Below, piece after piece: positions 1 through 64,000 of a stretch of DNA of 64,000 nt (within the stretch, counting starts at the first letter, position 1; each line of letters begins with the position of its first letter). A program made the translations under genes and the position numbers. Source of the DNA: Allolobophora icterica (Eukaryota > Annelida > Clitellata > Crassiclitellata > Lumbricidae); assembly GCA_963556255.1 (NCBI GenBank), contig OY744607.1:49157846-49221845 (forward strand), written 5' to 3'. The notes under the pieces were generated by a model that saw only the letters and a program-made list of their open reading frames with translations, was not told the origin of the DNA and made no database searches.

Positions 1-1103
1 CGCTATTCAGTAATCGTAATCTCGACGTACATTTCTGTAGTGCTGAGATTAGATTTGTCAAGTTGCTTGTACTTGCTCCCTCCCATAATCTGACCTCTTC
101 CCTTGACTATAAAATTTTGACCAGGTTTCTGGAATAGATTTTTACTACGATTTCACTCTAAAAAAATGTGACATTGCGCGAGAATTAACTTCTGTTTAAC
201 AACACTATGCCATGAAGAAGCTTAGTATATTATGGTAACTGCTATAAGGCCTAGCTGGAAAGGGTAATCAATTGATGTTTTACAATATAAACTAGTGTAA
301 TTAATTATCATTATAATCAAATGTACTGTAACAGAATAGCCTGCTACAGTTTTCTTGTTAGGTTATCAGACCTGCCAGATATGCGCTATATAAATCTTGT
401 CACTAGGCGGCGCTAATTATTCTGAAGATGGCCATGCGGGCATGAAGCCGTGCGGGTAGAGGTGGTTTCAAGCATGGTGTAAGAGATTAAGCGAAATTTA
501 TCGGGGCAAATTTTAAGAGTAAATCGAATTAATTTAGTTGAATTCAACGGTAAACTCAGAGGTTTGGTCTTGGAGCTTCAGAACGAATTTGTTTAGTCCA
601 TTTGAAGATTTTTGCAGAAATTGTGATCTTCGAAAAGCATCGCGTCAGAGATCCGCCATATTGAGAGGTAAGAACGGTCTTCCCGCTAACTTTCGTTGAC
701 ACAAAGGCGTTCTTCTGTAAAAATTTTCAGGCAGTATAAATTTACTCTCCATAACGAAATTTCCTAAGAAACCAAGTGCTCCAGATTACGTTGGGCCCGA
801 TATTCTGATTTCCCTTATAATCCCTAGTTTTAAAATTTTTAGCTTCGTTCCCTGTATTAGTTTTATACAGTAGAGCAGTGCTGTCCAACCTTTTAGGCAG
901 CGTGGGCCACCGAAAAAATAATTATTGAAGCCGAGGGCCGCACCAGTAAACTCAAAAGCAAAGACTACAATTTATTGATAATTATTAACTGCATTACAAT
1001 TTATTATTTCAATAATTATGCAATGATCAATGAATAACAGCATGTATATATGACCTGCTTTATATTAGTTCAGTGCCATAAAGTATATAAATATCATGGG
1101 GTG
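1..1103. other. Intergenic, no gene recognised
   Basis: No supportable coding region on either strand. A decayed interspersed repeat lies around 880-955 (reading 'gtgctgtccaaccttttaggc'-like, a motif common to dispersed repeats), and the rest is AT-rich unique-looking sequence. Confidence 0.5.
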
Positions 1104-1220
1104 GGGAGATGGTTGGCACGAAGATCAGAAGGACGTGGGTTTGATACCCGCTAGCCCCGTAAAGGTTGACTTAGCCTTTTCACCCTACACTCCCTAGGGA
1201 GCAACTAAAATTAGTAGGAC
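1104..1220 (+). repeat. tRNA-derived SINE-like unit
   Basis: A pol III B-box-like GGTTTGATACC sits at 1138-1148 with an A-box-like TGGTTGGCACG about 25 bases upstream, the spacing of a tRNA gene. No cloverleaf with paired acceptor arms could be drawn, so this looks like a tRNA-derived SINE head rather than a tRNA gene. Confidence 0.4.
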
Positions 1221-1364
1221 AGATGGGCGACGTGCAGGCTGCCATACAGGTAAATTCGACTCCTGTTAAACTTATTATTATCTGTTACTAGCAGATGGAC
1301 GAATTGCAGGTTGACATACAGTTAAATTCAACTCCGGTTAAACTTGTTATCATCTGTTACTACT
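1221..1364. repeat. 72-bp imperfect tandem duplication
   Basis: Two adjacent copies of about 72 bp (1221-1292 and 1293-1364) share the pattern AGATGG.CGA..TGCAGG...CATACAG followed by TAAATTC.ACTCC.GTTAAACTT. It directly follows the SINE-like unit and may be part of its tail. Confidence 0.6.
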
Positions 1365-1470
1365 ATATCATGTAATTTTACTGCATACTTTTCTTTTTAA
1401 TTTTAATAAACAAATATTATTATTAATCTTACTGCATGCTTGTCAGTTTGAATTTAATAGACAAATATTG

Positions 1471-1549
<79 letters not shown>
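1471..1549. repeat. (ATT)n microsatellite
   Basis: About 26 uninterrupted ATT units. The long leucine ORF across it is a repeat artefact. Confidence 0.95.
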
Positions 1550-1929
1550 ATGTTCAAGCATCTTTCAGTGAGATATTTGGCCTGAATTGTGCATTCAATT
1601 CTTTTTATTTGCAGATGGTAATCAGCTCAGGCGGGCCATTTAAAATCGGCTTGCAGGCCGCATGTTGGCAGTGGAGAAATACAGTAACGTGATTAATTAA
1701 GGTATATTGCATTGATATTTTGTTGATATAGAGCATTTAGAGTAGAAAGATGATTCTTGAATCTGGACAGATTCATTTCTGTGTAGTTCAATGTGAAATT
1801 TGATTTTAAATAATTGAATTTATTTATCATGGGTCCGAATCAAATTTTGGACTATATTATGTTAAAATCAATAGCAAGGGAGGCATTTATTTATGCAACA
1901 GTCACGTGAGATCCTAATTGATATAGTTG
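1550..1929. other. Intergenic, no gene recognised
   Basis: AT-rich sequence without a supportable ORF, repeat or RNA gene. Confidence 0.4.
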
Positions 1930-2180
1930 AGAATTCCTCAAGTAAGGGCGAGGTATCAAGTCATTAATCGAGGGTTCGAATCCCAGAAGTGGAAAGTAAC
2001 GTCAATCCCAGAGTTTGGTCAGGCTGAAAACCCCTTTGAAAGGCGAGGAAATTAATAGTTAGAAGCACAAAAGAAACCTGAGAGGTCGCCAGGGGCGACA
2101 TTTATCTCCTGCTCGGAGATCACAAATGTCACCAATGGCCATCTGGTACTAAGACGGAGCGGATTCAAAACCAGAACTGA
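1930..2180 (+). repeat. tRNA-derived SINE with perfect B box
   Basis: A perfect pol III B box (GGTTCGAATCC) lies at 1973-1983, with a weak A-box-like stretch upstream near 1945. About 200 bp of non-tRNA body follows. No paired acceptor stem was found, so a SINE is favoured over a tRNA gene. Confidence 0.5.
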
Positions 2181-2938
2181 CTGAGGAATTGAGTGTTTCC
2201 TCTAGGTTACATCGAAGTGAGCGCATATTGGCCCGAGCCCCTATTTACTCTGATGATAGATGCTGGCCATTGAATATACTAGAGTCTCGCAAACAGAAAC
2301 CTCCATACGGTGCACAGGAGCCCTGTGCGATAGCGTTTTAATGCTAATTTGCTGTCTGAAAATGATGTTGGCGAATATTTATAGCAGAAAATAAAAATCG
2401 AAATTTTTCCTTTGTAAACATTATAAGTTGCATTTCATTAGTTTCATTATTGATTAATGGTGGGTGTAATTCTTACGACGGTAGAGAAGTACATGACATT
2501 TCTGTAATAATTCTAATTTCTGTTTATAATCTTTTGTTTCTTTTGCTTTTCCTTCTAGGCTAATTGTGAGCTTTCAAGAGGACATTTGGAACTTATCGGT
2601 TTAATCCACGCAAATTGGTAAGAAATTTGCTCTTATTTAGCAATCAAGTTTTTAATTTGAGATGTGCATTGCAGTGTATGTTTAGAGAGTAGAGTAATTA
2701 TGAAACAAAACTACCAACTGGCTGATGTTTTGAATCGGTACAACGTGCTAGATTATTTGGTTGATGATTTTGTTTGGATATATTTATGATTTGACTTGGT
2801 GACATAGGTTAAATGCCCCAATAGCTAATACAGCATATCTGTAATTCTTACAACACCTGGCCACTGTTGTCCATGATAGTCATGATTGAACTATATACAA
2901 CTTACATGAGCAATGTCTTGTTCCTAATTGGTGTTGAC
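2181..2938. other. Intergenic, no gene recognised
   Basis: AT-rich, stop-dense on both strands, with no recognisable repeat. Confidence 0.4.
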
Positions 2939-3540
2939 AAGAGCTGCAATCTGAGCCTTAATCAAAGCAAGACAAAGGAGATGATAGTTCGTCGTCCAGG
3001 GGGGGGGGACAGGATGACACACCTGCAGAGGTGTCGGGACTTCGGCGGGTCCAGAGCATGAAGATTCTGGGAGTTGAAATGACTGAAAAACTAAGTTTCG
3101 AAGCGCATATAACGGGCGCTTGCGTCCAAGCAAGACAGTCGATGTATGCTCTGCATATCATGACAGTGTACGGCCTGCGCTTCCCAAGTTTGCACGACGT
3201 AGTAAAAATGACTACATTGGCCCGTATGCTATACGCGTCCCCTGCTTGGTGGGGTTTCGCGGGTCAACAGGAGAGGGGTAGGCTGCAGTCCGTGTTAGAC
3301 CGTCTGCGTCTGCATTATCTCCCTGCGGATACCCCCACCTTCGAGCAATTATGTAGCCTTGCAGACGGGGGCCTCTTCGCAGCGGTACTGCATGACGAGG
3401 GCCATGTGCTGAACCATCATCTCCCACCGCTGAGACCACAGCACTATTCCATGAGGCCAAGATTGCATGACCGATTAACACCCAGGGCGGATAATTTAAT
3501 GAGGAAAACATTTCTGACAAGAATGCTTTATTTTGTATAA
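2939..3540 (+). pseudogene. Non-LTR retrotransposon RT C-terminal relic
   Basis: Two frames broken near a run of nine Gs (3000-3008) encode the region just after the RT catalytic core: a 'LNQSKTKEM' segment, then 'MKILGVEMTEKLSFEAHI', then the thumb/C-terminal region to a stop at 3538-3540. This order is characteristic of Jockey/RTE-like non-LTR elements in animals. The 5' part with EN and the RT palm is absent, as expected for a 5'-truncated insertion. A short (CTTA)n tail at about 3590-3610 fits the 3' end. Certainly non-functional. Confidence 0.75.
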
Positions 3541-4510
3541 ACTATTATGTAACCAAAGTGCGGTATAAGCAGTTGGTATTAGTAAAGAATATACTTACTT
3601 ACTTACTTGCTCATTGGGCCGTATTTGAGTGGCCAGCGTTTTGTTAATCCCAAGTAACAATGTTTCTTCATGTGATGTGGCCAGAGTCTGGTGTTTAATA
3701 TCATCAATTTGCATCATGTGCCACCGCATAAGGTTGTCAGAGTTCGTTGCCTAAATACGAGTAAACGTATTGTTACTGGACAATGGCCCTAATTTGTTCA
3801 GCTACAATAGTATTTTAAGCCAGTCCGCTCTGTCGGACCACCTGGGGCTAGTTACCTATGACATGGATATTTAGCTACCCATTTGTACCGCTTAGCTTCC
3901 CATTGATTTGGCTGTTGTTCAACCACATCTCGTGAGTCATATTTAATTAAGTAAATGTTTTACTTACTTACTTAGCGAATTGCCATATGATATGTGACAT
4001 GTAGCTAGCAGAGCTCTGTTAAGCAAAGTCAGAGTCAGCCATATTGTTTATATACACAGGCACTCAGCCTGCGTGATTACCCATGTATGTATGTATGTAT
4101 GTAGGTATGTATATGTACGGTAGTTGTTTTAATGTATATTTATTTCAATGTATATTTGTTTCCATGTAAATATATGCATGAATGAAATTTTTATCTTAAT
4201 AGGTTTTATTATCTTTTTATGTGGGATCACATTGCTGGAGTAAAATTTCTTTGACTAAAAATGTATGGTAGCATGGCGGTATATATGAAGACAATGCAGA
4301 AGACAGTTGGGTGCTCAACTGGCCCGCATTGTGCCTTGTTTGGCAACTGATATGGGCCCATGTTTGTTAACTGCTGCGATGTTGTTTTTGGTTTTCCCAG
4401 TCCTGGACCAAGGATAAAGGTGATGCTAAGACACAACATGGTTAAACTACACACATGAGGCTGTTTCAGAATACAGAGCATAGCTCATATTCAGGAATTA
4501 TTATTGTTAT
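3541..4510. other. Intergenic with simple repeats
   Basis: Holds the (CTTA)n tail at about 3592-3610, a second short ACTTACTTACTT run near 3962, and a (GTAT)n run at about 4084-4105. No gene seen. Confidence 0.5.
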
Positions 4511-4760
4511 CATTATTACTATCCATTTATTAAGTGCCGTATCTAGTGATCAAGCATCAGTCGATGGCGCAGAGCATTGTGATTGAAGGACTTGCTGAAG
4601 GTCCATACACAGTCACCATCTCCGGAGACTTGAACGCATACTCTTCGTGTTTGCTTGGCAAGCACTTTAACAAAATGGCTACTATTTTCCACAACTTTCA
4701 CAGGCACTGCAAACATGTAATACAGACATGGTTGTGACAGAGTATAGCTACTATTGAACA

Positions 4761-4813
<53 letters not shown>

Positions 4814-4950
4814 GCATTTACTAAGTGCCATACCTAATATCTAATTTGGTTGAAGGGCTTGCTGAAGGTCCCAACCCAGTAACCATCTCACGAGGCTTGA
4901 ACATGTACTCTTCGTGCTACAAGGTGATTGCTCTAACCCAGTGGTTCCCA
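4511..4950 (+). repeat. Two copies of a dispersed repeat around an (ATT)n tract
   Basis: Two related segments (about 4514-4660 and 4814-4925) share TTTA.TAAGTGCC.TA, then GAAGG.CTTGCTGAAGGTCC and ACTCTTCGTG. They flank an (ATT)n run at 4764-4813. A third relative is near 34590-34660. This is probably a SINE-like family with an ATT-rich tail. Confidence 0.6.
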
Positions 4951-5983
4951 AACATTTTGCATCTAGGGCCAAAACAAGCTATATTATGTAACTTCAGTGG
5001 ACCATACATCTTCATTACTGAAATGTTTTCCATAGAATAAGTAATATAAGTTATGATACACGCACACACGGCTACCGCAAGAGAAAGCAGATGTTTATTA
5101 TTTAACAACTGAGGCTAAGTCTTTAATGTCGTAAGTCACATGCACTTATTTAGAATTGCTCTACAGAAATATTAGCGATGTGGCTTCTTGTCACTCATAT
5201 TTGATCTATAACTAAAAAGGTGCTCAACAGGTGTGTTAGATGCAGGCACAATCAATGTGCTAAACACTGGCTCGTATAGTTTTCTCGAGAAAACTCTGCT
5301 GCTTTTTAGCAGAAGAAACAATCACTTTCACCAAAGTCACCGCAGTTTTTTGACAAAACTTACGCTTAGCAGTAAAATTATGAATATTGTTAGCTCAGTT
5401 TTAACAATTATCCATCTAATTGTGGTCACCACAGGAGAACTGCTAAAATGTCCAAACCATATGAGCTAATGACTAAAAACTGACTGGTATCCTATCTGAG
5501 TACTTACCCTTAAAATCCTATCAGTTCATGTGCTGTATGTTTGCATTTAAAAAAACTTTTTTCACGTGTAAAGTTTTGAGAACAAGTACTGCAAGGACTG
5601 AACTTATCAAGCCTGGGCAAAAGTCATTTATGGTATTGACTGCCTCTTGAAACTATTTTGGACTTTTAATATTTGAAAGTTTTAAGTACAGGATTCATTT
5701 CATTAAATACAGAAAATTCCCCAACTGTTTCAGAAGTCTGTAGTATTAAACCTGATGACATTTTTCTGTGACTTGGGTGAATAACTACGCATTTCTGCTT
5801 ATCTATGTGTATATAATTTTTGTATGTTTCTGCTTTGTTAAAATATTAAATGTTGGTGGATTTTTTAAATTCTTATGCCAGAAATAGATGTTGATATGTA
5901 TGTATTTATTATGTATATATATATATATACATTTATTTTTATTTGTGTATGCATATACAGTTATATACATATCATCATCATCA
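4951..5983. other. Intergenic, no gene recognised
   Basis: Unique AT-rich sequence with a short (TA)n near 5920. A 'CCAGTGGTTCCCAAAC' repeat motif near 4938 recurs near 16790. Confidence 0.4.
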
Positions 5984-6310
5984 ATAACCATGGACTCAGC
6001 ACCCATAGGTGTTTGATGCCCTCCTGACGATGTCTCTCCACTCCTTCTGTCCAGTGCCAAGTGGCCCAGCTCATGGAGACTTGCACTGCACCATTCTTCA
6101 ATGTCATCTGTCCATTCCCTGTTAGGTCTTCCTCTTCTGTTTGTGCCTTCCATTATTCCATAAACCAAAGTTTTAATTTTTCTGTCCTCCTTTATTCTGC
6201 AGATATGTCCAAACAGTCTGAGCTTTATCCAAAAAACTTTTTGCTTGAGATTTTAGGTCAGACTGATTTTGCTGTATAATTCCCATTGCTGATATATTCT
6301 GCATCCATGC
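5984..6310 (-). pseudogene. Non-LTR element C-terminal tail fragment
   Basis: On the minus strand, residues of the type 'NRRGRPNREWTDDIEEWC' followed by 'LALDRRSGE' match the conserved C-terminal tail of animal RTE/Jockey-like ORF2 proteins (RGRP..RW.DDI...). An ATGATGATG-type run precedes position 5990. No RT core is present. Confidence 0.65.
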
Positions 6311-6410
6311 TATTCTGAGGATCTTATGATGGATTTTCATTCAAATGCTGACACTCTTATACACATAAAAACTGGCATATATATAAACACATTTATATAT
6401 AGTTCTTATA

Positions 6411-6600
6411 TGGTGTGCTCAATAGCGTAGTGACTAGCGTGCTGGACTGCCAATCGAGAGGTTGAGGTTCAAATCCCCGTCAGGGCAGACATTTAGTTCA
6501 AGATTTCTGTTCAACCTGTGCCCCTAGCCAACTCGGCTATAATGAGAACACTGATTGCACATGGTCAGTGGGAAAATGAGACGGTGAGGGAGAGGATTGG
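6411..6600 (+). repeat. tRNA-derived SINE
   Basis: A near-consensus A box (TAGCGTAGTGAC, 6423-6434) and a perfect B box (GGTTCAAATCC, 6466-6476) are spaced 31 bases apart, followed by a non-tRNA body. The 'GTGCTGGACTGCCAATCGAGAGG' anticodon-arm-like segment supports a tRNA origin. Missing 3' acceptor pairing argues against a functional tRNA. Confidence 0.65.
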
Positions 6601-6636
6601 TTGAGGCTAAAAAATGAAGTCACCAACAGTTCATAT

Positions 6637-7070
6637 GGGGTCATCCATAAAGGACGTCCGCAATGAGGGAGGGAGGGAGGGGCCATCGAAATGCGGACAA
6701 ACGGAGGGAGGGTTCTTCATCTAAACTTTTAAATTTGATAGTTTTTTTTAAACACCACATTGTTTCAACATTCACCAAAAGACAAAAAAGGCCAGTGAAG
6801 TGATGGCCTAAAACCTCATGCATGGTATAACCTTTACTGCGACTTTAAAGAGGCTTTTATTACTGCACATCCTGCGATATGAAACCCGAACTGTCACTTA
6901 AACGTGCACAGGAACTGTGGAATAATTGTAAAAATAATGATGATGACATAAAAATATTGGCTTAGGTGTGCAGACGTCCGCAAAGGGGAGGGAGGGTAAG
7001 GTCAAATGCGGACAAGGGGGAGGGGTCCAAAGTGGGTCATATTTTTCAGATGTCCTTTATGGACGACCCC
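6637..7070. mobile_element. MITE-like element with terminal inverted repeats
   Basis: The ends are inverted copies: GGGGTCATCCATAAAGGACG at the left and its near-complement ending CCTTTATGGACGACCCC at the right. Just inside each end a CGTCCGCAA..GGGAGGGAGG motif occurs in direct orientation (6655 and 6976). No ORF. A non-autonomous DNA transposon of unknown superfamily. Confidence 0.65.
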
Positions 7071-7289
7071 TAGCTATGGTTGCCTCAGGGCTAGCTTAAG
7101 GGACTGCTCTTCTTATGATATTATGGGTAAAATAATCATGTGGATTTAATTTTTTGACATATGTATGTGTAAACATGTATCCATAATTCCATATATATTT
7201 ATAACAGTTAAATGCATAAACTTGTATATGGTTTATAAAACATGCAATATATATGTATAGGAATATGTAAATTCTTGACCTTTTTTCAG

Positions 7290-8890
7290 ACAAAATGGTC
7301 AGTTTCTTTGCATTGACAAATCCCTCCATCCAAATTCTACACCTCCTATCATGGACTACTTTCTGTCAAGTGCCTAGCAAAACAGGTCTTGACACCATTC
7401 CTACTTGGTTTCTAAAGAGTGTTTTGATGTCCTGGGTCTATAATATATGTCCTGTAACATATATTACACTGATTATCACTTTGCACGAGGGATGCCTTCC
7501 CACCTGCATTTGCTCAGTCATAGTTTATCCACTGCTTAAGAAACCTTCTCTTGCCTCTGAAATTACAGGCCAATCTCAACCTTGAATTTTACATTTAAAA
7601 TCCTTGAACGCATGCAAACTCATCTATCATCAAACTCATCTACTGTTTTCAGACTGCATATCCTAAGTTTCACTCAACGGAATCCGCACTTCTATCTGTT
7701 CATAATTACATTGTATGTTCAGTGGACGGGGTAAGGTAACAGCACTTGTTCTACATGACTTGTCTGTTACATTCTTCATCGTCTCAAAGACTGCTTAGGG
7801 ATATCTGGTCCTGCACTAAATTAGTTTATTACTTACCTTAGTCCATGCACTCAGTATATTTAAATGGTAATTATTCATCTAGGACTTTGTTGGCATATGG
7901 TGTTCCACAGGGTTTTGTGCTTGGTCCTCTTTTGTTTACATTTCATACCACTAGGTACAGTGCTGGAAAGTCATACGCTGGGCTATCATTTCTATGCTGG
8001 TGATCCTAAAATCTACATTTCATTTGACAGTCTGTCATGGTCCTTAAAGTCTTGCAACTTAAAAGTCTTGGGTGGTGGCCTCTAAACTCTTTAACTGATC
8101 AAACAATGAATTTCTGTTACTGGGCACTCCACAGCAGCTTTAAAAATATGATCTGCTTTAGTCATTGAAACTGGGTGACTCAATTTGTTAAGCTGGCAGA
8201 TGCTTCTTGTAACTTAGGCATTGTTTTCAATTCTACCATGTCTCACTGGTCGTGTAAACAGTATTTGTAAGTCATCATATACTTTCATTCGTGACATGTC
8301 TGCAAGGATATATCTCTGGCTGCCAGTTGCCTAGATTACTGTAAGTCTCTTCTTACTAGTATCAATAGTTGAAACATGCCTAAGCTGCTGAGATTTAAGA
8401 ACTCTTTGGCTAAAGCCATAACTAATACATCCAAATTTGAACATATAGCTCATATTATTCTCCAGACTTATCATTATTCAACGAGGTCATTGTGGGGTCA
8501 TACCAAAATCAAGAACTGTTTTTGGTGAATTAGTTTTTTGGTTGCTGGACCTATTTTTTGGAATTCTATCCCTGTGTCTGTTGACTCTGTCGAGCCCCTT
8601 GTGTCATTTCATTCTCAACTTAAAAACTTACCTCTTTCAAATTGCTTATCCACCATAGGCTGTATCTCTGTCTTATGGAATGATCTTCTGGATATTGACC
8701 TGATAATATTAGGCTTGGTTTGATGTGCCATCGGTTGATGCCTTGTGCTTTAGACACCGGCACAGTACAAGTTACTAATTACAGTTGTATATATATATAT
8801 ATATGTTTTTATGTAATAGTTATCTGTGATACATACTTATATAATTATATGTGTGTAATGTAATTGAATTAATTAATAAACATCAGAAAA
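7290..8890 (+). pseudogene. Degenerate L2/CR1-like non-LTR retrotransposon
   Basis: Successive frames carry recognisable RT pieces: 'VIVYPLLKKPSLASEI' (block 0 to 1 region), a degraded 'YGVPQGSVLGPLL'-type motif near 7895-7935, a YADD-like 'YAGDPKIYISF' near 7990-8030, and the C-terminal 'GPIFWNSIPVSV' segment near 8545. The same family occurs on the minus strand at 22250-23965. Many stops and frameshifts; inactive. Confidence 0.75.
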
Positions 8891-9679
8891 AGTTCAATTC
8901 ATACTCTGATGTGTATTCATTTCTTAATGAACTCATCTTTTCTTCACCTATGAGCTGTTTCTTTGACATTATTCTTACACCTGTTGTGAAAAAGTGCTTT
9001 AGATGATCTGTGCTCAATCATTGTCAATAATTAACTTCCTTTTTTGGGTGAAGCATTTGGTTTTTAATTTTGTGTGAACTTTTTGTTGCATTGTAGGAGC
9101 CATAAAAACATGAAGTTTGCCAGTAACGGACAATGAAGTCTGACTTAAATCTGCTGCAGTCTTTACAAACTCTGATGACAGAGAAAGACAAATCAACATA
9201 GTTTGACGACAGCATGATCGATTGCAACTAGGATAGCACTGTAACTCTGAGGAACATGTCCCATAAAAAATTCTTATGTTGGACACAGCATTGCGTTGAT
9301 CTTGAGGGAACAAGTGTTCTTTTCTTGTCTGTGTCATTTCTTGTCACGAGGCGGTTAGTCGGACTTCTTTTTGGTTGACGTTAATGATCTATTCATCAAC
9401 TTATGTTTTTGATAGCTGTAAAACTGTATCGATATGATATTAACCGATGAACAATTCAATTGGCACTGTTAAGTTGGTGATCATTAATTGGAATGTCTTG
9501 GTTACTTATTTTATTGCTTTGGTATTATAATTTGTGGGCCCTGTGTGCATTAAGGGGTGTAATTCTTCTGTGCATGTTGTGTTTTTATAAGCTCCATGTT
9601 TTTATTTTACAATTAAGTGCTTAAGATGAATTTGTAGGGTGCGTACTTAACTATATAAATTTCTAAAACATTAGGCTGG
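8891..9679. other. Intergenic, no gene recognised
   Basis: AT-rich region; the minus-strand ORF at 9014-9337 has no recognisable domain and no coding signature. Confidence 0.35.
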
Positions 9680-10549
9680 TCAAGAAGACATCAGAGCTAT
9701 AGATCTCAACCTTATCAAATGTTTATGTGAACTGAAATGCGGCAAAGCTGCAGGTATTGATGGCATGCCACAGAACCTGAACAACTGTTCTGTACTCACC
9801 CAATATAGTTAGGTCTTTGCTAACATTACTATTTGCAGTAGAGTGCATTATGAATATGTACTGGTCAATGATTTTGGTTGAGACGTAATAATTCCTCCTG
9901 TGAAAGCTAAAAAGGTGATCTGTCTTGTAGCAGCTACTGTGATATAACACTTAGTGGAAATATTGCCAAGTTGTTTGAGGTGTGTCTTTTTGAGCTGTAT
10001 AGCTGTTATCTGTGTTCGTCTGGCCTTCAGTCTGGATTCAGGAAGAAAACTGGTTGCGATAGAGCATTTTATACAGAACTTGAGGTCTACTGTTGAGTAA
10101 ATCAAAATGTTTGCGTTTGAAAGTAATGATGAAGAATATTCACACAGATTTTTGATAATTTTGATACACTGGTTTAGTAGATGGATGGAGCTGTAGGATG
10201 GAATTGTGTATTTTCTAGAATATTCAAATTAGTTTGCGGTGTCAGACAAGGATGGGTGTTATCTCTATGCTATTTGTTGTTTTTGTGGATTACAATGTTG
10301 TTAATCTGATAGATAGAATTACTTCTATGTAGAAAATAATTGTTTCTTACTTGTGAATTAGAGTATTATATATGGATATGAAGTTCAGTGTAACGAAATC
10401 TGTGGTGCTCGGAATAGTTGGTGTCCATAAATATTTGTGTAAGCGTTTGCCATTAGTGTTTGAGTTTGCCATGTGTTGTAGAGCAAAATACTTAGCAGTT
10501 ATACTGTGACAGTTCATGTGCAAAAGTCATTTTCACTGCAGGCGACAGT

Positions 10550-10695
10550 TTAAACCATAGGCGTAGACTCTGGGAGGGCAGCCGGGGCACGTGCCCCCCG
10601 AATAATTTAGATGGACTGTACATTTAATGCAAAAAGTGCAGAATGAATAATGAAATGCCCCCAATATTTTATACAAGTTTATGCCAGTGGTTTAA
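10550..10695. repeat. Small dispersed repeat (GGCACGTGCCCC core)
   Basis: Contains 'ATAGGCGTAGACTCTGG' then GGGGCACGTGCCCC. An inverted relative is at about 16608-16665, so this is a dispersed non-autonomous repeat. Confidence 0.55.
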
Positions 10696-10946
10696 ACTGA
10701 GCCTAAGTTAAATTGTTCTGTTGCATTTATTCAAAACACATTGTGAGCCACTAGTATTTGCATGTGAATGTGTTTCATTTACCATCAGTAAGTATGCAAG
10801 GTTGACAAATGCATTGAACAGAATATTTTGGAGGTTTTTGAAAGTAAATAACACAATGATTGATGGGTGCTTTCATATTTGTTGGTTGTTTACTGCTTCA
10901 GGCTGACTTTGATGTTATATAGTATTGTTCAAGTTAATCTGGTGTT

Positions 10947-11255
10947 ATGACAAATGGTTCACGGACAAATGGTTCACGATCTTCCAGCTGCTAGCTTGAG
11001 CTATATTTTCATCGAGAATCAGGCTTCTAGTTTGAGCTCTATTTTCATCGATCTTCCAGCTTCTAGTTTGAGCTATATTTTCATCATCGCTGATCCAGCT
11101 TTAGTTTGAGCTATATTCTCATCGCTCATCCAGCTCTAGTTTGATGAAAATAGAGCTCAAGTGCTTTTTCGTAGTCCAATGTAAAAACACAAACTAGAGG
11201 CTGAAGATTGTGAACCATTTGTCCATGAACCATTTGTCCATGAACCATTTGTCAT
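10947..11255. mobile_element. Palindromic non-autonomous element with repeated-motif ends
   Basis: The left end starts ATGACAAATGGTTCAC and repeats GGACAAATGGTTCAC. The right end is the inverse, with GAACCATTTGTCCAT repeated and ending in GTCAT. The interior has four direct copies of a TCCAGCTT(C)TAGTTTGAGCT.TATTTTCATC module and one inverted copy. No ORF. Confidence 0.7.
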
Positions 11256-11599
11256 GGAACCATTAATCTATAGTACTAACACTGTACTAAATGAACTACA
11301 AGCATTATTTGTACAACGACAAAAGACACTTTGTGAAATCTATGATATATTGAAAAATTGTAACTTTAGTGACTTAAGGATAAATGTTTATGAAAGGCAT
11401 TTGCTTATCAGTTAGTTGAACTGCTTATTTTTTCTCATTGTATGTGCATATACGTTCTGTTGTTTCTCCTTTGTATAGAGGGTGTTGTTTTGTGTTGCCC
11501 ATATGTGGTGAAATAAAGTTTATTCAAAATGGAAACTACATAAGCAGACTATGAGTGTTTTACATTGTGTGCATATGTTGTAGATGTCCTGATTACTTA

Positions 11600-12049
11600 C
11601 AGAAGATGCATGCACATGGATGCTATATAGACCACAGATGGTTTACTGGTGAGCATTCTGTTTGAAATGCAGATTGCTAAACCATTTGGTATCTGTATAG
11701 TATACATGTGGTGTAGATAAGCTAGTTACATATAGGAACTATACATATTGCATATGGCATGCAGATTGGTACATCATATTGTATCTATATAGAATACATA
11801 TGGTGTAGACCACCTAGTTACATATAGAAACTTTATAGATTATATATAGAATGGAGACTGGTAAAGCATCTGGTATCTGTATGGTATACATGTGGTGTAG
11901 ACCACCTAGTTACATGTAGAAACGACCTAGATTCTATCTGGAATGGAGATTGGTACAGCATCTGGTATCTATATGATATACATATGGTGTAGATCAGCTA
12001 GTTACATATAGAAGCAATATGGATTCTATGTAGAATTCAGATTGGTAAA
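11600..12049. repeat. Degenerate tandem repeat, about 120-bp period
   Basis: Repeated modules 'GGTATCT.TAT...ATACAT.TGGTGTAGA' and 'TAGTTACATATAGAA' recur at about 11690, 11790, 11870 and 11965, each ending 'AGATTGGTA.AGCAT'. It runs directly into the 195-bp satellite and shares its CATATG/CATCTG vocabulary, so it is probably the diverged edge of the same array. Confidence 0.6.
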
Positions 12050-13024
12050 GCATCTGGTCTCAATATTGTATACATATGGTTTAGATCACCTGGTGTCATA
12101 TAGATGCCATATGAATACCATTTGAAGCCCAGATGGTTTGTACATATGCATTCAATATGGCTGTCTGGTGCAAACCAGATGAATCTAGGGATCCCTGCCA
12201 TATGTGGTCCCATATGAAGGCCATATGATTCCCATATTACTTTGCATCTGGTCTCAATATTGTATACATATGGTTTAGATCACCTGGTGTCATATGGATG
12301 CCATGTGAATACCATCTGAAGCCCAGATGGTTTGTACATATGCATTCAATATGGGCTGTCGGGTGCAAACCAGATGAATCTAGGGATCCCTGCCATATGT
12401 GGTCCCATATGAAGGCCATATGATTCCCATATTACTTTGCATCTGGTCTCAATATTGTATACATATGGTTTAGATCACCTGGTGTCATATGGATGCCATA
12501 TGAATACCATCTGAAGCCCAGATGGTTGGTACATATGCATTCAATATGGGCTGTCGGGTGCAAACCAGATGAATCTAGGGATCCCTGCCATATGTGGTCC
12601 CATATGAAGGCCATATGATTCCCATATTACTTTGCATCTGGTCTCAATATTGTATACATATGGTTTAGATCACCTGGTGTCATATGGATGCCATATGAAT
12701 ACCATCTGAAGCCCAGATGGTTTGTACATATGCATTCAATATGGGCTGTCGGGTGCAAACCAGATTAATCTAGGGATCCCTGCCATATGTGGTCCCATAT
12801 GAAGGCCATATGATTCCCATATTACTTTGCATCTGGTCTCAATATTGTATACATATGGTTTAGATCACCTGGTGTCATATAGATGCCATATGCATACCAT
12901 GTGAAGCCCAGATGGTTTACACATATGCATTCAATATGGGCTGTCGGGTGCAGACCAGATGAATCTAGAGATCCCTGACATATGGCATCCCATATGAAGC
13001 CCATATGGTTTCCATATTACATTG
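12050..13024. repeat. 195-bp satellite, five tandem copies
   Basis: Unit starts CATCTGGTCTCAATATTG at 12050, 12244, 12439, 12634 and 12829. Copies 2-4 are almost identical and copies 1 and 5 more diverged. Each unit contains about a dozen CANNTG hexamers (CATATG, CAGATG, CATCTG, CACCTG). The repeated 60-residue minus-strand ORFs are a by-product of the 195 (=65x3) period. Confidence 0.95.
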
Positions 13025-14353
13025 CTGTTGGGGTCACTCTTGTTGCCAGAAGTTTGAATCAAAGAGCGTATAATTATTATTTATAGAATATAGAATATGC
13101 GGAGAAGCTTCATCATAGCGCCGCACCGTGAGGTCAATCAAGAGCCGTCGCCGTATAGGCCTAGTTATTAGTTAACGTTAGAATTATCGGTTGGGCAGCT
13201 TAAAAATTATTTTTTATTCTATTCCGTTCTCGTCTTGAAAATTAATTTTTATTCTATTCCGTTCTCGTTCTCGAAAAATAATGAAATTTTTATTCCTATT
13301 CTATTCTCGTTCCACAATTATTTTTCGTTCCAGTTTTCGTTCCGTGGAACTAATATTAAATAATTATTATTCCTATTCTATTCCCTGGAACGAAAATAAC
13401 ACTGGGGCCTACACAACCCTAAGCATGTACTTCACCAACTCCTACCTCAACTCCGACCCCTCTCCTCTCACCAACTAAGACCAAGAGCACACAACCATAC
13501 TCTCCCACCCAAGGACAACTCTCAATTTATTCCCAGACCATTATATAAAAATATTAACTAGTTTATTGTAAAATTTTCTAATGAACTTTAATTTTCCATT
13601 ATCACTCATGTAAACATTTCTGCGTTTTTGTCAGATTGTTTGTTTCTTCTCAATAAACGAATATATATCATGATAATGTAAATTGTAAAAGCGATTTAGT
13701 TTGGTTTAGGAACTTTAGCAGGAAAACCCACGAATCCTCCATACTTTATGTACGTATAGGCCTACCCCATGTTGCGATCCCGCGCTTGCCATTTTAGTGG
13801 TCCGCGAAAAACAACATAAAGATGGTGCCGGTCCCTAGCTTTAAACATAAAGATGGTGCCGGTCCCTAGCTTTAAAAAGTTTAAGAACCACCGGCCGTTC
13901 TAGGGCATGACACGTCCTGCATTCTACCGAATCACTCTAACTAAATACCAACACGCATACGCGTCACATCAGCATATCGGTGTAAAAAACAGCGATATCA
14001 ATCAGTGCGATCCCAACACCATTTACTTTAGTCCGGACTGTCCGGTGGTGCCATGGCCATTAACAAATGGCACCAAGTTGGAGGCGCACCACCCAGTGTT
14101 TAATCTAGACACCTTTGGGGGGGGAATTCCCCCAGGATTTATGTTTCCCCCAGAAGCCAGCAATATTTTAATGTAGACATACATGTTGCGTTCCCCCCAG
14201 AGACGAGTAACGAAAATAACAGAAAAAGATAAATAGTTTTTGAGAGATGAATTCCTAAAAAAAGGTCTGAAAAGTGGGATGAATCAGTAAAAAAAAGGTC
14301 ATCAACTTTTGTAAAGATGAAATTCCCCAAAAACGTTGGACGTTGAACACGGA
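13025..14353. other. Repeat-rich intergenic DNA
   Basis: Includes iterated 'TTTTTATTCTATTCCGTTCTCG' pieces and a GTTCCGTGGAAC palindrome (13200-13400), and a 31-bp direct duplication around 13813-13874 (ATAAAGATGGTGCCGGTCCC). No gene recognised. Confidence 0.5.
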
Positions 14354-14778
14354 CAGGCCCGCCGAGAGGGAGGGTAGGGGGGAAAAATGCCCAGGGGCCC
14401 GGCGACTTTTTAGGGGCCCGGGCCGGACCCGAAATCAACTTATTCAAAATATTATAATCAGTTATACAAAGTTTATGATTTATGCCTTTTAAAATATATT
14501 AGCTGACGCTTAACTACAATCAGTTTAAACATCCAGCATCTGAATGAAATCATAGTTGTAACTATATAAATTATAAATATAATATCGTCCGGTCGTAGAC
14601 GCACTTTTATTATTTCAATTTTTTTTTATTTTCGTACGACCGTACGATATTATATTTATATAAAGTCTAAAGATAGTTTAGAGGCCCGTAACTGCTCTGC
14701 CTAGGGGCCCGTGAGTGATCTGCCTTGGGGCCCGTGGCGGCTCTGCCTAGGGGCCCGGAATTTCTGTCGGCGGCCCTG
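14354..14778. mobile_element. hAT-type MITE with 8-bp target duplication
   Basis: Ends are inverted (CAGGCCCGCCGAGAG left; CTGTCGGCGGCCCTG right). The element is flanked by a perfect 8-bp direct repeat AACACGGA (14346-14353 and 14779-14786), the hallmark of hAT insertion. The interior has repeated AGGGGCCCG boxes and no ORF. Confidence 0.8.
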
Positions 14779-15160
14779 AACACGGATGAAATTTTCCCAA
14801 AAAAGGTCGACCTTGTTGGTCCCCCAACAAACCTTCTTCTTGCTCCCTCAGAAGAAAGAGGAGGAGTAGATTAAACACTGCGCACCACGTGCTTGAACTC
14901 AGTCCACTAAGATCACGAGGGGGCGTCGTATTCATTCATTCACTCATTCGCTCATTTACTCATTTGTATAGCGGCCCGAAGAGAGATGCGTGTTATTAAA
15001 CGCTTTTACTCGCTCTTCCGCATCCACTATAGTGTATTAGGCCAAATATCGTATAATTGAAACTTCCATCGCTTACTTTCAAGCTACGGATATTCGCCAG
15101 TACCGTACCCTATACAGCATTAGGCCAACGTAATCTATGCACGATTGCACGTATGTATGT

Positions 15161-16347
15161 AGGGGAACTAGGGGCGAGATGGATCCCTTAAGGAGTTTTC
15201 GGTTTTAAAAAGCCATAAATGTGCAACAAAAGAAAACGTTTTGTTCTACTCCTAGCCCATGAGGTGACGTAGCTATGGGCAACACAAATTTGATTGCATT
15301 CCTTTAGGGGAGGAGAATTTTCTAATTAATTTTTTGTAGTCATGGTCCATCTTGCCCCAATGCTGGGGCAATATGGACCACTGTAATCCGTCATTGGGGC
15401 AAGATGGACCACTGTAATCCGTCACCTTTTTCTTTTCATTATGGTAAGCCTCCAGGCTATTCTTATGGTTTGGATCCGCTGTTCTTTGGGTCCTCTATTC
15501 CGAGGGTCCGCTAAATATGCCCTATATACATACCTACATACATACACACATACAGAGATACATACATACATACATGCATGCATTTATGTATGTATGTATG
15601 TATGTATGCATACATGTATGTATGCATGTATGTATGTATGTATGCATGCATGTATGTATGTATGTATGTACCTCTGCATGTTTGTATGTATGCAGGTATG
15701 TATATAAGGCATATATAGCGGACCTCCAGAAAGTGGACCCTCGGAATAGCGGACCCCCGGCATAGCGGACCCCGGAATAGCGAACTCCCGAAATATCGGG
15801 CTGGTACCATTCATATAATATAGGTTGTCTGTTATAACAGCTATTAAAGTTGTAAAGAATAATTGATGTTGAATGAAAATTGTCATAGGCCTACCACAAG
15901 TAGAATTCACACACACCCATTGGGGCAAGATGGATCACAGGGTCCGTTTTGCCCCGTCGGTGACTGATCCAACTCGCCCCATGCAGTCAGAAGGTATAAA
16001 CTTTTCACTAATGAAAACTAATATCCGCTGTGCATCACGCCAATACTGAATTCGTTCTTCAAACACAAAAGGGACTTCTAACAAAATATGCTTTTGTCAA
16101 AAACAATACGTAATTGAATATTTAAGAAATAATCCTCAACTGAAAATAAGATCAGACAGGTCAAAAATCGAGTTTTCTTCATAAAAAACGAAAAACTGTC
16201 GTTTCGTTTCGCACGTGTAGACAAAGAACCAAGTCGTCAACAGTACTAAAGTATTTCAAACACATTGGGTAGATGACGACACCATAAATAGGTTAAATTG
16301 AAGGGATCCATCATACCCCAGTGATCCATCTCGCCCCTGGCTTCCCT
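15161..16347. mobile_element. Non-autonomous DNA element with GGGGCGAGATGGATC ends
   Basis: Inverted ends: AGGGGAACTAGGGGCGAGAT at the left and the complement ending CTCGCCCCTGGCTTCCCT at the right. Internal copies of 'GGGGCAAGATGGACCAC' occur at about 15363 and 15393 and near 15918. No transposase ORF. A second element (15466-15810) is nested inside. Confidence 0.65.
15466..15810. mobile_element. Nested element with GCGGACCC-repeat ends
   Basis: The left side carries inverted, and the right side direct, copies of 'GGACCCTCGGAATAGCGGA' and 'AATAGCGGACCCC', flanking a core of (CATA)n/(GTAT)n simple repeat at 15535-15700. The long tyrosine/histidine ORFs here are microsatellite translations. 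Confidence 0.6.
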
Positions 16348-16926
16348 ATGCATGCATGTTTGGATCAATCAATCTTTTTTTATTGTTCCCAGAAAATTTA
16401 ACGTATCAAATTTACACATAGCCTACACATTTAGTTGTTTACACACAGGCTCTTTACGTACGATTAACTGGTATTCAAAGGTCCAGGGTCCTGCAGACTC
16501 CTGCTAAATAAGATCGCCACAGGCACTGGCGTAAACTTGTCCAAAATATTGGAGTGGGATTTGGTTATTCATTCTACAATTGTTGCATTGGGTGTACAGT
16601 CCATCTCAATTATTAGGGGGGCACGTGCCCCGGCTGCCCCTCCAGAGTCTACGCCTATGGCCACAGGTTAAATTTGGATGGCGATTGGTTTTTAAAATAT
16701 GAAGCAAACTATACAACGGTACATAAAATAAAACTGGAGGCAAGCTATTAAGATGAGAGCTGTAGATATACAACGAGAACACATTATACCAGCGGTTCCC
16801 AAACTTCTTTGGGTCGGGACCCACTTGTGAATATCTTGGCAGTCTCTGTACCCATTGTGTAAAATTAAGCATTGTGTACTAAAATTTGTTTCGTGAATTG
16901 GCATCGAAGAATGGTTCAGGTGATCA
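16348..16926. other. Intergenic repeats upstream of P450 3' end
   Basis: Holds a possible non-LTR 3' end (TCAATCAATC near 16366), the inverse copy of the GGCACGTGCCCC repeat (16608-16665) and a CCAGCGGTTCCCAAAC repeat (16789). No gene. Confidence 0.45.
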
Positions 16927-17049
16927 TTATCTTGTGATGAATTTGAGTGGAATTCTGGCGTCTGGCATCGTGAAGATGCGGTTGATCATTCCAATCGGTT
17001 GATGTTCACTCGCATCCACATCCAGCTGGATACGGAATCGTTGGAGTAT
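16927..17049 (-). CDS. Cytochrome P450 (mitochondrial clan), last exon, gene A
   Basis: Acceptor TTTTCCAG precedes an in-frame exon of 40 codons plus TAA. It starts 'ILQRFRIQLDV' and ends 'PLKFITR', the C-terminal beta-sheet region that follows the haem-binding exon in mitochondrial P450s (CYP10/11/24/27-type). Phase 0 matches the phase 0 donor of exon 17285-17494, across a 235-bp intron. A paralogous exon of identical length lies at 59874-59996. Confidence 0.85.
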   Translation of the reverse strand: MLQRFRIQLDVDASEHQPIGMINRIFTMPDARIPLKFITR

Positions 17050-17284
17050 CTGGAAAACAGGAAGTCAGTGTAAAAGTTCAGAAACATGTCTTGATTTCGT
17101 CAGTTAGTGAGTGAGTGAGTGAGTAAGTGTGGGCTATCCAACCCTGATCGTTCCTACATTGAGTACCTAGCTGTAACTTCATTTTCACTTCATTATAATT
17201 CATTTAACTACGAGGACCTTAATCGCTCTCACCTTCTTTTTTACTGTTTCACTGATTACTCTCCTTCCTTGATTAAAATGTTAC

Positions 17285-17494
17285 CTTGATGAGGGCCAGC
17301 CAGATTTCCTGTTCAGCAAATCTACGTCCAATGCACATCCTCGCTCCGTAACCGAAGGGCAACATGGCGAAGTTACTGGCAGGCCTCAAGGCGTCGCCTT
17401 CGCCTTTCATCCATCGCTCGGGTAAGTAGCGGTCGGCATGCTTAAAGTGCTCTTCCAGCAGACACATCGTTTGGAAGTTAATCGACACAATTGT
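17285..17494 (-). CDS. Cytochrome P450, haem-binding exon, gene A
   Basis: A 210-bp, phase 0 to 0 exon bounded by an acceptor TTCAG and donor AAG|GTAA. It encodes the PERW segment ('ADRYLPERW') and the haem-thiolate signature 'FGYGARMCIGRRFAEQE', whose Cys ligates haem iron. The extended 'GYGARMCIGRRFAEQEIWLAL' form is typical of the mitochondrial clan, which receives electrons from adrenodoxin and hydroxylates sterol- or retinoid-like substrates; the substrate here is unknown. The paralogous exon at 60371-60580 has the same length and differs at about 12 of 70 residues. Confidence 0.92.
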
Positions 17495-17801
17495 CTGAAT
17501 TAGAAAAAAATACAAATTAGCCTTTCACAACCTCGGATCCGAAAGCTTCGAACCACTAATCTTCAGCTGTGTCTTGAACTACAACAGTAACGCATTCAGA
17601 ACAGCAATTAGCAATAAATTAATTAATTAGCAATAAATAACCGCCCGTTTCGTCGATATGTCATGCACTTAGACATTGACCGTTAACAGCCAACACTAAG
17701 TCTTACTTGTCCGAGGTTAATGTTCTGAGATCTGTTCTATACAGACAAAGATACTTGTACATGTAGCCTAGGTCTACTGGTCGACCAGCAGTCATACATA
17801 T

Positions 17802-18790
17802 ACACCGTGTCTCAAAATAAACTGTGCAAAATTGATTATGTCAGAACTTCGTCAAATTTCCACCAATATTAATAATTTTTGGTAGGTAGATGGCAAAATA
17901 GCTGAAATTTTATGCTATACATAAATTTTCACCTCACCTGACTCATGTCACCGCACTACCTTGTTAAACACAGATGTACCAATTTCTTATATAACGCTTA
18001 AATTTTAACAACTAGCGTCTCGAAACTTGGCTGCACTGAAATCCATTTCATCGAGCCGGGTGTCAAAGTGAATGGGGCCTACTATCGCGACAACCTTCTT
18101 GCCTAGACTCTACTGCCAGACAAACGCCGGATATCCCAGGGCGAGTTTTTTGTCTTTCAACAGGATGGCGCCCGGGCGCATCGAGCACGCGACACTGTCT
18201 CTTTCCTGGAGCGAGAAACGCCCGACTTCATAGGCTACCTCCAACACTGTGGCCGCCGAATTCACCGGATCTTAACCCAGTCGACTATAGCATATGGAGT
18301 GTGCTGCAGGAAAAGGTTTACCGCTTCAGAATAGCCAACGTCGACGATCTCAAGACGCGTCTGATCGACGAGTGGGCGCGCTTTGACCAGTCGATAGTTG
18401 ATGCTGCTATCGGCCAGTGGCGTCGCCGTCTAAGCGCTTGTGTCCGTGTAAGCGGGGCACATTTCGAGCACCAATTCTAACACTTTTAAGCAGATCTGTC
18501 ATAACAATTAAAAACTCTGCTAAGTAAACCATATTTTACTTTACTGCGTACTAATTAAGTCGACAGATAGTTTGTTGCATGTAATAAAATTTAAGCGTTA
18601 TATAAAAATTGGTACATCTGTGTTTAACAAGGTAGTGCGGTGACATGAGTCAGGTGAGGTGGAAAATTTATGTATAGCATAAAATTTCAGCTATTTTGCC
18701 ATCTACCTACCAAAAATTATTAAAATAGGTGGAAATTTGACGAAGTTCTGACAGAAACAATTTTGCACAGTTTATTTTGAGACACGGTGT
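17802..18790 (+). mobile_element. Mariner-like (Tc1/mariner) relic with long TIRs
   Basis: Inverted repeats of about 200 bp (ACACCGTGTCTCAAAATAAACTG outer end; 17802-18000 against 18590-18790) are flanked by TA. Between them, 18014-18480 carries the C-terminal half of a DDE transposase: 'FFVFQQDGA.AHRARDTVSF' with a catalytic Asp, then 'PPNSPDLNPVDYSIW' with the third catalytic residue region, then 'VLQEKVYR'. The reading frame is broken and the N-terminal DNA-binding part is deleted. Lies in the P450 gene A intron. Confidence 0.85.
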
Positions 18791-18795
18791 ATATA

Positions 18796-19608
18796 CAGGG
18801 TGGGCCAGTAGGAATGCAACTAATTTGAATGGATATAACTTGAACAATTGTTGTCCGAACATCGTGCCCAATATACTAAATTGAAAGTAATCATCCACTC
18901 TACGACTGTGTCAAATCTTGCACTGATATACGGCACCATTGTTATAAAATTTCGGTGCGGCGCACACCTCTAAATTTTGAATGTAAAATTTAAATATTGA
19001 ACATCATGGCGCCGCTCACGGAAGAGGATAGGATTTTAATCCGAATTTTAAGAGCAGAATAGGATACAATGCACATAAGATGATGATAGAATTCCCTTCT
19101 AGAAAATGGAATAAATATGCTCTACATCGATTGATTTAACAAATTGATGCTAGGCTACCGTAACGTCTAACAGCCGCAACTGTGGTCGCAAACGTTCTGC
19201 GCGCACAGCATCAAACATTGCACATAACAAGTCCATGAGTTCATTTGCACCCAAGACAACAATCCAGGTACGAGAAAGAGTCATTAAAGCACGTGGTGGA
19301 CATATTGAGTATTTGTTTGACTGGTGGTAAATTCACTCAAGATATTAATTGTTAGTACTAAGTGATTGTTTAGAATTGACATCTTCAGTTTCAGACTTTT
19401 GTTTTTTCTTGCAGTTTTATGGCAAGAAAATGGCACATCGAATATTAATAGCATTATCTCAAAACGTCGTAATAGTATCTCGTAGATATTATGCAGAATG
19501 ATAAAATGGATAATTATCTTCAATCTGATATATTGTACAAGACGCTCAGATAAAAGGTATTCAAGTTATAAGGCGTCAAAGTTGTTGCATTCCTACTGGT
19601 CCACCCTA
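18796..19608 (+). mobile_element. Second Tc1/mariner-like relic, abutting the first
   Basis: TIRs CAGGGTGGGCCAGTAGGAATGCAAC (left) and the inverse ending TACTGGTCCACCCT (right), with TATA on both sides consistent with TA target duplication. Near 19000-19110 a broken start of a transposase reads 'MAPLTEEDRILIRIL' then 'MMIEFPSRKWNKY', the helix-turn-helix N-terminus. An inverted copy of this stretch sits at about 21552-21722. Internally deleted. Confidence 0.75.
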
Positions 19609-19625
19609 TATATCTAGCCGTAGAT

Positions 19626-19945
19626 GCATAGGCGTAATTTGTGGGGGGTACGAGGGGTACCCGTACCCCCCACTTTTTGTTTGACTGGTGGTACTGTACC
19701 CCCCACTTTTTAAACAATGTCAATCAATATTTTTTTTATTGTGCCTTCCCAGAGAATGCAGTTTCCGAGAAAGTGCGAAAGTACTTAGATACACATGTAA
19801 ACCGAGAGCCAAAATGAATGACAATACTGACAGGGAAAATGTTCAAAATGGCCACCATGCGAAAAGCGAAAGTGGAGAAGAAATTGGTACCCCCACTTTT
19901 TAGACCAAAGTATTGGTACCCCCCACTTTTTAGACTAAAGTTACG
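19626..19945. mobile_element. MITE with GTACCCCCCACTTTTT repeats, copy 1
   Basis: Left end reads GGCGTAATTTGTGGGGGGTA and right end is the imperfect inverse AAAGTTACGCCCCTG. GTACCCCCCACTTTTT motifs are repeated near both ends. An inverted relative is at 32461-32665. No coding capacity. Confidence 0.65.
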
Positions 19946-20004
19946 CCCCTGCGTAGATGGCTGGTTAGTTGATGTGTGATTAGCATCGCCTCCTCTTTTA
20001 CTCC

Positions 20005-20215
20005 AGGCATAGGACTGGCACTACCAGAGATTCTCTGGAATAAACTCCCGCCAGAATTACGACAAATATCTGACCCATCTTACAAACTCACCAAAACCTC
20101 ACCTCTTGCTTTCCTGCACTGGACTTCAACTGAAAACTGAAAATCCAATGGAAGACGCAGGCAGACGGCCAGACGGTTACAATAGATGGTGCTTGGACTT
20201 GAAGTGGCGGGACAG
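20005..20215 (+). pseudogene. Non-LTR RT C-terminal fragment
   Basis: 'EILWNKLPPELRQISD' matches the conserved WN.LP..LR box near the C-terminus of many non-LTR ORF2 proteins. A further out-of-frame stretch follows. Very short remnant. Confidence 0.5.
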
Positions 20216-21201
20216 GTAAGGGAAAGAGGATTAGTCAGGATAGGATTTGTGTAACAGCAGTGTTTTCAGCTTTGAATGAAAGACCTGTGGAGAGACAGCA
20301 AGAGGTGAGGTTTTGGTTAGTACGTATAATGGATCAGATATTTGTCGCAATACTGGCGGGAGTTTGTTCCAGAGAGGTGGAACGGCTAGGGCTATATGGA
20401 GCGGTTCGCAAATTTAGTGACGAGGTGACGGATAGTAAGTTGCTGGAGCATAAATACCGTAAAAGAGCATCGACGAATGACGTAATCGGAGTACTCTTAT
20501 AAAGAGCCTTCGAGAAGCTATTCGCAATAGTAACTCCGAATGCTTCGTCGAGAGCTCTGGAAGGTGGCTTAAATTGAGCTGCTAACCCCTTTTGGAACCA
20601 GGTAGTCGCTGAGTACTAGGTCCGTACAAAGAGTCTTGATCGGTTCACTTTCAAGGGGGAAATTCAACCTAAGAGGAACAAATTATCACAAAAATATGCA
20701 TGCAACGTAAATCGATTAGCCCCATATTTCTCAATTCCTCAGAAAATCTGCGTAATTGAAAACAGGTTGTTCAACGGTGTTAAATCAACAAACGCTACAC
20801 AGTTATTAGTTTCAGTGTCAGGTCAGAATCCGGACAGGTCAAGCCAAAATTAGGTCAGATCAAAAGACCTCAGGCCAATGGGAAGTTTGATTGCAGAGTT
20901 TGCACTTTGATTAATGTTAAGTTGATCCGTTGAAATTAAGTGAAACCAAAGTTTCGCTGCCACGTGGTTAACGGTTGTCGTATTTTCTGCTGCAATCAAA
21001 GATCCCGCTCTTACAATGGGTCATTATGCCTGGCTTCTAAGAACAATCAGCCTACCTGTTAATTAGCATCAATTAATTCTTCAATTTTTCTATCATATTC
21101 TATTAATCAAATATTTATCAGCTTATGTTAAATCAGTCGATTAGGAACGCATGCTAGGGAATCCGATCAAGGGTGTTCTCTTTAAATGTCCAGATACTTA
21201 C
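20216..21201. other. P450 gene A intron, no other gene recognised
   Basis: I looked here for the P450 exon that should follow the K-helix (an LYP-type start, phase 1 in, phase 0 out) and did not find it on the minus strand. The plus-strand ORF at 20260-20502 has no recognisable domain. Confidence 0.4.
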
Positions 21202-21253
21202 CGGAATGACTCTTTGACGCACGCCTTCAGGTACTGCATCCGCTCGAGTACTT
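21202..21253 (-). CDS. Cytochrome P450, K-helix exon, gene A
   Basis: A small exon between acceptor TAGACAG and donor CCG|GTAAGT encodes 'VLERMQYLKACVKESFR', containing the invariant ExxR of the P450 K-helix, which stabilises the haem pocket. Entry phase (two bases AA) fits the G left by exon 21316-21372, completing a Glu codon. Exit leaves CG, which cannot join the phase 0 haem exon, so one exon is missing in between. Confidence 0.8.
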
Positions 21254-21315
21254 CTGTCTAGAGGAATGATTAAACACGGTTTTATTTACACAATAATAGA
21301 ATATACAGAATCTAC

Positions 21316-21372
21316 CTTTCACAGAGGCACTCGTCAGTTCACCAAAATTTGGAAGCGGCCAGCGGCTAGAGT
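21316..21372 (-). CDS. Cytochrome P450, small exon before the K-helix, gene A
   Basis: 'WPLPNFGELTSASVK' followed by donor AAAG|GTAGAT. Its single leftover base matches the entry phase of the K-helix exon. P450s have a variable LP...T...V linker here. The acceptor is uncertain (AAG at 21373-21375 is one option). Confidence 0.55.
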
Positions 21373-21431
21373 CTTGACGAATATTCAGTAACAGTGCGCA
21401 TTCGCGAATGCGCAACTTAAGCGTAACAAAA

Positions 21432-21474
21432 ATGTGGACTTCACGAGTGTGTGAGTGAGTGACATTTCTGTTCG

Positions 21475-21557
<83 letters not shown>

Positions 21558-21771
21558 TCCATTTTCTAGAAGGGAATTCTATCATCATCTTATGTGCATT
21601 GTATCCTATTCTGCTCTTAAAATTCGGATTAAAATCCTATCCTCTTCCGTGAGCGGCGCCATGATGTTCAATATTTAAATTTTACATTCAAAATTTAGAG
21701 GTGTGCGCCGCACCGAAATTTTATATAAGCGAACAGAAATGTCACTCACTCACACACTCGTGAAGTCCACA

Positions 21772-21772
<1 letters not shown>
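21432..21772. repeat. Inverted-repeat insert with (TA)n and a mariner fragment
   Basis: Two 50-bp arms (21432-21482 and 21723-21772; ATGTGGACTTCACGAGTGTG) are exact or nearly exact inverse copies. They enclose a (TA)n tract (21478-21552) and an inverted copy of the mariner-like sequence found at about 18946-19118. Another (TA)n run follows to 21820. Sits where the P450 I-helix exon should be. Confidence 0.75.
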
Positions 21773-21821
<49 letters not shown>

Positions 21822-22002
21822 ATCATCATCATTTTCATAATCGTCGTCGTCATCATTATTATTAATAATTAGAAACTTTTAAAGCGTCGCTGTCTAATGC
21901 ACAAACCGATGGCACACCAAAATTATACTGCAACCAATGTCATTACCCCGAAAATCTGCTGAAACTTGGAACTCAAGGGCGTAACATGTGATCGTCGCTA
22001 AC

Positions 22003-22204
22003 CTGTTAAATGACCTCAAAGCGTCGATGAACTGTAGGTAGAGTCGAGTTCGGTAGATGGCGTACCAGGGAAAGGCGTAGACAGTCTTTTGAATGGCTTC
22101 GAAAGCCTTGTCTATTGAATGAATGACTTGAAATGCTTCTGAATCGGAAGGTATTAACGGTTCCAGACAACCGATGCGTACGTTGAAACAAACCGCTCCA
22201 AACG
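22003..22204 (-). CDS. Cytochrome P450, internal exon, gene A
   Basis: Exon of 202 bp from acceptor GTGTGTAG to donor AACAG|GTTAGC. It encodes 'FGAVCFNVRIGCLEP' (the E/F-helix region of mitochondrial P450s) and '...SFN'. Its entry phase (two bases) fits the single G from exon 24414-24610, giving a continuous frame. It exits with two bases; the next exon found (21316-21372) also begins with two, so the I-helix exon between them is missing. Confidence 0.85.
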
Positions 22205-22249
22205 CTACACACCGACACAACACAAAAGGAAGAAAATTCTCACCCGAAA

Positions 22250-23965
22250 TTGTAATTGCAATTAGTAACTTCTGTTGCGCCGGTGTCTAATGCACAAGGC
22301 ATCAATCTAAGGCACACCAAAACCAAGCTGTAATCAGGTCAATATCCAGAAGGTCAGTCTGTAAGACAGAGAGGCAGCCTATGGTGTATAAGCAATTTGA
22401 AAGAGGTAAGTTTTAAGTTGAGAACGAAATGACACAAGCGACTGAGCAGAGCGCACAGACAAAGGGAGAGAGTTCCAAAAAGTAGGTCCAAAAACCGAAA
22501 AAAACTCGTTCACGAAGAACAGTTCTTGATTTGGGTATGACGAGACAAAGATAATCAGATGATCTGGTTGAATAACGATAAGTCTGGGGAATAAGAACTG
22601 ATTTTAAGCATTGTGGCTGGTCAGAGTTGAAAGTTTAAAAAACTATGAGCCCATTGAGCCCTAATATAAAACTAATTCTTTGCTGAGCAGGAATGCAAAG
22701 GCTTAAGCACAGGAGCTATATGTTCAAATTTGAATGTAATAGTTATGGCTCTAGCCAAAGAGTTCTGAGCTCTCTGCATCTTCAGTATATTTGACTTACT
22801 GATACCAGTAAGAAGCGAGTTAAAGTAATCTGGGCGACTGGAAACTTCATTTGCCAGAGATATATCCTTGTAGGAATGTGCACATAACGCCTTATTCTAC
22901 GTATGTCACGAATTAACATATATGATGACTTGCAAATACTGTTTACATGGCCAGTCAGAGATTCATGGTAGAATTAAAAACAACGCCTAAGTTACGAGCA
23001 GCGTCTCCAGCTCAACAATTGAGTCATCCAATTTCAATGACTTACGCTGATAAAATTTTTTAAGTTGCTGTGTAGTGCCCAGTAGAAGAAATTCAGTCTT
23101 TGATAAAGAGGAGTTTATTGGCTGTCGTCCGAGACGGTATCTCATCAAAGACAGCAGACAACAGCTGCACAGAAGAGTCACAAGGCAGACTGTCAAATGA
23201 GTATCATCAGCATAGAAATGATATCCCGAAGAATGATCATCCAGCATTGTTCCTAGTGTGAGGTGTATAATGAAAACAAAAGAGGACCAAGCACAGAAGC
23301 CTGTGCAACACCACATGCCAACAAAGTACTAGACGAATAATTAATTACCATTTAAATACACTGATTGAGTGCGTGGATTAAGACAAGTTTGCTACTAAAC
23401 CAATTTAGTGCAGGAGCAGAGATACCAGTGTTTGATACGACGAAGAAGAAGAGAATGATCCACCTATCAAGAAGCAGCAGACAAGTCAAGAAGAACAAGT
23501 GTAGGCTCTGTCCATAGAGCATATGATGTCATTATGAACAGTAAGAAGTGTGGATTCTGTACAGTGAAACTTACGATATGCAGACTGAAAATGGGAGATT
23601 TGTGAGTTTGATGATAGGTTCGTTTGCATGCGATTCATGACATCCGTTCAAGGATTTTAGATATAAAATTCAAGTTTGAGATTGGCCTTTTATTTTACAG
23701 ATCATCAGGGTCAAGAGAAGGTTTCCTGAGCAGCGGATGAACTATGGCATAAGCAAATGCTGATTGAAAGGATCCTTCGTGCAATGAAAAATTGATAATT
23801 ATAATCGATGTAACGGTTGAAAGAGAGTTGAATGAATGCTTGTTCTCTCCTCCAATAGAATTAAACACGCTATTGTTGTCCCGAGCGAGATTTAATGTGT
23901 CATTGTCCTCCGAGAGATCAAAATATGCTATTCTTTTCATGGAAGAAAGTAAAATAATTATTTAC
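22250..23965 (-). pseudogene. Degenerate L2/CR1-like retrotransposon in P450 intron
   Basis: Read on the minus strand it carries a block 0-1 piece with 'VHPLLRKPSLDPDDL' (23695-23940), a YADD catalytic box ('YHFYADDTHL', 22987-23316), and the C-terminal WN.L segment near 22470. It is the same family as 7290-8890. A 3'-end fragment of the family also sits at about 21885-21930. Frameshifted throughout. Confidence 0.8.
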
Positions 23966-24413
23966 TCTTCTTCTCCTTTGATTCTCGATCGAAAGAGAGA
24001 ATTTAATGTGCAAATCATAATCGTCAAATCCAAATTTCACCTGTCCACCCTGTCGACGCAACTTGGTCCAGAGACTCTAAACATCCAGGTCATCTGTGAA
24101 TTGTCAAGACGAACTGGTTGGGTGGCTCCATGTGTGTGCGTGGGTCCCACACCGGTGACTCTTAGTTTACTGTGCATTGGTTTGATAACTGGTGTAGTTC
24201 TAAATGACATTTAACATCATAACCTTAAGGCCTATAGCGCAGAGAGCGCATCTAATTGGTTTTGCACTTCGACTGATGCTCTATAAATGTCCAATTACAA
24301 TAACAATAAGAACCCCATTGTGTATAGGCCTACTTTGAAAAGCAGTAACTATACTGTGTTGCAAAATTCGATGATGTTCTTACTAAAGCAATTAACCCAA
24401 TCGGTGTTCTTAC

Positions 24414-24610
24414 CTTCCAACGTGTACTTGGTGAGGAGTCTGGTGATGTCTTCTTCGAGCTTTCCAGATCCTTCGTCGAGTTTTTGGCTGAGGAGTTGAA
24501 CGAAATCGTTGGCCACCTCGTTCTGGACCTGGAGGTAGACATGGGCCGCTCCAGGGGGCATCATCGCCTGGTGAACAGCACGACGCACTCTCCACCACGG
24601 TTCACCATTC
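24414..24610 (-). CDS. Cytochrome P450, C-helix exon, gene A
   Basis: Exon of 197 bp between acceptor GGAAG and donor GGAAG|GTAAG. It encodes 'NGEPWWRVRRAVHQAMM', the C-helix WxxxR whose Trp/Arg contact the haem propionates, then 'DFVQLLSQKLDEGSGKLEED' and 'LLTKYTLE'. Entry with a single base fits the CT left by exon 26088-26300. Confidence 0.9.
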
Positions 24611-24673
24611 CTTCCAGGCATGCACAAAGGTGCATACAGAGATATAGGGATGCATACATGCATACTTACACGC

Positions 24674-25011
<338 letters not shown>

Positions 25012-25194
25012 TCGGGCGCCGCCTTTCAACAATTACAGGAGACTTGAGAGAAACCACCTACCTGTTCCAGCGCCTTTCAATTTGCAACCAAAGATTTAAC
25101 GCAGTTGCGTTCACGGGCACATTCGCACAAATGGGGGAGGACGAGGCACAGTAAACCTATTTAACCACGCACGTTCTTAATCTCTAAAAGCCTG

Positions 25195-25400
25195 AGGGTC
25201 AGACCTCGGGCGGAAAAAAATTATATTCTTTATTACTTCAAACCGACACACGCAGTAAGATTACATTGAAACATGAAAGTACAATCAAGATCTTAATTAA
25301 CACACGGTTTGGCAGCCATGCAAGGCGCCACCCTAGAAGGGGGTTACCGGAATCGATCCGCGTACCTTATGCTCTCCGGTCCTACATTTTAGATCTAAAC
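25195..25400 (-). repeat. tRNA-derived SINE, minus strand
   Basis: A minus-strand B box GGATCGATTCC (complement of 25349-25359) sits next to 'GTGGCGCCTTGCATGGCTGCC'-type tRNA-like sequence. It lies in the P450 gene A intron. Confidence 0.45.
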
Positions 25401-25709
25401 TAAAATCGCTAGCTACAAATCACAGCATGGTGCAGAGTCATTAGTTAAGTTGTAATTAAGTTTGGATTTTGTTTTCTTTATTCTATCCTTGTTACTGTAA
25501 ATATTCCTTATTACTACCCTGTCACTGCTTGACTATAATTATTGCGTCGGTTTCAACCACTTTGGTATGATGTACTCAGCCCTGGCTTAGGCTGCTTCGG
25601 GGTCTCCTGTTTAACCATAACCCGGCATTACTGAAAAAAACTTGTACATTGACACCTATAAGATTTTATGGTTTTCCGAATAAACGAATGTTGAATGTTA
25701 AATTGAATT

Positions 25710-25896
25710 GAATGATAATAATAATGCAAATAATAATAATAATAATACAAATAATAATAATAATAATCGTCATCATTATGATGACAATGCAGATGTTGAT
25801 GATGTTCATGACAATAATAATACCAACAATATTAATACAAATAATAATAATGATCACTATGATCATGATAATGATGACGATGATGATGATAATGAC

Positions 25897-25951
<55 letters not shown>

Positions 25952-26050
25952 CTGAGACGACAACGACAGCGACAGGATGATGACGACGATAATAATAATG
26001 AGTACCGGTAATGATGATGATGATGATGATGATGACGATGATAATAAAAC
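25710..26050. repeat. Compound (AAT)n/(GAT)n microsatellite
   Basis: Mixed ATA, AAT, GAT and ATG repeats; the Asn/Asp-rich and Ile/Met-rich ORFs are translations of the repeat. Confidence 0.95.
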
Positions 26051-26087
26051 TCCGTCTGAGTAAACTACAGGTAGCAGTGGTTCTCAC

Positions 26088-26300
26088 AGTGAGCCCAATC
26101 CGAGGGGTTCTTTGTCCCTGTTCGAGACAACGACTATCAGAGGGATTTCCGGACGCGAAGGGTATTTGCCCTCTGCCCTGTAGACGGTCTCGATGTCCGT
26201 TGGGTCGAACAGGTTGACGATATGTCGACCCATCTTCTCCTTGTAGATTTTCCCATACGCAGCCATGTTCTCTCGCTTGGCCAAGTGCATCCGCTCGAAA
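26088..26300 (-). CDS. Cytochrome P450, N-terminal-region exon, gene A
   Basis: Encodes 'RMHLAKRENMAAYGKIYKEK' then 'HIVNLFDPTDIETVYRAEGK' and 'RPEIPLIV', the A-helix/beta-1 region of mitochondrial P450s. Donor TCACT|GTGAG leaves two bases that join the next exon in frame. The acceptor (placed at AAAG, 26301-26302) is uncertain. Confidence 0.8.
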
Positions 26301-26987
26301 CTTTACCGACCTTCAACGACAACACATGTACTCAAGACAATGCACTCAGATATGGACAAGGCACTATATAGATAATGGAATACAGACATATGCATAGGTA
26401 GCGGGTAGACCCTATTATCCATCAACAGTTTAAGAGTTGTCTCTTATAGGCCTATCTAATTTAATTATATAATTTTATTTTATTTTATTTAGTCATTAAT
26501 ATGTAATTAATATCTAATTGTTATTTAATTTTAATTAATTAATTATGTATTTATTAATTATTAATTGGCCAAAGTTCCAATTAATTAATTGACTGAGTGA
26601 CTGACTGAATGCATGACTAACCAACTAACTAATTATTTCTTAAACTAATTAATTAACACACATATATGCATAAAGATACAAATAGACATATACAAAAAGA
26701 TATACACAGACATACACAAAAAGATATACACATAGACAAATACACAGTAGACATATGGACACGTCGCACCAAATGTCTGTGTGTGTGCCTATGTGACGGT
26801 CTATGTGTACCTGTATGTATATCTGTATCTCTCAGTTTCTGTCTGTCTATGCTTCTGTATCTGTTTCTGTCTATCTGTTTCTCTCTCTGTCTCTCCGCGG
26901 GTGATTTACTTCCTCCTCCTCTTCCTCCTCCTCCTTCTTCGTGTAGGTGTTTAACTGGTGGAAGGGGAGAATCGGTGATCGTCTTAC

Positions 26988-27074
26988 CAAACCTGGAGTA
27001 GTCGAGTAACGATCCGATCAGAGGCCATCCCTTCGGACCAGGAATCGCACTGAATGGCTTCGGCATCTCGTTGC
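26988..27074 (-). CDS. Cytochrome P450, proline-rich hinge exon, gene A
   Basis: Encodes 'KPFSAIPGPKGWPLIGSLLD', the (P/I)PGP hinge that follows the mitochondrial targeting segment. Acceptor GTCAACAG and donor TTTG|GTAAG. The upstream targeting/first exon with the initiator Met was not recognised within the next several kilobases. Confidence 0.8.
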
Positions 27075-27282
27075 CTGTTGACGAGGACAAACGCCAAGGC
27101 CAAACGATCTCGTCAAGGCCAAAGTATCCACCACACTCGATCAGCGACAAATGACCAGGCAACCTAATGACCAGGTCAGCTACAGCACTGAAACCAGAAA
27201 CATCAAAGTACACAACCAAAAGCAAGATAAAAAAACACGGCAGGATAAGGTAGGTTGGGATAAGATTTAATGAAAAAAGTCT

Positions 27283-27480
27283 TAGTCCTTTTCTTGCAAG
27301 ACCAAGACCAAGACTTTGACCCTCAAGACCAAGACCAAAACCAAGACCAAGACTTTGAACCTCAAGACCAAGATCGAGACTTTTGGTCTCAAGACCAAGA
27401 CCAGGATCATGATTTTTAAAAACGAACTATAGTGCACTCGAGACCAGGACCTTGGTCTCGAGGACAACAAGACTGGAGGA
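27283..27480. repeat. AAGACC-type degenerate tandem repeat
   Basis: Iterated AAGACCAAGACC units with TTGACCCTC and TTTGGTCTC spacers. Resembles the GAGACCGAGAC repeats inside the hAT relic at 37783-38353. Confidence 0.7.
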
Positions 27481-27482
27481 TA

Positions 27483-27650
27483 GTATAGGCTGGTGTGCCG
27501 ACATTTAAACACACGACAGATAATCACGCGACACTTAAACACAGGCACTTAAACACACTACAGATAAACACATGGACAGATAATCACACGACAGATAAAC
27601 ACATGGACAGATAATCACAAGGACAGATAATCACAGCGACATATTAACAC
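27483..27650. repeat. GACAGATAATCACA tandem repeat, probable MULE end
   Basis: About eight degenerate copies of a 14-16-bp unit (GACAGATAATCACA / GACACTTAAACACA). Lies next to a MULE transposase relic. Terminal tandem motifs of this kind recur at 10947, 33580 and 36442. Confidence 0.6.
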
Positions 27651-27834
27651 GAGAATTCCGAATCGGTTAAAAACAAATTAATGAACCTTGATAATCTTGA
27701 TAATCTGTCTTAAAAACACAAAAAATGCAAAAATATAAAAATCATTAACGTTCAAAATTCCCTTTTAATTATTCAACTAAAAGTATTTGATGATTAAGTA
27801 TACCTACTTTTAAACTGTTGGTGAGACAGATGAG

Positions 27835-28163
27835 CTATTGCTTGCAAAACTTCAGAACGTTTGCAGCTAAATAGAGACTAACAGCACGTCCTACACGGTC
27901 CTTCAAATCACGATACTTCTTCCTTGGTGGTTGATCGACTCCAGATATTCCCTGTAGAAAACTTGCCTTTTGCTTCTGATTCCATCCAAGAAGGTCCAGA
28001 GAGTAGGATGATGACACTGGAACAAGGACAGGAGATCATAGTGCCATCCCTCTACTGAGTTTGTTGTTCGGGCAATTCCGTCAACTGCAGCTTGATGTTG
28101 TCCATGTGGCCATGCTCTGCAACGCCACCTTGGAAGCGAATGCTGCAACTTCGGACCAACCAC
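27835..28163 (-). pseudogene. MULE-type (FLYWCH-associated) transposase C-terminal relic
   Basis: In one minus-strand frame 'GIARTTNSVEGWHYDLLSLF' and 'CHHPTLWTFLDGI' appear. A shift near 27985 then opens 'FLQGISGVDQPPRKKYRDLK' to a stop at 27835. These motifs are known from the region after the DDE core of FLYWCH/MULE transposases (N-x-x-E-G-W-H). The catalytic core is missing. Confidence 0.7.
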
Positions 28164-28391
28164 CGAGACTTACTTGATATACCAAGAGCACATTTTCACC
28201 GTCGGTCGGATTGCGAGTATCATAATCAAAGAAAATCATTAGCGTCAATACTGGGAGAACCGCATTTCTCGCAATTCAAGAAACACCACTACTTTGGAGC
28301 GACCTACCTCTGCTTCTTTGTCGCAAAACATTACCGAATGCGAACGACTACCTTCGAATTCATAAGCTCATCAAGGAAGTGGCTGACGTTC

Positions 28392-28990
28392 GGAGTGGTA
28401 GGCCTATGGAAAGATCGGCCCCTCATGTGTACTCTTAGACACTGTCGTTTGGAGCGCTTTGAGAAGGTGACTGAATCGGATTTGCGAACTATCCCTCACT
28501 CTTCACCGCAGAAATTCTGCTCGCTTGGCCCGATTCCAACATTTCTGCTCCATGAATTGATCGATGACCTGTTGCCATTAATTGTCCGGCTCTGCAACAC
28601 CACCTTGGAGGAGGAAGTTCTTCCAGCGAGTCAGAAACGTGCAAAGCCAGCCATGCATAAAGAAGCCATGGCAGGACTCGACTCTGAGCAGCTGTCCAGT
28701 TATCGGCCGATTTCCATTTCGACCTAGCCTACTTATTGAAAGTGGTTGAGCGAGTCGTAGTTTGGCAGCTGTTACGACATTTTGGACTGCAATGCAATTT
28801 CTTGAACATCAAATACACACCTTTTTCCATCTGACTTATAGATGCGTCCACGGCACCTCTGAGAGGCTCTTAAGATGCGCTATACAAGTGTTCTCTTACA
28901 TTATGTTACATCTGACTTGTTGTTGTCTGGACGCATTACAAGACCTACCCATTCTGCAAACGTGACCGGAAATTGAAACTCATCAATTAT
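28392..28990 (+). pseudogene. Non-LTR retrotransposon RT N-terminal relic
   Basis: 'FEKVTESDLRTI' then 'CSLGPIPTFLLHELIDDLLP', 'LEEEVLPASQKRA' and 'YRPISIST' are RT block 0-2 motifs of L2/CR1-like elements (normally ..SLDPIPTFLLKE.. and NYRPISNL). A frame change then gives 'KVVERVVVWQLLRHF'. Truncated before the YADD box. Confidence 0.75.
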
Positions 28991-29639
28991 GGCTGAAAAC
29001 ATTTTTTCTTCACTTAGCAAAACAGTAATGTGGTGTTAAGAAAGATCTGACGCAAATGTGAATCTCTTAAAATTTTCAGTGCCGCACAAAGGTTGCGTTT
29101 GGGAGACCAGCTCATAAACTAGCGCTATATAAAATTAAGGGCGTTATAGCCAGGTTGCCAGGTCGGTTTAGATGTAAGGTCAGATGCGCAAAAATTCACA
29201 TAGAAATTGGTCATGTAACTGTAAATTTATATGTAAATCTTACATGATGTAATCCTCATTGTAAAAATCCGACCTTCCCATCGCCCGTCTACAAATTTTT
29301 GCATAGTCAATCCCTATATGCAAATATATTTTCCGTTTTATTCAGGCTTATTTACAAGTCTACAGCTGCATAAATACTAGTTGCAATCTTGCAGTGCAGG
29401 TTGACCGTATCATCCGATGTTGTTGAAGTCTTTAACTGTAGAACAAAGTATACGGTCCCAAGCAATGAGAAAGAAGGAGGGCGACTCTAATCATCGTTGT
29501 TATGATAGTGTAATTAAAACAGTAACTAACCAAAGCGGTCTTTAGCAGAGTGAAGAGAGCGCTTACCTAATTCCTTCCGATTCTACACCACTGCTAAGAG
29601 ATGAATCTGGATGCGTGTACCATATAGGCCCCTATTACC
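28991..29639. other. Intergenic, no gene recognised
   Basis: No supportable ORF, RNA or repeat. Confidence 0.4.
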
Positions 29640-30050
29640 CAGATGTCATGTTGAACATGTATGCGCACCAGGATAGTTTGCCTTGGTGTACTCGTGTAGG
29701 TTATTGACTTGGAGTCGTCTGACTGAGGCCCACTTGGCCTGGATAATGTGGATATGCGAGCTTTCTTTAGTGGATATTGACCTCGAAGATAAAAATAGCA
29801 GCGATGCCATTTGCAAATCATACATAAATTCCCTTCTCGTCTCAAGTTCTCCAGCCGATCCATATACCACGCTGAGCCTCGCTCAGTGTTGCCAGCATAG
29901 TTGTTAAAAATGCAAGAAACAGGATAGTTTGCCTTGTATATACGTGTAGGCTGCAGACCTAAAGTGGGCTGTCAGAGGCCCACTTGGCCTTGGATACGCG
30001 AGCTTTCCTATTAGCACAGCGGCATAGCAAATCAATTGTGCATTTTGTGA
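29640..30050. repeat. Two diverged copies of a 145-bp repeat
   Basis: Segments near 29660-29770 and 29918-30015 share 'CAGGATAGTTTGCCTTG', 'CGTGTAGG', 'AGGCCCACTTGGCCT' and 'GCGAGCTTTC'. No coding potential is credible. Confidence 0.6.
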
Positions 30051-30419
30051 TACAAGCATAAAATTTGGCACAGACATTATACATGGTATTATCAAGAGAT
30101 ATAGATATTGGGCCACACTGAAATATAATTTTTTTGGCGGGAAAAAATGGCGGGAAAAATAAAATATAAATTTAAAAAAAAATGTTGGAAAGTGGTCTGC
30201 AAATAAGATTTAGGACCGTTTTGCTTAATTGTTTTTTTAGGTAGACTTTGGTTTCCATTTGGATTTTTAATAAATTACTCGATTTGTATTTATATTATTA
30301 AAATATTACAGTTTAAATTACTATAATTATTGTTGCAGCACAACTAATAATGTCCACACGGGCTGAACCCCAAAAATTGATACAAAAGGTTTCTTAGTTG
30401 ATTCTGTTACCATTTAGCA

Positions 30420-31400
30420 TGCTCATTAACATAATAAAAGTCTACTCTATTCTACCATTCGAAAAGTGTCAATTTCAAGATGGCTTCCTAGATGGCTGCC
30501 GCGATCTAATATTGTCTATATCTCAAGCACTATTCAACCTAGAAAGGTGATTTTGGTGTATAACCGTAGGGTTTTTTGCTCAGTGTTCAGTTAAAATAAC
30601 TTTAATCACATAATATATAATTTCAAGATGGCGTCTAAGATGGCTGCCGGGAGTTAAAATTGTCCATATCTCAAGCACTATTCAACCTAGAAGGGTGGTT
30701 TGGTGTCTAACCGTAGGGTTCATTGCTCAGTGTTCAGTTGAAATAACGTTACTTAATATATCATTTACTGACAAATCCTATGGCCATACAGTTTACAGCG
30801 ACATGTATAGCTTACACATTCAATTAGTCACTACTCATCGTCATCGTCCGGCTCCTCCGGAAGGTACTTGTTATGTGGATTGTCACATTTTTAACTTGGC
30901 ACTGTCCACAGGCAAGAAGTATATGGTAGTCCATTTCTTCTACAGGGGCAGCGGAGTGTCTAGCAGGAATTGCAGCAGTTGCAACGAATGACCTTCAAGA
31001 GAATGTCTGGAGCGGCGTTCATCGTTGACGTTACTAGGACGAACCGATTATCCTGGAGGTTCCAAGTTTTCAACCCCAGTTCATGACCTCCATACCCTCT
31101 ACTTTTTTCATCTATGTAATGATCTGGTAGTACACACTGCGACAATGAAATTTAGTAGAAGATTCGGTTGGGGAAGACGTTCTAGTGTCACAAAATATCT
31201 CTGCTTGTCTCTGATTTATCATTTAATGATAAAGCAGAGACAATCTTTTTGCTGAAGTTGTTACATCACATTTGTAGGAGTCTACTCTATTCTGACCATT
31301 CGCAGAGTCAATTTCAAGATGGCGTCCAAGATGGCTGCCGGGAGCTAATATTGTCTATATCTCAAGCACTATTCAACCTAGAAGGGTGGTTTTGGGTGGT
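30420..31400. repeat. Three copies of an 'AAGATGGCGTC' repeat module
   Basis: Copies at about 30460-30590, 30625-30735 and 31290-31400 share 'TTTCAAGATGGC', 'AAGATGGCTGCCG', 'ATATCTCAAGCACTATTCAA' and 'CCTAGAA.GGT'. No gene recognised between them. Confidence 0.65.
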
Positions 31401-32120
31401 TTTGGGTGCTTTTTCCACATGGAAATGTGTGCACTTTTTCTGAGCTCATCACTCATCAACCGTATCAGTTTCTGTTTATTGATAGCTCTTGACAGCAACT
31501 CCACTTTCTTGCCTGACAACTCTGTTTCAGCAGTGAAGCTGATAACGGGATAAATATTGTGTCCTCTTCTCAGACCGCGTGTTGTCTTTATGAATGGTCC
31601 TTGCTCATATCCGTCGAAATCTTTCCGACCATGTTGTGCATGATCATGCATCCCAGCTCCTCGTATTCATGCGCATTTACAAATGCGTGAGCGACAACAC
31701 CAATGACAATGTTCCTTAAGGAAGGGTCTGGTGAAAAAGGTCAGCATCCGACAAGTTTCGAACTGATATTTTCCAAATCAGCAAGGTCCCTTTTCATCCT
31801 TGCCTACGTCAATTCCTTATGTTTTTCCGATGTCGAGTATGACAGGTTGGTAAACTGCATTGCAATGTTGTACTTTGCTGACATGGGGTTTGACATGGAC
31901 CAAAGGGCTATGTGCTGTTGAGACATTCCATTTCCACGTGTCAGACATCCAGAGGTCTTCAACGACCTCATCAGAGTCTGCTCAATGAAAAGACATGATT
32001 GCACTGTGGTCAGTGCACCTTGGGTTGCTGACGTAGACATAGTAAAGGCTGCAGTAGAGACATATCTTCTACACACAACTACGCTAATCGGAGAAGACAC
32101 AGATCTCCTTGTCTTACTCC
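31373..32120. pseudogene. 5' part of a transposon-interrupted, rearranged ORF
   Basis: On the minus strand 31373-31651 reads 'KDFDGYEQGPFIK..RGLRRGH' and 'NKQKLIRLMSDELR'. On the plus strand 31990-32120 reads 'ADVDIVKAAVE' then 'LIGEDTDLLVLL'. I recall these motifs occurring in this order in one widespread invertebrate protein family of unknown function, so the opposite orientation here implies a local inversion. The plus-strand part continues after the hAT element at 37323. Confidence 0.55.
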
Positions 32121-32460
32121 CAGTGGCGTAACAACCTAGCCGGGGGCCCTTGGACATTAGGGTGGAGTGAAACTGACAAAAAAAAATTTTTTTAAGCAAA
32201 CGTTTTCTAATAGCGATGGAAAGTTGCCAGCATGTGAGTGTAAATAGTGCTCAAAATATTGTTGATTTTGCTTTGCGTCTTCTGCCCTCTACCGGCGGTA
32301 AAATATTTACCATATAAAATTCTTTGAATAACGTCAATGTGGTGCATTATTTTTCTTTTTCTTCAACTGACTGTCTTCGAACGGTTACAATTCATGAAAT
32401 ACACGTTCAAATCAGTTGCGGAAATCGCCTCTGGTGTGTTACAGGATTACATAATTGTAA

Positions 32461-32665
32461 CCAGGGGCGTTACTTTGGTCTAAAAAGTGGGGGTACCAAT
32501 TTCTTACATACAGAAAGCAAGGCGTTGGCTGCGATCTCTGGGAAGGCAAAATAATAAAATATTGATTGGCATTGTTCATAAAGTGGGAGGTACGGTACCC
32601 CAGCCCAAAGAGTGGGGTGGGGTACGGTTACCCCTCGTTCCCCCGACAAATTACGCCTATGATTG
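32461..32665. mobile_element. MITE with GTACCCCCCACTTTTT-type motif, copy 2
   Basis: Begins AGGGGCGTTACTTTGGTCTA and ends ACAAATTACGCCTATGAT, the inverse of the 19626-19945 element. Nested in the hAT. Confidence 0.65.
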
Positions 32666-32689
32666 TAACGCCTAATGAATGCAGCGACA

Positions 32690-33560
32690 TTACTGAAAGG
32701 AAGAAAATTAGGAGAGAACGAAAAAAGTACCAAAGCTCTGTTCAAGCAGGATGCTCCAGCATACGACTGTGAGTGTTGAGGAAGTTTTCCAGAGAGTAAT
32801 CCAAAAGAGGTCCGAGTCTGGTTTAGGGGGGGGGGCAGATCAAGAGAGGAGGCAGAGCAGCTGTGAAGGCGGGTTTTATTTAGGGCGAGGAGAATTGGAA
32901 GGCAGAGGATCAAATGAGTCAGGGTAGGAGTAGGCCCTACTTGAAAAGGTGAGACTTCAGTTTGGAGTGGAAAGCCCGGAGATAGAGGAACATGAGGAGA
33001 AGGATGGAGGACGGGTTGGAATGATGATGGAGGAACCAAGAATCTGCTGAATTCAAGGGGTAGATCATTCCACAGGCTGGTGCTCTGTTGGATATGGCTG
33101 GGTTGGAGAACTTGAGATGAGTAGTGACCGGAGATCGAGAAAGACTGAAATAGGAGGAGGATCGGGTGGAGCGGGTTGCCTGAATGGTGAAGAGACCACG
33201 GAGGTACTTGGGCTGGATATATTGTAAGGAGTTATAGGTTAGTGACTGGACTTTGAAGTGGATTCACTCTGGGATTTTTAGCCAATGTAGTGATTTGAAG
33301 ATGAGAGTGATATGATGATGTTTTGGCATTCTCGTGACAGCCCTGGCTAGTGACTTTTGGATAAGTTGCAGACCTTGATTTGGGTGGATTCAAGGTTGAG
33401 GAAGAGGGAATTGCTGTAATCAATGAACAATATAGGTAACAATGGTAGAGGCAGTTTTAAGGTCGATCTTGGGCCGGATGCGACGACGGTCACAAATGTG
33501 CCTGAAGCAGGAGCGCTAGAGGTTGGAGATGTGGTTAGAGAAGGAGAGGTGTTGATCACA
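32690..33560 (-). pseudogene. L2/CR1-like RT C-terminal relic inside the hAT
   Basis: Minus-strand frames show 'LNPPKSRSATYPK'-type out-of-frame sequence alternating with the conserved order LDYCNSL / HITLIF.SLHWL / CGMIYPLNSADSW (a WN.LP-like box). Frameshifted everywhere, so a dead 5'-truncated copy. Confidence 0.6.
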
Positions 33561-33579
33561 AGTAGTGGAGGGGGGTTCT

Positions 33580-34314
33580 AGGACAATAACCCCCGGACAA
33601 TTACCCCCGGACAATAACCCCCGGACAATAACCCCCGGGACAATAACCCCCGGACAATAACCCCCTATACTGATATATTAATTATATAAATATACAAGAA
33701 ATGTATAGTATTCATAGTTTATATATTAGTTTATTAGACATTTATTAAAGGATTTAAAGATATGTGTTACAATTTAATTAGAATTGTTTAAGAGATCAAC
33801 GATGATAGAATAAAATAGAATATTCTTTATTAGAACCAATTGCAAACCGCATTTTGGTGTACATCAACTTATACGTGTTTAGACAGTTTATATAGGACTG
33901 CTAATAAGCTATTAATAACTTGATATTTGTCTCAAACACGAAAATATAACTAAAACTGGAAGCTGGATCAACGATGATAATATAACTAAAACTGGAAGCT
34001 GGATCAGCAATTATAAAATAACTAAAACTGGAAGCTGGATCAACGATTAAAATATAACTAAAACTAGAAGCGGGATCACCGATTAAAATACAAATAAAAC
34101 TAGAAGCGGAATCAACAATTAAAATATAACTAACACTAGAAGCGGGATCACCGATTAAAATATAAATACAACTACATGTAGAAGCCGTTCCTCTTTACTG
34201 TATATTCTGTAGCAGCATAGGGGTCCGGGGGTTGATAGGGGTCCGGGGGTTATTGTCCGGGGTTATTGTCCGGGGGTTATTGTCCGGGGGTTATTGTCCG
34301 GGAGTTATTGTCCT
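33580..34314. mobile_element. Element with GGACAATAACCCCC tandem-repeat ends
   Basis: The left end has about six head-to-tail copies of a 15-bp GGACAATAACCCCCG unit. The right end has the same in inverse (GGGGGTTATTGTCC). The interior (33950-34180) has six copies of a 'AACTAAAACTGGAAGCTGGATC' type module of about 40-50 bp. No ORF and no clear target duplication. Confidence 0.75.
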
Positions 34315-34764
34315 GTTACCGAGGGGGTCGGATGTGAAATTTAAGAAGCGATGAGTTAGTTGATGGGTGTATGGAAGGGTTAGGGTTTTTCTTGATATGA
34401 TCGGGAAGGCCTAGGATTATGAATTATGTGTTGGAAAGGTTAAGGCAGACGAGATTGGATGACATCCATTGTGATATTAGGTTAATCACGTTGAAATATT
34501 GCATCGACGGTAGAGGGCAGAAGATGTCATTTGAAATTTAAAATATAGCAGTAGGCCTAATATATAGCAATATTTTAAACTGCAGTTAGATTTAAAAAGA
34601 TGGTGCTGAGTAATTGTGAGTGAAGGACTTGCTCAAGGTCCCTACATTAATGACCCATATTTCAAGTCACATTAATAGTTCAAGACAAAAAAGAATACAA
34701 AAAATGTATTGCCTACGTACACTTGCAGTAGGCCTAATATAATGTATGCAGTTCTCACATCATG

Positions 34765-35150
34765 TCATCTATCCCGGAATTTGCTACTGTCTTTGTGCTG
34801 TTCGTCACTCTCCCAGTCACCGTCGCCAGTGCTGAGCGCTCCATCTCTGTAGTTCTTCAGAGAATTACTTCACGAATTTGGCTATTCTAGCTTTACTCTG
34901 AGCAAATGTGTCTATCAAGTCATGAATATTCAATTGTTTTGCACATTCGATTTTCGATCGCAAGAAGAGCAAGACCATCAAGCCTGTCCTGTGAGGTAGT
35001 GGATCTAAGATAGGCCCTACGTCTTTATAAGTTTCAACTTGGAGAAGGAGCACTGGCAGCGGTGAATGGGAGAGTGGCAAAAGCACACAGGCAGTAGCCA
35101 ATTCCGGGATAGATGACGTGGAGTGAGAGCCAAATATGAGTTTCAGTATG
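34765..35150. pseudogene. hAT transposase C-terminal domain, as an inverted pair
   Basis: Minus strand 35150-34861: 'IPELATACVLLPLSHS' then, after a one-base shift, 'HRTGLMVLLFLRSKIECAKQ' and 'LIDTFAQSKARIAKF', matching the hAT C-terminal dimerisation domain (LPVTVASAERSFS... then LI.TFA..KAR). Plus strand 34765-34862 carries the start of the same domain ('FVTLPVTVASAERSISVV'). The two arms are inverse copies of one another. Confidence 0.7.
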
Positions 35151-35218
35151 TCCAACGCAGTTTTTGTTGTTTCGAGTCCCTTGCTGAACTCACGTCTGAA
35201 GGACCGCGCCTCTGACAA

Positions 35219-36435
35219 AAAATCGGGGCCGATGTCCGATTAATATGTTTGTTGCAGTTTTGTTGCTGCTAATTCCAAATGAACATCGGATAAGTGCAGA
35301 AGAGATTTGGGATAAAGAAAACTAAACGCTGCAGAAACTAAACACTGCCCTTCAAAACGACTCTTAAGCCGAGCCATTGCTGTTTACAATAGCGAAAAAT
35401 ACATGACTCTTGAAAGCTATTTCTGGTTCGATCGTCACTGTTCAGTTCACCAGAGAATTTATTTGTGCGACTCTTTCTAACTTCGGCGTAATCTTACAAA
35501 GAGCTGACTGATTGCTGTAGCTGTAGTAATGATAGATTCATATGAATCACGCATGTTAAGTCAAATGCCACAGAGAGAAGTCTGGTAGCTGTAGATAGGT
35601 CTATTTAGACTGATTGAAGTGCACGAGATGCACTGTCAATTGTCAGTAACAATTGTTCCCAAATGATAATAAATATATGAACTTATATTTCTCCATGTTT
35701 GGCTTCAAACCAGTGACATCACTTCTCTCCGTGGAATCTTTGCTCTCGAGACAAATTCAGATTCACAGCGTAGGCCTAACGTTTAAGGTTTAAGGCATTA
35801 GTAATGTTTCACGAAGTGAAGCAGATTAATTACTTATATTATATACTAATTACAAAAGCAAAACTACAAGAAGTTCAGAACTGCTATTCTAACTTAGAAG
35901 TTCCTTACCTTCAGTTGAGTCTTAGTTTCTCTGGTTCAAGAGAGCTTTAGCCGTCGATTAAAAATTTAATTAGAAGTCGTTTTTAAGTAAGCGAATGACT
36001 GTATTCTGAACAAGAAAGACGTATTGTACTTTCACGTGAGGCTGATGAGCACGAAGAATGCAGTCGTTGTAGACAGTGTAGTGTGTATAGGGTACAAGGC
36101 TTTTAGAGAGACATTGACAAAGAGACAGATTGCGACGGAGACAGAACGAGTGCGAGAGAAAATGAGAGAGACAAAGACAGAGAGCGAGCTACAGATGAAC
36201 AATTAGGCAGATAATATTACAGACATTGCTTAGCACTGGAGCTGAGAGATATGCGTATACCGTAAAGTGTATGCAGTGGTTGTACGCCTAAAAGGATCTG
36301 ACTCGTGGGTTTTCATTCTACTATGCGTCAATTAGGGTCAACTACCCCGACCTCGGCGACCTAGATAGACAACATGTACATATGTCTGTCCCTGTGTATC
36401 AAGTATCATATGAAGCATCAGTCATATATACAGGC
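35219..36435. other. hAT interior, no gene recognised
   Basis: AT-rich; probable eroded transposase body. The ORF at 36024-36206 has an Arg/Glu/Thr-rich low-complexity tail and no domain. Confidence 0.4.
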
Positions 36436-36441
36436 TATCCT

Positions 36442-37062
36442 ATCAAAAGGGCGACTTCGAAAGGGCGACCATCAAAAGGGCGCGTTCAAAAAGGCGCCGC
36501 TCATAAAGGCGCGTGTTTAAAAGGGCGCCGATCAAAAGAGCGCGCTATTGAAAGGGCGACAATCGAAAGGCGAACAATAGGTTTAAGTTCTGTTCTTCTA
36601 ATGTTAGTACGTAATTTTATTGATATTTCCATAGTTATTACTACTGTATTTAGAGATAATAATAACAATAACAACACTGTAAGTTTTTCATTTTAAACCT
36701 TCATTTATATACCGTCCGACCAGAGTAAAATATAAACCATAGCCGAGGTTAAAATACTGTCTGTCAATATGAGAGAATTGTTTCTTAACATGAAAAAATC
36801 AATCGTCATCAAAGTGTCATACAAGATTTTGTATTTGCGAATTGTTCTTTGGCTTGAACTTTTAGTTGGTTGACTTGGTTCCCAATTTTATGTTTTAAAG
36901 TCTATGGTTCTTCCAACTGCGAACTTTCTCGCCTTTTCGATTGTCGTCCTTTTAACAGCGCGCTCTTTTGATCGGCGCCCTTTTAAACACGCGCCTTTAT
37001 GAGCGGCGCCTTTTTGAACGCGCCCTTTTGATGGTCGCCCTTTCGAAGTCGCCCTTATGATA
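36442..37062. mobile_element. Element with AAAAGGGCGC-repeat terminal inverted repeats
   Basis: TIRs of about 135 bp, nearly identical between the two ends, each made of about ten degenerate copies of a 12-15-bp unit (ATCAAAAGGGCGC / TTTAAAAGGGCGCC). The interior is AT-rich without an ORF. Nested in the hAT. Confidence 0.8.
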
Positions 37063-37322
37063 GTAAATCAGTTCCTCAGGCTGCAGAGAGGCTCAGAGCT
37101 AGGTGGGCCTTGATGTGGTACTTTTGAACACCGTAGGCTAAATATGTCACAAAATGGAACAACGAACCAAATAAAAAATGTCTGCGCTCGGAGGAAAATG
37201 AAAGAATAGGGCACTAAAGCAGAATGTCACACAGGGTGCGCAGTAAGAAAGCTTGGGGGCCCTTTGGACCTCGGGGGCCCCTGGACTTTGTCCACTCTCG
37301 TTATATGGTTGTTGCGCCACTG

Positions 37323-37620
37323 CTTACTCCTCTACCATGTAAAGCCACATTATAAGAATCTTTACTCCAGATCTGACAAGACAAACGATGATGGCAAAGT
37401 GCATAGCATAAACCACCTTAAGAAAATCCTGGGAAATGACATGTGATCTCAAATGTTATTTATCCACGACGTGACAGGTTGCGACACGACTTCTCGCATA
37501 TTCGGTGCTGGCAAAGAAAATTTCAAGAAGCTTGTAAAAGAAGACACACTCCTTCGTTCATGTGCCAATGCATTCACCGTCACAAATCACACCACAATGA
37601 CCTAGGATGCTAAGTAGGCC
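37323..37620 (+). pseudogene. 3' part of the transposon-interrupted ORF
   Basis: Continues the plus-strand frame of 31990-32120: 'NLYSRSDKTNDDGKVHSINH', a TGA, then 'LFIHDVTGCDTTSRIFGAGK' and 'LLRSCANAFT'. The in-frame stop at 37443-37445 shows it is dead independently of the insertion. Confidence 0.6.
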
Positions 37621-37782
37621 TAATGACTGTCCCGTTTGGTCACAAGTGCACAGATTCCCTTGCGAAAATGCAACATAACAGGGTTGGACAGGCTTGCTAA
37701 AGCGGCCCGGGAAATTTGGTCATGGGCGGCCCATATTATCGAGCGCCGAAGGTACGAAACTTTTCAGAATAAGGGACCTAGG

Positions 37783-38353
37783 CAGTGTTGTATGCAAGAC
37801 ATCAACCTTCAAGACCGAGACGAGACCGAGACAGTAGAGTTCCGAGACCGAGACGAGACCGAGACAACGAGGTACCAAGACCGAGACCGAGACAGGAGGT
37901 TCAAGACAGCACAAGACAGTACAATACAATTTTGGCATTTATATACAGTGTTATCAAATAAAAAGCGATAAAAAACATGCATTACTTTCCGAGCTATTCT
38001 GAAACACCAGTACACTTTATAAACACAAGATCCTCAAGCATGGTGTCACCTAGACGTGCACGATGAGGACGCATAAAAAGTCCACTATGGCTGAAAACCC
38101 TTTCTACAGGAGCTGAAGTTGCAGGTACGCTGAATGTTTTTTCAATGAGAGGGACAGAACTTATCGAGACTGCTTGTTCGAGACAGATCAAGACTTTCGT
38201 TTCAAGACAGCATCTAAAATTCGAGAAACTGCCGCGAGACCGAGACGGAGACAACACAATAGGTTCCCAAGACCGAGATGAGACTGAGACATTAAAAAAC
38301 CTATCTCGAGACGTCTCGAGACCGAGACTGAGTCTCGAGACCATACAACTCTG
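37783..38353 (-). mobile_element. Short hAT element with perfect 8-bp target duplication
   Basis: TIRs CAGTGTTGTATG (left) and CATACAACTCTG (right). Flanked by GACCTAGG at 37775-37782 and 38354-38361. Minus strand 37994-38140 encodes the hAT C-terminal domain signature ('FSVPATSAPVERVFSHSGL', 'MRPHRARLGDTMLEDLVFIK'). Subterminal regions are GAGACCGAGAC repeats. The rest of the transposase is deleted. Confidence 0.9.
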
Positions 38354-38618
38354 GACCTAGGCCAATGCTTTTTGTAGCATTTAACATAAAATGGAGGGTA
38401 TTTTTAGTTATTAATGGGCCAAATGGCATAATATTGTTAAATGATTATTAAAAGATTAAGAAATTAACAGGTATGTGTTTTAAATTTGTGATTTGTCGTA
38501 AATTCGCTATTATGTTTGGAACCTACTGTCACATTATGTAGTGCACTGTGCACAGTTTAGTTTATTTGAAAACGTAACATCGTGATAGAATTAGTACACA
38601 CAACGTCACAAAGCACTC

Positions 38619-38895
38619 AGTAGATGACAAGTGAGCGTTTTGACGCAGGCTGTACAGAAGCGATTTGATATATTAGACTGTCTCTACAGAAAAGGGTCCA
38701 CAGAGGGCCCACAGGATCCACGGACCCTTACCAAAGATCGGTTTCCAAGCAGTGCCTATGGCTATCATGGCTAGAAGTCTTTTGAATCGTGGTGACCAGT
38801 AGCGGTTTCACATCGCAGCGGCGGGAAGCCAGTGCATCCAAGCCTTCTCGTGACCAACTAGCCTTTATAAACAGATCGGCTTTAAAGCTGTGCCT
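38619..38895 (+). repeat. Polinton left terminal inverted repeat
   Basis: Inverse copy of 55537-55813, same 277-bp length, about five mismatches and no indel seen by eye. Left flank bases 38614-38618 are CACTC. Confidence 0.95.
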
Positions 38896-40015
38896 CATTA
38901 TTTAAGCCCATCCTGTTGTCTATTCAGACATGTCAATCAAGGATTCGTAGGCTTGTCTGGCACACGAACCAGCAGCCGGCGCTGATAAATGGCTCAATAA
39001 CACCATCAACTAAAAAGGGAAGGGAAGTGTGCGTGCCAAGTAATTGATGTAGTCTATACACTGCATGATCCCGCACCTGTTGTTTACAGTCTCTCGCGCA
39101 TTAGTTCGCGCAATCTAGGTCAGTAACAACCATTCATCGTTGCCTTTAGCCATGGAATGTGTTTATAAGCCTATATGAGGCCTCGCGCACAACAGAACTA
39201 TTAACCATTGATCATGCCGTTAATCAGATGTAGAGTGCTCGTATTATGTTTGTATATATGTAGTAGGTTATTAATATATTTATAACCGTTATAATGAAGC
39301 AGTGCACCGCTTTCTGTTTAATAACATATAAACCTCTATTTAACATAACATAACATAACATTACAAGGTTTTAAGTGGCTCAGAAGACTATCATCTGTGT
39401 CAGAGCCTCTCTCTCGAGCTTCCTCTCAATTGCACCCCGTTCTAGTTATTTATTCTAGTTATGTATTCAAGTTATTTATTCTCTTGTTTCTGGTTGCGGT
39501 GGCTCCGCCTAATAAAACGAGTGTAATCATCGTGTTGCTTGAAACGTTGCTTAACCACGTTTGCTTGAAAGTCTGCAGCACTACAATATATGGACTGCTA
39601 TGTACAAAGTAATAGCCTGAATGAGTCTGTTTATCGAAAGGTTGAAACTGTGTTGCCAGGTCGTCTGGCTTTTGAGCCCACTGCTATTTTTAAGCAGTCC
39701 AGTTCAGATAAATGCGTGTATGGAATTACCGTGGTTTTTTGCTGTGCCGTTAACCTTGTGGCTGTTGCATTGTCTATATATCATGAAAACATGTGGGTTA
39801 GCACACTGGCTATAGTCATTTCCAAACGAACATAAATTTTTAAAGCGACCTGGAAAACCTATATTCACTTCAAAAAGGGGTCAGTCAGCGCGAAAATGGG
39901 TTAAACAGCATGTTTACCGCGCAAGAAAGATCATTCGTTTATCTGTGGTGTATATTTACTAAAGCACATAACAGAAAAAGGCTAAACATAGTACATTCGA
40001 TAGGCCTTTTGCAGC
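38896..40015. other. Polinton left non-coding region
   Basis: Between the TIR and the 95-bp repeats; includes an AACAT pentamer run (39346-39364). Short plus-strand ORFs (39397-39612, 39590-39835) have hydrophobic stretches but no recognised domain, and I do not call them genes. Confidence 0.45.
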
Positions 40016-40655
40016 ATAATGCGGGTGTGGTATCATTTCGGGACCGGTTGCCAAATTTGGACCCCCCATATATTTCGTTATAAATTAGAAAAAATCAAAC
40101 ATTCCGCGGTATAATGCGGGTGTGGTATCATTTCGGGACCGGTTGCCAAATTTGGACCCCCCATATATTTCGTTATAAATTAGAAAAAATCAAACATTCC
40201 GCGGTATAATGCGGGTGTGGTATCATTTCGGGACCGGTTGCCAAATTTGGACCCCCCATATATTTCGTTATAAATTAGAAAAAATCAAACATTCCGCGGT
40301 ATAATGCGGGTGTGGCATGACTCCGGGACCGGTTGCCAAATTTGGGCCCCCCATATATTTCGTTATAAATTAGAAAAATTAAGCATTCTGCTGTATTAGA
40401 AGTATAATGCGGGTGTGGTATCATTTCGGGACCGATTGCCAAATTTGGACCCCCCATAAATTTCGTTGTAAATTAGAAAAATTAAGCATTCTGCGGTATA
40501 ATGAGGGTGTGGTATGACTTCGGGACCGTTTGCCAAATTTGGACCCCCTGTAAATTTCGTTGTAAATTAGAAAAATAAGCCTTCCGCATTATTAGAAGCT
40601 AAATATGGATGTGACACTACTACGAAACGTCGGCAAAATGTTGACCCCCTCCTAA
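40016..40655. repeat. 95-bp tandem repeat in Polinton, about 6.5 copies
   Basis: Unit ATAATGCGGGTGTGG... with GACCGGTTGCCAAATTTGG and CCCCCCATATATTTCG. Copies start at 40016, 40111, 40206, 40301, 40404 and 40498, with a degraded seventh near 40590. The first three are essentially identical. Lies between the left TIR and the first gene; function unknown. Confidence 0.93.
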
Positions 40656-40719
40656 TCGTACGGCGGTGGCGCGCTAGGAATTACAGACTCACTACTCCAA
40701 CCGCCTACGACGAAAATTT

Positions 40720-41325
40720 TTATATCGTGGTTCGCGGAGAAGACCCAGCGCTGGTTAGTTTCTTGATTAGTTCTGCCACCATCTGGTCTTTGCTTTGACT
40801 CGGCAACTCTTTTTTTCCATTCTTGCTTTGTATATCACGTTTCATCGTTCTATATTTCTCCTCCTCTCCCAGAATAAGTTTATATTCTTCATCGCTAATA
40901 GCCGTGTCTTCCAACGCCCTAGAAATGTGGTCGTGTACTGTGTTTAGCTTACTTTCCGCCAAAATACAAATTTCGTCGTGTTTTGAAGCTTTAGCAACAA
41001 AACTTCTACTTACAACATTTCCAATAATATCCAGAAAACTCGTCGCTATGGCCAAACTCTCTAGAACAATACCAGGAATAAAACCAATACCAGTGGCTAG
41101 CATAGCTGCCCCACCCACCCCAGTTCCAAGACTAACTATAGCAAGGCCGGCCGAGGCCCCATTAGCCACATCTACAACCCTCTTATACTTTTTGCACAGT
41201 TGTCCTCGACTTATCGCCTCAGATCTCAGGAATGCTTCTACTTCACCGATCTTCTGCAGACGAAACGTCTGCGACTTCGTGTCTGACGAAATTGTCGGCT
41301 CCGTAAGCGTTGGATACAAAGCCAT
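40720..41325 (-). CDS. Polinton two-helix hydrophobic protein (201 aa)
   Basis: ATG start at 41323-41325, six bases after the preceding gene's stop. Order of features: polar N-terminus; two adjacent Gly/Ala-rich hydrophobic segments (about residues 52-75 and 78-100, 'GASAGLAIVSLGTGVGGAAM' in the first), which look like a membrane hairpin; a conserved-looking 'KHDEICILAESKLNT' helix; and a charged 'ISDEEYKLILGEEEKY' segment. I recall similar proteins in invertebrate Polinton-type elements and their host genomes, without an assigned function. Last gene of the tightly packed minus-strand block. Confidence 0.75.
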   Translation of the reverse strand: MALYPTLTEPTISSDTKSQTFRLQKIGEVEAFLRSEAISRGQLCKKYKRVVDVANGASAGLAIVSLGTGVGGAAMLATGIGFIPGIVLESLAIATSFLDIIGNVVSRSFVAKASKHDEICILAESKLNTVHDHISRALEDTAISDEEYKLILGEEEKYRTMKRDIQSKNGKKELPSQSKDQMVAELIKKLTSAGSSPRTTI

Positions 41326-41331
41326 TGTTTT

Positions 41332-41886
41332 TTATAGTTGCTCTATTAGTAAAGTTACGTTTAAGTCGATAGATGAAGTACTTTCAACGCCTCTCTTTTT
41401 GCCTTCAATTCGGAAACTCGTTTGTCCTGGAACGAATATTGTCCTAGATGCATCAAATTGTCCACTTTGAATGTCAACTGTACGATCGATGCTACCCCCA
41501 GCAGCTGCCGGTGCTATAACGCGAACTGTTGCATCACCACCGCAAACACCAAAGACTGTAAGCTTCCAGAACCCGCCCTCTAACGAAACCCCCTGATTGG
41601 TGGTTTGCAAAGTTATACACGGAAAACGCGCAGCGGTCAATGGAAGAGTTTGCCACGCAGTCGTGGTTACCGTTCCGGCCGCCGTATAGATATCGCGGTT
41701 GTGGTAATCGTCAGACACGAAGTCGATGTGCTGTTGAGGCACCGCGGTCAATAGCTCTGCGGTGGGCTTCGGGATGTCGTACCCCCAGTGGCCCACATCA
41801 CCTAGACTGTCTATGCTGTATTTGCACATGTCTATTTCTCCGTGTTGACGGAGATACCCCCGAATCTTGTAGTGCGTGTCAGTCAT
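41332..41886 (-). CDS. Polinton accessory protein (184 aa), unknown
   Basis: ATG at 41884-41886, six bases from the fibre gene stop and six before the next start, so clearly part of one transcription block. No signal peptide or transmembrane segment. The C-terminal half (about residues 75-184) is rich in beta-branched residues with alternating pattern, compatible with a jelly-roll or fibre-associated beta fold, which I infer from position and composition only. Not recognised by motif. Confidence 0.65.
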   Translation of the reverse strand: MTDTHYKIRGYLRQHGEIDMCKYSIDSLGDVGHWGYDIPKPTAELLTAVPQQHIDFVSDDYHNRDIYTAAGTVTTTAWQTLPLTAARFPCITLQTTNQGVSLEGGFWKLTVFGVCGGDATVRVIAPAAAGGSIDRTVDIQSGQFDASRTIFVPGQTSFRIEGKKRGVESTSSIDLNVTLLIEQL

Positions 41887-41892
41887 ACTTTT

Positions 41893-44064
41893 CTATACTA
41901 CTGACTGTCCCCCGTGTCTAAAATATGTATAGATCTGGAAGTGGGATATTCCAAAAGTACCTTGTGTTGGGCTGGTGGCCAAGACCACCAGCATGAATTT
42001 TTTGTGTACTGTGTCACTAGTGAAGGTGAACTCTTGTGCAGAATTAGTCAAAGCGACAGTGGAGGAAATGAGAGCAGGGACTCTCTGTGAATCGGTGGTT
42101 GGAACCCCATAAAACTTCCAGGACGTGATACGCGGAGCAGTAGGACTAGATCCCCCGGCCAGACTAACCTTCCATATTCGCACAGGCGTCGGGCATTCAA
42201 TCATTAAAAAAGTCCCTGTAACCCGATCCCCAATCTGGGTTCTCGATGTGGACGCCGTCTTCCACTCACCTCTCACACCCGAGTTGAATGCCATATGGGG
42301 CGGGTTAGTGGGTAAAGATTCGTTGGCTGAGGCAATAAAACCCGTTTCGGAAACGTTTCTGGAAAGGGGCGGAATATGGCCGCTGTAGTTGAGAATTTTG
42401 ATGCCCGTCACGTATCGCCTTTCATTAGCTATCTCACTGTCCACATACTGCTTGTTAGTCAAGTACTTTGGTCCCGCAGGCGCCGTATCATTATTCATAG
42501 TGGCATCAGTGATCAGCTGCGCCACTTGTTTTAAACTCGCGGCGTCACTATCAGATCCTGGAATTTCTGTTGGCAGCCCAGTCACTCTTTTACCACCCAT
42601 AGCCAGATCACCGGTCATGGTACTGCCGGATTTGAGCACGCACGCGTTCCTGACGATAACATCTTGCTCGTTGGCGTACCTCTTAGCAGCTTCAGCTTTC
42701 TGGTCCGCATAGAGTCTAACGGAAGCTCCAATCTCAGCGTTTTTCACGTCAACGTATCGTTTATTTGTCACATGCAACGGTTCTGTTGGTACTCTATCAC
42801 TCTTTGTCATGTTGTCGGCGATCAGCTTCGATACTTGTGCCATACTCGTCGCGTCGCTTTCGGACGTTGCTGCGCCCGTAGGGAGCCCAGTAACTCTTTT
42901 ACCGCCCATGATTAAATCACCAGTCATTGCATCACCAGCTTTAAGCACGCATGCGCTCCTAACGATAACATCTTGCTCGTTGGCGTACGTCTTAGCAGCT
43001 TCAGCTTTCTGGTCCGCATAGAGTCTAACTGAAGCTCCAATCTCAGCGTTTTTCGCGTCCACATACCGCTTGTTAGTCAAGTACTTTGGTCCAGCCGGCG
43101 CCGTATCATTATTCATAGTGGCGCTGCTGATCAGCTGCGTCACCTGTTTCAAATTCGCGGCGTCGCTATCGGATCCTGGAATTTCTGTTGGCAGCCCAGT
43201 CACTCTTTTGCCACCCATGGTCAAATCACCAGTCATAGAATCGCCGCTTTTGAGCACATGCCCGCCTCTTACGATAGCATGCTTCTCGCCCACATATCTT
43301 CTAGCGGTGGTGACCTTCTCATCCACGTACTGTCTGTAAGAAGCGTCGCGGGAATCTACATACCGCTTATTCACCACATGCAACGACTCCATTGGTACTC
43401 TATCGAGTTTAACTAGAGCGCCAGCGACCGCTGTTGACACTTGTTTCCAACTCGCTGCGTCGCTATCGGATCCTGAAATTTCTGTTGGGAGCCCAGTAAC
43501 TCGGTGGCCACCCATAACTAAACTTCCAGTCATTACGCCGCCTGATTTGAGCACGCACGCATTCCTGACGATAACATCTTGCTCGTTAACATAACTTTTA
43601 ACAATAAGGTCCTTGTCATCTGCATACCGCCTAACAGAATCTCTCAGCCCCGCATTCTTCTCGTCCGTGTACTGCCTGGCATCGATAAGTTTTTGGTCTG
43701 CATGATTTTCGGCCGCGGTCGCCTTCTGGTCCGCGTATCGTACCACTTGTGCCCAACTCGCAGCGTCGCTATCGGACGTTGCTGTGTCTGTGGGCAGCCC
43801 AGTAACTTTGTGACCACCCATTTTTAGAACGCCAGACATCGTTCCACCGGTGATTTGTAAGTTGTCCTGATCTATGATGTCTGCATAAGCCTTTGTCGCG
43901 GCGTCTGTTTCCATCGTGGGCGTTCCCACGTTTGTCAGTCGAAAACCTCCAGCCGACAGAATTCCCATCATGGTATCACCCGCTTTGTGGACGAGCCCAG
44001 CGGCGCTTATCTGCCCCCCTCCCACCCCACCTCCACCGTCTCTTCCAAATTTATCAACCGGCAA
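41893..44064 (-). CDS. Polinton fibre-like repeat protein (723 aa)
   Basis: Six repeats of a phage-tail-fibre-type module: M(T/S)G.L.MGG..VTGLPT followed by SD.DA(A/T). The first reads 'AGDTMMGILSAGGFRLTNVG'; the fourth to sixth are 'MTGDL.MGG'. They alternate with heptad-like charged stretches containing 'YADQKAEAAK' and 'NEQDVIVR', which look like trimeric coiled coil. The last 180 residues form a separate Trp/Thr/Ser-rich domain resembling an adhesion (discoidin/lectin-like) beta domain. By analogy it is the host-attachment fibre of the virion form. The 5'-most codon is TTG (44062-44064) with a stop two codons upstream; the first ATG is at residue 32. Confidence 0.85.
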   Translation of the reverse strand: MPVDKFGRDGGGGVGGGQISAAGLVHKAGDTMMGILSAGGFRLTNVGTPTMETDAATKAYADIIDQDNLQITGGTMSGVLKMGGHKVTGLPTDTATSDSDAASWAQVVRYADQKATAAENHADQKLIDARQYTDEKNAGLRDSVRRYADDKDLIVKSYVNEQDVIVRNACVLKSGGVMTGSLVMGGHRVTGLPTEISGSDSDAASWKQVSTAVAGALVKLDRVPMESLHVVNKRYVDSRDASYRQYVDEKVTTARRYVGEKHAIVRGGHVLKSGDSMTGDLTMGGKRVTGLPTEIPGSDSDAANLKQVTQLISSATMNNDTAPAGPKYLTNKRYVDAKNAEIGASVRLYADQKAEAAKTYANEQDVIVRSACVLKAGDAMTGDLIMGGKRVTGLPTGAATSESDATSMAQVSKLIADNMTKSDRVPTEPLHVTNKRYVDVKNAEIGASVRLYADQKAEAAKRYANEQDVIVRNACVLKSGSTMTGDLAMGGKRVTGLPTEIPGSDSDAASLKQVAQLITDATMNNDTAPAGPKYLTNKQYVDSEIANERRYVTGIKILNYSGHIPPLSRNVSETGFIASANESLPTNPPHMAFNSGVRGEWKTASTSRTQIGDRVTGTFLMIECPTPVRIWKVSLAGGSSPTAPRITSWKFYGVPTTDSQRVPALISSTVALTNSAQEFTFTSDTVHKKFMLVVLATSPTQGTFGISHFQIYTYFRHGGQSVV

Positions 44065-44092
44065 TTTTTATATACAAAAAGGTGACGGAAGT

Positions 44093-44467
44093 CTAACATA
44101 AGTCAAGCACGATATCTTCAAAATTCTTTCCAGCAGCGAGCTCTATTAGCACGGCTAGGCAGAGATGACCACATACCACATCATCTGGCCCCTGTAGCTG
44201 AAATGTTTGTGTTCTTATAGGATTTTTTAAATATCTAGAAATTTCGAGAGGCGGATCCAGCCCATAACTGTCAAAATAGACGGCTTTTGGTCCATCTATC
44301 CAATAGGCGACCCAGTGAGTACCATCACCAGAACCGGAATCCAGATTAACAACTCCACACTCCTTCTCACGAGCCACGGCGGGCAGACCATCTCGCATGA
44401 AAACACCGCGGAAATGCGGCAGCGCTCCGGCAACTTTCTCTATATCGAAGTTGCTAAGAGGTTTTAG
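44093..44467 (-). CDS. Adenain-like cysteine protease (C5 type)
   Basis: Virion maturation protease. Numbered from the ATG at 44396-44398 (101 residues): 'GTHWVAYW' with catalytic His28, 'VYFDSYG' with Asp43, Gln69, and 'VCGHLC' with nucleophile Cys76. The Gln-Cys spacing of seven equals that of adenovirus protease. The conserved N-terminal region of the family lies upstream of this ATG and is encoded in the same frame back to 44467 without any ATG. That frame overlaps the end of the pX gene in the -1 register at a slippery heptamer, so expression by -1 frameshift is proposed; loss of an ancestral start codon is the alternative. Confidence 0.85.
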   Translation of the reverse strand, partial: LKPLSNFDIEKVAGALPHFRGVFMRDGLPAVAREKECGVVNLDSGSGDGTHWVAYWIDGPKAVYFDSYGLDPPLEISRYLKNPIRTQTFQLQGPDDVVCGHLCLAVLIELAAGKNFEDIVLDLC

Positions 44468-44473
44468 TTTTTT
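44430..44473 (-). promoter_or_regulatory. Candidate -1 ribosomal frameshift signal
   Basis: On the minus strand, slippery heptamer A_AAA_AAC (44473-44467) is in the pX zero frame and is followed at once by the pX stop TAA (44466-44464). Twelve bases further lies a perfect 7-bp hairpin, GCAACTT (44454-44448) with AAGTTGC (44436-44430), 11-base loop. A CTCT (44460-44457), six bases after the heptamer, could pair with AGAG in that loop to make a weak pseudoknot. The -1 frame enters the protease ORF. Confidence 0.55.
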
Positions 44474-44970
44474 TGTCCGATGTAGAGACCCGATCCTTTA
44501 CACATTGGGCAACAACCACCACGAGTCTCACGCCCGAGATATAAACCAGTCCCGCGGACCTGGGCCTCGAGTTCGCGATTGTGACGCGCCGCCTCCGCCA
44601 GTGCAGCGTCGCTGGCCTGTTTGCTCTGCACAGCCTTTACTACCCCAGCGGTCCCACCAGCCACGGCACCCGCCGCGGATAACCCACCAAAAAGCAGCGG
44701 GAGGAGAGCCAGTAGTGGAAGAAATCCACCCATTTTAGTCATCTTTTTCAATTGCGTTTTGGTGAATCTCAGCTCCATGCCAACGCCTTCCGAAATCTTC
44801 TTCACGATTCGGGCGGCTTGAACTTTCGTAAGCGCGAGCTTATCGTCTCCACGAAGCTGGCCATGAGCGAGTCGGATCGTGGCACCAGTGCCGGCGCGCG
44901 CAGCTCTAGCTAATGTTTGCTTTTGCCCTTCGGTCAGTGAAAGGCCGAACGCAACGTATTCAGTTTTCAT
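44464..44970 (-). CDS. pX/pVI-like Polinton minor virion protein (168 aa)
   Basis: ATG at 44968-44970. N-terminal half is basic and mixed alpha; 'KMTKMGGFLPLLALLPLLFG' starts a hydrophobic, Gly/Ala-rich segment (residues about 80-110). A charged helix with 'AARHNRELEAQ' follows, and a Gly-rich tail repeats GTGLYLG / GSGLYIG around a CPMC pair. This layout is a hallmark of a protein found next to the protease in many Polintons and is compared with adenovirus membrane-lytic pVI. The 'LLFGG' sequence resembles an adenain cleavage site (LxGG). The 3' end overlaps the protease frame. Confidence 0.8.
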   Translation of the reverse strand: MKTEYVAFGLSLTEGQKQTLARAARAGTGATIRLAHGQLRGDDKLALTKVQAARIVKKISEGVGMELRFTKTQLKKMTKMGGFLPLLALLPLLFGGLSAAGAVAGGTAGVVKAVQSKQASDAALAEAARHNRELEAQVRGTGLYLGRETRGGCCPMCKGSGLYIGQKN

Positions 44971-45027
44971 TTTTGGAAAAAATATATCTAAAAGAGGGCC
45001 TTGTATCTAAATGTAAAAAACCGATTT

Positions 45028-46323
45028 CTAGTAGACGACGTTGAATTTGCTGCCATCCGATTCAAAATTCAGGAGTCGGTCGCTGATCAGGACGGCATAT
45101 GCTGTCGTATTATTTGGTACCCCTTCGTTAAAGTCCACCTTGATTTGTATGTCCTGTACAGAGGTTTTAAGTCGTTCAGATTGCCTCCGCACGTCCAGAA
45201 CGAAGATCGGAAACAAATCTACAAATTCGATTGGTGTCAGTTGGCATGACGATTCACGCGCGTCTATGCCGCAATATTCTTCCTTGAAGTCACGTAGGGC
45301 CTTGTAAGCGCGAGAGGTTGTCCTCTTGGTGAAGTCGAGATTCATGTCAACCACCGGGTAGCGATCGCTGTTGAGCATAGCGAAAATGTTGCGAACCTGC
45401 ACATGGTCAAACAGTGCCGGATTCTGGCCTTGATGTGCATTCTTTCCAGTCTGAAAAGCAACAAGAATCCAGCGTGGCTTTTCCGTGCCCGACTTAACGC
45501 TCAAACGCCAGGAAAAAGTCGTCGCTCGTGGCACCGCAATGTTGTCGCATTGCATGGCGCGGAATGCCACAGGTACCTTAACCTTTGCTTCAATCTGCTT
45601 CATAAGCATGCTTTTATACTCCAGAGCGGGTATTATATGCGGCATGAACCAGGAGAGTTTAGTCAGCGCGATCTGGCCATTGGTCGCTGCGGCTTCCTTG
45701 AAGATCGCGTCTGCATCTCCCTGCCGGCTCAGCAGTAAGGAGTGTTTAATCCCGTATACGACCTTGTGATAATCATCGCAAAAACCGAATAGATGTCTTA
45801 AGGGAACGATGAATGAAAATGTGCCAATAGGGACGGGTTTTCCAATGATCATCAGTCGACGGGCCTCAAAGCCGAGATTCAGAGCCGCCGCCGCCGCACT
45901 CGTGTCCTTCTGCCAACACATGTTTAAACCTTCGCCTTTGGAAAAATCATCGCCGTATACCAGCATGCCTTTCATCGTCGTGGCTTGCCCAGGTGACATA
46001 ACATTCTCTATCGCGGTATTGTTAGCCAGGTATCGAATTTGAGAAAACATGTACGGGATGGCGTTGTTGATGAATGACACCAACGTGTCTGCGATGTAAG
46101 CCGCGCCAGTTGTTGTAAGCCTGCCCTCCACAAGAAGGTAACTCTTAGAAGGCTGCGTGAAAATGTCTTGGTTCTGGATGTCTATCTGTATGGCCTGGCC
46201 GTTATTAATAGCCGCGGGATTTTGGGACTCATACTCGCGGTATTCAAACGATTCAATGCTATTATCATCGGGCACCGCCGAAGCGATGTCCAACATTTCA
46301 CTCGGCACGTCAAATGCCGCCAT
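45028..46323 (-). CDS. Polinton major capsid protein (hexon, double jelly roll)
   Basis: 431 residues with ATG at 46321-46323; length fits Polinton/adintovirus hexons. Recognisable family features: N-terminal 'NGQAIQIDIQNQDIF', 'FINNAIPYMFSQIRYLANN' near residue 90, 'IPLRHLFGFCDDY'-like segment near 180, and C-terminal 'FPIFVLDVRRQSERLK' with 'YAVLISDRLL'. Hexons trimerise into the icosahedral shell. TATAATA directly precedes the start. Preceded by a 111-bp gap to the X gene. Confidence 0.92.
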   Translation of the reverse strand: MAAFDVPSEMLDIASAVPDDNSIESFEYREYESQNPAAINNGQAIQIDIQNQDIFTQPSKSYLLVEGRLTTTGAAYIADTLVSFINNAIPYMFSQIRYLANNTAIENVMSPGQATTMKGMLVYGDDFSKGEGLNMCWQKDTSAAAAALNLGFEARRLMIIGKPVPIGTFSFIVPLRHLFGFCDDYHKVVYGIKHSLLLSRQGDADAIFKEAAATNGQIALTKLSWFMPHIIPALEYKSMLMKQIEAKVKVPVAFRAMQCDNIAVPRATTFSWRLSVKSGTEKPRWILVAFQTGKNAHQGQNPALFDHVQVRNIFAMLNSDRYPVVDMNLDFTKRTTSRAYKALRDFKEEYCGIDARESSCQLTPIEFVDLFPIFVLDVRRQSERLKTSVQDIQIKVDFNEGVPNNTTAYAVLISDRLLNFESDGSKFNVVY

Positions 46324-46434
46324 TATTATAGCTAAAAAAGTTCAAGCTTCAATTATTAATCATGTTGCAAATGAATTTCATATGTGGTGGGTTAAACATT
46401 TTTTTCCGTTTTGTGAATTAGTCGGAAATTTTTT
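46324..46434 (-). promoter_or_regulatory. AT-rich presumed promoter of hexon gene
   Basis: The longest gap within the minus-strand virion block (111 bp). On the minus strand it is strongly AT-rich and ends TTTTTTAGCTATAATA just before the ATG. Similar TATA-like strings precede pX (AGATATATTTTTTCC), the fibre (TGTATATAAAAA) and PolB (TAATATAAAATAATTTATAA). Confidence 0.4.
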
Positions 46435-46866
46435 TCATTTTGCAAGAAACAGACCCCTACCACCACGACTCGGCTTTATAGTCTTGAAACCAGATCCAGC
46501 AATGCGGCTGTTTATGTCAGCCATTGTCGGAACAACGGGTGGCGGACTCACAGCCAGTTGTTTCAAGTATTCGATGCTCTTGTCGCTGAGCGCCTTCTCC
46601 AAAGGTGCGGGAACCGCTATTGGTGCTTTTGCGCCGGCAACAGCGCGTCTCGCTTTCACGGCATCAACGATCTGCCTGACGGCAGACGCCGTTGTCGCCC
46701 CAGCTTTCACAACATTACCAACTACATCGGCAACGTTTGTTATTACACCTTTATTAGCCGAAATGAAGGATCCGGCACGCCCTAGCAAGCCCGCGATTTT
46801 GGGTATCCAGTCGAAAAGTCCACCACCCACGACACGACGCCGCTTTTTAATTCCAAGAACAAACAT
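46435..46866 (-). CDS. Polinton small basic virion protein (X, pX-like; 143 aa)
   Basis: ATG at 46864-46866 preferred; an upstream GTG at 46896 would overlap the penton stop. The protein starts with 'GIKKRRRVVGGGLFDWIPK', a basic stretch plus Gly-Gly site, then a long Ala/Val-rich helix region ('VVKAGATTASAVRQIVDAVK'). It ends basic and Gly-rich ('KPSRGGRGLFLAK'). Such a protein between penton and hexon genes is typical of adintovirus-like Polintons and is compared to adenovirus core or cement proteins; its precise role is inferred. Confidence 0.7.
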   Translation of the reverse strand: MFVLGIKKRRRVVGGGLFDWIPKIAGLLGRAGSFISANKGVITNVADVVGNVVKAGATTASAVRQIVDAVKARRAVAGAKAPIAVPAPLEKALSDKSIEYLKQLAVSPPPVVPTMADINSRIAGSGFKTIKPSRGGRGLFLAK

Positions 46867-46888
46867 GAGAATATTTAAGTGTGAAAAT

Positions 46889-47683
46889 CTACGCACTGCG
46901 GATGTGAAACCTTATAGTTACTGTCTCACCGCGGAGGTTTAATTGTTCACCATTCTGGTCGGTCAGCCACACACGAATGCCCTGTACGTTACCAGCCGGT
47001 GCAACTGGTAGGTACACCAGATTTTTCGGAGACTCGATTACCTTGTAGCCGGGCGACACATCCGGGAAAAAACTATAGATTACTGGCAGCTGGCTGCCAT
47101 TGCGATACGATCCAGAGATAATGTCACAATTTACCAGGATCGTGTCCACCCGGAGAATATCGACTGGATTTTCTCCCTCTTTATAACCAATACCAAGCCT
47201 CTGAGGGTTAAAACCGAGCGTTTGCCTGATAGTAGATTGCGCCATATTTACTATATATTGGGCATTCGTTATCTTTACGAAGGCGCGTAGGGTAGATGCG
47301 TTAGCTCCTATAGTAATAGGAGAATTAAAGCCGAGCTGAGGAACACCTGTCGGCGGCAGATTTTGCTTTTCTATCTGCCGGCTGATTTCATCATTAATCT
47401 GTGCGATCTCGTAGCTTCCGTCGGGCAAAATGATCGTCTTCCACGTCTGTCCATTGGTGGAGCTGTAGACGAACTTGTTATTTGTGCTGTCTATGTTCGG
47501 GATCGAGTTATAAGTTTCAAGATTGACCAAAGCAAGCTCAAAGCGTCTTTTTGGATCCAGGTACAGCGGTGGTGAGAAGGCCGTGGTCCACCCTGTAGTA
47601 TCTGAGGAAACAACTATACTAAAATTTTCCTTAGGCTGCAAAAGTTCTCGAATTTCTTCGAGTAGTTTCTCTGAGTGTTCCAT
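46889..47683 (-). CDS. Polinton penton (single jelly roll minor capsid protein)
   Basis: 264 residues, ATG at 47681-47683. N-terminal 'FSIVVSSDTTGWTTAF' and 'LDPKRRFELALVNLETYNS', central 'TLRAFVKITNAQYIVNM', 'QTLGFNPQRLGIGY', and C-terminal 'GIRVWLTDQNGEQLNLRGE' followed by a short beta strand match the Polinton penton, which forms pentamers at the capsid vertices. Located two genes upstream of hexon with 10 bases to the next gene. Confidence 0.9.
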   Translation of the reverse strand: MEHSEKLLEEIRELLQPKENFSIVVSSDTTGWTTAFSPPLYLDPKRRFELALVNLETYNSIPNIDSTNNKFVYSSTNGQTWKTIILPDGSYEIAQINDEISRQIEKQNLPPTGVPQLGFNSPITIGANASTLRAFVKITNAQYIVNMAQSTIRQTLGFNPQRLGIGYKEGENPVDILRVDTILVNCDIISGSYRNGSQLPVIYSFFPDVSPGYKVIESPKNLVYLPVAPAGNVQGIRVWLTDQNGEQLNLRGETVTIRFHIRSA

Positions 47684-47693
47684 CTTGTGTACT

Positions 47694-48797
47694 TTATTTT
47701 ATGAGCATGTTTCTATTCAATTCGAGTGCCAGCTCTTTGGAGATCGCACCGGAACGCAGTAACTCGTCAAGAATGGCGGAGATTTCGTTGCCGAGACCAG
47801 TATTTCCCGCGGCCTTAGAGGCCACCAAAAGCTGCAACCTCTCTACCAGAGCGTTTGGGTCGTTGTAGAACTGCACCGCGCCGCCTCGAATCAGCTGGAA
47901 CTTTTTGCTTTTCCGGCCATGAATGGGCAGACCAGACATCTGTACGAGCTTTTTAAAAGTTTCGATTGCCTGAGGCGAGTATTGCTTCGTCTTAACGAAG
48001 CGTTTCGTTAACAGGCTGAACAACGACTCATCGGCCGGAGATTCGAGAACGAGGTTGCCACCTTTAAACACTCTCAGTCTACCAGCAGACAGGGCGACGG
48101 GGTCAACGGAGAGCTCACCCAAGGCGTTACCTTGTAATTTAAGAGGAACGGCTGGGACATTGAAACCCTTTCCCTTTTTGATGAGGCTGTGGCCCGCTAG
48201 CAGTGTATGGATTCGCTTTTTATATTCCCTTAGGGCTTCGATATCTGCAGTCACCTCATCTACCTTTTCTTCGTCTCCTTGCTTATTGGCTTTCCTTTTC
48301 TCTTTGCCCAGGGTGTGGCGATTATAGTGATTTACCTCACCGATTATCTTTTCAGCACCTGCAATGTCGGCTAAATCGAGCTCGCTCGGAGGTTTAAACC
48401 CATGCCGTGTGATTGCCGCGACGTTGAGATATTTGTTTGGATCTACTAACAATGCGGGGGGAATTCGGGATGTTGGAAGCGCTGGAAGGGCTGGAGCAGC
48501 TGCTGTTCCTGCGGAATCACCGAACAAAGCTGCTATCGGGTTATAATTAGCAGACTCTGAAATCTGTGCTGGCAAATCCTGTAAAGCGCTGGTAACTTTC
48601 TGCAGCTCCTTAGACGTAGCCGCCTGTGATTCAGCCGTGGCTGTGGCGATTGGTTTGAAAAGCTTTGCCGCATCGTACTGAAGATTGGCTTCACCGAGCT
48701 TCTCATCCACGAAACGCTGTCTCAATCGATTTCTCCGAGCTAAATAGTCCTGAGTCAACGCGTCTCGCTCCTGTTTAGACGAAACTTTTGTCCACAT
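47694..48797 (-). CDS. Polinton conserved protein (367 aa), probable virion component
   Basis: ATG at 48795-48797. N-terminal 110 residues are helical and charged, then an Ala/Pro linker ('AAAPALPALPTSRIPPAL'). The middle has 'YNRHTLGKEKRKANKQGDEE' coiled helices. The C-terminus has 'GGNLVLESPADESLFSLLTK', 'IHGRKSKKFQLIRGG' and 'AGNTGLGNEISAILDELLR'. I recognise the C-terminal pattern as recurrent in Polintons, where it has no firmly assigned function. Its place between packaging ATPase and penton suggests a structural or scaffolding role. Confidence 0.75.
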   Translation of the reverse strand: MWTKVSSKQERDALTQDYLARRNRLRQRFVDEKLGEANLQYDAAKLFKPIATATAESQAATSKELQKVTSALQDLPAQISESANYNPIAALFGDSAGTAAAPALPALPTSRIPPALLVDPNKYLNVAAITRHGFKPPSELDLADIAGAEKIIGEVNHYNRHTLGKEKRKANKQGDEEKVDEVTADIEALREYKKRIHTLLAGHSLIKKGKGFNVPAVPLKLQGNALGELSVDPVALSAGRLRVFKGGNLVLESPADESLFSLLTKRFVKTKQYSPQAIETFKKLVQMSGLPIHGRKSKKFQLIRGGAVQFYNDPNALVERLQLLVASKAAGNTGLGNEISAILDELLRSGAISKELALELNRNMLIK

Positions 48798-48837
48798 CGT
48801 GGTTGTATGTCAGCTATATGTTGCCTATATTGTGTCT

Positions 48838-49524
48838 TTAAATACTTGCCTTGGGCTTATAGAAGCGATCGAACCCGCAACGATATTTTCCATCGTACAC
48901 TTTGGACGTCAAATCTATGACTGCGAATCCATATGGCTGGGCAGCACACTCGCTGAAGAACGTACGGAACTCATCGAAAGACATGTCACCCCCCACGAAC
49001 GTATCGTGAATGGCTCGCAAATTTTTGCTGTCTTGGTTGAAGAGGACGATAAGATTAGCATTGTCACGGATCGCTTGCTTCGGAATTCGAAAATAATTCT
49101 GCGTTAAGTAGAAGCAGTCCGCGCCACCGTGTCGACCCATAGTGAAATACCTTTCGATGGGCGACTGTTTTTCAAGCATAACGTCATCGAACACTAGAAG
49201 GCTTCTGGCATTCTTATTTAATGATTCAACTGGAACAATTTCATCTGAGCAAGAGTGAAAGGAAGCCACTTCCTTCCCGGCAACTTTTTCCAACTCTGTA
49301 ACCCAGTCCCGGAGGAACTGATATTTTTCCTGTCCCAGAGACTTTGAGTATAGATAGAGCCGGTCAAAACGTAGGTACCCCTTCTTCAGAAGGAGGTTGA
49401 GTAGTAGGTTTGTTTTTCCACATCCGCTAGGCCCGCAGATTATACACCGTATGCTGGATGGTAACAGCCAATGGTGGTGTTTTTTTCCATCGTCGGCTTC
49501 GAGATCGAAATTTGTTATTTCCAT
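48838..49524 (-). CDS. Packaging ATPase (FtsK/HerA, A32-like)
   Basis: 228 residues from ATG at 49522-49524; longer reading frames begin with non-ATG codons inside the divergent gene. Walker A 'GPSGCGKT' at residues 31-38, Walker B 'LLVFDD' at 109-114, and 'YFTMGRHGGADCFYLTQNYF' with a sensor-type Gln/Asn follow the Polinton/NCLDV A32 order. It would pump element DNA into the capsid. Starts 38 bp from the divergently transcribed PLA2 gene, so the two probably share a promoter region (49525-49562). Confidence 0.92.
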   Translation of the reverse strand: MEITNFDLEADDGKKHHHWLLPSSIRCIICGPSGCGKTNLLLNLLLKKGYLRFDRLYLYSKSLGQEKYQFLRDWVTELEKVAGKEVASFHSCSDEIVPVESLNKNARSLLVFDDVMLEKQSPIERYFTMGRHGGADCFYLTQNYFRIPKQAIRDNANLIVLFNQDSKNLRAIHDTFVGGDMSFDEFRTFFSECAAQPYGFAVIDLTSKVYDGKYRCGFDRFYKPKASI

Positions 49525-49562
49525 ATAGAGACAACGAGTTATGATTGTATTCAACGAAAACA
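49525..49562. promoter_or_regulatory. Shared divergent promoter region
   Basis: 38-bp gap between the ATPase ATG (minus) and the zinc-ribbon/PLA2 ATG (plus). Too short for two independent promoters, so overlapping control is inferred; no motif is certain. Confidence 0.35.
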
Positions 49563-50111
49563 ATGTATTGCCTACGATGTAAGAAACATACTGAGACTTC
49601 AAATGAAACAATTGTCGAGTTACGAAACGGTCGGCCAGCCAAGAAGGGAACCTGTGCCGTCTGCGGTGCAAAGAAGAGCCAAATTTTGCCTTCTAAAGTG
49701 CGAAAGACTGGAGGTTCTCTACTGAATAGGGCCCTCAACGCTCTTCCTCTGCCTGAGATGCATATGAGTCTTCCATCCGGTATGTCTTCGGAAGATAATC
49801 CGGGAGGTTCTTTTCAGAACACGGGAAAGTACTCTTACTGTGGACCATTCACAAAACTCGACAAACGGCTGTCACAGCAATATCACGGTGTTAATCAGCT
49901 CGACCGTGCGTGCCTCCACCATGATGTGGCTTACGCAGTTCATAAAGATACCCCAGGGCGTAACCACGCAGATGACATCCTCGCTGCAGCCGCGTCGAAG
50001 ATCGCACTCACCGATGAAACTCCAGATTATGAGAAGAAGGATGCCCGGCTCGTATCGGCCATTATGTCAGCAAAGTCGAGGCTAGGGATGGGTGTTGGAC
50101 GGCGGCGCTAA
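49563..50111 (+). CDS. Zinc ribbon plus phospholipase A2-like protein
   Basis: 183 residues from ATG at 49563. N-terminal zinc ribbon with CLRC (Cys3/Cys6) and CAVC (Cys31/Cys34), a short module common in Polintons and large DNA viruses. Residues 92-140 form a PLA2-like domain of the parvovirus VP1u type: 'YCGPFTKLD' calcium loop, 'DRACLHHDVAY' with catalytic His120-Asp121 and Tyr124, and a downstream 'HADD'. The family cuts phospholipids at sn-2 and in parvoviruses opens endosomal membranes; here membrane breaching by the particle is inferred. Ends in a basic tail. Its stop overlaps the upstream ATG of the integrase ORF (TAATG). Confidence 0.9.
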   Translation: MYCLRCKKHTETSNETIVELRNGRPAKKGTCAVCGAKKSQILPSKVRKTGGSLLNRALNALPLPEMHMSLPSGMSSEDNPGGSFQNTGKYSYCGPFTKLDKRLSQQYHGVNQLDRACLHHDVAYAVHKDTPGRNHADDILAAAASKIALTDETPDYEKKDARLVSAIMSAKSRLGMGVGRRR

Positions 50112-50164
50112 TGAAAATCATTTGTGTATGTGTTTACCTGTTTGTAATATATAGTATTACTGAA

Positions 50165-51178
50165 ATGTCTAAGCACCTTTCAGCCGTCTATTACAGCCCT
50201 AGAGGTTACTGGCGAGGTAAGGCTGCGGTGAAGAAATTAGCCTCAGCCGCCAAAGTTTCCGAGGCGGAGGCTCGTGATTGGCTGAAGAAACAAGCTGTGT
50301 GGCAGATTTATCTTCCCGTTCCACGCCGCATACCGCGTCCAAAGTTCGATGAAAATCGACCAAACGCCGTACACCAAGCCGATCTCTTGTTTTTACCTCA
50401 CGATAAAGTAGGTCGAAAGACTTATAAATACGCTCTCACTGTTGTTGATGTTGCCTCACGATACAAAGAAGCTGAACCGTTGATAAACAAAAGTGCGACC
50501 GAAGTCGCCGCCGCTTTAAGCCGGATCTATAAGAGGGGTCCATTGACTTGGCCTCGACTTCTTCAGGTCGACCCTGGCCGCGAATTTATGGGTGATTTTA
50601 CACCATTGCTGGTGAAGCACGACGTTCTTGTAAGACGCGGACAGGCCGCAAATCATCGCCAACAGGGCATCGTTGAACGCTTTAACCGTACTCTAGCTGA
50701 GCGACTCTTCGGTGCTCAATACGCTCAGGAATTGCTCCTGGATGCAAGGGGGTCATCCGAACGGTCAGTGGAATGGGTTCGACGATTGCCCGAAGTTGTA
50801 GCTGCACTAAACGATGAGCCGACGCGCTTGCTCGACATGAAGCCGGTTGAAGCGATGAAAGCTGCTAAAGTGACACAGAAGCCCTCTCATTCACAAATGA
50901 AAACTCGTTTGTGGGGCTTGGATGAGCCTGTTCTCGGGCACGACGTTCTCGTCCGATATTTGTACGCTCCCGGCGAGCTCGAAGGTGGAAGCAAACGTGC
51001 CACCGATCCTAACTGGTCGCTCACCATCCACGCTATTTTGGATGTTGTTCGGCAGGCTGACCAACCGGCTTTATACCATCTAGTTGATGGGCCAGGCCGC
51101 GGTTTTGTGCGTGAGGAGCTGCTTCTGGTGCCTATGGGCACTGAGTTACCCCCCGATAGAATACTCAACCGTCGTTGA
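50165..51178 (+). CDS. Retroviral-type DDE integrase
   Basis: 338 residues from ATG 50165; an earlier ATG at 50111, overlapping the PLA2 stop, adds 18 hydrophobic residues that look non-family. An N-terminal segment (about residues 1-60) resembles the helical/HHCC-type region without clear zinc ligands. The catalytic core has Asp73 ('VHQADLLFL'), Asp136 ('LQVDPGREF') and Glu171 ('GIVERFNRT'), with 34 residues between the last two. The C-terminus has 'VLVRYLYAPGELEGG' and 'FVREELLLVP', a small beta barrel as in Polinton integrases. It inserts the element with AG ends. Its last 14 bases overlap the PolB 3' end tail-to-tail. Confidence 0.95.
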   Translation: MSKHLSAVYYSPRGYWRGKAAVKKLASAAKVSEAEARDWLKKQAVWQIYLPVPRRIPRPKFDENRPNAVHQADLLFLPHDKVGRKTYKYALTVVDVASRYKEAEPLINKSATEVAAALSRIYKRGPLTWPRLLQVDPGREFMGDFTPLLVKHDVLVRRGQAANHRQQGIVERFNRTLAERLFGAQYAQELLLDARGSSERSVEWVRRLPEVVAALNDEPTRLLDMKPVEAMKAAKVTQKPSHSQMKTRLWGLDEPVLGHDVLVRYLYAPGELEGGSKRATDPNWSLTIHAILDVVRQADQPALYHLVDGPGRGFVREELLLVPMGTELPPDRILNRR

Positions 51179-54100
51179 TTTTGTAGTGCCCGTATGCCAG
51201 CGTTGTTATCCCATCGGCCTCGATCCACTTTTTTGTGTCTAATGGAGAGAGGCTGATCTTATTCTGCTCGTACACTCCGATCTGGTGGTCGTGGCTTCGA
51301 ATCACGACTTGTGTGTGCCGCATTTCCTCTCGTTCGAACAGGCACTCCTTGTATAGCTCGTGGTGCAGATCCTTCTTCACAACTGCTCTCTGAACGCCTT
51401 TAGCTTTCCTGATCTCTGAACCACCCGATTTTAAGATCGAGTACATCTTCGGACGCAGTCCCACGAATTCGGCTATGGCAACTCCGTTACATTCATCCTT
51501 GAACTTGCCCACGACTTTCTTGTTCTCGACGTCGTAGTACGGGCTGTCTCTAGGAAACTCACTAAAGTCGTATGAGTGTTTTTTGTTCCACATATCGGCA
51601 TAGGCGTTCGGAGTCTCCACCTGAAATAACAGGCTGTCAGTGTCTGTGTATAAGAGTTGGGCATTGTTGCCGTACTCGTTTTTCACATCGTTGTACCAGA
51701 AGTCGTACATCAGATGCTTGCTGAGGTCGAGGACAGCCTGGCCGACATATACAGGTCTGTTTAACTTGAGCTTGTTCTTCAAACTGTGAATCGCGGCGAG
51801 TTGGTCGTTAAAGATTTTGTGTGATATGTAGGCCGGATCGGCAATTAGTTTACGAAGTTTATCAACTTTTGAGGATGGTACCAGGTTGACCCTAATTCTT
51901 TTTCTAGGATTTTCCATGGTCTTTCCAAAGACCGCATTATTAGCCAGTTTGAAGAAATCCTTCTCAAATTCCGACGTTGCCTTCGCTCTCAATTTCGTAT
52001 TCATCTCAATGTATGGAGCCATCCATGCCTCCTGCCTGAATTTAATGGCACGATGGATTTTAGCAACTCGTAGGCCTAACGAGTGGTAGAGTTTGAGATT
52101 TCTATAATGGACCACATACTGCTCCTTAGGTCGTAGGCTTGGTACTAACTTCACATGCTTTGTGAACTTGCTTCCCAACTCGTTCATAAGCACATTCTGA
52201 TAGTCACTCAACCACTCCTCTTGGACAGTCAGGGTCTCCGGTGCTAGGGGATAGTCGTTGTGAGCATCGTGGAGGTGCTCCGGATACTCAAGATCGACTT
52301 CGAGAAGGAAGCCTTCAGGCGCGTCGTCCGCAGTTTCCAACACTTCATCGAGAGTTGGACTTACCCAGCTAAACCCTCCAACTGGCAATGGCTGTTGCAT
52401 CGCCCAGCCGTAGAGGTTATTAGCGTCGAGGTACATGATCCAGTTTTCTGGCTTCGTGGTATCATGATCTGGGCATTGCGGGTTGTTGGCTTTTGCGAAG
52501 CGCTTAGATACCATCGAAATTCCGCCTCTGAGGCCTTTCTCTACGAACAAATGCATGTCTATATCGGTTAAAAGTTCGAGCTCGATTTTTGTCTTTTTCA
52601 ACAAAGCGTCCCAGGCCATTCCTGGTAGGCTGAAGTAGTTAGCCGGGTCCAGACTGTAGTGTTTCATCGATGTGGATCTGAAGGTCTCGAAGACATCGGC
52701 TAGTAGAAGTACATCCGTACGGAGATACAAGTCGTGATAGTCGCCCAGAGTTTTACAATCGAATTCATTCCATACTCGTTGAGCGTGTTGATAATCCTCA
52801 TCAGAAATGTTCTCTCGGGAGAGCCTGCTGTAGAACGCTTCTTTGGGTGGAAGTCGGTCTTCTTCGAAGCGGTGGTAATCGTGGATGTATTCGTAACAAT
52901 AAACGCCCTTTCGCCTCAACAGATCTAATTTTAACCGTTCGTTATGAACAAAGTTTTCGTTTATATACGCAGTTGTGACTTTCAGATCCTCAAGCGACAG
53001 ATTTCCTGATAATTTATCCAACGAGCTGTTTAGAAACTGGAGGCTGTCGATGAACTGTAGTTGTCCTATGTTGAATGTCATGTATTTCTCCATATTGTTT
53101 GGGATGCAGTTAATTTCAGTTTCCTCATCCTGTGCGGCCTCACAACTTCCGATCGCTTGCATGATGAGATGACTATCGTAACCTCGCAGATTGTGGAAGA
53201 CCACCGGTACCTTGCACTTATCGGGATATATTCTAAGTTTTAAGTTACACTCGCTGTGAGCGGCACCTCGGTACTTACCGGTAATGTGGCAGTGGTCACG
53301 AACTCTGTCCGCTTCGAGCGCATCTCCGCAGATGTGACATTCGATAGCCTCGCGGAATGATTGACGATCGGCCGCTGACATAACCATCTTAGCTGGGGTG
53401 GCCAGCCTTTGTTTGATAGAGGCTAGCTCGCCTTGTAGTCGTTGTAGGAACTCCTCCACGGCGTTTTCTCCGCGGTATAAAACTGGTTTCTTCGTGCGGC
53501 CATCGTATCGGACCACTATATAACAGAAGCTACACGGTTTCTGCTCAGCTATCTGTCTGGTGTTGCTCTCGTTGGGATTCATGGCCGCATTTAGGACTGG
53601 CACGTTCAACGCCTCAAAGTCTGCGTATATGATATATGGGGTTTGCATCTGTTTACGATGGCTCTGAAATTTGAGGGTGTTTTCATCCTCCTTAGGCATC
53701 TCAATCCGCTGAGGCTTCTTACTGATGCCCTGACAATCCTTGATATGAGCATCCAGCAAGTCTTGTCTACAGAATATGTGTAGGCAGCGACGACATGGAT
53801 GTTTCCTGTTGTTGTGTTTACTATTTTGACGAAGAATTCGGCCAAGGTCTTTAATCCAGACGTAGTGGTGATTCTGTAAATGCAAATTTTCATTTACGCC
53901 ACTGGCCAACAGTAGAAGATCGATATTGTAGTCTCTATTGGTCTGCTTTGATACACAGATTGGATATAACCCTTCGTTCCATCCGAAGACCGATACGGAC
54001 ACCATGGGGTTCTGACGCTCGAACTTACCGATATCTGTAACCTTCACTGGAAATTCTATATCGTCAAAGTTTAGCTCGTGGAGGTGGGCACGATACTTAG

Positions 54101-54926
54101 TTGGGCGTTGAGGGTCGTGTTCTGCTGGGTACATTGCCGATAATATTGCCCACTCGAAGCAACGGTTGTCTTCATTCTTCACATTAACGACTGAATGATA
54201 GGGGATATACTTCGGTGTTGGGAAATAGCTCTTGCCTCGGAAAGGCTTATATCTTGCAAAACTGAGGTCTAGCGCCACGACCCGCCTCACCCTCCACCCC
54301 GACCCCTCATTGGTGTAATCCTCGAGGAGTTTTAGTATTTCGGCCTTGGCCTTCCGTATAGTCCCTTGGATTTTACCCGCATTGGTAACTGGTACTGCTT
54401 TGCTTCGAAAGTAAGCCGTGTTGGTAATAGTACCAGGAGCTGCGTTGCCATCATACACATTGTCAAGGGTCGGTGCCAACTTTTCTAAATCAACAGTCAG
54501 CACTTGAGAGTATTTGAATCCGCCATTTTTTAAGAGCTCTTCGTTTAGCTGCGACTCAATGTTGTGCTCCATTGCACTCAAGAAAGCCAACGCATCTCCT
54601 TCCAGCCTGTGGTTAAGAGGTAATTCTGCACGAAAGTCTCTCAGAAGCTGATTGGCGAGCTCTTTGTGTACTAGAAAGGGTGGTGGTCCACCTCTATCCT
54701 TCTTAATTAGGAGTGGGTCGAATTGTGCCAGAAGGGCCTTACGTTTTGCCCCTCTATGCTTGCGCACTGGAGGAATTGGCCTTGGAAGCAGTGGCTGTAG
54801 TAAGCGCCTTTTGACCGCATCTGGGATAGGTTCGTCTAAGATATTTTGTAGAACGGCTCGAAGAGCTGGGGGACCGGTAAACTCACCCAACAATTGTTCA
54901 ATTTTTTCATTCGTAGACAATGCCAT
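51165..54926 (-). CDS. Protein-primed family B DNA polymerase (PolB)
   Basis: 1253 residues, ATG at 54924-54926. Order: N-terminal domain of about 370 residues (priming/terminal-protein-like, inferred); a C2H2-type finger (Cys378 to Cys398); exonuclease Exo I 'YADFEAL' (Asp435/Glu437); an inserted HNH/EndoVII-like zinc motif 'CHICG...DHCHITGKYRGAAH' (Cys530-Cys560); Exo II 'FHNLRGYDSH'; Exo III 'YLRTDVLLLADVF'; polymerase motif A 'YLDANNLYGWAM' (Asp834), motif B 'FKLANNAVFGKTMENP', and motif C 'YTDTDS' (Asp1095/1097). All catalytic residues are present, so it looks intact. It replicates the linear element from its ends. Confidence 0.97.
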   Translation of the reverse strand: MALSTNEKIEQLLGEFTGPPALRAVLQNILDEPIPDAVKRRLLQPLLPRPIPPVRKHRGAKRKALLAQFDPLLIKKDRGGPPPFLVHKELANQLLRDFRAELPLNHRLEGDALAFLSAMEHNIESQLNEELLKNGGFKYSQVLTVDLEKLAPTLDNVYDGNAAPGTITNTAYFRSKAVPVTNAGKIQGTIRKAKAEILKLLEDYTNEGSGWRVRRVVALDLSFARYKPFRGKSYFPTPKYIPYHSVVNVKNEDNRCFEWAILSAMYPAEHDPQRPTKYRAHLHELNFDDIEFPVKVTDIGKFERQNPMVSVSVFGWNEGLYPICVSKQTNRDYNIDLLLLASGVNENLHLQNHHYVWIKDLGRILRQNSKHNNRKHPCRRCLHIFCRQDLLDAHIKDCQGISKKPQRIEMPKEDENTLKFQSHRKQMQTPYIIYADFEALNVPVLNAAMNPNESNTRQIAEQKPCSFCYIVVRYDGRTKKPVLYRGENAVEEFLQRLQGELASIKQRLATPAKMVMSAADRQSFREAIECHICGDALEADRVRDHCHITGKYRGAAHSECNLKLRIYPDKCKVPVVFHNLRGYDSHLIMQAIGSCEAAQDEETEINCIPNNMEKYMTFNIGQLQFIDSLQFLNSSLDKLSGNLSLEDLKVTTAYINENFVHNERLKLDLLRRKGVYCYEYIHDYHRFEEDRLPPKEAFYSRLSRENISDEDYQHAQRVWNEFDCKTLGDYHDLYLRTDVLLLADVFETFRSTSMKHYSLDPANYFSLPGMAWDALLKKTKIELELLTDIDMHLFVEKGLRGGISMVSKRFAKANNPQCPDHDTTKPENWIMYLDANNLYGWAMQQPLPVGGFSWVSPTLDEVLETADDAPEGFLLEVDLEYPEHLHDAHNDYPLAPETLTVQEEWLSDYQNVLMNELGSKFTKHVKLVPSLRPKEQYVVHYRNLKLYHSLGLRVAKIHRAIKFRQEAWMAPYIEMNTKLRAKATSEFEKDFFKLANNAVFGKTMENPRKRIRVNLVPSSKVDKLRKLIADPAYISHKIFNDQLAAIHSLKNKLKLNRPVYVGQAVLDLSKHLMYDFWYNDVKNEYGNNAQLLYTDTDSLLFQVETPNAYADMWNKKHSYDFSEFPRDSPYYDVENKKVVGKFKDECNGVAIAEFVGLRPKMYSILKSGGSEIRKAKGVQRAVVKKDLHHELYKECLFEREEMRHTQVVIRSHDHQIGVYEQNKISLSPLDTKKWIEADGITTLAYGHYKINDG

Positions 54927-55087
54927 AGTTATAAATTATTTTATATTACTATGGCAAACTTTTCTTTAATATAATAATTATATCATTTGTTCAAAATGAA
55001 ATTTTGTTTACTGATATTCGATTGACGCTTGCTCATCTGTATTACCTCAATACAATAACTATATCATTTGTTCAAATGATAATTTTT
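54927..55087. promoter_or_regulatory. AT-rich intergenic region upstream of PolB
   Basis: Contains a 'TATATCATTTGTTCAAA' motif twice (about 54979-54995 and 55058-55074) and, on the minus strand, TAATATAAAATAATTTATAA just before the PolB ATG. A presumed PolB promoter. Confidence 0.45.
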
Positions 55088-55396
55088 TTATTCTACTGAT
55101 ATATTTGATAGTCGCTTCCATTCTTTATTAAAATCACGGACTAGCCCACCTCGTCGAGCTCTGAAATATTTAGCGAAATAACCACACTTCATACACTCAC
55201 CTAAGTGGTTTTTGATACCCCTTCCACATTTAGCGCACGGTCTTGTCCCACAACCGTTTCGCAGTCGTGCTAAATGCTTGAAACAGTACTCCCCAATGCA
55301 TCTGTGACAGCAGAGAGTTGTTTTGCCTATCATAAGCCATTTGCAAAAGTTTTCCCCCAACATTATGTTTTTTGATGTATACCACAACCTATTCAT
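55088..55396 (-). CDS. Small Cys-rich zinc-binding Polinton protein (102 aa)
   Basis: ATG at 55394-55396; an internal Met at residue 12 is also possible. Cys pairs in 'LCCHRCIGEYC', 'CGTRPCAKCGRG' and 'GECMKCGYF' suggest two treble-clef/zinc-ribbon units, followed by a basic tail. First gene of the minus-strand block at the right end, between PolB and the TIR. Related small zinc proteins occur in this position in other Polintons as far as I recall; function unknown. Confidence 0.65.
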   Translation of the reverse strand: MNRLWYTSKNIMLGENFCKWLMIGKTTLCCHRCIGEYCFKHLARLRNGCGTRPCAKCGRGIKNHLGECMKCGYFAKYFRARRGGLVRDFNKEWKRLSNISVE

Positions 55397-55536
55397 TTAT
55401 TTAAATTGAAAAATGATCCAAATGGTTTGGGCCGGCCTCGTGGGAGGTTCTCGGCCGGCAGCAAACGGTACTTTACATTTTAAAAAGCTTCTTTGGCAGA
55501 CTTGTGGCTGGGAGAGTTCTAAGCAATGATATCCAA
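55397..55536. other. Polinton right subterminal region
   Basis: Non-coding, with a GGCCGGCCTCGTGGGAGGTTCTCGGCCGGC inverted-repeat-like segment near 55428-55458 (arms GCCGGC). Confidence 0.5.
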
Positions 55537-55813
55537 AGGCACAGCTTTAAAGCCAATCTGTTTATAAGGGCTAGTTGGTCACGAGAAGGCTTGGATGCAC
55601 TGGCTTCCCGCCGCTGTGATGTGAAACCGCTACTGGTCACCACGATTCAAAAGACTTCTAGCCATGATAGCCATAGGCACTGCTTGGAAACTGATCTTTG
55701 ATAAGGGTCCGTGGATCCTGTGGGCCCTCTGTGGACCCTTTTCTGTAGAGACAGTCTAATATATCAAATCGCTTCTGTACAGCCTGCGTCAAAACGCTCA
55801 CTTGTCATCTACT
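55537..55813 (-). repeat. Polinton right terminal inverted repeat
   Basis: Inverse of 38619-38895; ends ...CATCTACT. The right flank begins CACTC (55814-55818), as does the left flank's last five bases. Confidence 0.95.
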
Positions 55814-56879
55814 CACTCTGTATAGCAGTTTTTCATCGTATCACAAGTTGACGCCTAAATGTCAACGATTTCATCATTAATTCTGAGAAGAAGGTCCTTT
55901 ACACAAGCCATCAGCATGAAAGACTCTAAACTTCACTGATTTAGCAAAAAAAATTTTAATCTGTTCAAAATATATTTCAGTTTCGAAAATGAACTCTCAC
56001 AAGCAACTTGTGATGATCGTCAAAACGATTTTGTAAGCCAAAAACAAATTTGAATAAGCTAGACTGTGCAAATTGAACTTAAGGAGAATGTGGTTACAGC
56101 AAACAATACATTTTCTGCAAGATTTGAATTTATTTCTGTTCCTGTTGCTGTTTTCTTTTATTGGGACTGTTTCACTTTTTATAGGCCTAGATTCAAATTG
56201 CATGGCGTTTTCTGAGACTGTGTCTGTTATTTCAGTGTCAAATAGCAAATTATAGTCTTTTAGTTTCGACACTTTCCCATTTTCTTGCAAGTCCAATTAT
56301 TCACTTTGCAGCTGCTCTGTAGCAGATTCTCCTGGCAATTTCGTTTTGACCGGATTCTTTTCTATTTCAAAGCACTTTCAACATCAATGTCGAGGTTTCT
56401 TTTATCTAGTTCACTGTTAGCAAGCTCTGGAAAATGTGTAGCTGCTTCAAAAATGACATCAACAGTTTCGATGTATTTGGCTTAATTCATTGATAGTATA
56501 TCTTAAACTATCTCATAGACTCATAGGATGTTGTATGTTCAAACACTTTCAAAATCAATTGCGCTGTCAAAATAAATTCAAAATTTGTCAAAGAATCCAG
56601 AAGAGTTCTCGCTCTAAGTAAAAGTAGTTTGATTCGGAAATATCATCAAAGCATGTTGTAGCACGTAATAGTAAGCCTAAAAGAAATCGACAGCTTCTGT
56701 TTCTGTGTTGCAAGCGCTATAATCAACAGTAGGCTAAGTTAAAGTAAATATTGGAACGTAGCCGCACGTTTCATGAGGCAGTGCAAGTTTCTTGGTAACA
56801 ACCGTGCACTGCCGATATTTCATAATTTATAACACTAGAATTAAGGATTACAACTAAAATATCGTAATTTTTTAAAATC
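55814..56879. other. Intergenic, no gene recognised
   Basis: AT-rich; minus-strand ORF 55997-56296 shows no domain. Possibly decayed repeat sequence. Confidence 0.4.
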
Positions 56880-58430
56880 ATATTTTCCTTTTTTGGGCGA
56901 CCGGCCCACCGGGAATTTCCCGGTGTCCCGGTGGGCCAGTCCAAGCCTGCTCCTATGCAACGCCTCGCTTCGTAACGGTACTCCCCAGTTTCGCAGAAAA
57001 GGTCGATCGTCACTCCTATCCTCAAGCAAGCCGGTCTTGACTCTTCGGATCCTGCACATTTCAGGCCCATTGCGAACATCTCATTGATTTCTGAAATCAT
57101 CGAGACATTAGTCGCTCAGCAATTATTGACTTACCTTGATGCTAATAACTTACTTCCTGTCTATCAGTCTGGCTTCCGTAAAGGTCACTCTACGGAAACC
57201 CTTCTCCTTCGCCTCCTCTCTGATTTCTATGGCGCCATTGTTCGCTCTCAAGTCTCCCTTCTTCCACTCTTCGATGTCAGCGCTGCCTTTGACTCGGTCG
57301 ACCATGCATCCTCCTCAATCGCTTGTCTATATCATTCGGTCTATCTGAAAAGCCCCTTGAGTGGCTAACCTCGTATACCTTTCTAACCGCTCCTCATTGG
57401 TCGTTTACTGTTCTACCAGGTCCCTCTGGACCCCAGTCCGTTTTGGCCTTCCTCAGGGATCAGTCTTCGGCCCTTTCCTCTATATTATCTTCACCTCTGA
57501 TCACAGTCGTTTTCTTGCCACCTGCTCTTTGTCCAACCTTTTATATGCTGACGAAACACAGGCTTACACCCACTGCTTTCCCTCTGACGCCGCCATGTGC
57601 CATTCCACTTACCAATTAACTGCCTAGATGTCTTCCAACCGCCTTCGCTTGAATCCCTCTAAGACTCAATACACGTGGGTAGGCACCCCTAGGCAGCTTG
57701 CTAAGATCGATCACGCTAGTGTTACCTCTGAGTTCCCCCATATCGTCTTTTCCACCTCCGTCAGAGATCTTGGCGTCATCTTGGATTCAAAACTCACCCT
57801 CTCGCCGCATATCTTGCAGCTGAGCCGCGCTTGCTACTTTCAGCTAAGACAGCTTCGAGTTGTTTTCCGCTCTCTTTCCCCCAAATCTGCTGCTACTGTC
57901 GTTCATGCGTTCATTACCTGTGGGCTTGACTACTGCTGCTCCCTCTATATTGGGCTTTCCCTTACTCGACTGAACTGCCTCGAACGCGTACTGCGTTCCG
58001 CTGCGCGCTTGATTGGGCGCATTCCTAAATTTGGCCATGTCTCTGAATACATGCGAGATATTCTTCACTGGTTAGCACTCTCGCAACGCATTGTCTACCG
58101 GGTTGTCTCCATTGTCTGGAAATGTCAGCTTGGCTGTGCTCCCTTCTATCTGCGTGAGTTCTGTTCTCGTGCCTCTGTTCCACCTGGTCACCGCTGTCTT
58201 CGCTCTACCACCCGTGGTGACCCCTCTGTTCCTTTCGCACGCACCGCTACTATGCATCAGCGCGCTTCCTCCGTTGTTGGACCCACAATTTGGAATGGCC
58301 TTCCTCCTGAGCTACGGTCTCTTCCTCGAAACTCATCCACCTTTCTTCTCTGCTCTAAAGACTGTTCTCTTACGCCGGGGTTGGGGAGCGCCTCTGAATA
58401 GCTTCTTGAAGGGGCGCTATATAAATGTTT
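56880..58430 (+). pseudogene. CR1/L2-like non-LTR retrotransposon, frameshifted
   Basis: RT motifs in order across shifting frames: 'HFRPIANISLISEIIETLVA' (57061-57120), 'QSGFRKGHSTETLLLRLLSD', 'LFDVSAAFDSVDH' (block with catalytic Asp), 'FGLPQGSVFGPFLY' (57453-57490), 'YADETQAY' (a changed YADD, about 57543), then a long open frame 57628-58401 with the thumb and the 'IWNGLPPELR' box. At least four frame breaks. Younger than the other relics by sequence quality. The EN domain is absent. Confidence 0.85.
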
Positions 58431-58503
58431 GATTTATTATTATTTTTTTTTACCCGAGATAGTTATAATCCCTCAGGTTGTTCAAAACTATATCCGGAGA
58501 TAA

Positions 58504-58587
<84 letters not shown>

Positions 58588-58911
58588 TACATTTCTTACA
58601 TCTACCTCACGCTCTACCACCCGTGGTGACCCCTCTGTTCCTTTCGCACGCACCGCTACTATGCATCAGCGCGCTTCCTCCGTTGTTGGACCCACAATTT
58701 GGAATGGCCTTCCTCCTGAGCTACGGTCTCTTCCTCGAAACTCATCCACCTTTCTTCTCTGCTCTAAAGACTGTTCTCTTACGCCGGGGTTGGGGAGCGC
58801 CTCTGAATAGCTTCTTGAAGGGGCGCTATATAAATGTTTGATTTATTATTATTTTTTTTACCCGAGATAGTTATAATCCCTCAGGTTGTTCAAAACTATA
58901 TCCGGAGATAA

Positions 58912-59010
<99 letters not shown>

Positions 59011-59018
59011 TACATTTC
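58202..59018 (+). repeat. Tandem duplication of the retrotransposon 3' end, about 408 bp
   Basis: 58202-58609 is repeated from 58611 on. Both copies carry the 'CTCTACCACCCGTGG' coding tail, stop, 'GGGGCGCTATATAAATG', a T-rich run, and an (ATT)n tract of different length (58505-58587; 58913-59010). The 58611 copy looks identical outside the ATT tract. Confidence 0.9.
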
Positions 59019-59873
59019 TTACATCTACCTCACGCTCCTGTATCTATCGCCCCTCAGGTTTTGCACTCCAAACCATGATCCACCCCTTCAAAAATTCCTA
59101 CCCAGATCCATCCCGTACTTCGCCTTCGAACCTTTCTTCTTCTAGTTGGAATCCGCCTCAGAAGCGCCTCTGCCGCCTTCTCTCCCTATATAACCAACCT
59201 TCCAGTAACCGGACTGGGATTTCTGGAAATCCCTCCGACATTACGCAGCGCTCGTTAACAATAAGCTGATGACCTACGCCTAGCTTTTAAATAACGCACT
59301 AGGTTTTCGATATTACGATTAAGGTATATTACCTAGGCAAAGAAAAGAGATAGCTTGTCGGGAATGCACTTACTAAAATTCTTCATATGATAATACCTTA
59401 AGGAAGTTAGGGTCAAATTGTCAAGACTATTTGTAAATTGAAAATATCTACGACAATGATTAGGTTTCTATGTGTACCAAGATATCTCATGGACTTTCGT
59501 AACAGTTTAAAATCCGTTACAGCAATTTTAATCAAAGGCTTTGTCAACAGTAGTCAAGTACTTGATAGAGCAGCGAAATTATCACGGCAAAGATAGTTTG
59601 CTAAGATCATCTTTCTGCTCGAGAATGTAAACTACACGGTTCTCCCACTTGTGCTTCGGACTGGCACCACCTGAAAACAGAAGTGGCGCTATTATTGATA
59701 ATAATGATTGGTTGGTTAATTGCTGTTTAACGACGTTGTTTTACAACGAAAATTATTAGTGTCACCCTTATCCCTTCGTCCAGGCTTCGGGCTGGCACCA
59801 CTAGAAAACGGAAGTGGCTGTGTTCCACACGGTCTCTTAATCGGTGTCCCATTGTCGATCACGGGGTGACTAA
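59019..59873. other. Intergenic, no gene recognised
   Basis: No supportable gene; 59640-59880 contains two copies of a 'TTCGG.CTGGCACCAC..GAAAAC' motif (59645 and 59787), a decayed repeat. Confidence 0.4.
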
Positions 59874-59996
59874 CTATCTGGGGATGAACTTGAGTGGAAT
59901 TCTGGCGTCTGGCATCGTGAACATGCGGTTGATCATTCCAATCGGTCGATGTTTGCTCGCATCAACATCCAACTGAAGACGGAACCGTTGAAGTAT
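59874..59996 (-). CDS. Cytochrome P450, last exon, gene B
   Basis: Acceptor CTTTCCAG, 40 codons plus TAG; begins 'ILQRFRLQLDVDASKH' and ends 'PLKFIPR'. Same 123-bp length and phase as 16927-17049, with few substitutions. Together with 60371-60580 it shows a paralogous P450 gene whose remaining exons must lie beyond the right edge or be displaced by the retrotransposon from 61.1 kb. Confidence 0.85.
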   Translation of the reverse strand: MLQRFRLQLDVDASKHRPIGMINRMFTMPDARIPLKFIPR

Positions 59997-60042
59997 CTGG
60001 AAAGCAGAAATCAGCGCAAGAGCTCAGACGCATTTCTCGATT

Positions 60043-60172
60043 TCTTCCGTCAGTCCGTCCGTCCGTCCGTCAGTCAGTCAGTCAGCCAGCCAGTCAGTCA
60101 GTCAGTCAGTCAGTCAGTCAGTCAGTCAGTCAGTCAGTCAGTCAGTCAGTCAGTCAGTCAGTCAGTCAGTCA

Positions 60173-60225
<53 letters not shown>

Positions 60226-60238
60226 TCAGTCAGTCAGT
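60043..60238. repeat. (CAGT)n/(CAGC)n tetranucleotide repeat in P450 gene B intron
   Basis: Runs of GTCC, CAGT and CAGC units; enlarges the last intron relative to gene A (374 against 235 bp). A shorter GTGA/GAGT run occupies the equivalent spot at 17104-17125. Confidence 0.95.
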
Positions 60239-60370
60239 GTGGGATCTTCAACCTTGATCATTCCTACCATGATTAGCCTAACTTCATGAAGATAATTCAC
60301 TTAACTACGACAATCTCATCGCTCTCATCTTGTTTCCTTGATTACTCGCCTACCTTGATTAAAATCTTAC

Positions 60371-60580
60371 CTTGATGAGAGCCAGCCAGACTTCCTGTTC
60401 AGCAAATCTACGTCCAATGCACGTCCTCAACCCGTAACCGAAGGGCAACATGACGAAGTTATTGACCGGCCGGAAGGTGTCGCCTTCGCCTTTCATCCAT
60501 CGCTCGGGTAAGAAGAGGTCGGCATGCTCAAAGTGCTCTTCCAGCAGACACATCGTTTGGAAGTTCATCGACACAATTGT
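60371..60580 (-). CDS. Cytochrome P450, haem-binding exon, gene B
   Basis: 210 bp, phase 0 to 0, acceptor AATCAG, donor AAG|GTAAG. Carries 'LPERWMKGEGDTF' and the haem signature 'FGYGLRTCIGRRFAEQE' with the Cys ligand. Intact at every recognisable catalytic position. Flanking intron sequence is also alignable to gene A (for example AACCTCGGATCCGAAAGCTT at 17528 and 60611), so the two arose by local segmental duplication. Confidence 0.92.
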
Positions 60581-61036
60581 CTGATTTAGAAAAAAATTAG
60601 CCTTTCATAACCTCGGATCCGAAAGCTTCGAACCACAGCTATGTCTTCAACCACAACACTAACACATCCAGGACAGCAATTAGCAATAGATAATTGCTAG
60701 CAATTAATTAGTAATAGCTAACCGTCTGTTTCGTCGACATGTTATAGCATTCAATGCTGATTGTTGACAGCCAACACTAGTGATTCCATTAGTGTGCCTG
60801 CGCGCGCCTGGGATTCAAAAATTTTGAAGCTGGGCGTAAAAAAAGTATATGTGTTGCGTCCATGGACGCACCTAAGTTGTGAATGGATGCACAAATAAAT
60901 GAACGATGCGTCCAAGGGATGCTAAAAAATACCGTTTGTCACTGACCCACTGTGTGCGTTGCGTACACTGACCTATAATATAATTATATACACACTGACT
61001 AAAGCCTACCGATATACAATGAGTCAATGACCTAGG

Positions 61037-61037
<1 letters not shown>
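60581..61037. other. P450 gene B intron, no further exon recognised
   Basis: First 200 bp are homologous to 17495-17720. Beyond 60780 the sequence is unrelated and contains a palindromic TTGCGTCCATGGACGCA. Confidence 0.5.

Positions 61038-61120
<83 letters not shown>
61038..61120. repeat. (TA)n microsatellite
   Basis: About 40 TA units directly abutting the 3' end of the retrotransposon. Confidence 0.95.
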
Positions 61121-61122
<2 letters not shown>

Positions 61123-64000
61123 ATCAATCAATATAGCTTTATTGCATCAACTGACAAACAACATCATATTTTTACAGTTCAGTTCCTTATGAGAATACAA
61201 TGTCTAACAAAAACTTAGCAAATAGGCAGTGATTCAAAATGCATTTATCCTGCACGAGAACACCTAAATTATAGCACATACCTCTTAGACGTTGCCAGGA
61301 GAGGCAAAGGGTGCCCCCAAAGGGACTGACGTCCCGCTGAACGGGGATACCCAACTAGTTCAGGCAATAAGTCTCTTAATGGTTCTCAATTTATTACCTT
61401 CTCATGTGCCAAACAAGAAGTTATTTTTTAATGTATGCTAATTAGTATGAGAAGGTCGAACAAGATTCATGACCTTAATTAATCTTAACTAACCTTAACT
61501 ACCAAAGGGCAAATTAGCCCCACGGGTGCTGGGTTCCGGTGACTCTCCATCCCCCAACCAGACCTTGCTGTATACAGTCTGGGTCAATCATACGTTGTCT
61601 TTACGTGCTTAAAAGGAACTCCTTCATTAGCATCTTAAATTGACGTCTGTTCTGTGCAGTCTGAATTTGAGGCGGGACCGAGTTCCATATCTGTGGTCCC
61701 ACTGATTTAATATTGAAAGTTCTGATATTAGTACGGGCTTTAATTGACCTATATGATGATGCTCCTCTGGTGTCGTGGCTGTGTATAATCGATGCCTTTA
61801 AGAAATAATTAGCGAAGGAGTCGGGCAGAAGGTTATGCTCATAACAGTAGAACAGGTCCGCTATTTGATAATTTCTGATTTGATTAATATTTAACAGTTT
61901 CAAGCTGGCGAAAATTGGACGTGAGCTTGCGTTAATTTCTACTCCTTCAACCATTCTAATGGCTTTTTTTGTAGTATTACCAATTTTTGCAGACGAGACG
62001 GATAATTTGAGGCCCAAATAAAGTTACAATAATTCAAGTATGGGTATATTAACGTATAGTATAGACTTTTCTTTATATCTTTCGGGAGCAAATATGCAAT
62101 TCTAGATAATATGCCAATATTTTTCGCTATTTTTAATGTTATATAATTAATGTGCATTTTCCAAGTGAGGTGCTGATCTATTAGAACGCCCAAAAACTTT
62201 GTAGATTCCACTTGAGCAATTGGGAGGTCGTTAAGAGTCAATGTCCAATTTACTGGCTTGATTTTTCTATGAGATTTGAAAATAATGAAATTTGATTTGT
62301 CTGCATTGAGAGTAAGTTTATTAGCCATGAACCAATTATTAACTTTCGTTAATTCTTGATTAACAGTTTCCATAAGAGCTTCAGGGGAGGAATTAGAATA
62401 AATTAAATTTGTGTCGTCGGCAAACAGGATGAAATATAGGGTTGAGGACACTGTAGCTAGGTCGTTGATATACATCAAAAAGAGGAGCGGTCCTAAATTG
62501 GATCCTTGTGGTACACCAAAGGCGACATTTCCCATTTCAGAGATGGCTCCATTGCATACGACACATTGTGTACGGAATTCCAAATAACTTTTAAACCAGT
62601 TTAGCTGGGTGCCCCTAACCCCATAATGGTTCAATTTTTGTAATAAGACATTATGATTTACGGTATCAAATGCCTTGGCAAGGTCCAGGAATACCCCAAC
62701 AGAATATTCGTTATTGTCAATAGCTTTTGAAACAAGTTCTTCCATGTCAAGGAGGGCCATAAAGGTCGAATGACCTGCTTGGAACCCATGCTGTGATGCA
62801 TGTATTATTTTAGATTTGAGGATAAAGGAGCTTAATCTGTCGTGCATAATCTTTTCCAGGAATTTAGCGAAGAAGGGCAAAATCGATATGGGTCTATAAT
62901 TGATTATATTCTCCTTATTCCCTTTTTTAAAGATAGGCACCACTTTAGCAATCTTGAGTGCATCCGGCACAATCCCATTAGTCAATGAACTATTTATAAT
63001 TTCCGTGAGAGGCTGAATAATTAAATGCAAATATCTCAGGCCTATATATGGGTCGATATCATCCAACCCTCTTGCATGTGTCTTTTTTAAATTAAGGCCT
63101 ATTCTTAGTAGTTCTTCTGACGATGTTGTAATCATTCCCATAGACATTGAGTTGGTCGGCGGCAAGTATTCATGGAAAGATGCTGACGTGTAAGGGACAT
63201 TATTGGCCAACTCCTTGGGCAAATTTATAAAATACTCGTTAAATTTGTTGGCCAATATACCAGGATCCTCAACTCTAACTTCATCAATCATTAATGCATT
63301 TATCTTTTCATTAGTAACATCAAGCTGCAGGGCAGATCGAATTAGCCTCCAGGTGGATTTAAGGTCACTATGACACTTGAGAAATTCTGTCGCGTAATAG
63401 CTCTTTTCTGCATGAATCCTAATAGCTTTAAACTTATTTCTGTATACCGTAAATTTCTTTTTATTTTCAGGATTAGGATGCTTCAGGTATTTGGCATAGA
63501 GAAGATTTTTTTTGTTGCATGATTTCAGCAACCCAGGGGTCATCCAAGCTTTATTGACTTTATATTTTTTTGAGTTAGTCAGACGTTTCAATGGAAAGGC
63601 ATCGGTGTAAGCTTCTTTGTACACCGAAAAGAAAGAATCATAGGCCTCGTTGACTGACCCAAGCTGCGAGTATTGAATAATTTGGTCCCAATTGGCCCCT
63701 TCGAGGGCATTGGAAAATTTCTCTAGACCTTTAATGGTAATGGATCTTCGATCGACATAGTCTAGCTCTTTTGTATAATATTTTTCAAGAGAGAATTGCG
63801 CAATAATGGGGAGATGATCGGATAAATCCGAAATGATAATGTAAGCAGACTTCAATTTGGACCAGTTCGTACAGAAAATATTATCTATTAAAGTTTTTGT
63901 ATTTTGAGTAATCCTAGTGGGTTTCGTGATGGTCGGGAGAAAATGATGGGAAATTAGGCCGTTGTAAAAAATATTGGTGTCTTTATGATCATTGACTCTT
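61121..64000 (-). mobile_element. Non-LTR retrotransposon, 3' portion, runs off window
   Basis: The 3' end is at about 61121 with an (ATTG)n-type tail adjoining (TA)n. It has a 480-bp 3' UTR, then the ORF2 coding region to the window edge. The least decayed retroelement in the window, so comparatively recent. Confidence 0.85.
61601..64000 (-). pseudogene. Non-LTR ORF2: endonuclease end, reverse transcriptase, one frameshift
   Basis: The frame is open from the window edge to 61939. The end of an APE-type endonuclease is visible ('ISDLSDHLPI', 63800-63850, with the catalytic SDH), followed by RT: 'IAKVVPIFKKGN' (block 1), 'YRPISILPFFAKFLEKIM' (block 2), 'GVFLDLAKAFDTVNH' (block A, Asp), 'GVPQGSNLGPLLFLMYINDL' (block B) and 'FADDTNLIY' (block C). 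The frame then shifts at a run of Ts near 61965 and continues 61601-61960 with 'RMVEGVEINASSRPIF' and the 'GPQIWNSVPPQI' box. One break only; otherwise intact. The N-terminal EN and any ORF1 lie outside. Confidence 0.85.

Follow-up and report, generated by a model that had tools for sequence, protein, structure and literature searches.

The locus analysed here raises the question of how a protease with no start codon ahead of its conserved beginning is translated. It lies in a Polinton of the lumbricid annelid Allolobophora icterica. Polintons are considered to lie near the ancestors of adenoviruses and of further double-stranded DNA (dsDNA) viruses, and their virions are little known. In the window (the whole 64,000-nucleotide stretch of DNA analysed), the gene for an adenain-like protease overlaps, in the -1 frame, the end of a gene for a protein resembling adenovirus protein X/mu (pX). 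A first-pass annotation had proposed that a -1 frameshift signal couples the two.

The pX-protease junction

The element between the inverted repeats is a complete-looking Polinton (Table 1). Together with the repeats it has the PolB, rve integrase, packaging ATPase (A32-like; identified via Pox_A32, E = 2.4e-8), double-jelly-roll capsid protein and adenain by which Polinton/Maverick elements are recognised. The match of the pX-like ORF to Pfam Adeno_PX (E = 0.0053, 17 bits) does not reach the curated cut-off of 25. Immediately 3' of the protease is a 692-aa ORF (41893-43971, minus strand) with several GGxxVTGLPTxxxxSDSDAAS-like motif repeats and no Pfam match; it looks like a fibre-type repeat protein. 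Elsewhere in the element, the ORF at 49563-50111 (plus strand) has DUF5679 and a phospholipase A2-like domain (PF08398) of the kind found in parvovirus capsids, and possibly encodes a membrane-penetration protein.

Table 1. Features of the Polinton and of its pX-protease junction, in window coordinates
Feature	Position	Strand	Remarks
Left terminal inverted repeat	38619..38895	.	277 bp, 98.2% identity to right repeat
-1 open frame with adenain-like protease	44093..44497	-	conserved part from about 44467; stop 44095..44093
First ATG of protease frame	44396..44398	-	inside the fold, at MRDGLP
N-terminal protease segment, readable in -1 frame only	44399..44464	-	helix 5-12 and strand 18-23 of the predicted model
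7-bp hairpin GCAACTT/AAGTTGC	44430..44454	-	starts 12 nt past heptamer
Zero-frame stop TAA	44464..44466	-	adjoins heptamer directly
Slippery heptamer A_AAA_AAC	44467..44473	-	in zero-frame phase
pX-like (adenovirus protein X/mu-like) ORF, 168 aa	44464..44970	-	C-terminus ...CCPMCKGSGLYIGQKN, then stop
Double-jelly-roll major capsid protein	45028..46323	-	PF21738, E = 3.3e-55; upstream of pX
Right terminal inverted repeat	55537..55813	.	partner of left repeat

The pX ORF (minus strand, 44970..44464) ends GGA CAA AAA AAC TAA, which bears out the annotated position of A_AAA_AAC in the zero frame directly before the pX stop (heptamer and stop together, 44473..44464 on the minus strand). The heptamer has the X_XXY_YYZ form and is in phase; the zero frame comes to its stop, and the -1 frame stays open beyond it as coding sequence. 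Preceded by a TAG at 44500..44498, the protease frame translates as RIGSLHRTKKLKPLSNFDIEKVAGALPHFRGVF-MRDGLP..., and the window copy, open from 44497, has no ATG in this frame upstream of 44398. That the open -1 frame encodes the conserved N terminus of the protease, as the annotation had also claimed, agrees with both the sequence and the predicted structure. Within the segment readable in the -1 frame only, 10 of the 16 variable sites are third positions of that frame (P = 0.016).

The window protease is similar in fold and profile to solved adenovirus proteases. Pfam PF00770 (Peptidase_C5) is matched by 5 of the 36 members of the protease alignment, at E values of up to 0.01, and not by the window protease itself (0 families matched). 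The predicted model has a mean pLDDT of 92.4, its first strand ends at the internal Met, and its alignment to adenovirus protease 4ekf starts at residue 1 in both. In this confident model, the residues encoded in the -1 frame only form an integral helix and strand, predicted to fold as the start of an adenain; translation from the ATG at 44398 would remove all of helix 1 and almost the whole of strand 1. The protease may plausibly cleave pX, because an [MIL]xGG consensus site (searched by regular expression) is present in 9 of the 9 pX proteins tested, the window's included. In the window's pX, the same kind of search finds a site of the LFGG/L type.

Both RNA elements named in the first-pass annotation are present downstream of the heptamer in the window, namely the 7-bp hairpin and a CTCT/AGAG pairing that starts 6 nt past the heptamer. 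Their proposed role as a specific stimulator was not supported. Stimulatory structures are expected 5 to 9 nt downstream, and the hairpin is at 12 nt; each element is complete in 65 of 80 genomic copies, and the hairpin is broken without compensation in the remaining 15. Over the 85 nt downstream, the window copy folds no better than its shuffles (z = -0.22), and the z values of 29 haplotypes lie between -3.56 and +0.57. In a scan along the gene, the segment starting at the stop has the fourth-lowest z (-1.69; lowest, -2.46). A pseudoknot stimulator is not supported, the pairing and the hairpin being unconserved and the folding energy ordinary. The 7-bp hairpin is a possible candidate for a frameshift stimulator.

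Copies in the host genome

The host genome (1.118 Gb) holds many copies; the best 40 of 895 candidates were scored for a DNA query and the best 150 of 1,631 for a protein query. The junctions read number 80. Of these, 30 come from the 40 DNA matches (98 to 100% identical, the window's own included) and 50 from a search with the protein of a relative, namely the 30 that it returned and 20 picked from its list for varied open-frame length. All 80 (49 distinct 210-nt haplotypes) keep A_AAA_AAC and TAA, and none has an ATG upstream of MRDGLP in the protease frame, even though in 13 of them more than 140 open residues precede the internal Met (maximum 194, at locus L094). With heptamer and stop kept and the ATG absent throughout, the A_AAA_AAC-TAA layout is therefore not a defect of one copy. 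These 80 are closely related copies from one genome and were selected as best matches, so that recent amplification and sampling account for part of the agreement among them; because the protein query, which supplied 50 of the 80, spans KKL, copies that had lost the junction would rank lower.

Genome-wide, 780 sites exactly match a 35-place junction pattern (heptamer, stop and anchor), compared with 0 for the reversed control pattern, which is more than chance would give, and the anchor alone matches 793 sites, as against the 780 with an intact junction. Exactly seven A's stand at the junction at 764 sites, and eight, by which the frames would be genetically fused, at 7 scattered sites on five backgrounds. 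These counts make the layout a family trait and say little about selection. Three of the loci with an eighth A (G000:C7:3188938, C4:9597577, and C7:5827728) have a protease frame open for 304 to 327 aa and are natural in-frame pX-protease ORFs. The host genome carries a large and apparently recent Polinton expansion: for the protease gene alone, the anchor matches at 793 or more places in 1.1 Gb, and identity among the 30 nearest copies read is 98 to 100%. With the metagenomic protease P0020 as query, no separate family of its MPLSN type was found in the host genome, the best 150 of 1,629 candidates being 61 to 64% identical to P0020; the places returned partly coincide with the best 150 of 1,631 from the other protein query.

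Metagenomic relatives

Of the protease homologues, the best 120 of 134 were taken, and 112 of them were placed in a tree with the window, short or odd rows being dropped. The window falls in a 29-row clade (support, 95/91) in which 14 rows, the window included, show KK[LV] where the two genes meet, 11 are predicted only from the internal MRD-type Met onwards, and 4 (P0009, P0016, P0019, and P0032) are of other kinds; two rows of the tree were labelled by hand, the window (KK[LV]) and P0017, which lies outside this clade. Heptamer rows and internal-Met rows are interspersed and do not form two clades (10 changes each, with 373 and 358 of 500 shuffles as low), as expected if gene callers have cut the same gene differently.

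Among the pX homologues, a Cys motif near the end is found in 29 of 120, and of those 20 end in KN, 2 in KK, and 7 otherwise. In an enumeration, the only DNA compatible with both KN-stop (zero frame) and KKL (-1 frame) was AAAAAA(C/T)T plus a stop, and relatives with these two peptide ends imply the same heptamer because the ends permit only AAAAAA(C/T) followed by a stop. Three pX/protease pairs, assembled on the basis of a common source and equally long contigs, fit one DNA in both frames (11/11, 12/12, and 12/12 codons). A control of such pairing, in which each of 12 KKL proteases was compared with 22 pX ends and its three best partners were considered, gave a mixed result: P0011 fully fits its own partner and the next at only 7/12, P0002 fits three pX proteins fully, and P0003, P0014, and P0039 have no full fit among the 22 (best 11/13, 7/13, and 8/13). 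Each of the pairs P0188/P0034 and P0128/P0018 combines a pX ending in SKN with a protease that is predicted only from MRD onwards. The metagenomic sequence P0205 is a single-ORF pX-protease fusion, which may be a sequencing or homopolymer variant. Overall, the junction is conserved across lineages, outside the host genome as read from peptide ends only, with the exception of P0009, which lacks KKL, P0019, and the MPLSN group (P0020, P0021, P0025, and P0027, whose proteases begin MPLSNFD).

No relative was found in viral_contigs, whether the query was the capsid protein, the protease or its alignment, the alignment of pX, or either of two DNA patterns. By tblastn, loci L100 and L101 encode no relative and L001 gave no match. 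A pattern search of genome_contigs returned 18 loci, none a convincing homologue; the best, L007, had 8 matches from 120 protease queries, the best six of which are short (33 to 56 residues; lowest E, 5.6e-6), and has no protease around it.

The best of the alternatives is that the protease is translated alone in the -1 frame, initiating at a non-AUG codon or by stop and restart, with the heptamer incidental. In the sister lineage P0139/P0019, the pX end PSKK-stop and the protease start MKKV fit an overlapping ATGA in place of the heptamer, and the four MPLSNFD proteases fit a start at the same place. Furthermore, an M is listed upstream of KK[LV] in 10 of the 13 KK[LV] clade homologues (P0003, P0004, P0006, P0007, P0010, P0011, P0013, P0014, P0015, and P0039), with V in two and L in one. 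Some gene-calling programs translate every start codon as M; the M of P0010 would be a GTG codon if its pairing with P0186, whose pX reads Met-Cys there, holds, and an ATG of their own is possible in the other nine. Against such a start stand the absence of an ATG from every host copy read, long open frames included, and the predicted loss of helix 1 and nearly the whole first strand that a restart at 44398 would entail. The listed starts also vary in letter and place among the relatives, and 11 more clade rows are called only from the internal Met. We consider independent initiation unlikely.

The idea of a conserved -1 signal joining pX to the protease therefore stands in large part: heptamer, stop, and overlap, with no ATG, are kept in all 80 copies, and many relatives imply the heptamer, but some relatives have or may have an ATG. 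The first-pass annotation had named close relatives with the same overlap and an ATG instead of the heptamer as one observation that would speak against it; the idea largely withstands this test, P0019 and the MPLSNFD group being among the relatives that fit an ATG start.

Frameshifting and the remaining alternatives

A spliced transcript could instead join an upstream exon to the protease frame. Adenoviruses express many late genes via splicing to upstream exons, and transcription of Polintons presumably takes place in the nucleus, but splicing leaves unexplained the six A's, C/T, and stop that are kept in phase in both frames, and we regard it as very improbable. Slippage of RNA polymerase on the A run, giving mRNAs with an extra A, would suit the A7 run at the window junction and the longer runs implied in some relatives (KKKL and EKKL), but FKKL relatives imply only six A's, generally a short run for such slippage, and this reading is less probable still. 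Least probable is a dead copy with its start codon lost or its frame mutated: 96% of Maverick loci in vertebrate genomes are degraded, according to PMC8097293, but the same layout is present in 30 of 30 copies at 98 to 100% identity (the window included) and in 50 of 50 others, which contradicts the loss of a start codon in one copy that had been offered as the alternative, and it is also implied in the metagenomic relatives.

We favour programmed -1 frameshifting at the A_AAA_AAC on the pX stop, which on the sequence evidence would give mostly free pX and some pX-protease fusion (probability, roughly 0.8). The protease is likely made as a fusion because it has no start of its own, is in the -1 frame, and lies directly behind a slippery sequence that is kept. 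Ribosomes would translate pX as far as A_AAA_AAC-TAA, where the two genes overlap; the majority would stop at the TAA and release free pX, and a minority would slip back one base on the heptamer and produce the fusion. More speculatively, the pX part may bring the protease into the virion core, where its substrates would be cleaved, and the fusion would then both deliver and dose the protease.

In retroviral gag-pro and gag-pro-pol genes, -1 frameshifting at A_AAA_AAC fuses the protease to a structural protein. The Polinton junction has the same type of heptamer, a zero-frame stop nearby, and the protease in the -1 frame, and the proposed product would likewise fuse the protease to a structural protein that enters the virion. 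Unlike retroviruses, the Polinton is a dsDNA element, its protease is an unrelated cysteine protease (adenain), the stop follows the heptamer directly, and a conserved stimulatory structure was not found at the junction. It also differs from the adenoviruses, in which adenain has its own start codon, in that no start codon is available ahead of the conserved beginning of the protease. Fusion of a protease to a structural protein by slippage is thus already known, and a pX-protease frameshift site in Polintons was not found described in the literature searched, which lay largely outside subscription journals. To this extent the earlier statement that nothing of the kind had been described for Polintons holds; it has to be qualified in that a 2024 preprint (PMC11071296), in the part covered here, raises -1 frameshifting as a hypothetical possibility for the adintovirus Penton and "Hexon-Adenain (Hexain)" ORFs, at another gene junction, giving as support a KnotInFrame prediction and "a similar relationship" and presenting no conservation data. 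Hexain, as presented in that part of PMC11071296, is alike in that a -1 frameshift in a related virus group would fuse adenain to a virion protein, and differs in its partner, which is Hexon; here the partner is pX, and the layout is kept in many copies and implied in relatives.

A wider reading, which we hold tentatively and at somewhat less than even odds, is that this whole dsDNA Polinton lineage expresses its virion protease as retroviruses do: a conserved A_AAA_AAC-stop would yield a minority pX-protease fusion, the core protein pX would bring the protease into the capsid in a fixed proportion, and its Cys-rich tail, joined to the protease N terminus, would be a possible built-in cofactor. 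ORF callers can cut the protease short at the internal Met, where 15 of the best 120 homologues (of 134) begin, and the 10-nt junction signature is easily assayed. If frameshifting is confirmed, conserved fusion of the maturation protease with a core protein would reveal by what route and at what dose the protease enters the particle, and would represent convergence with retroviral gag-pro.
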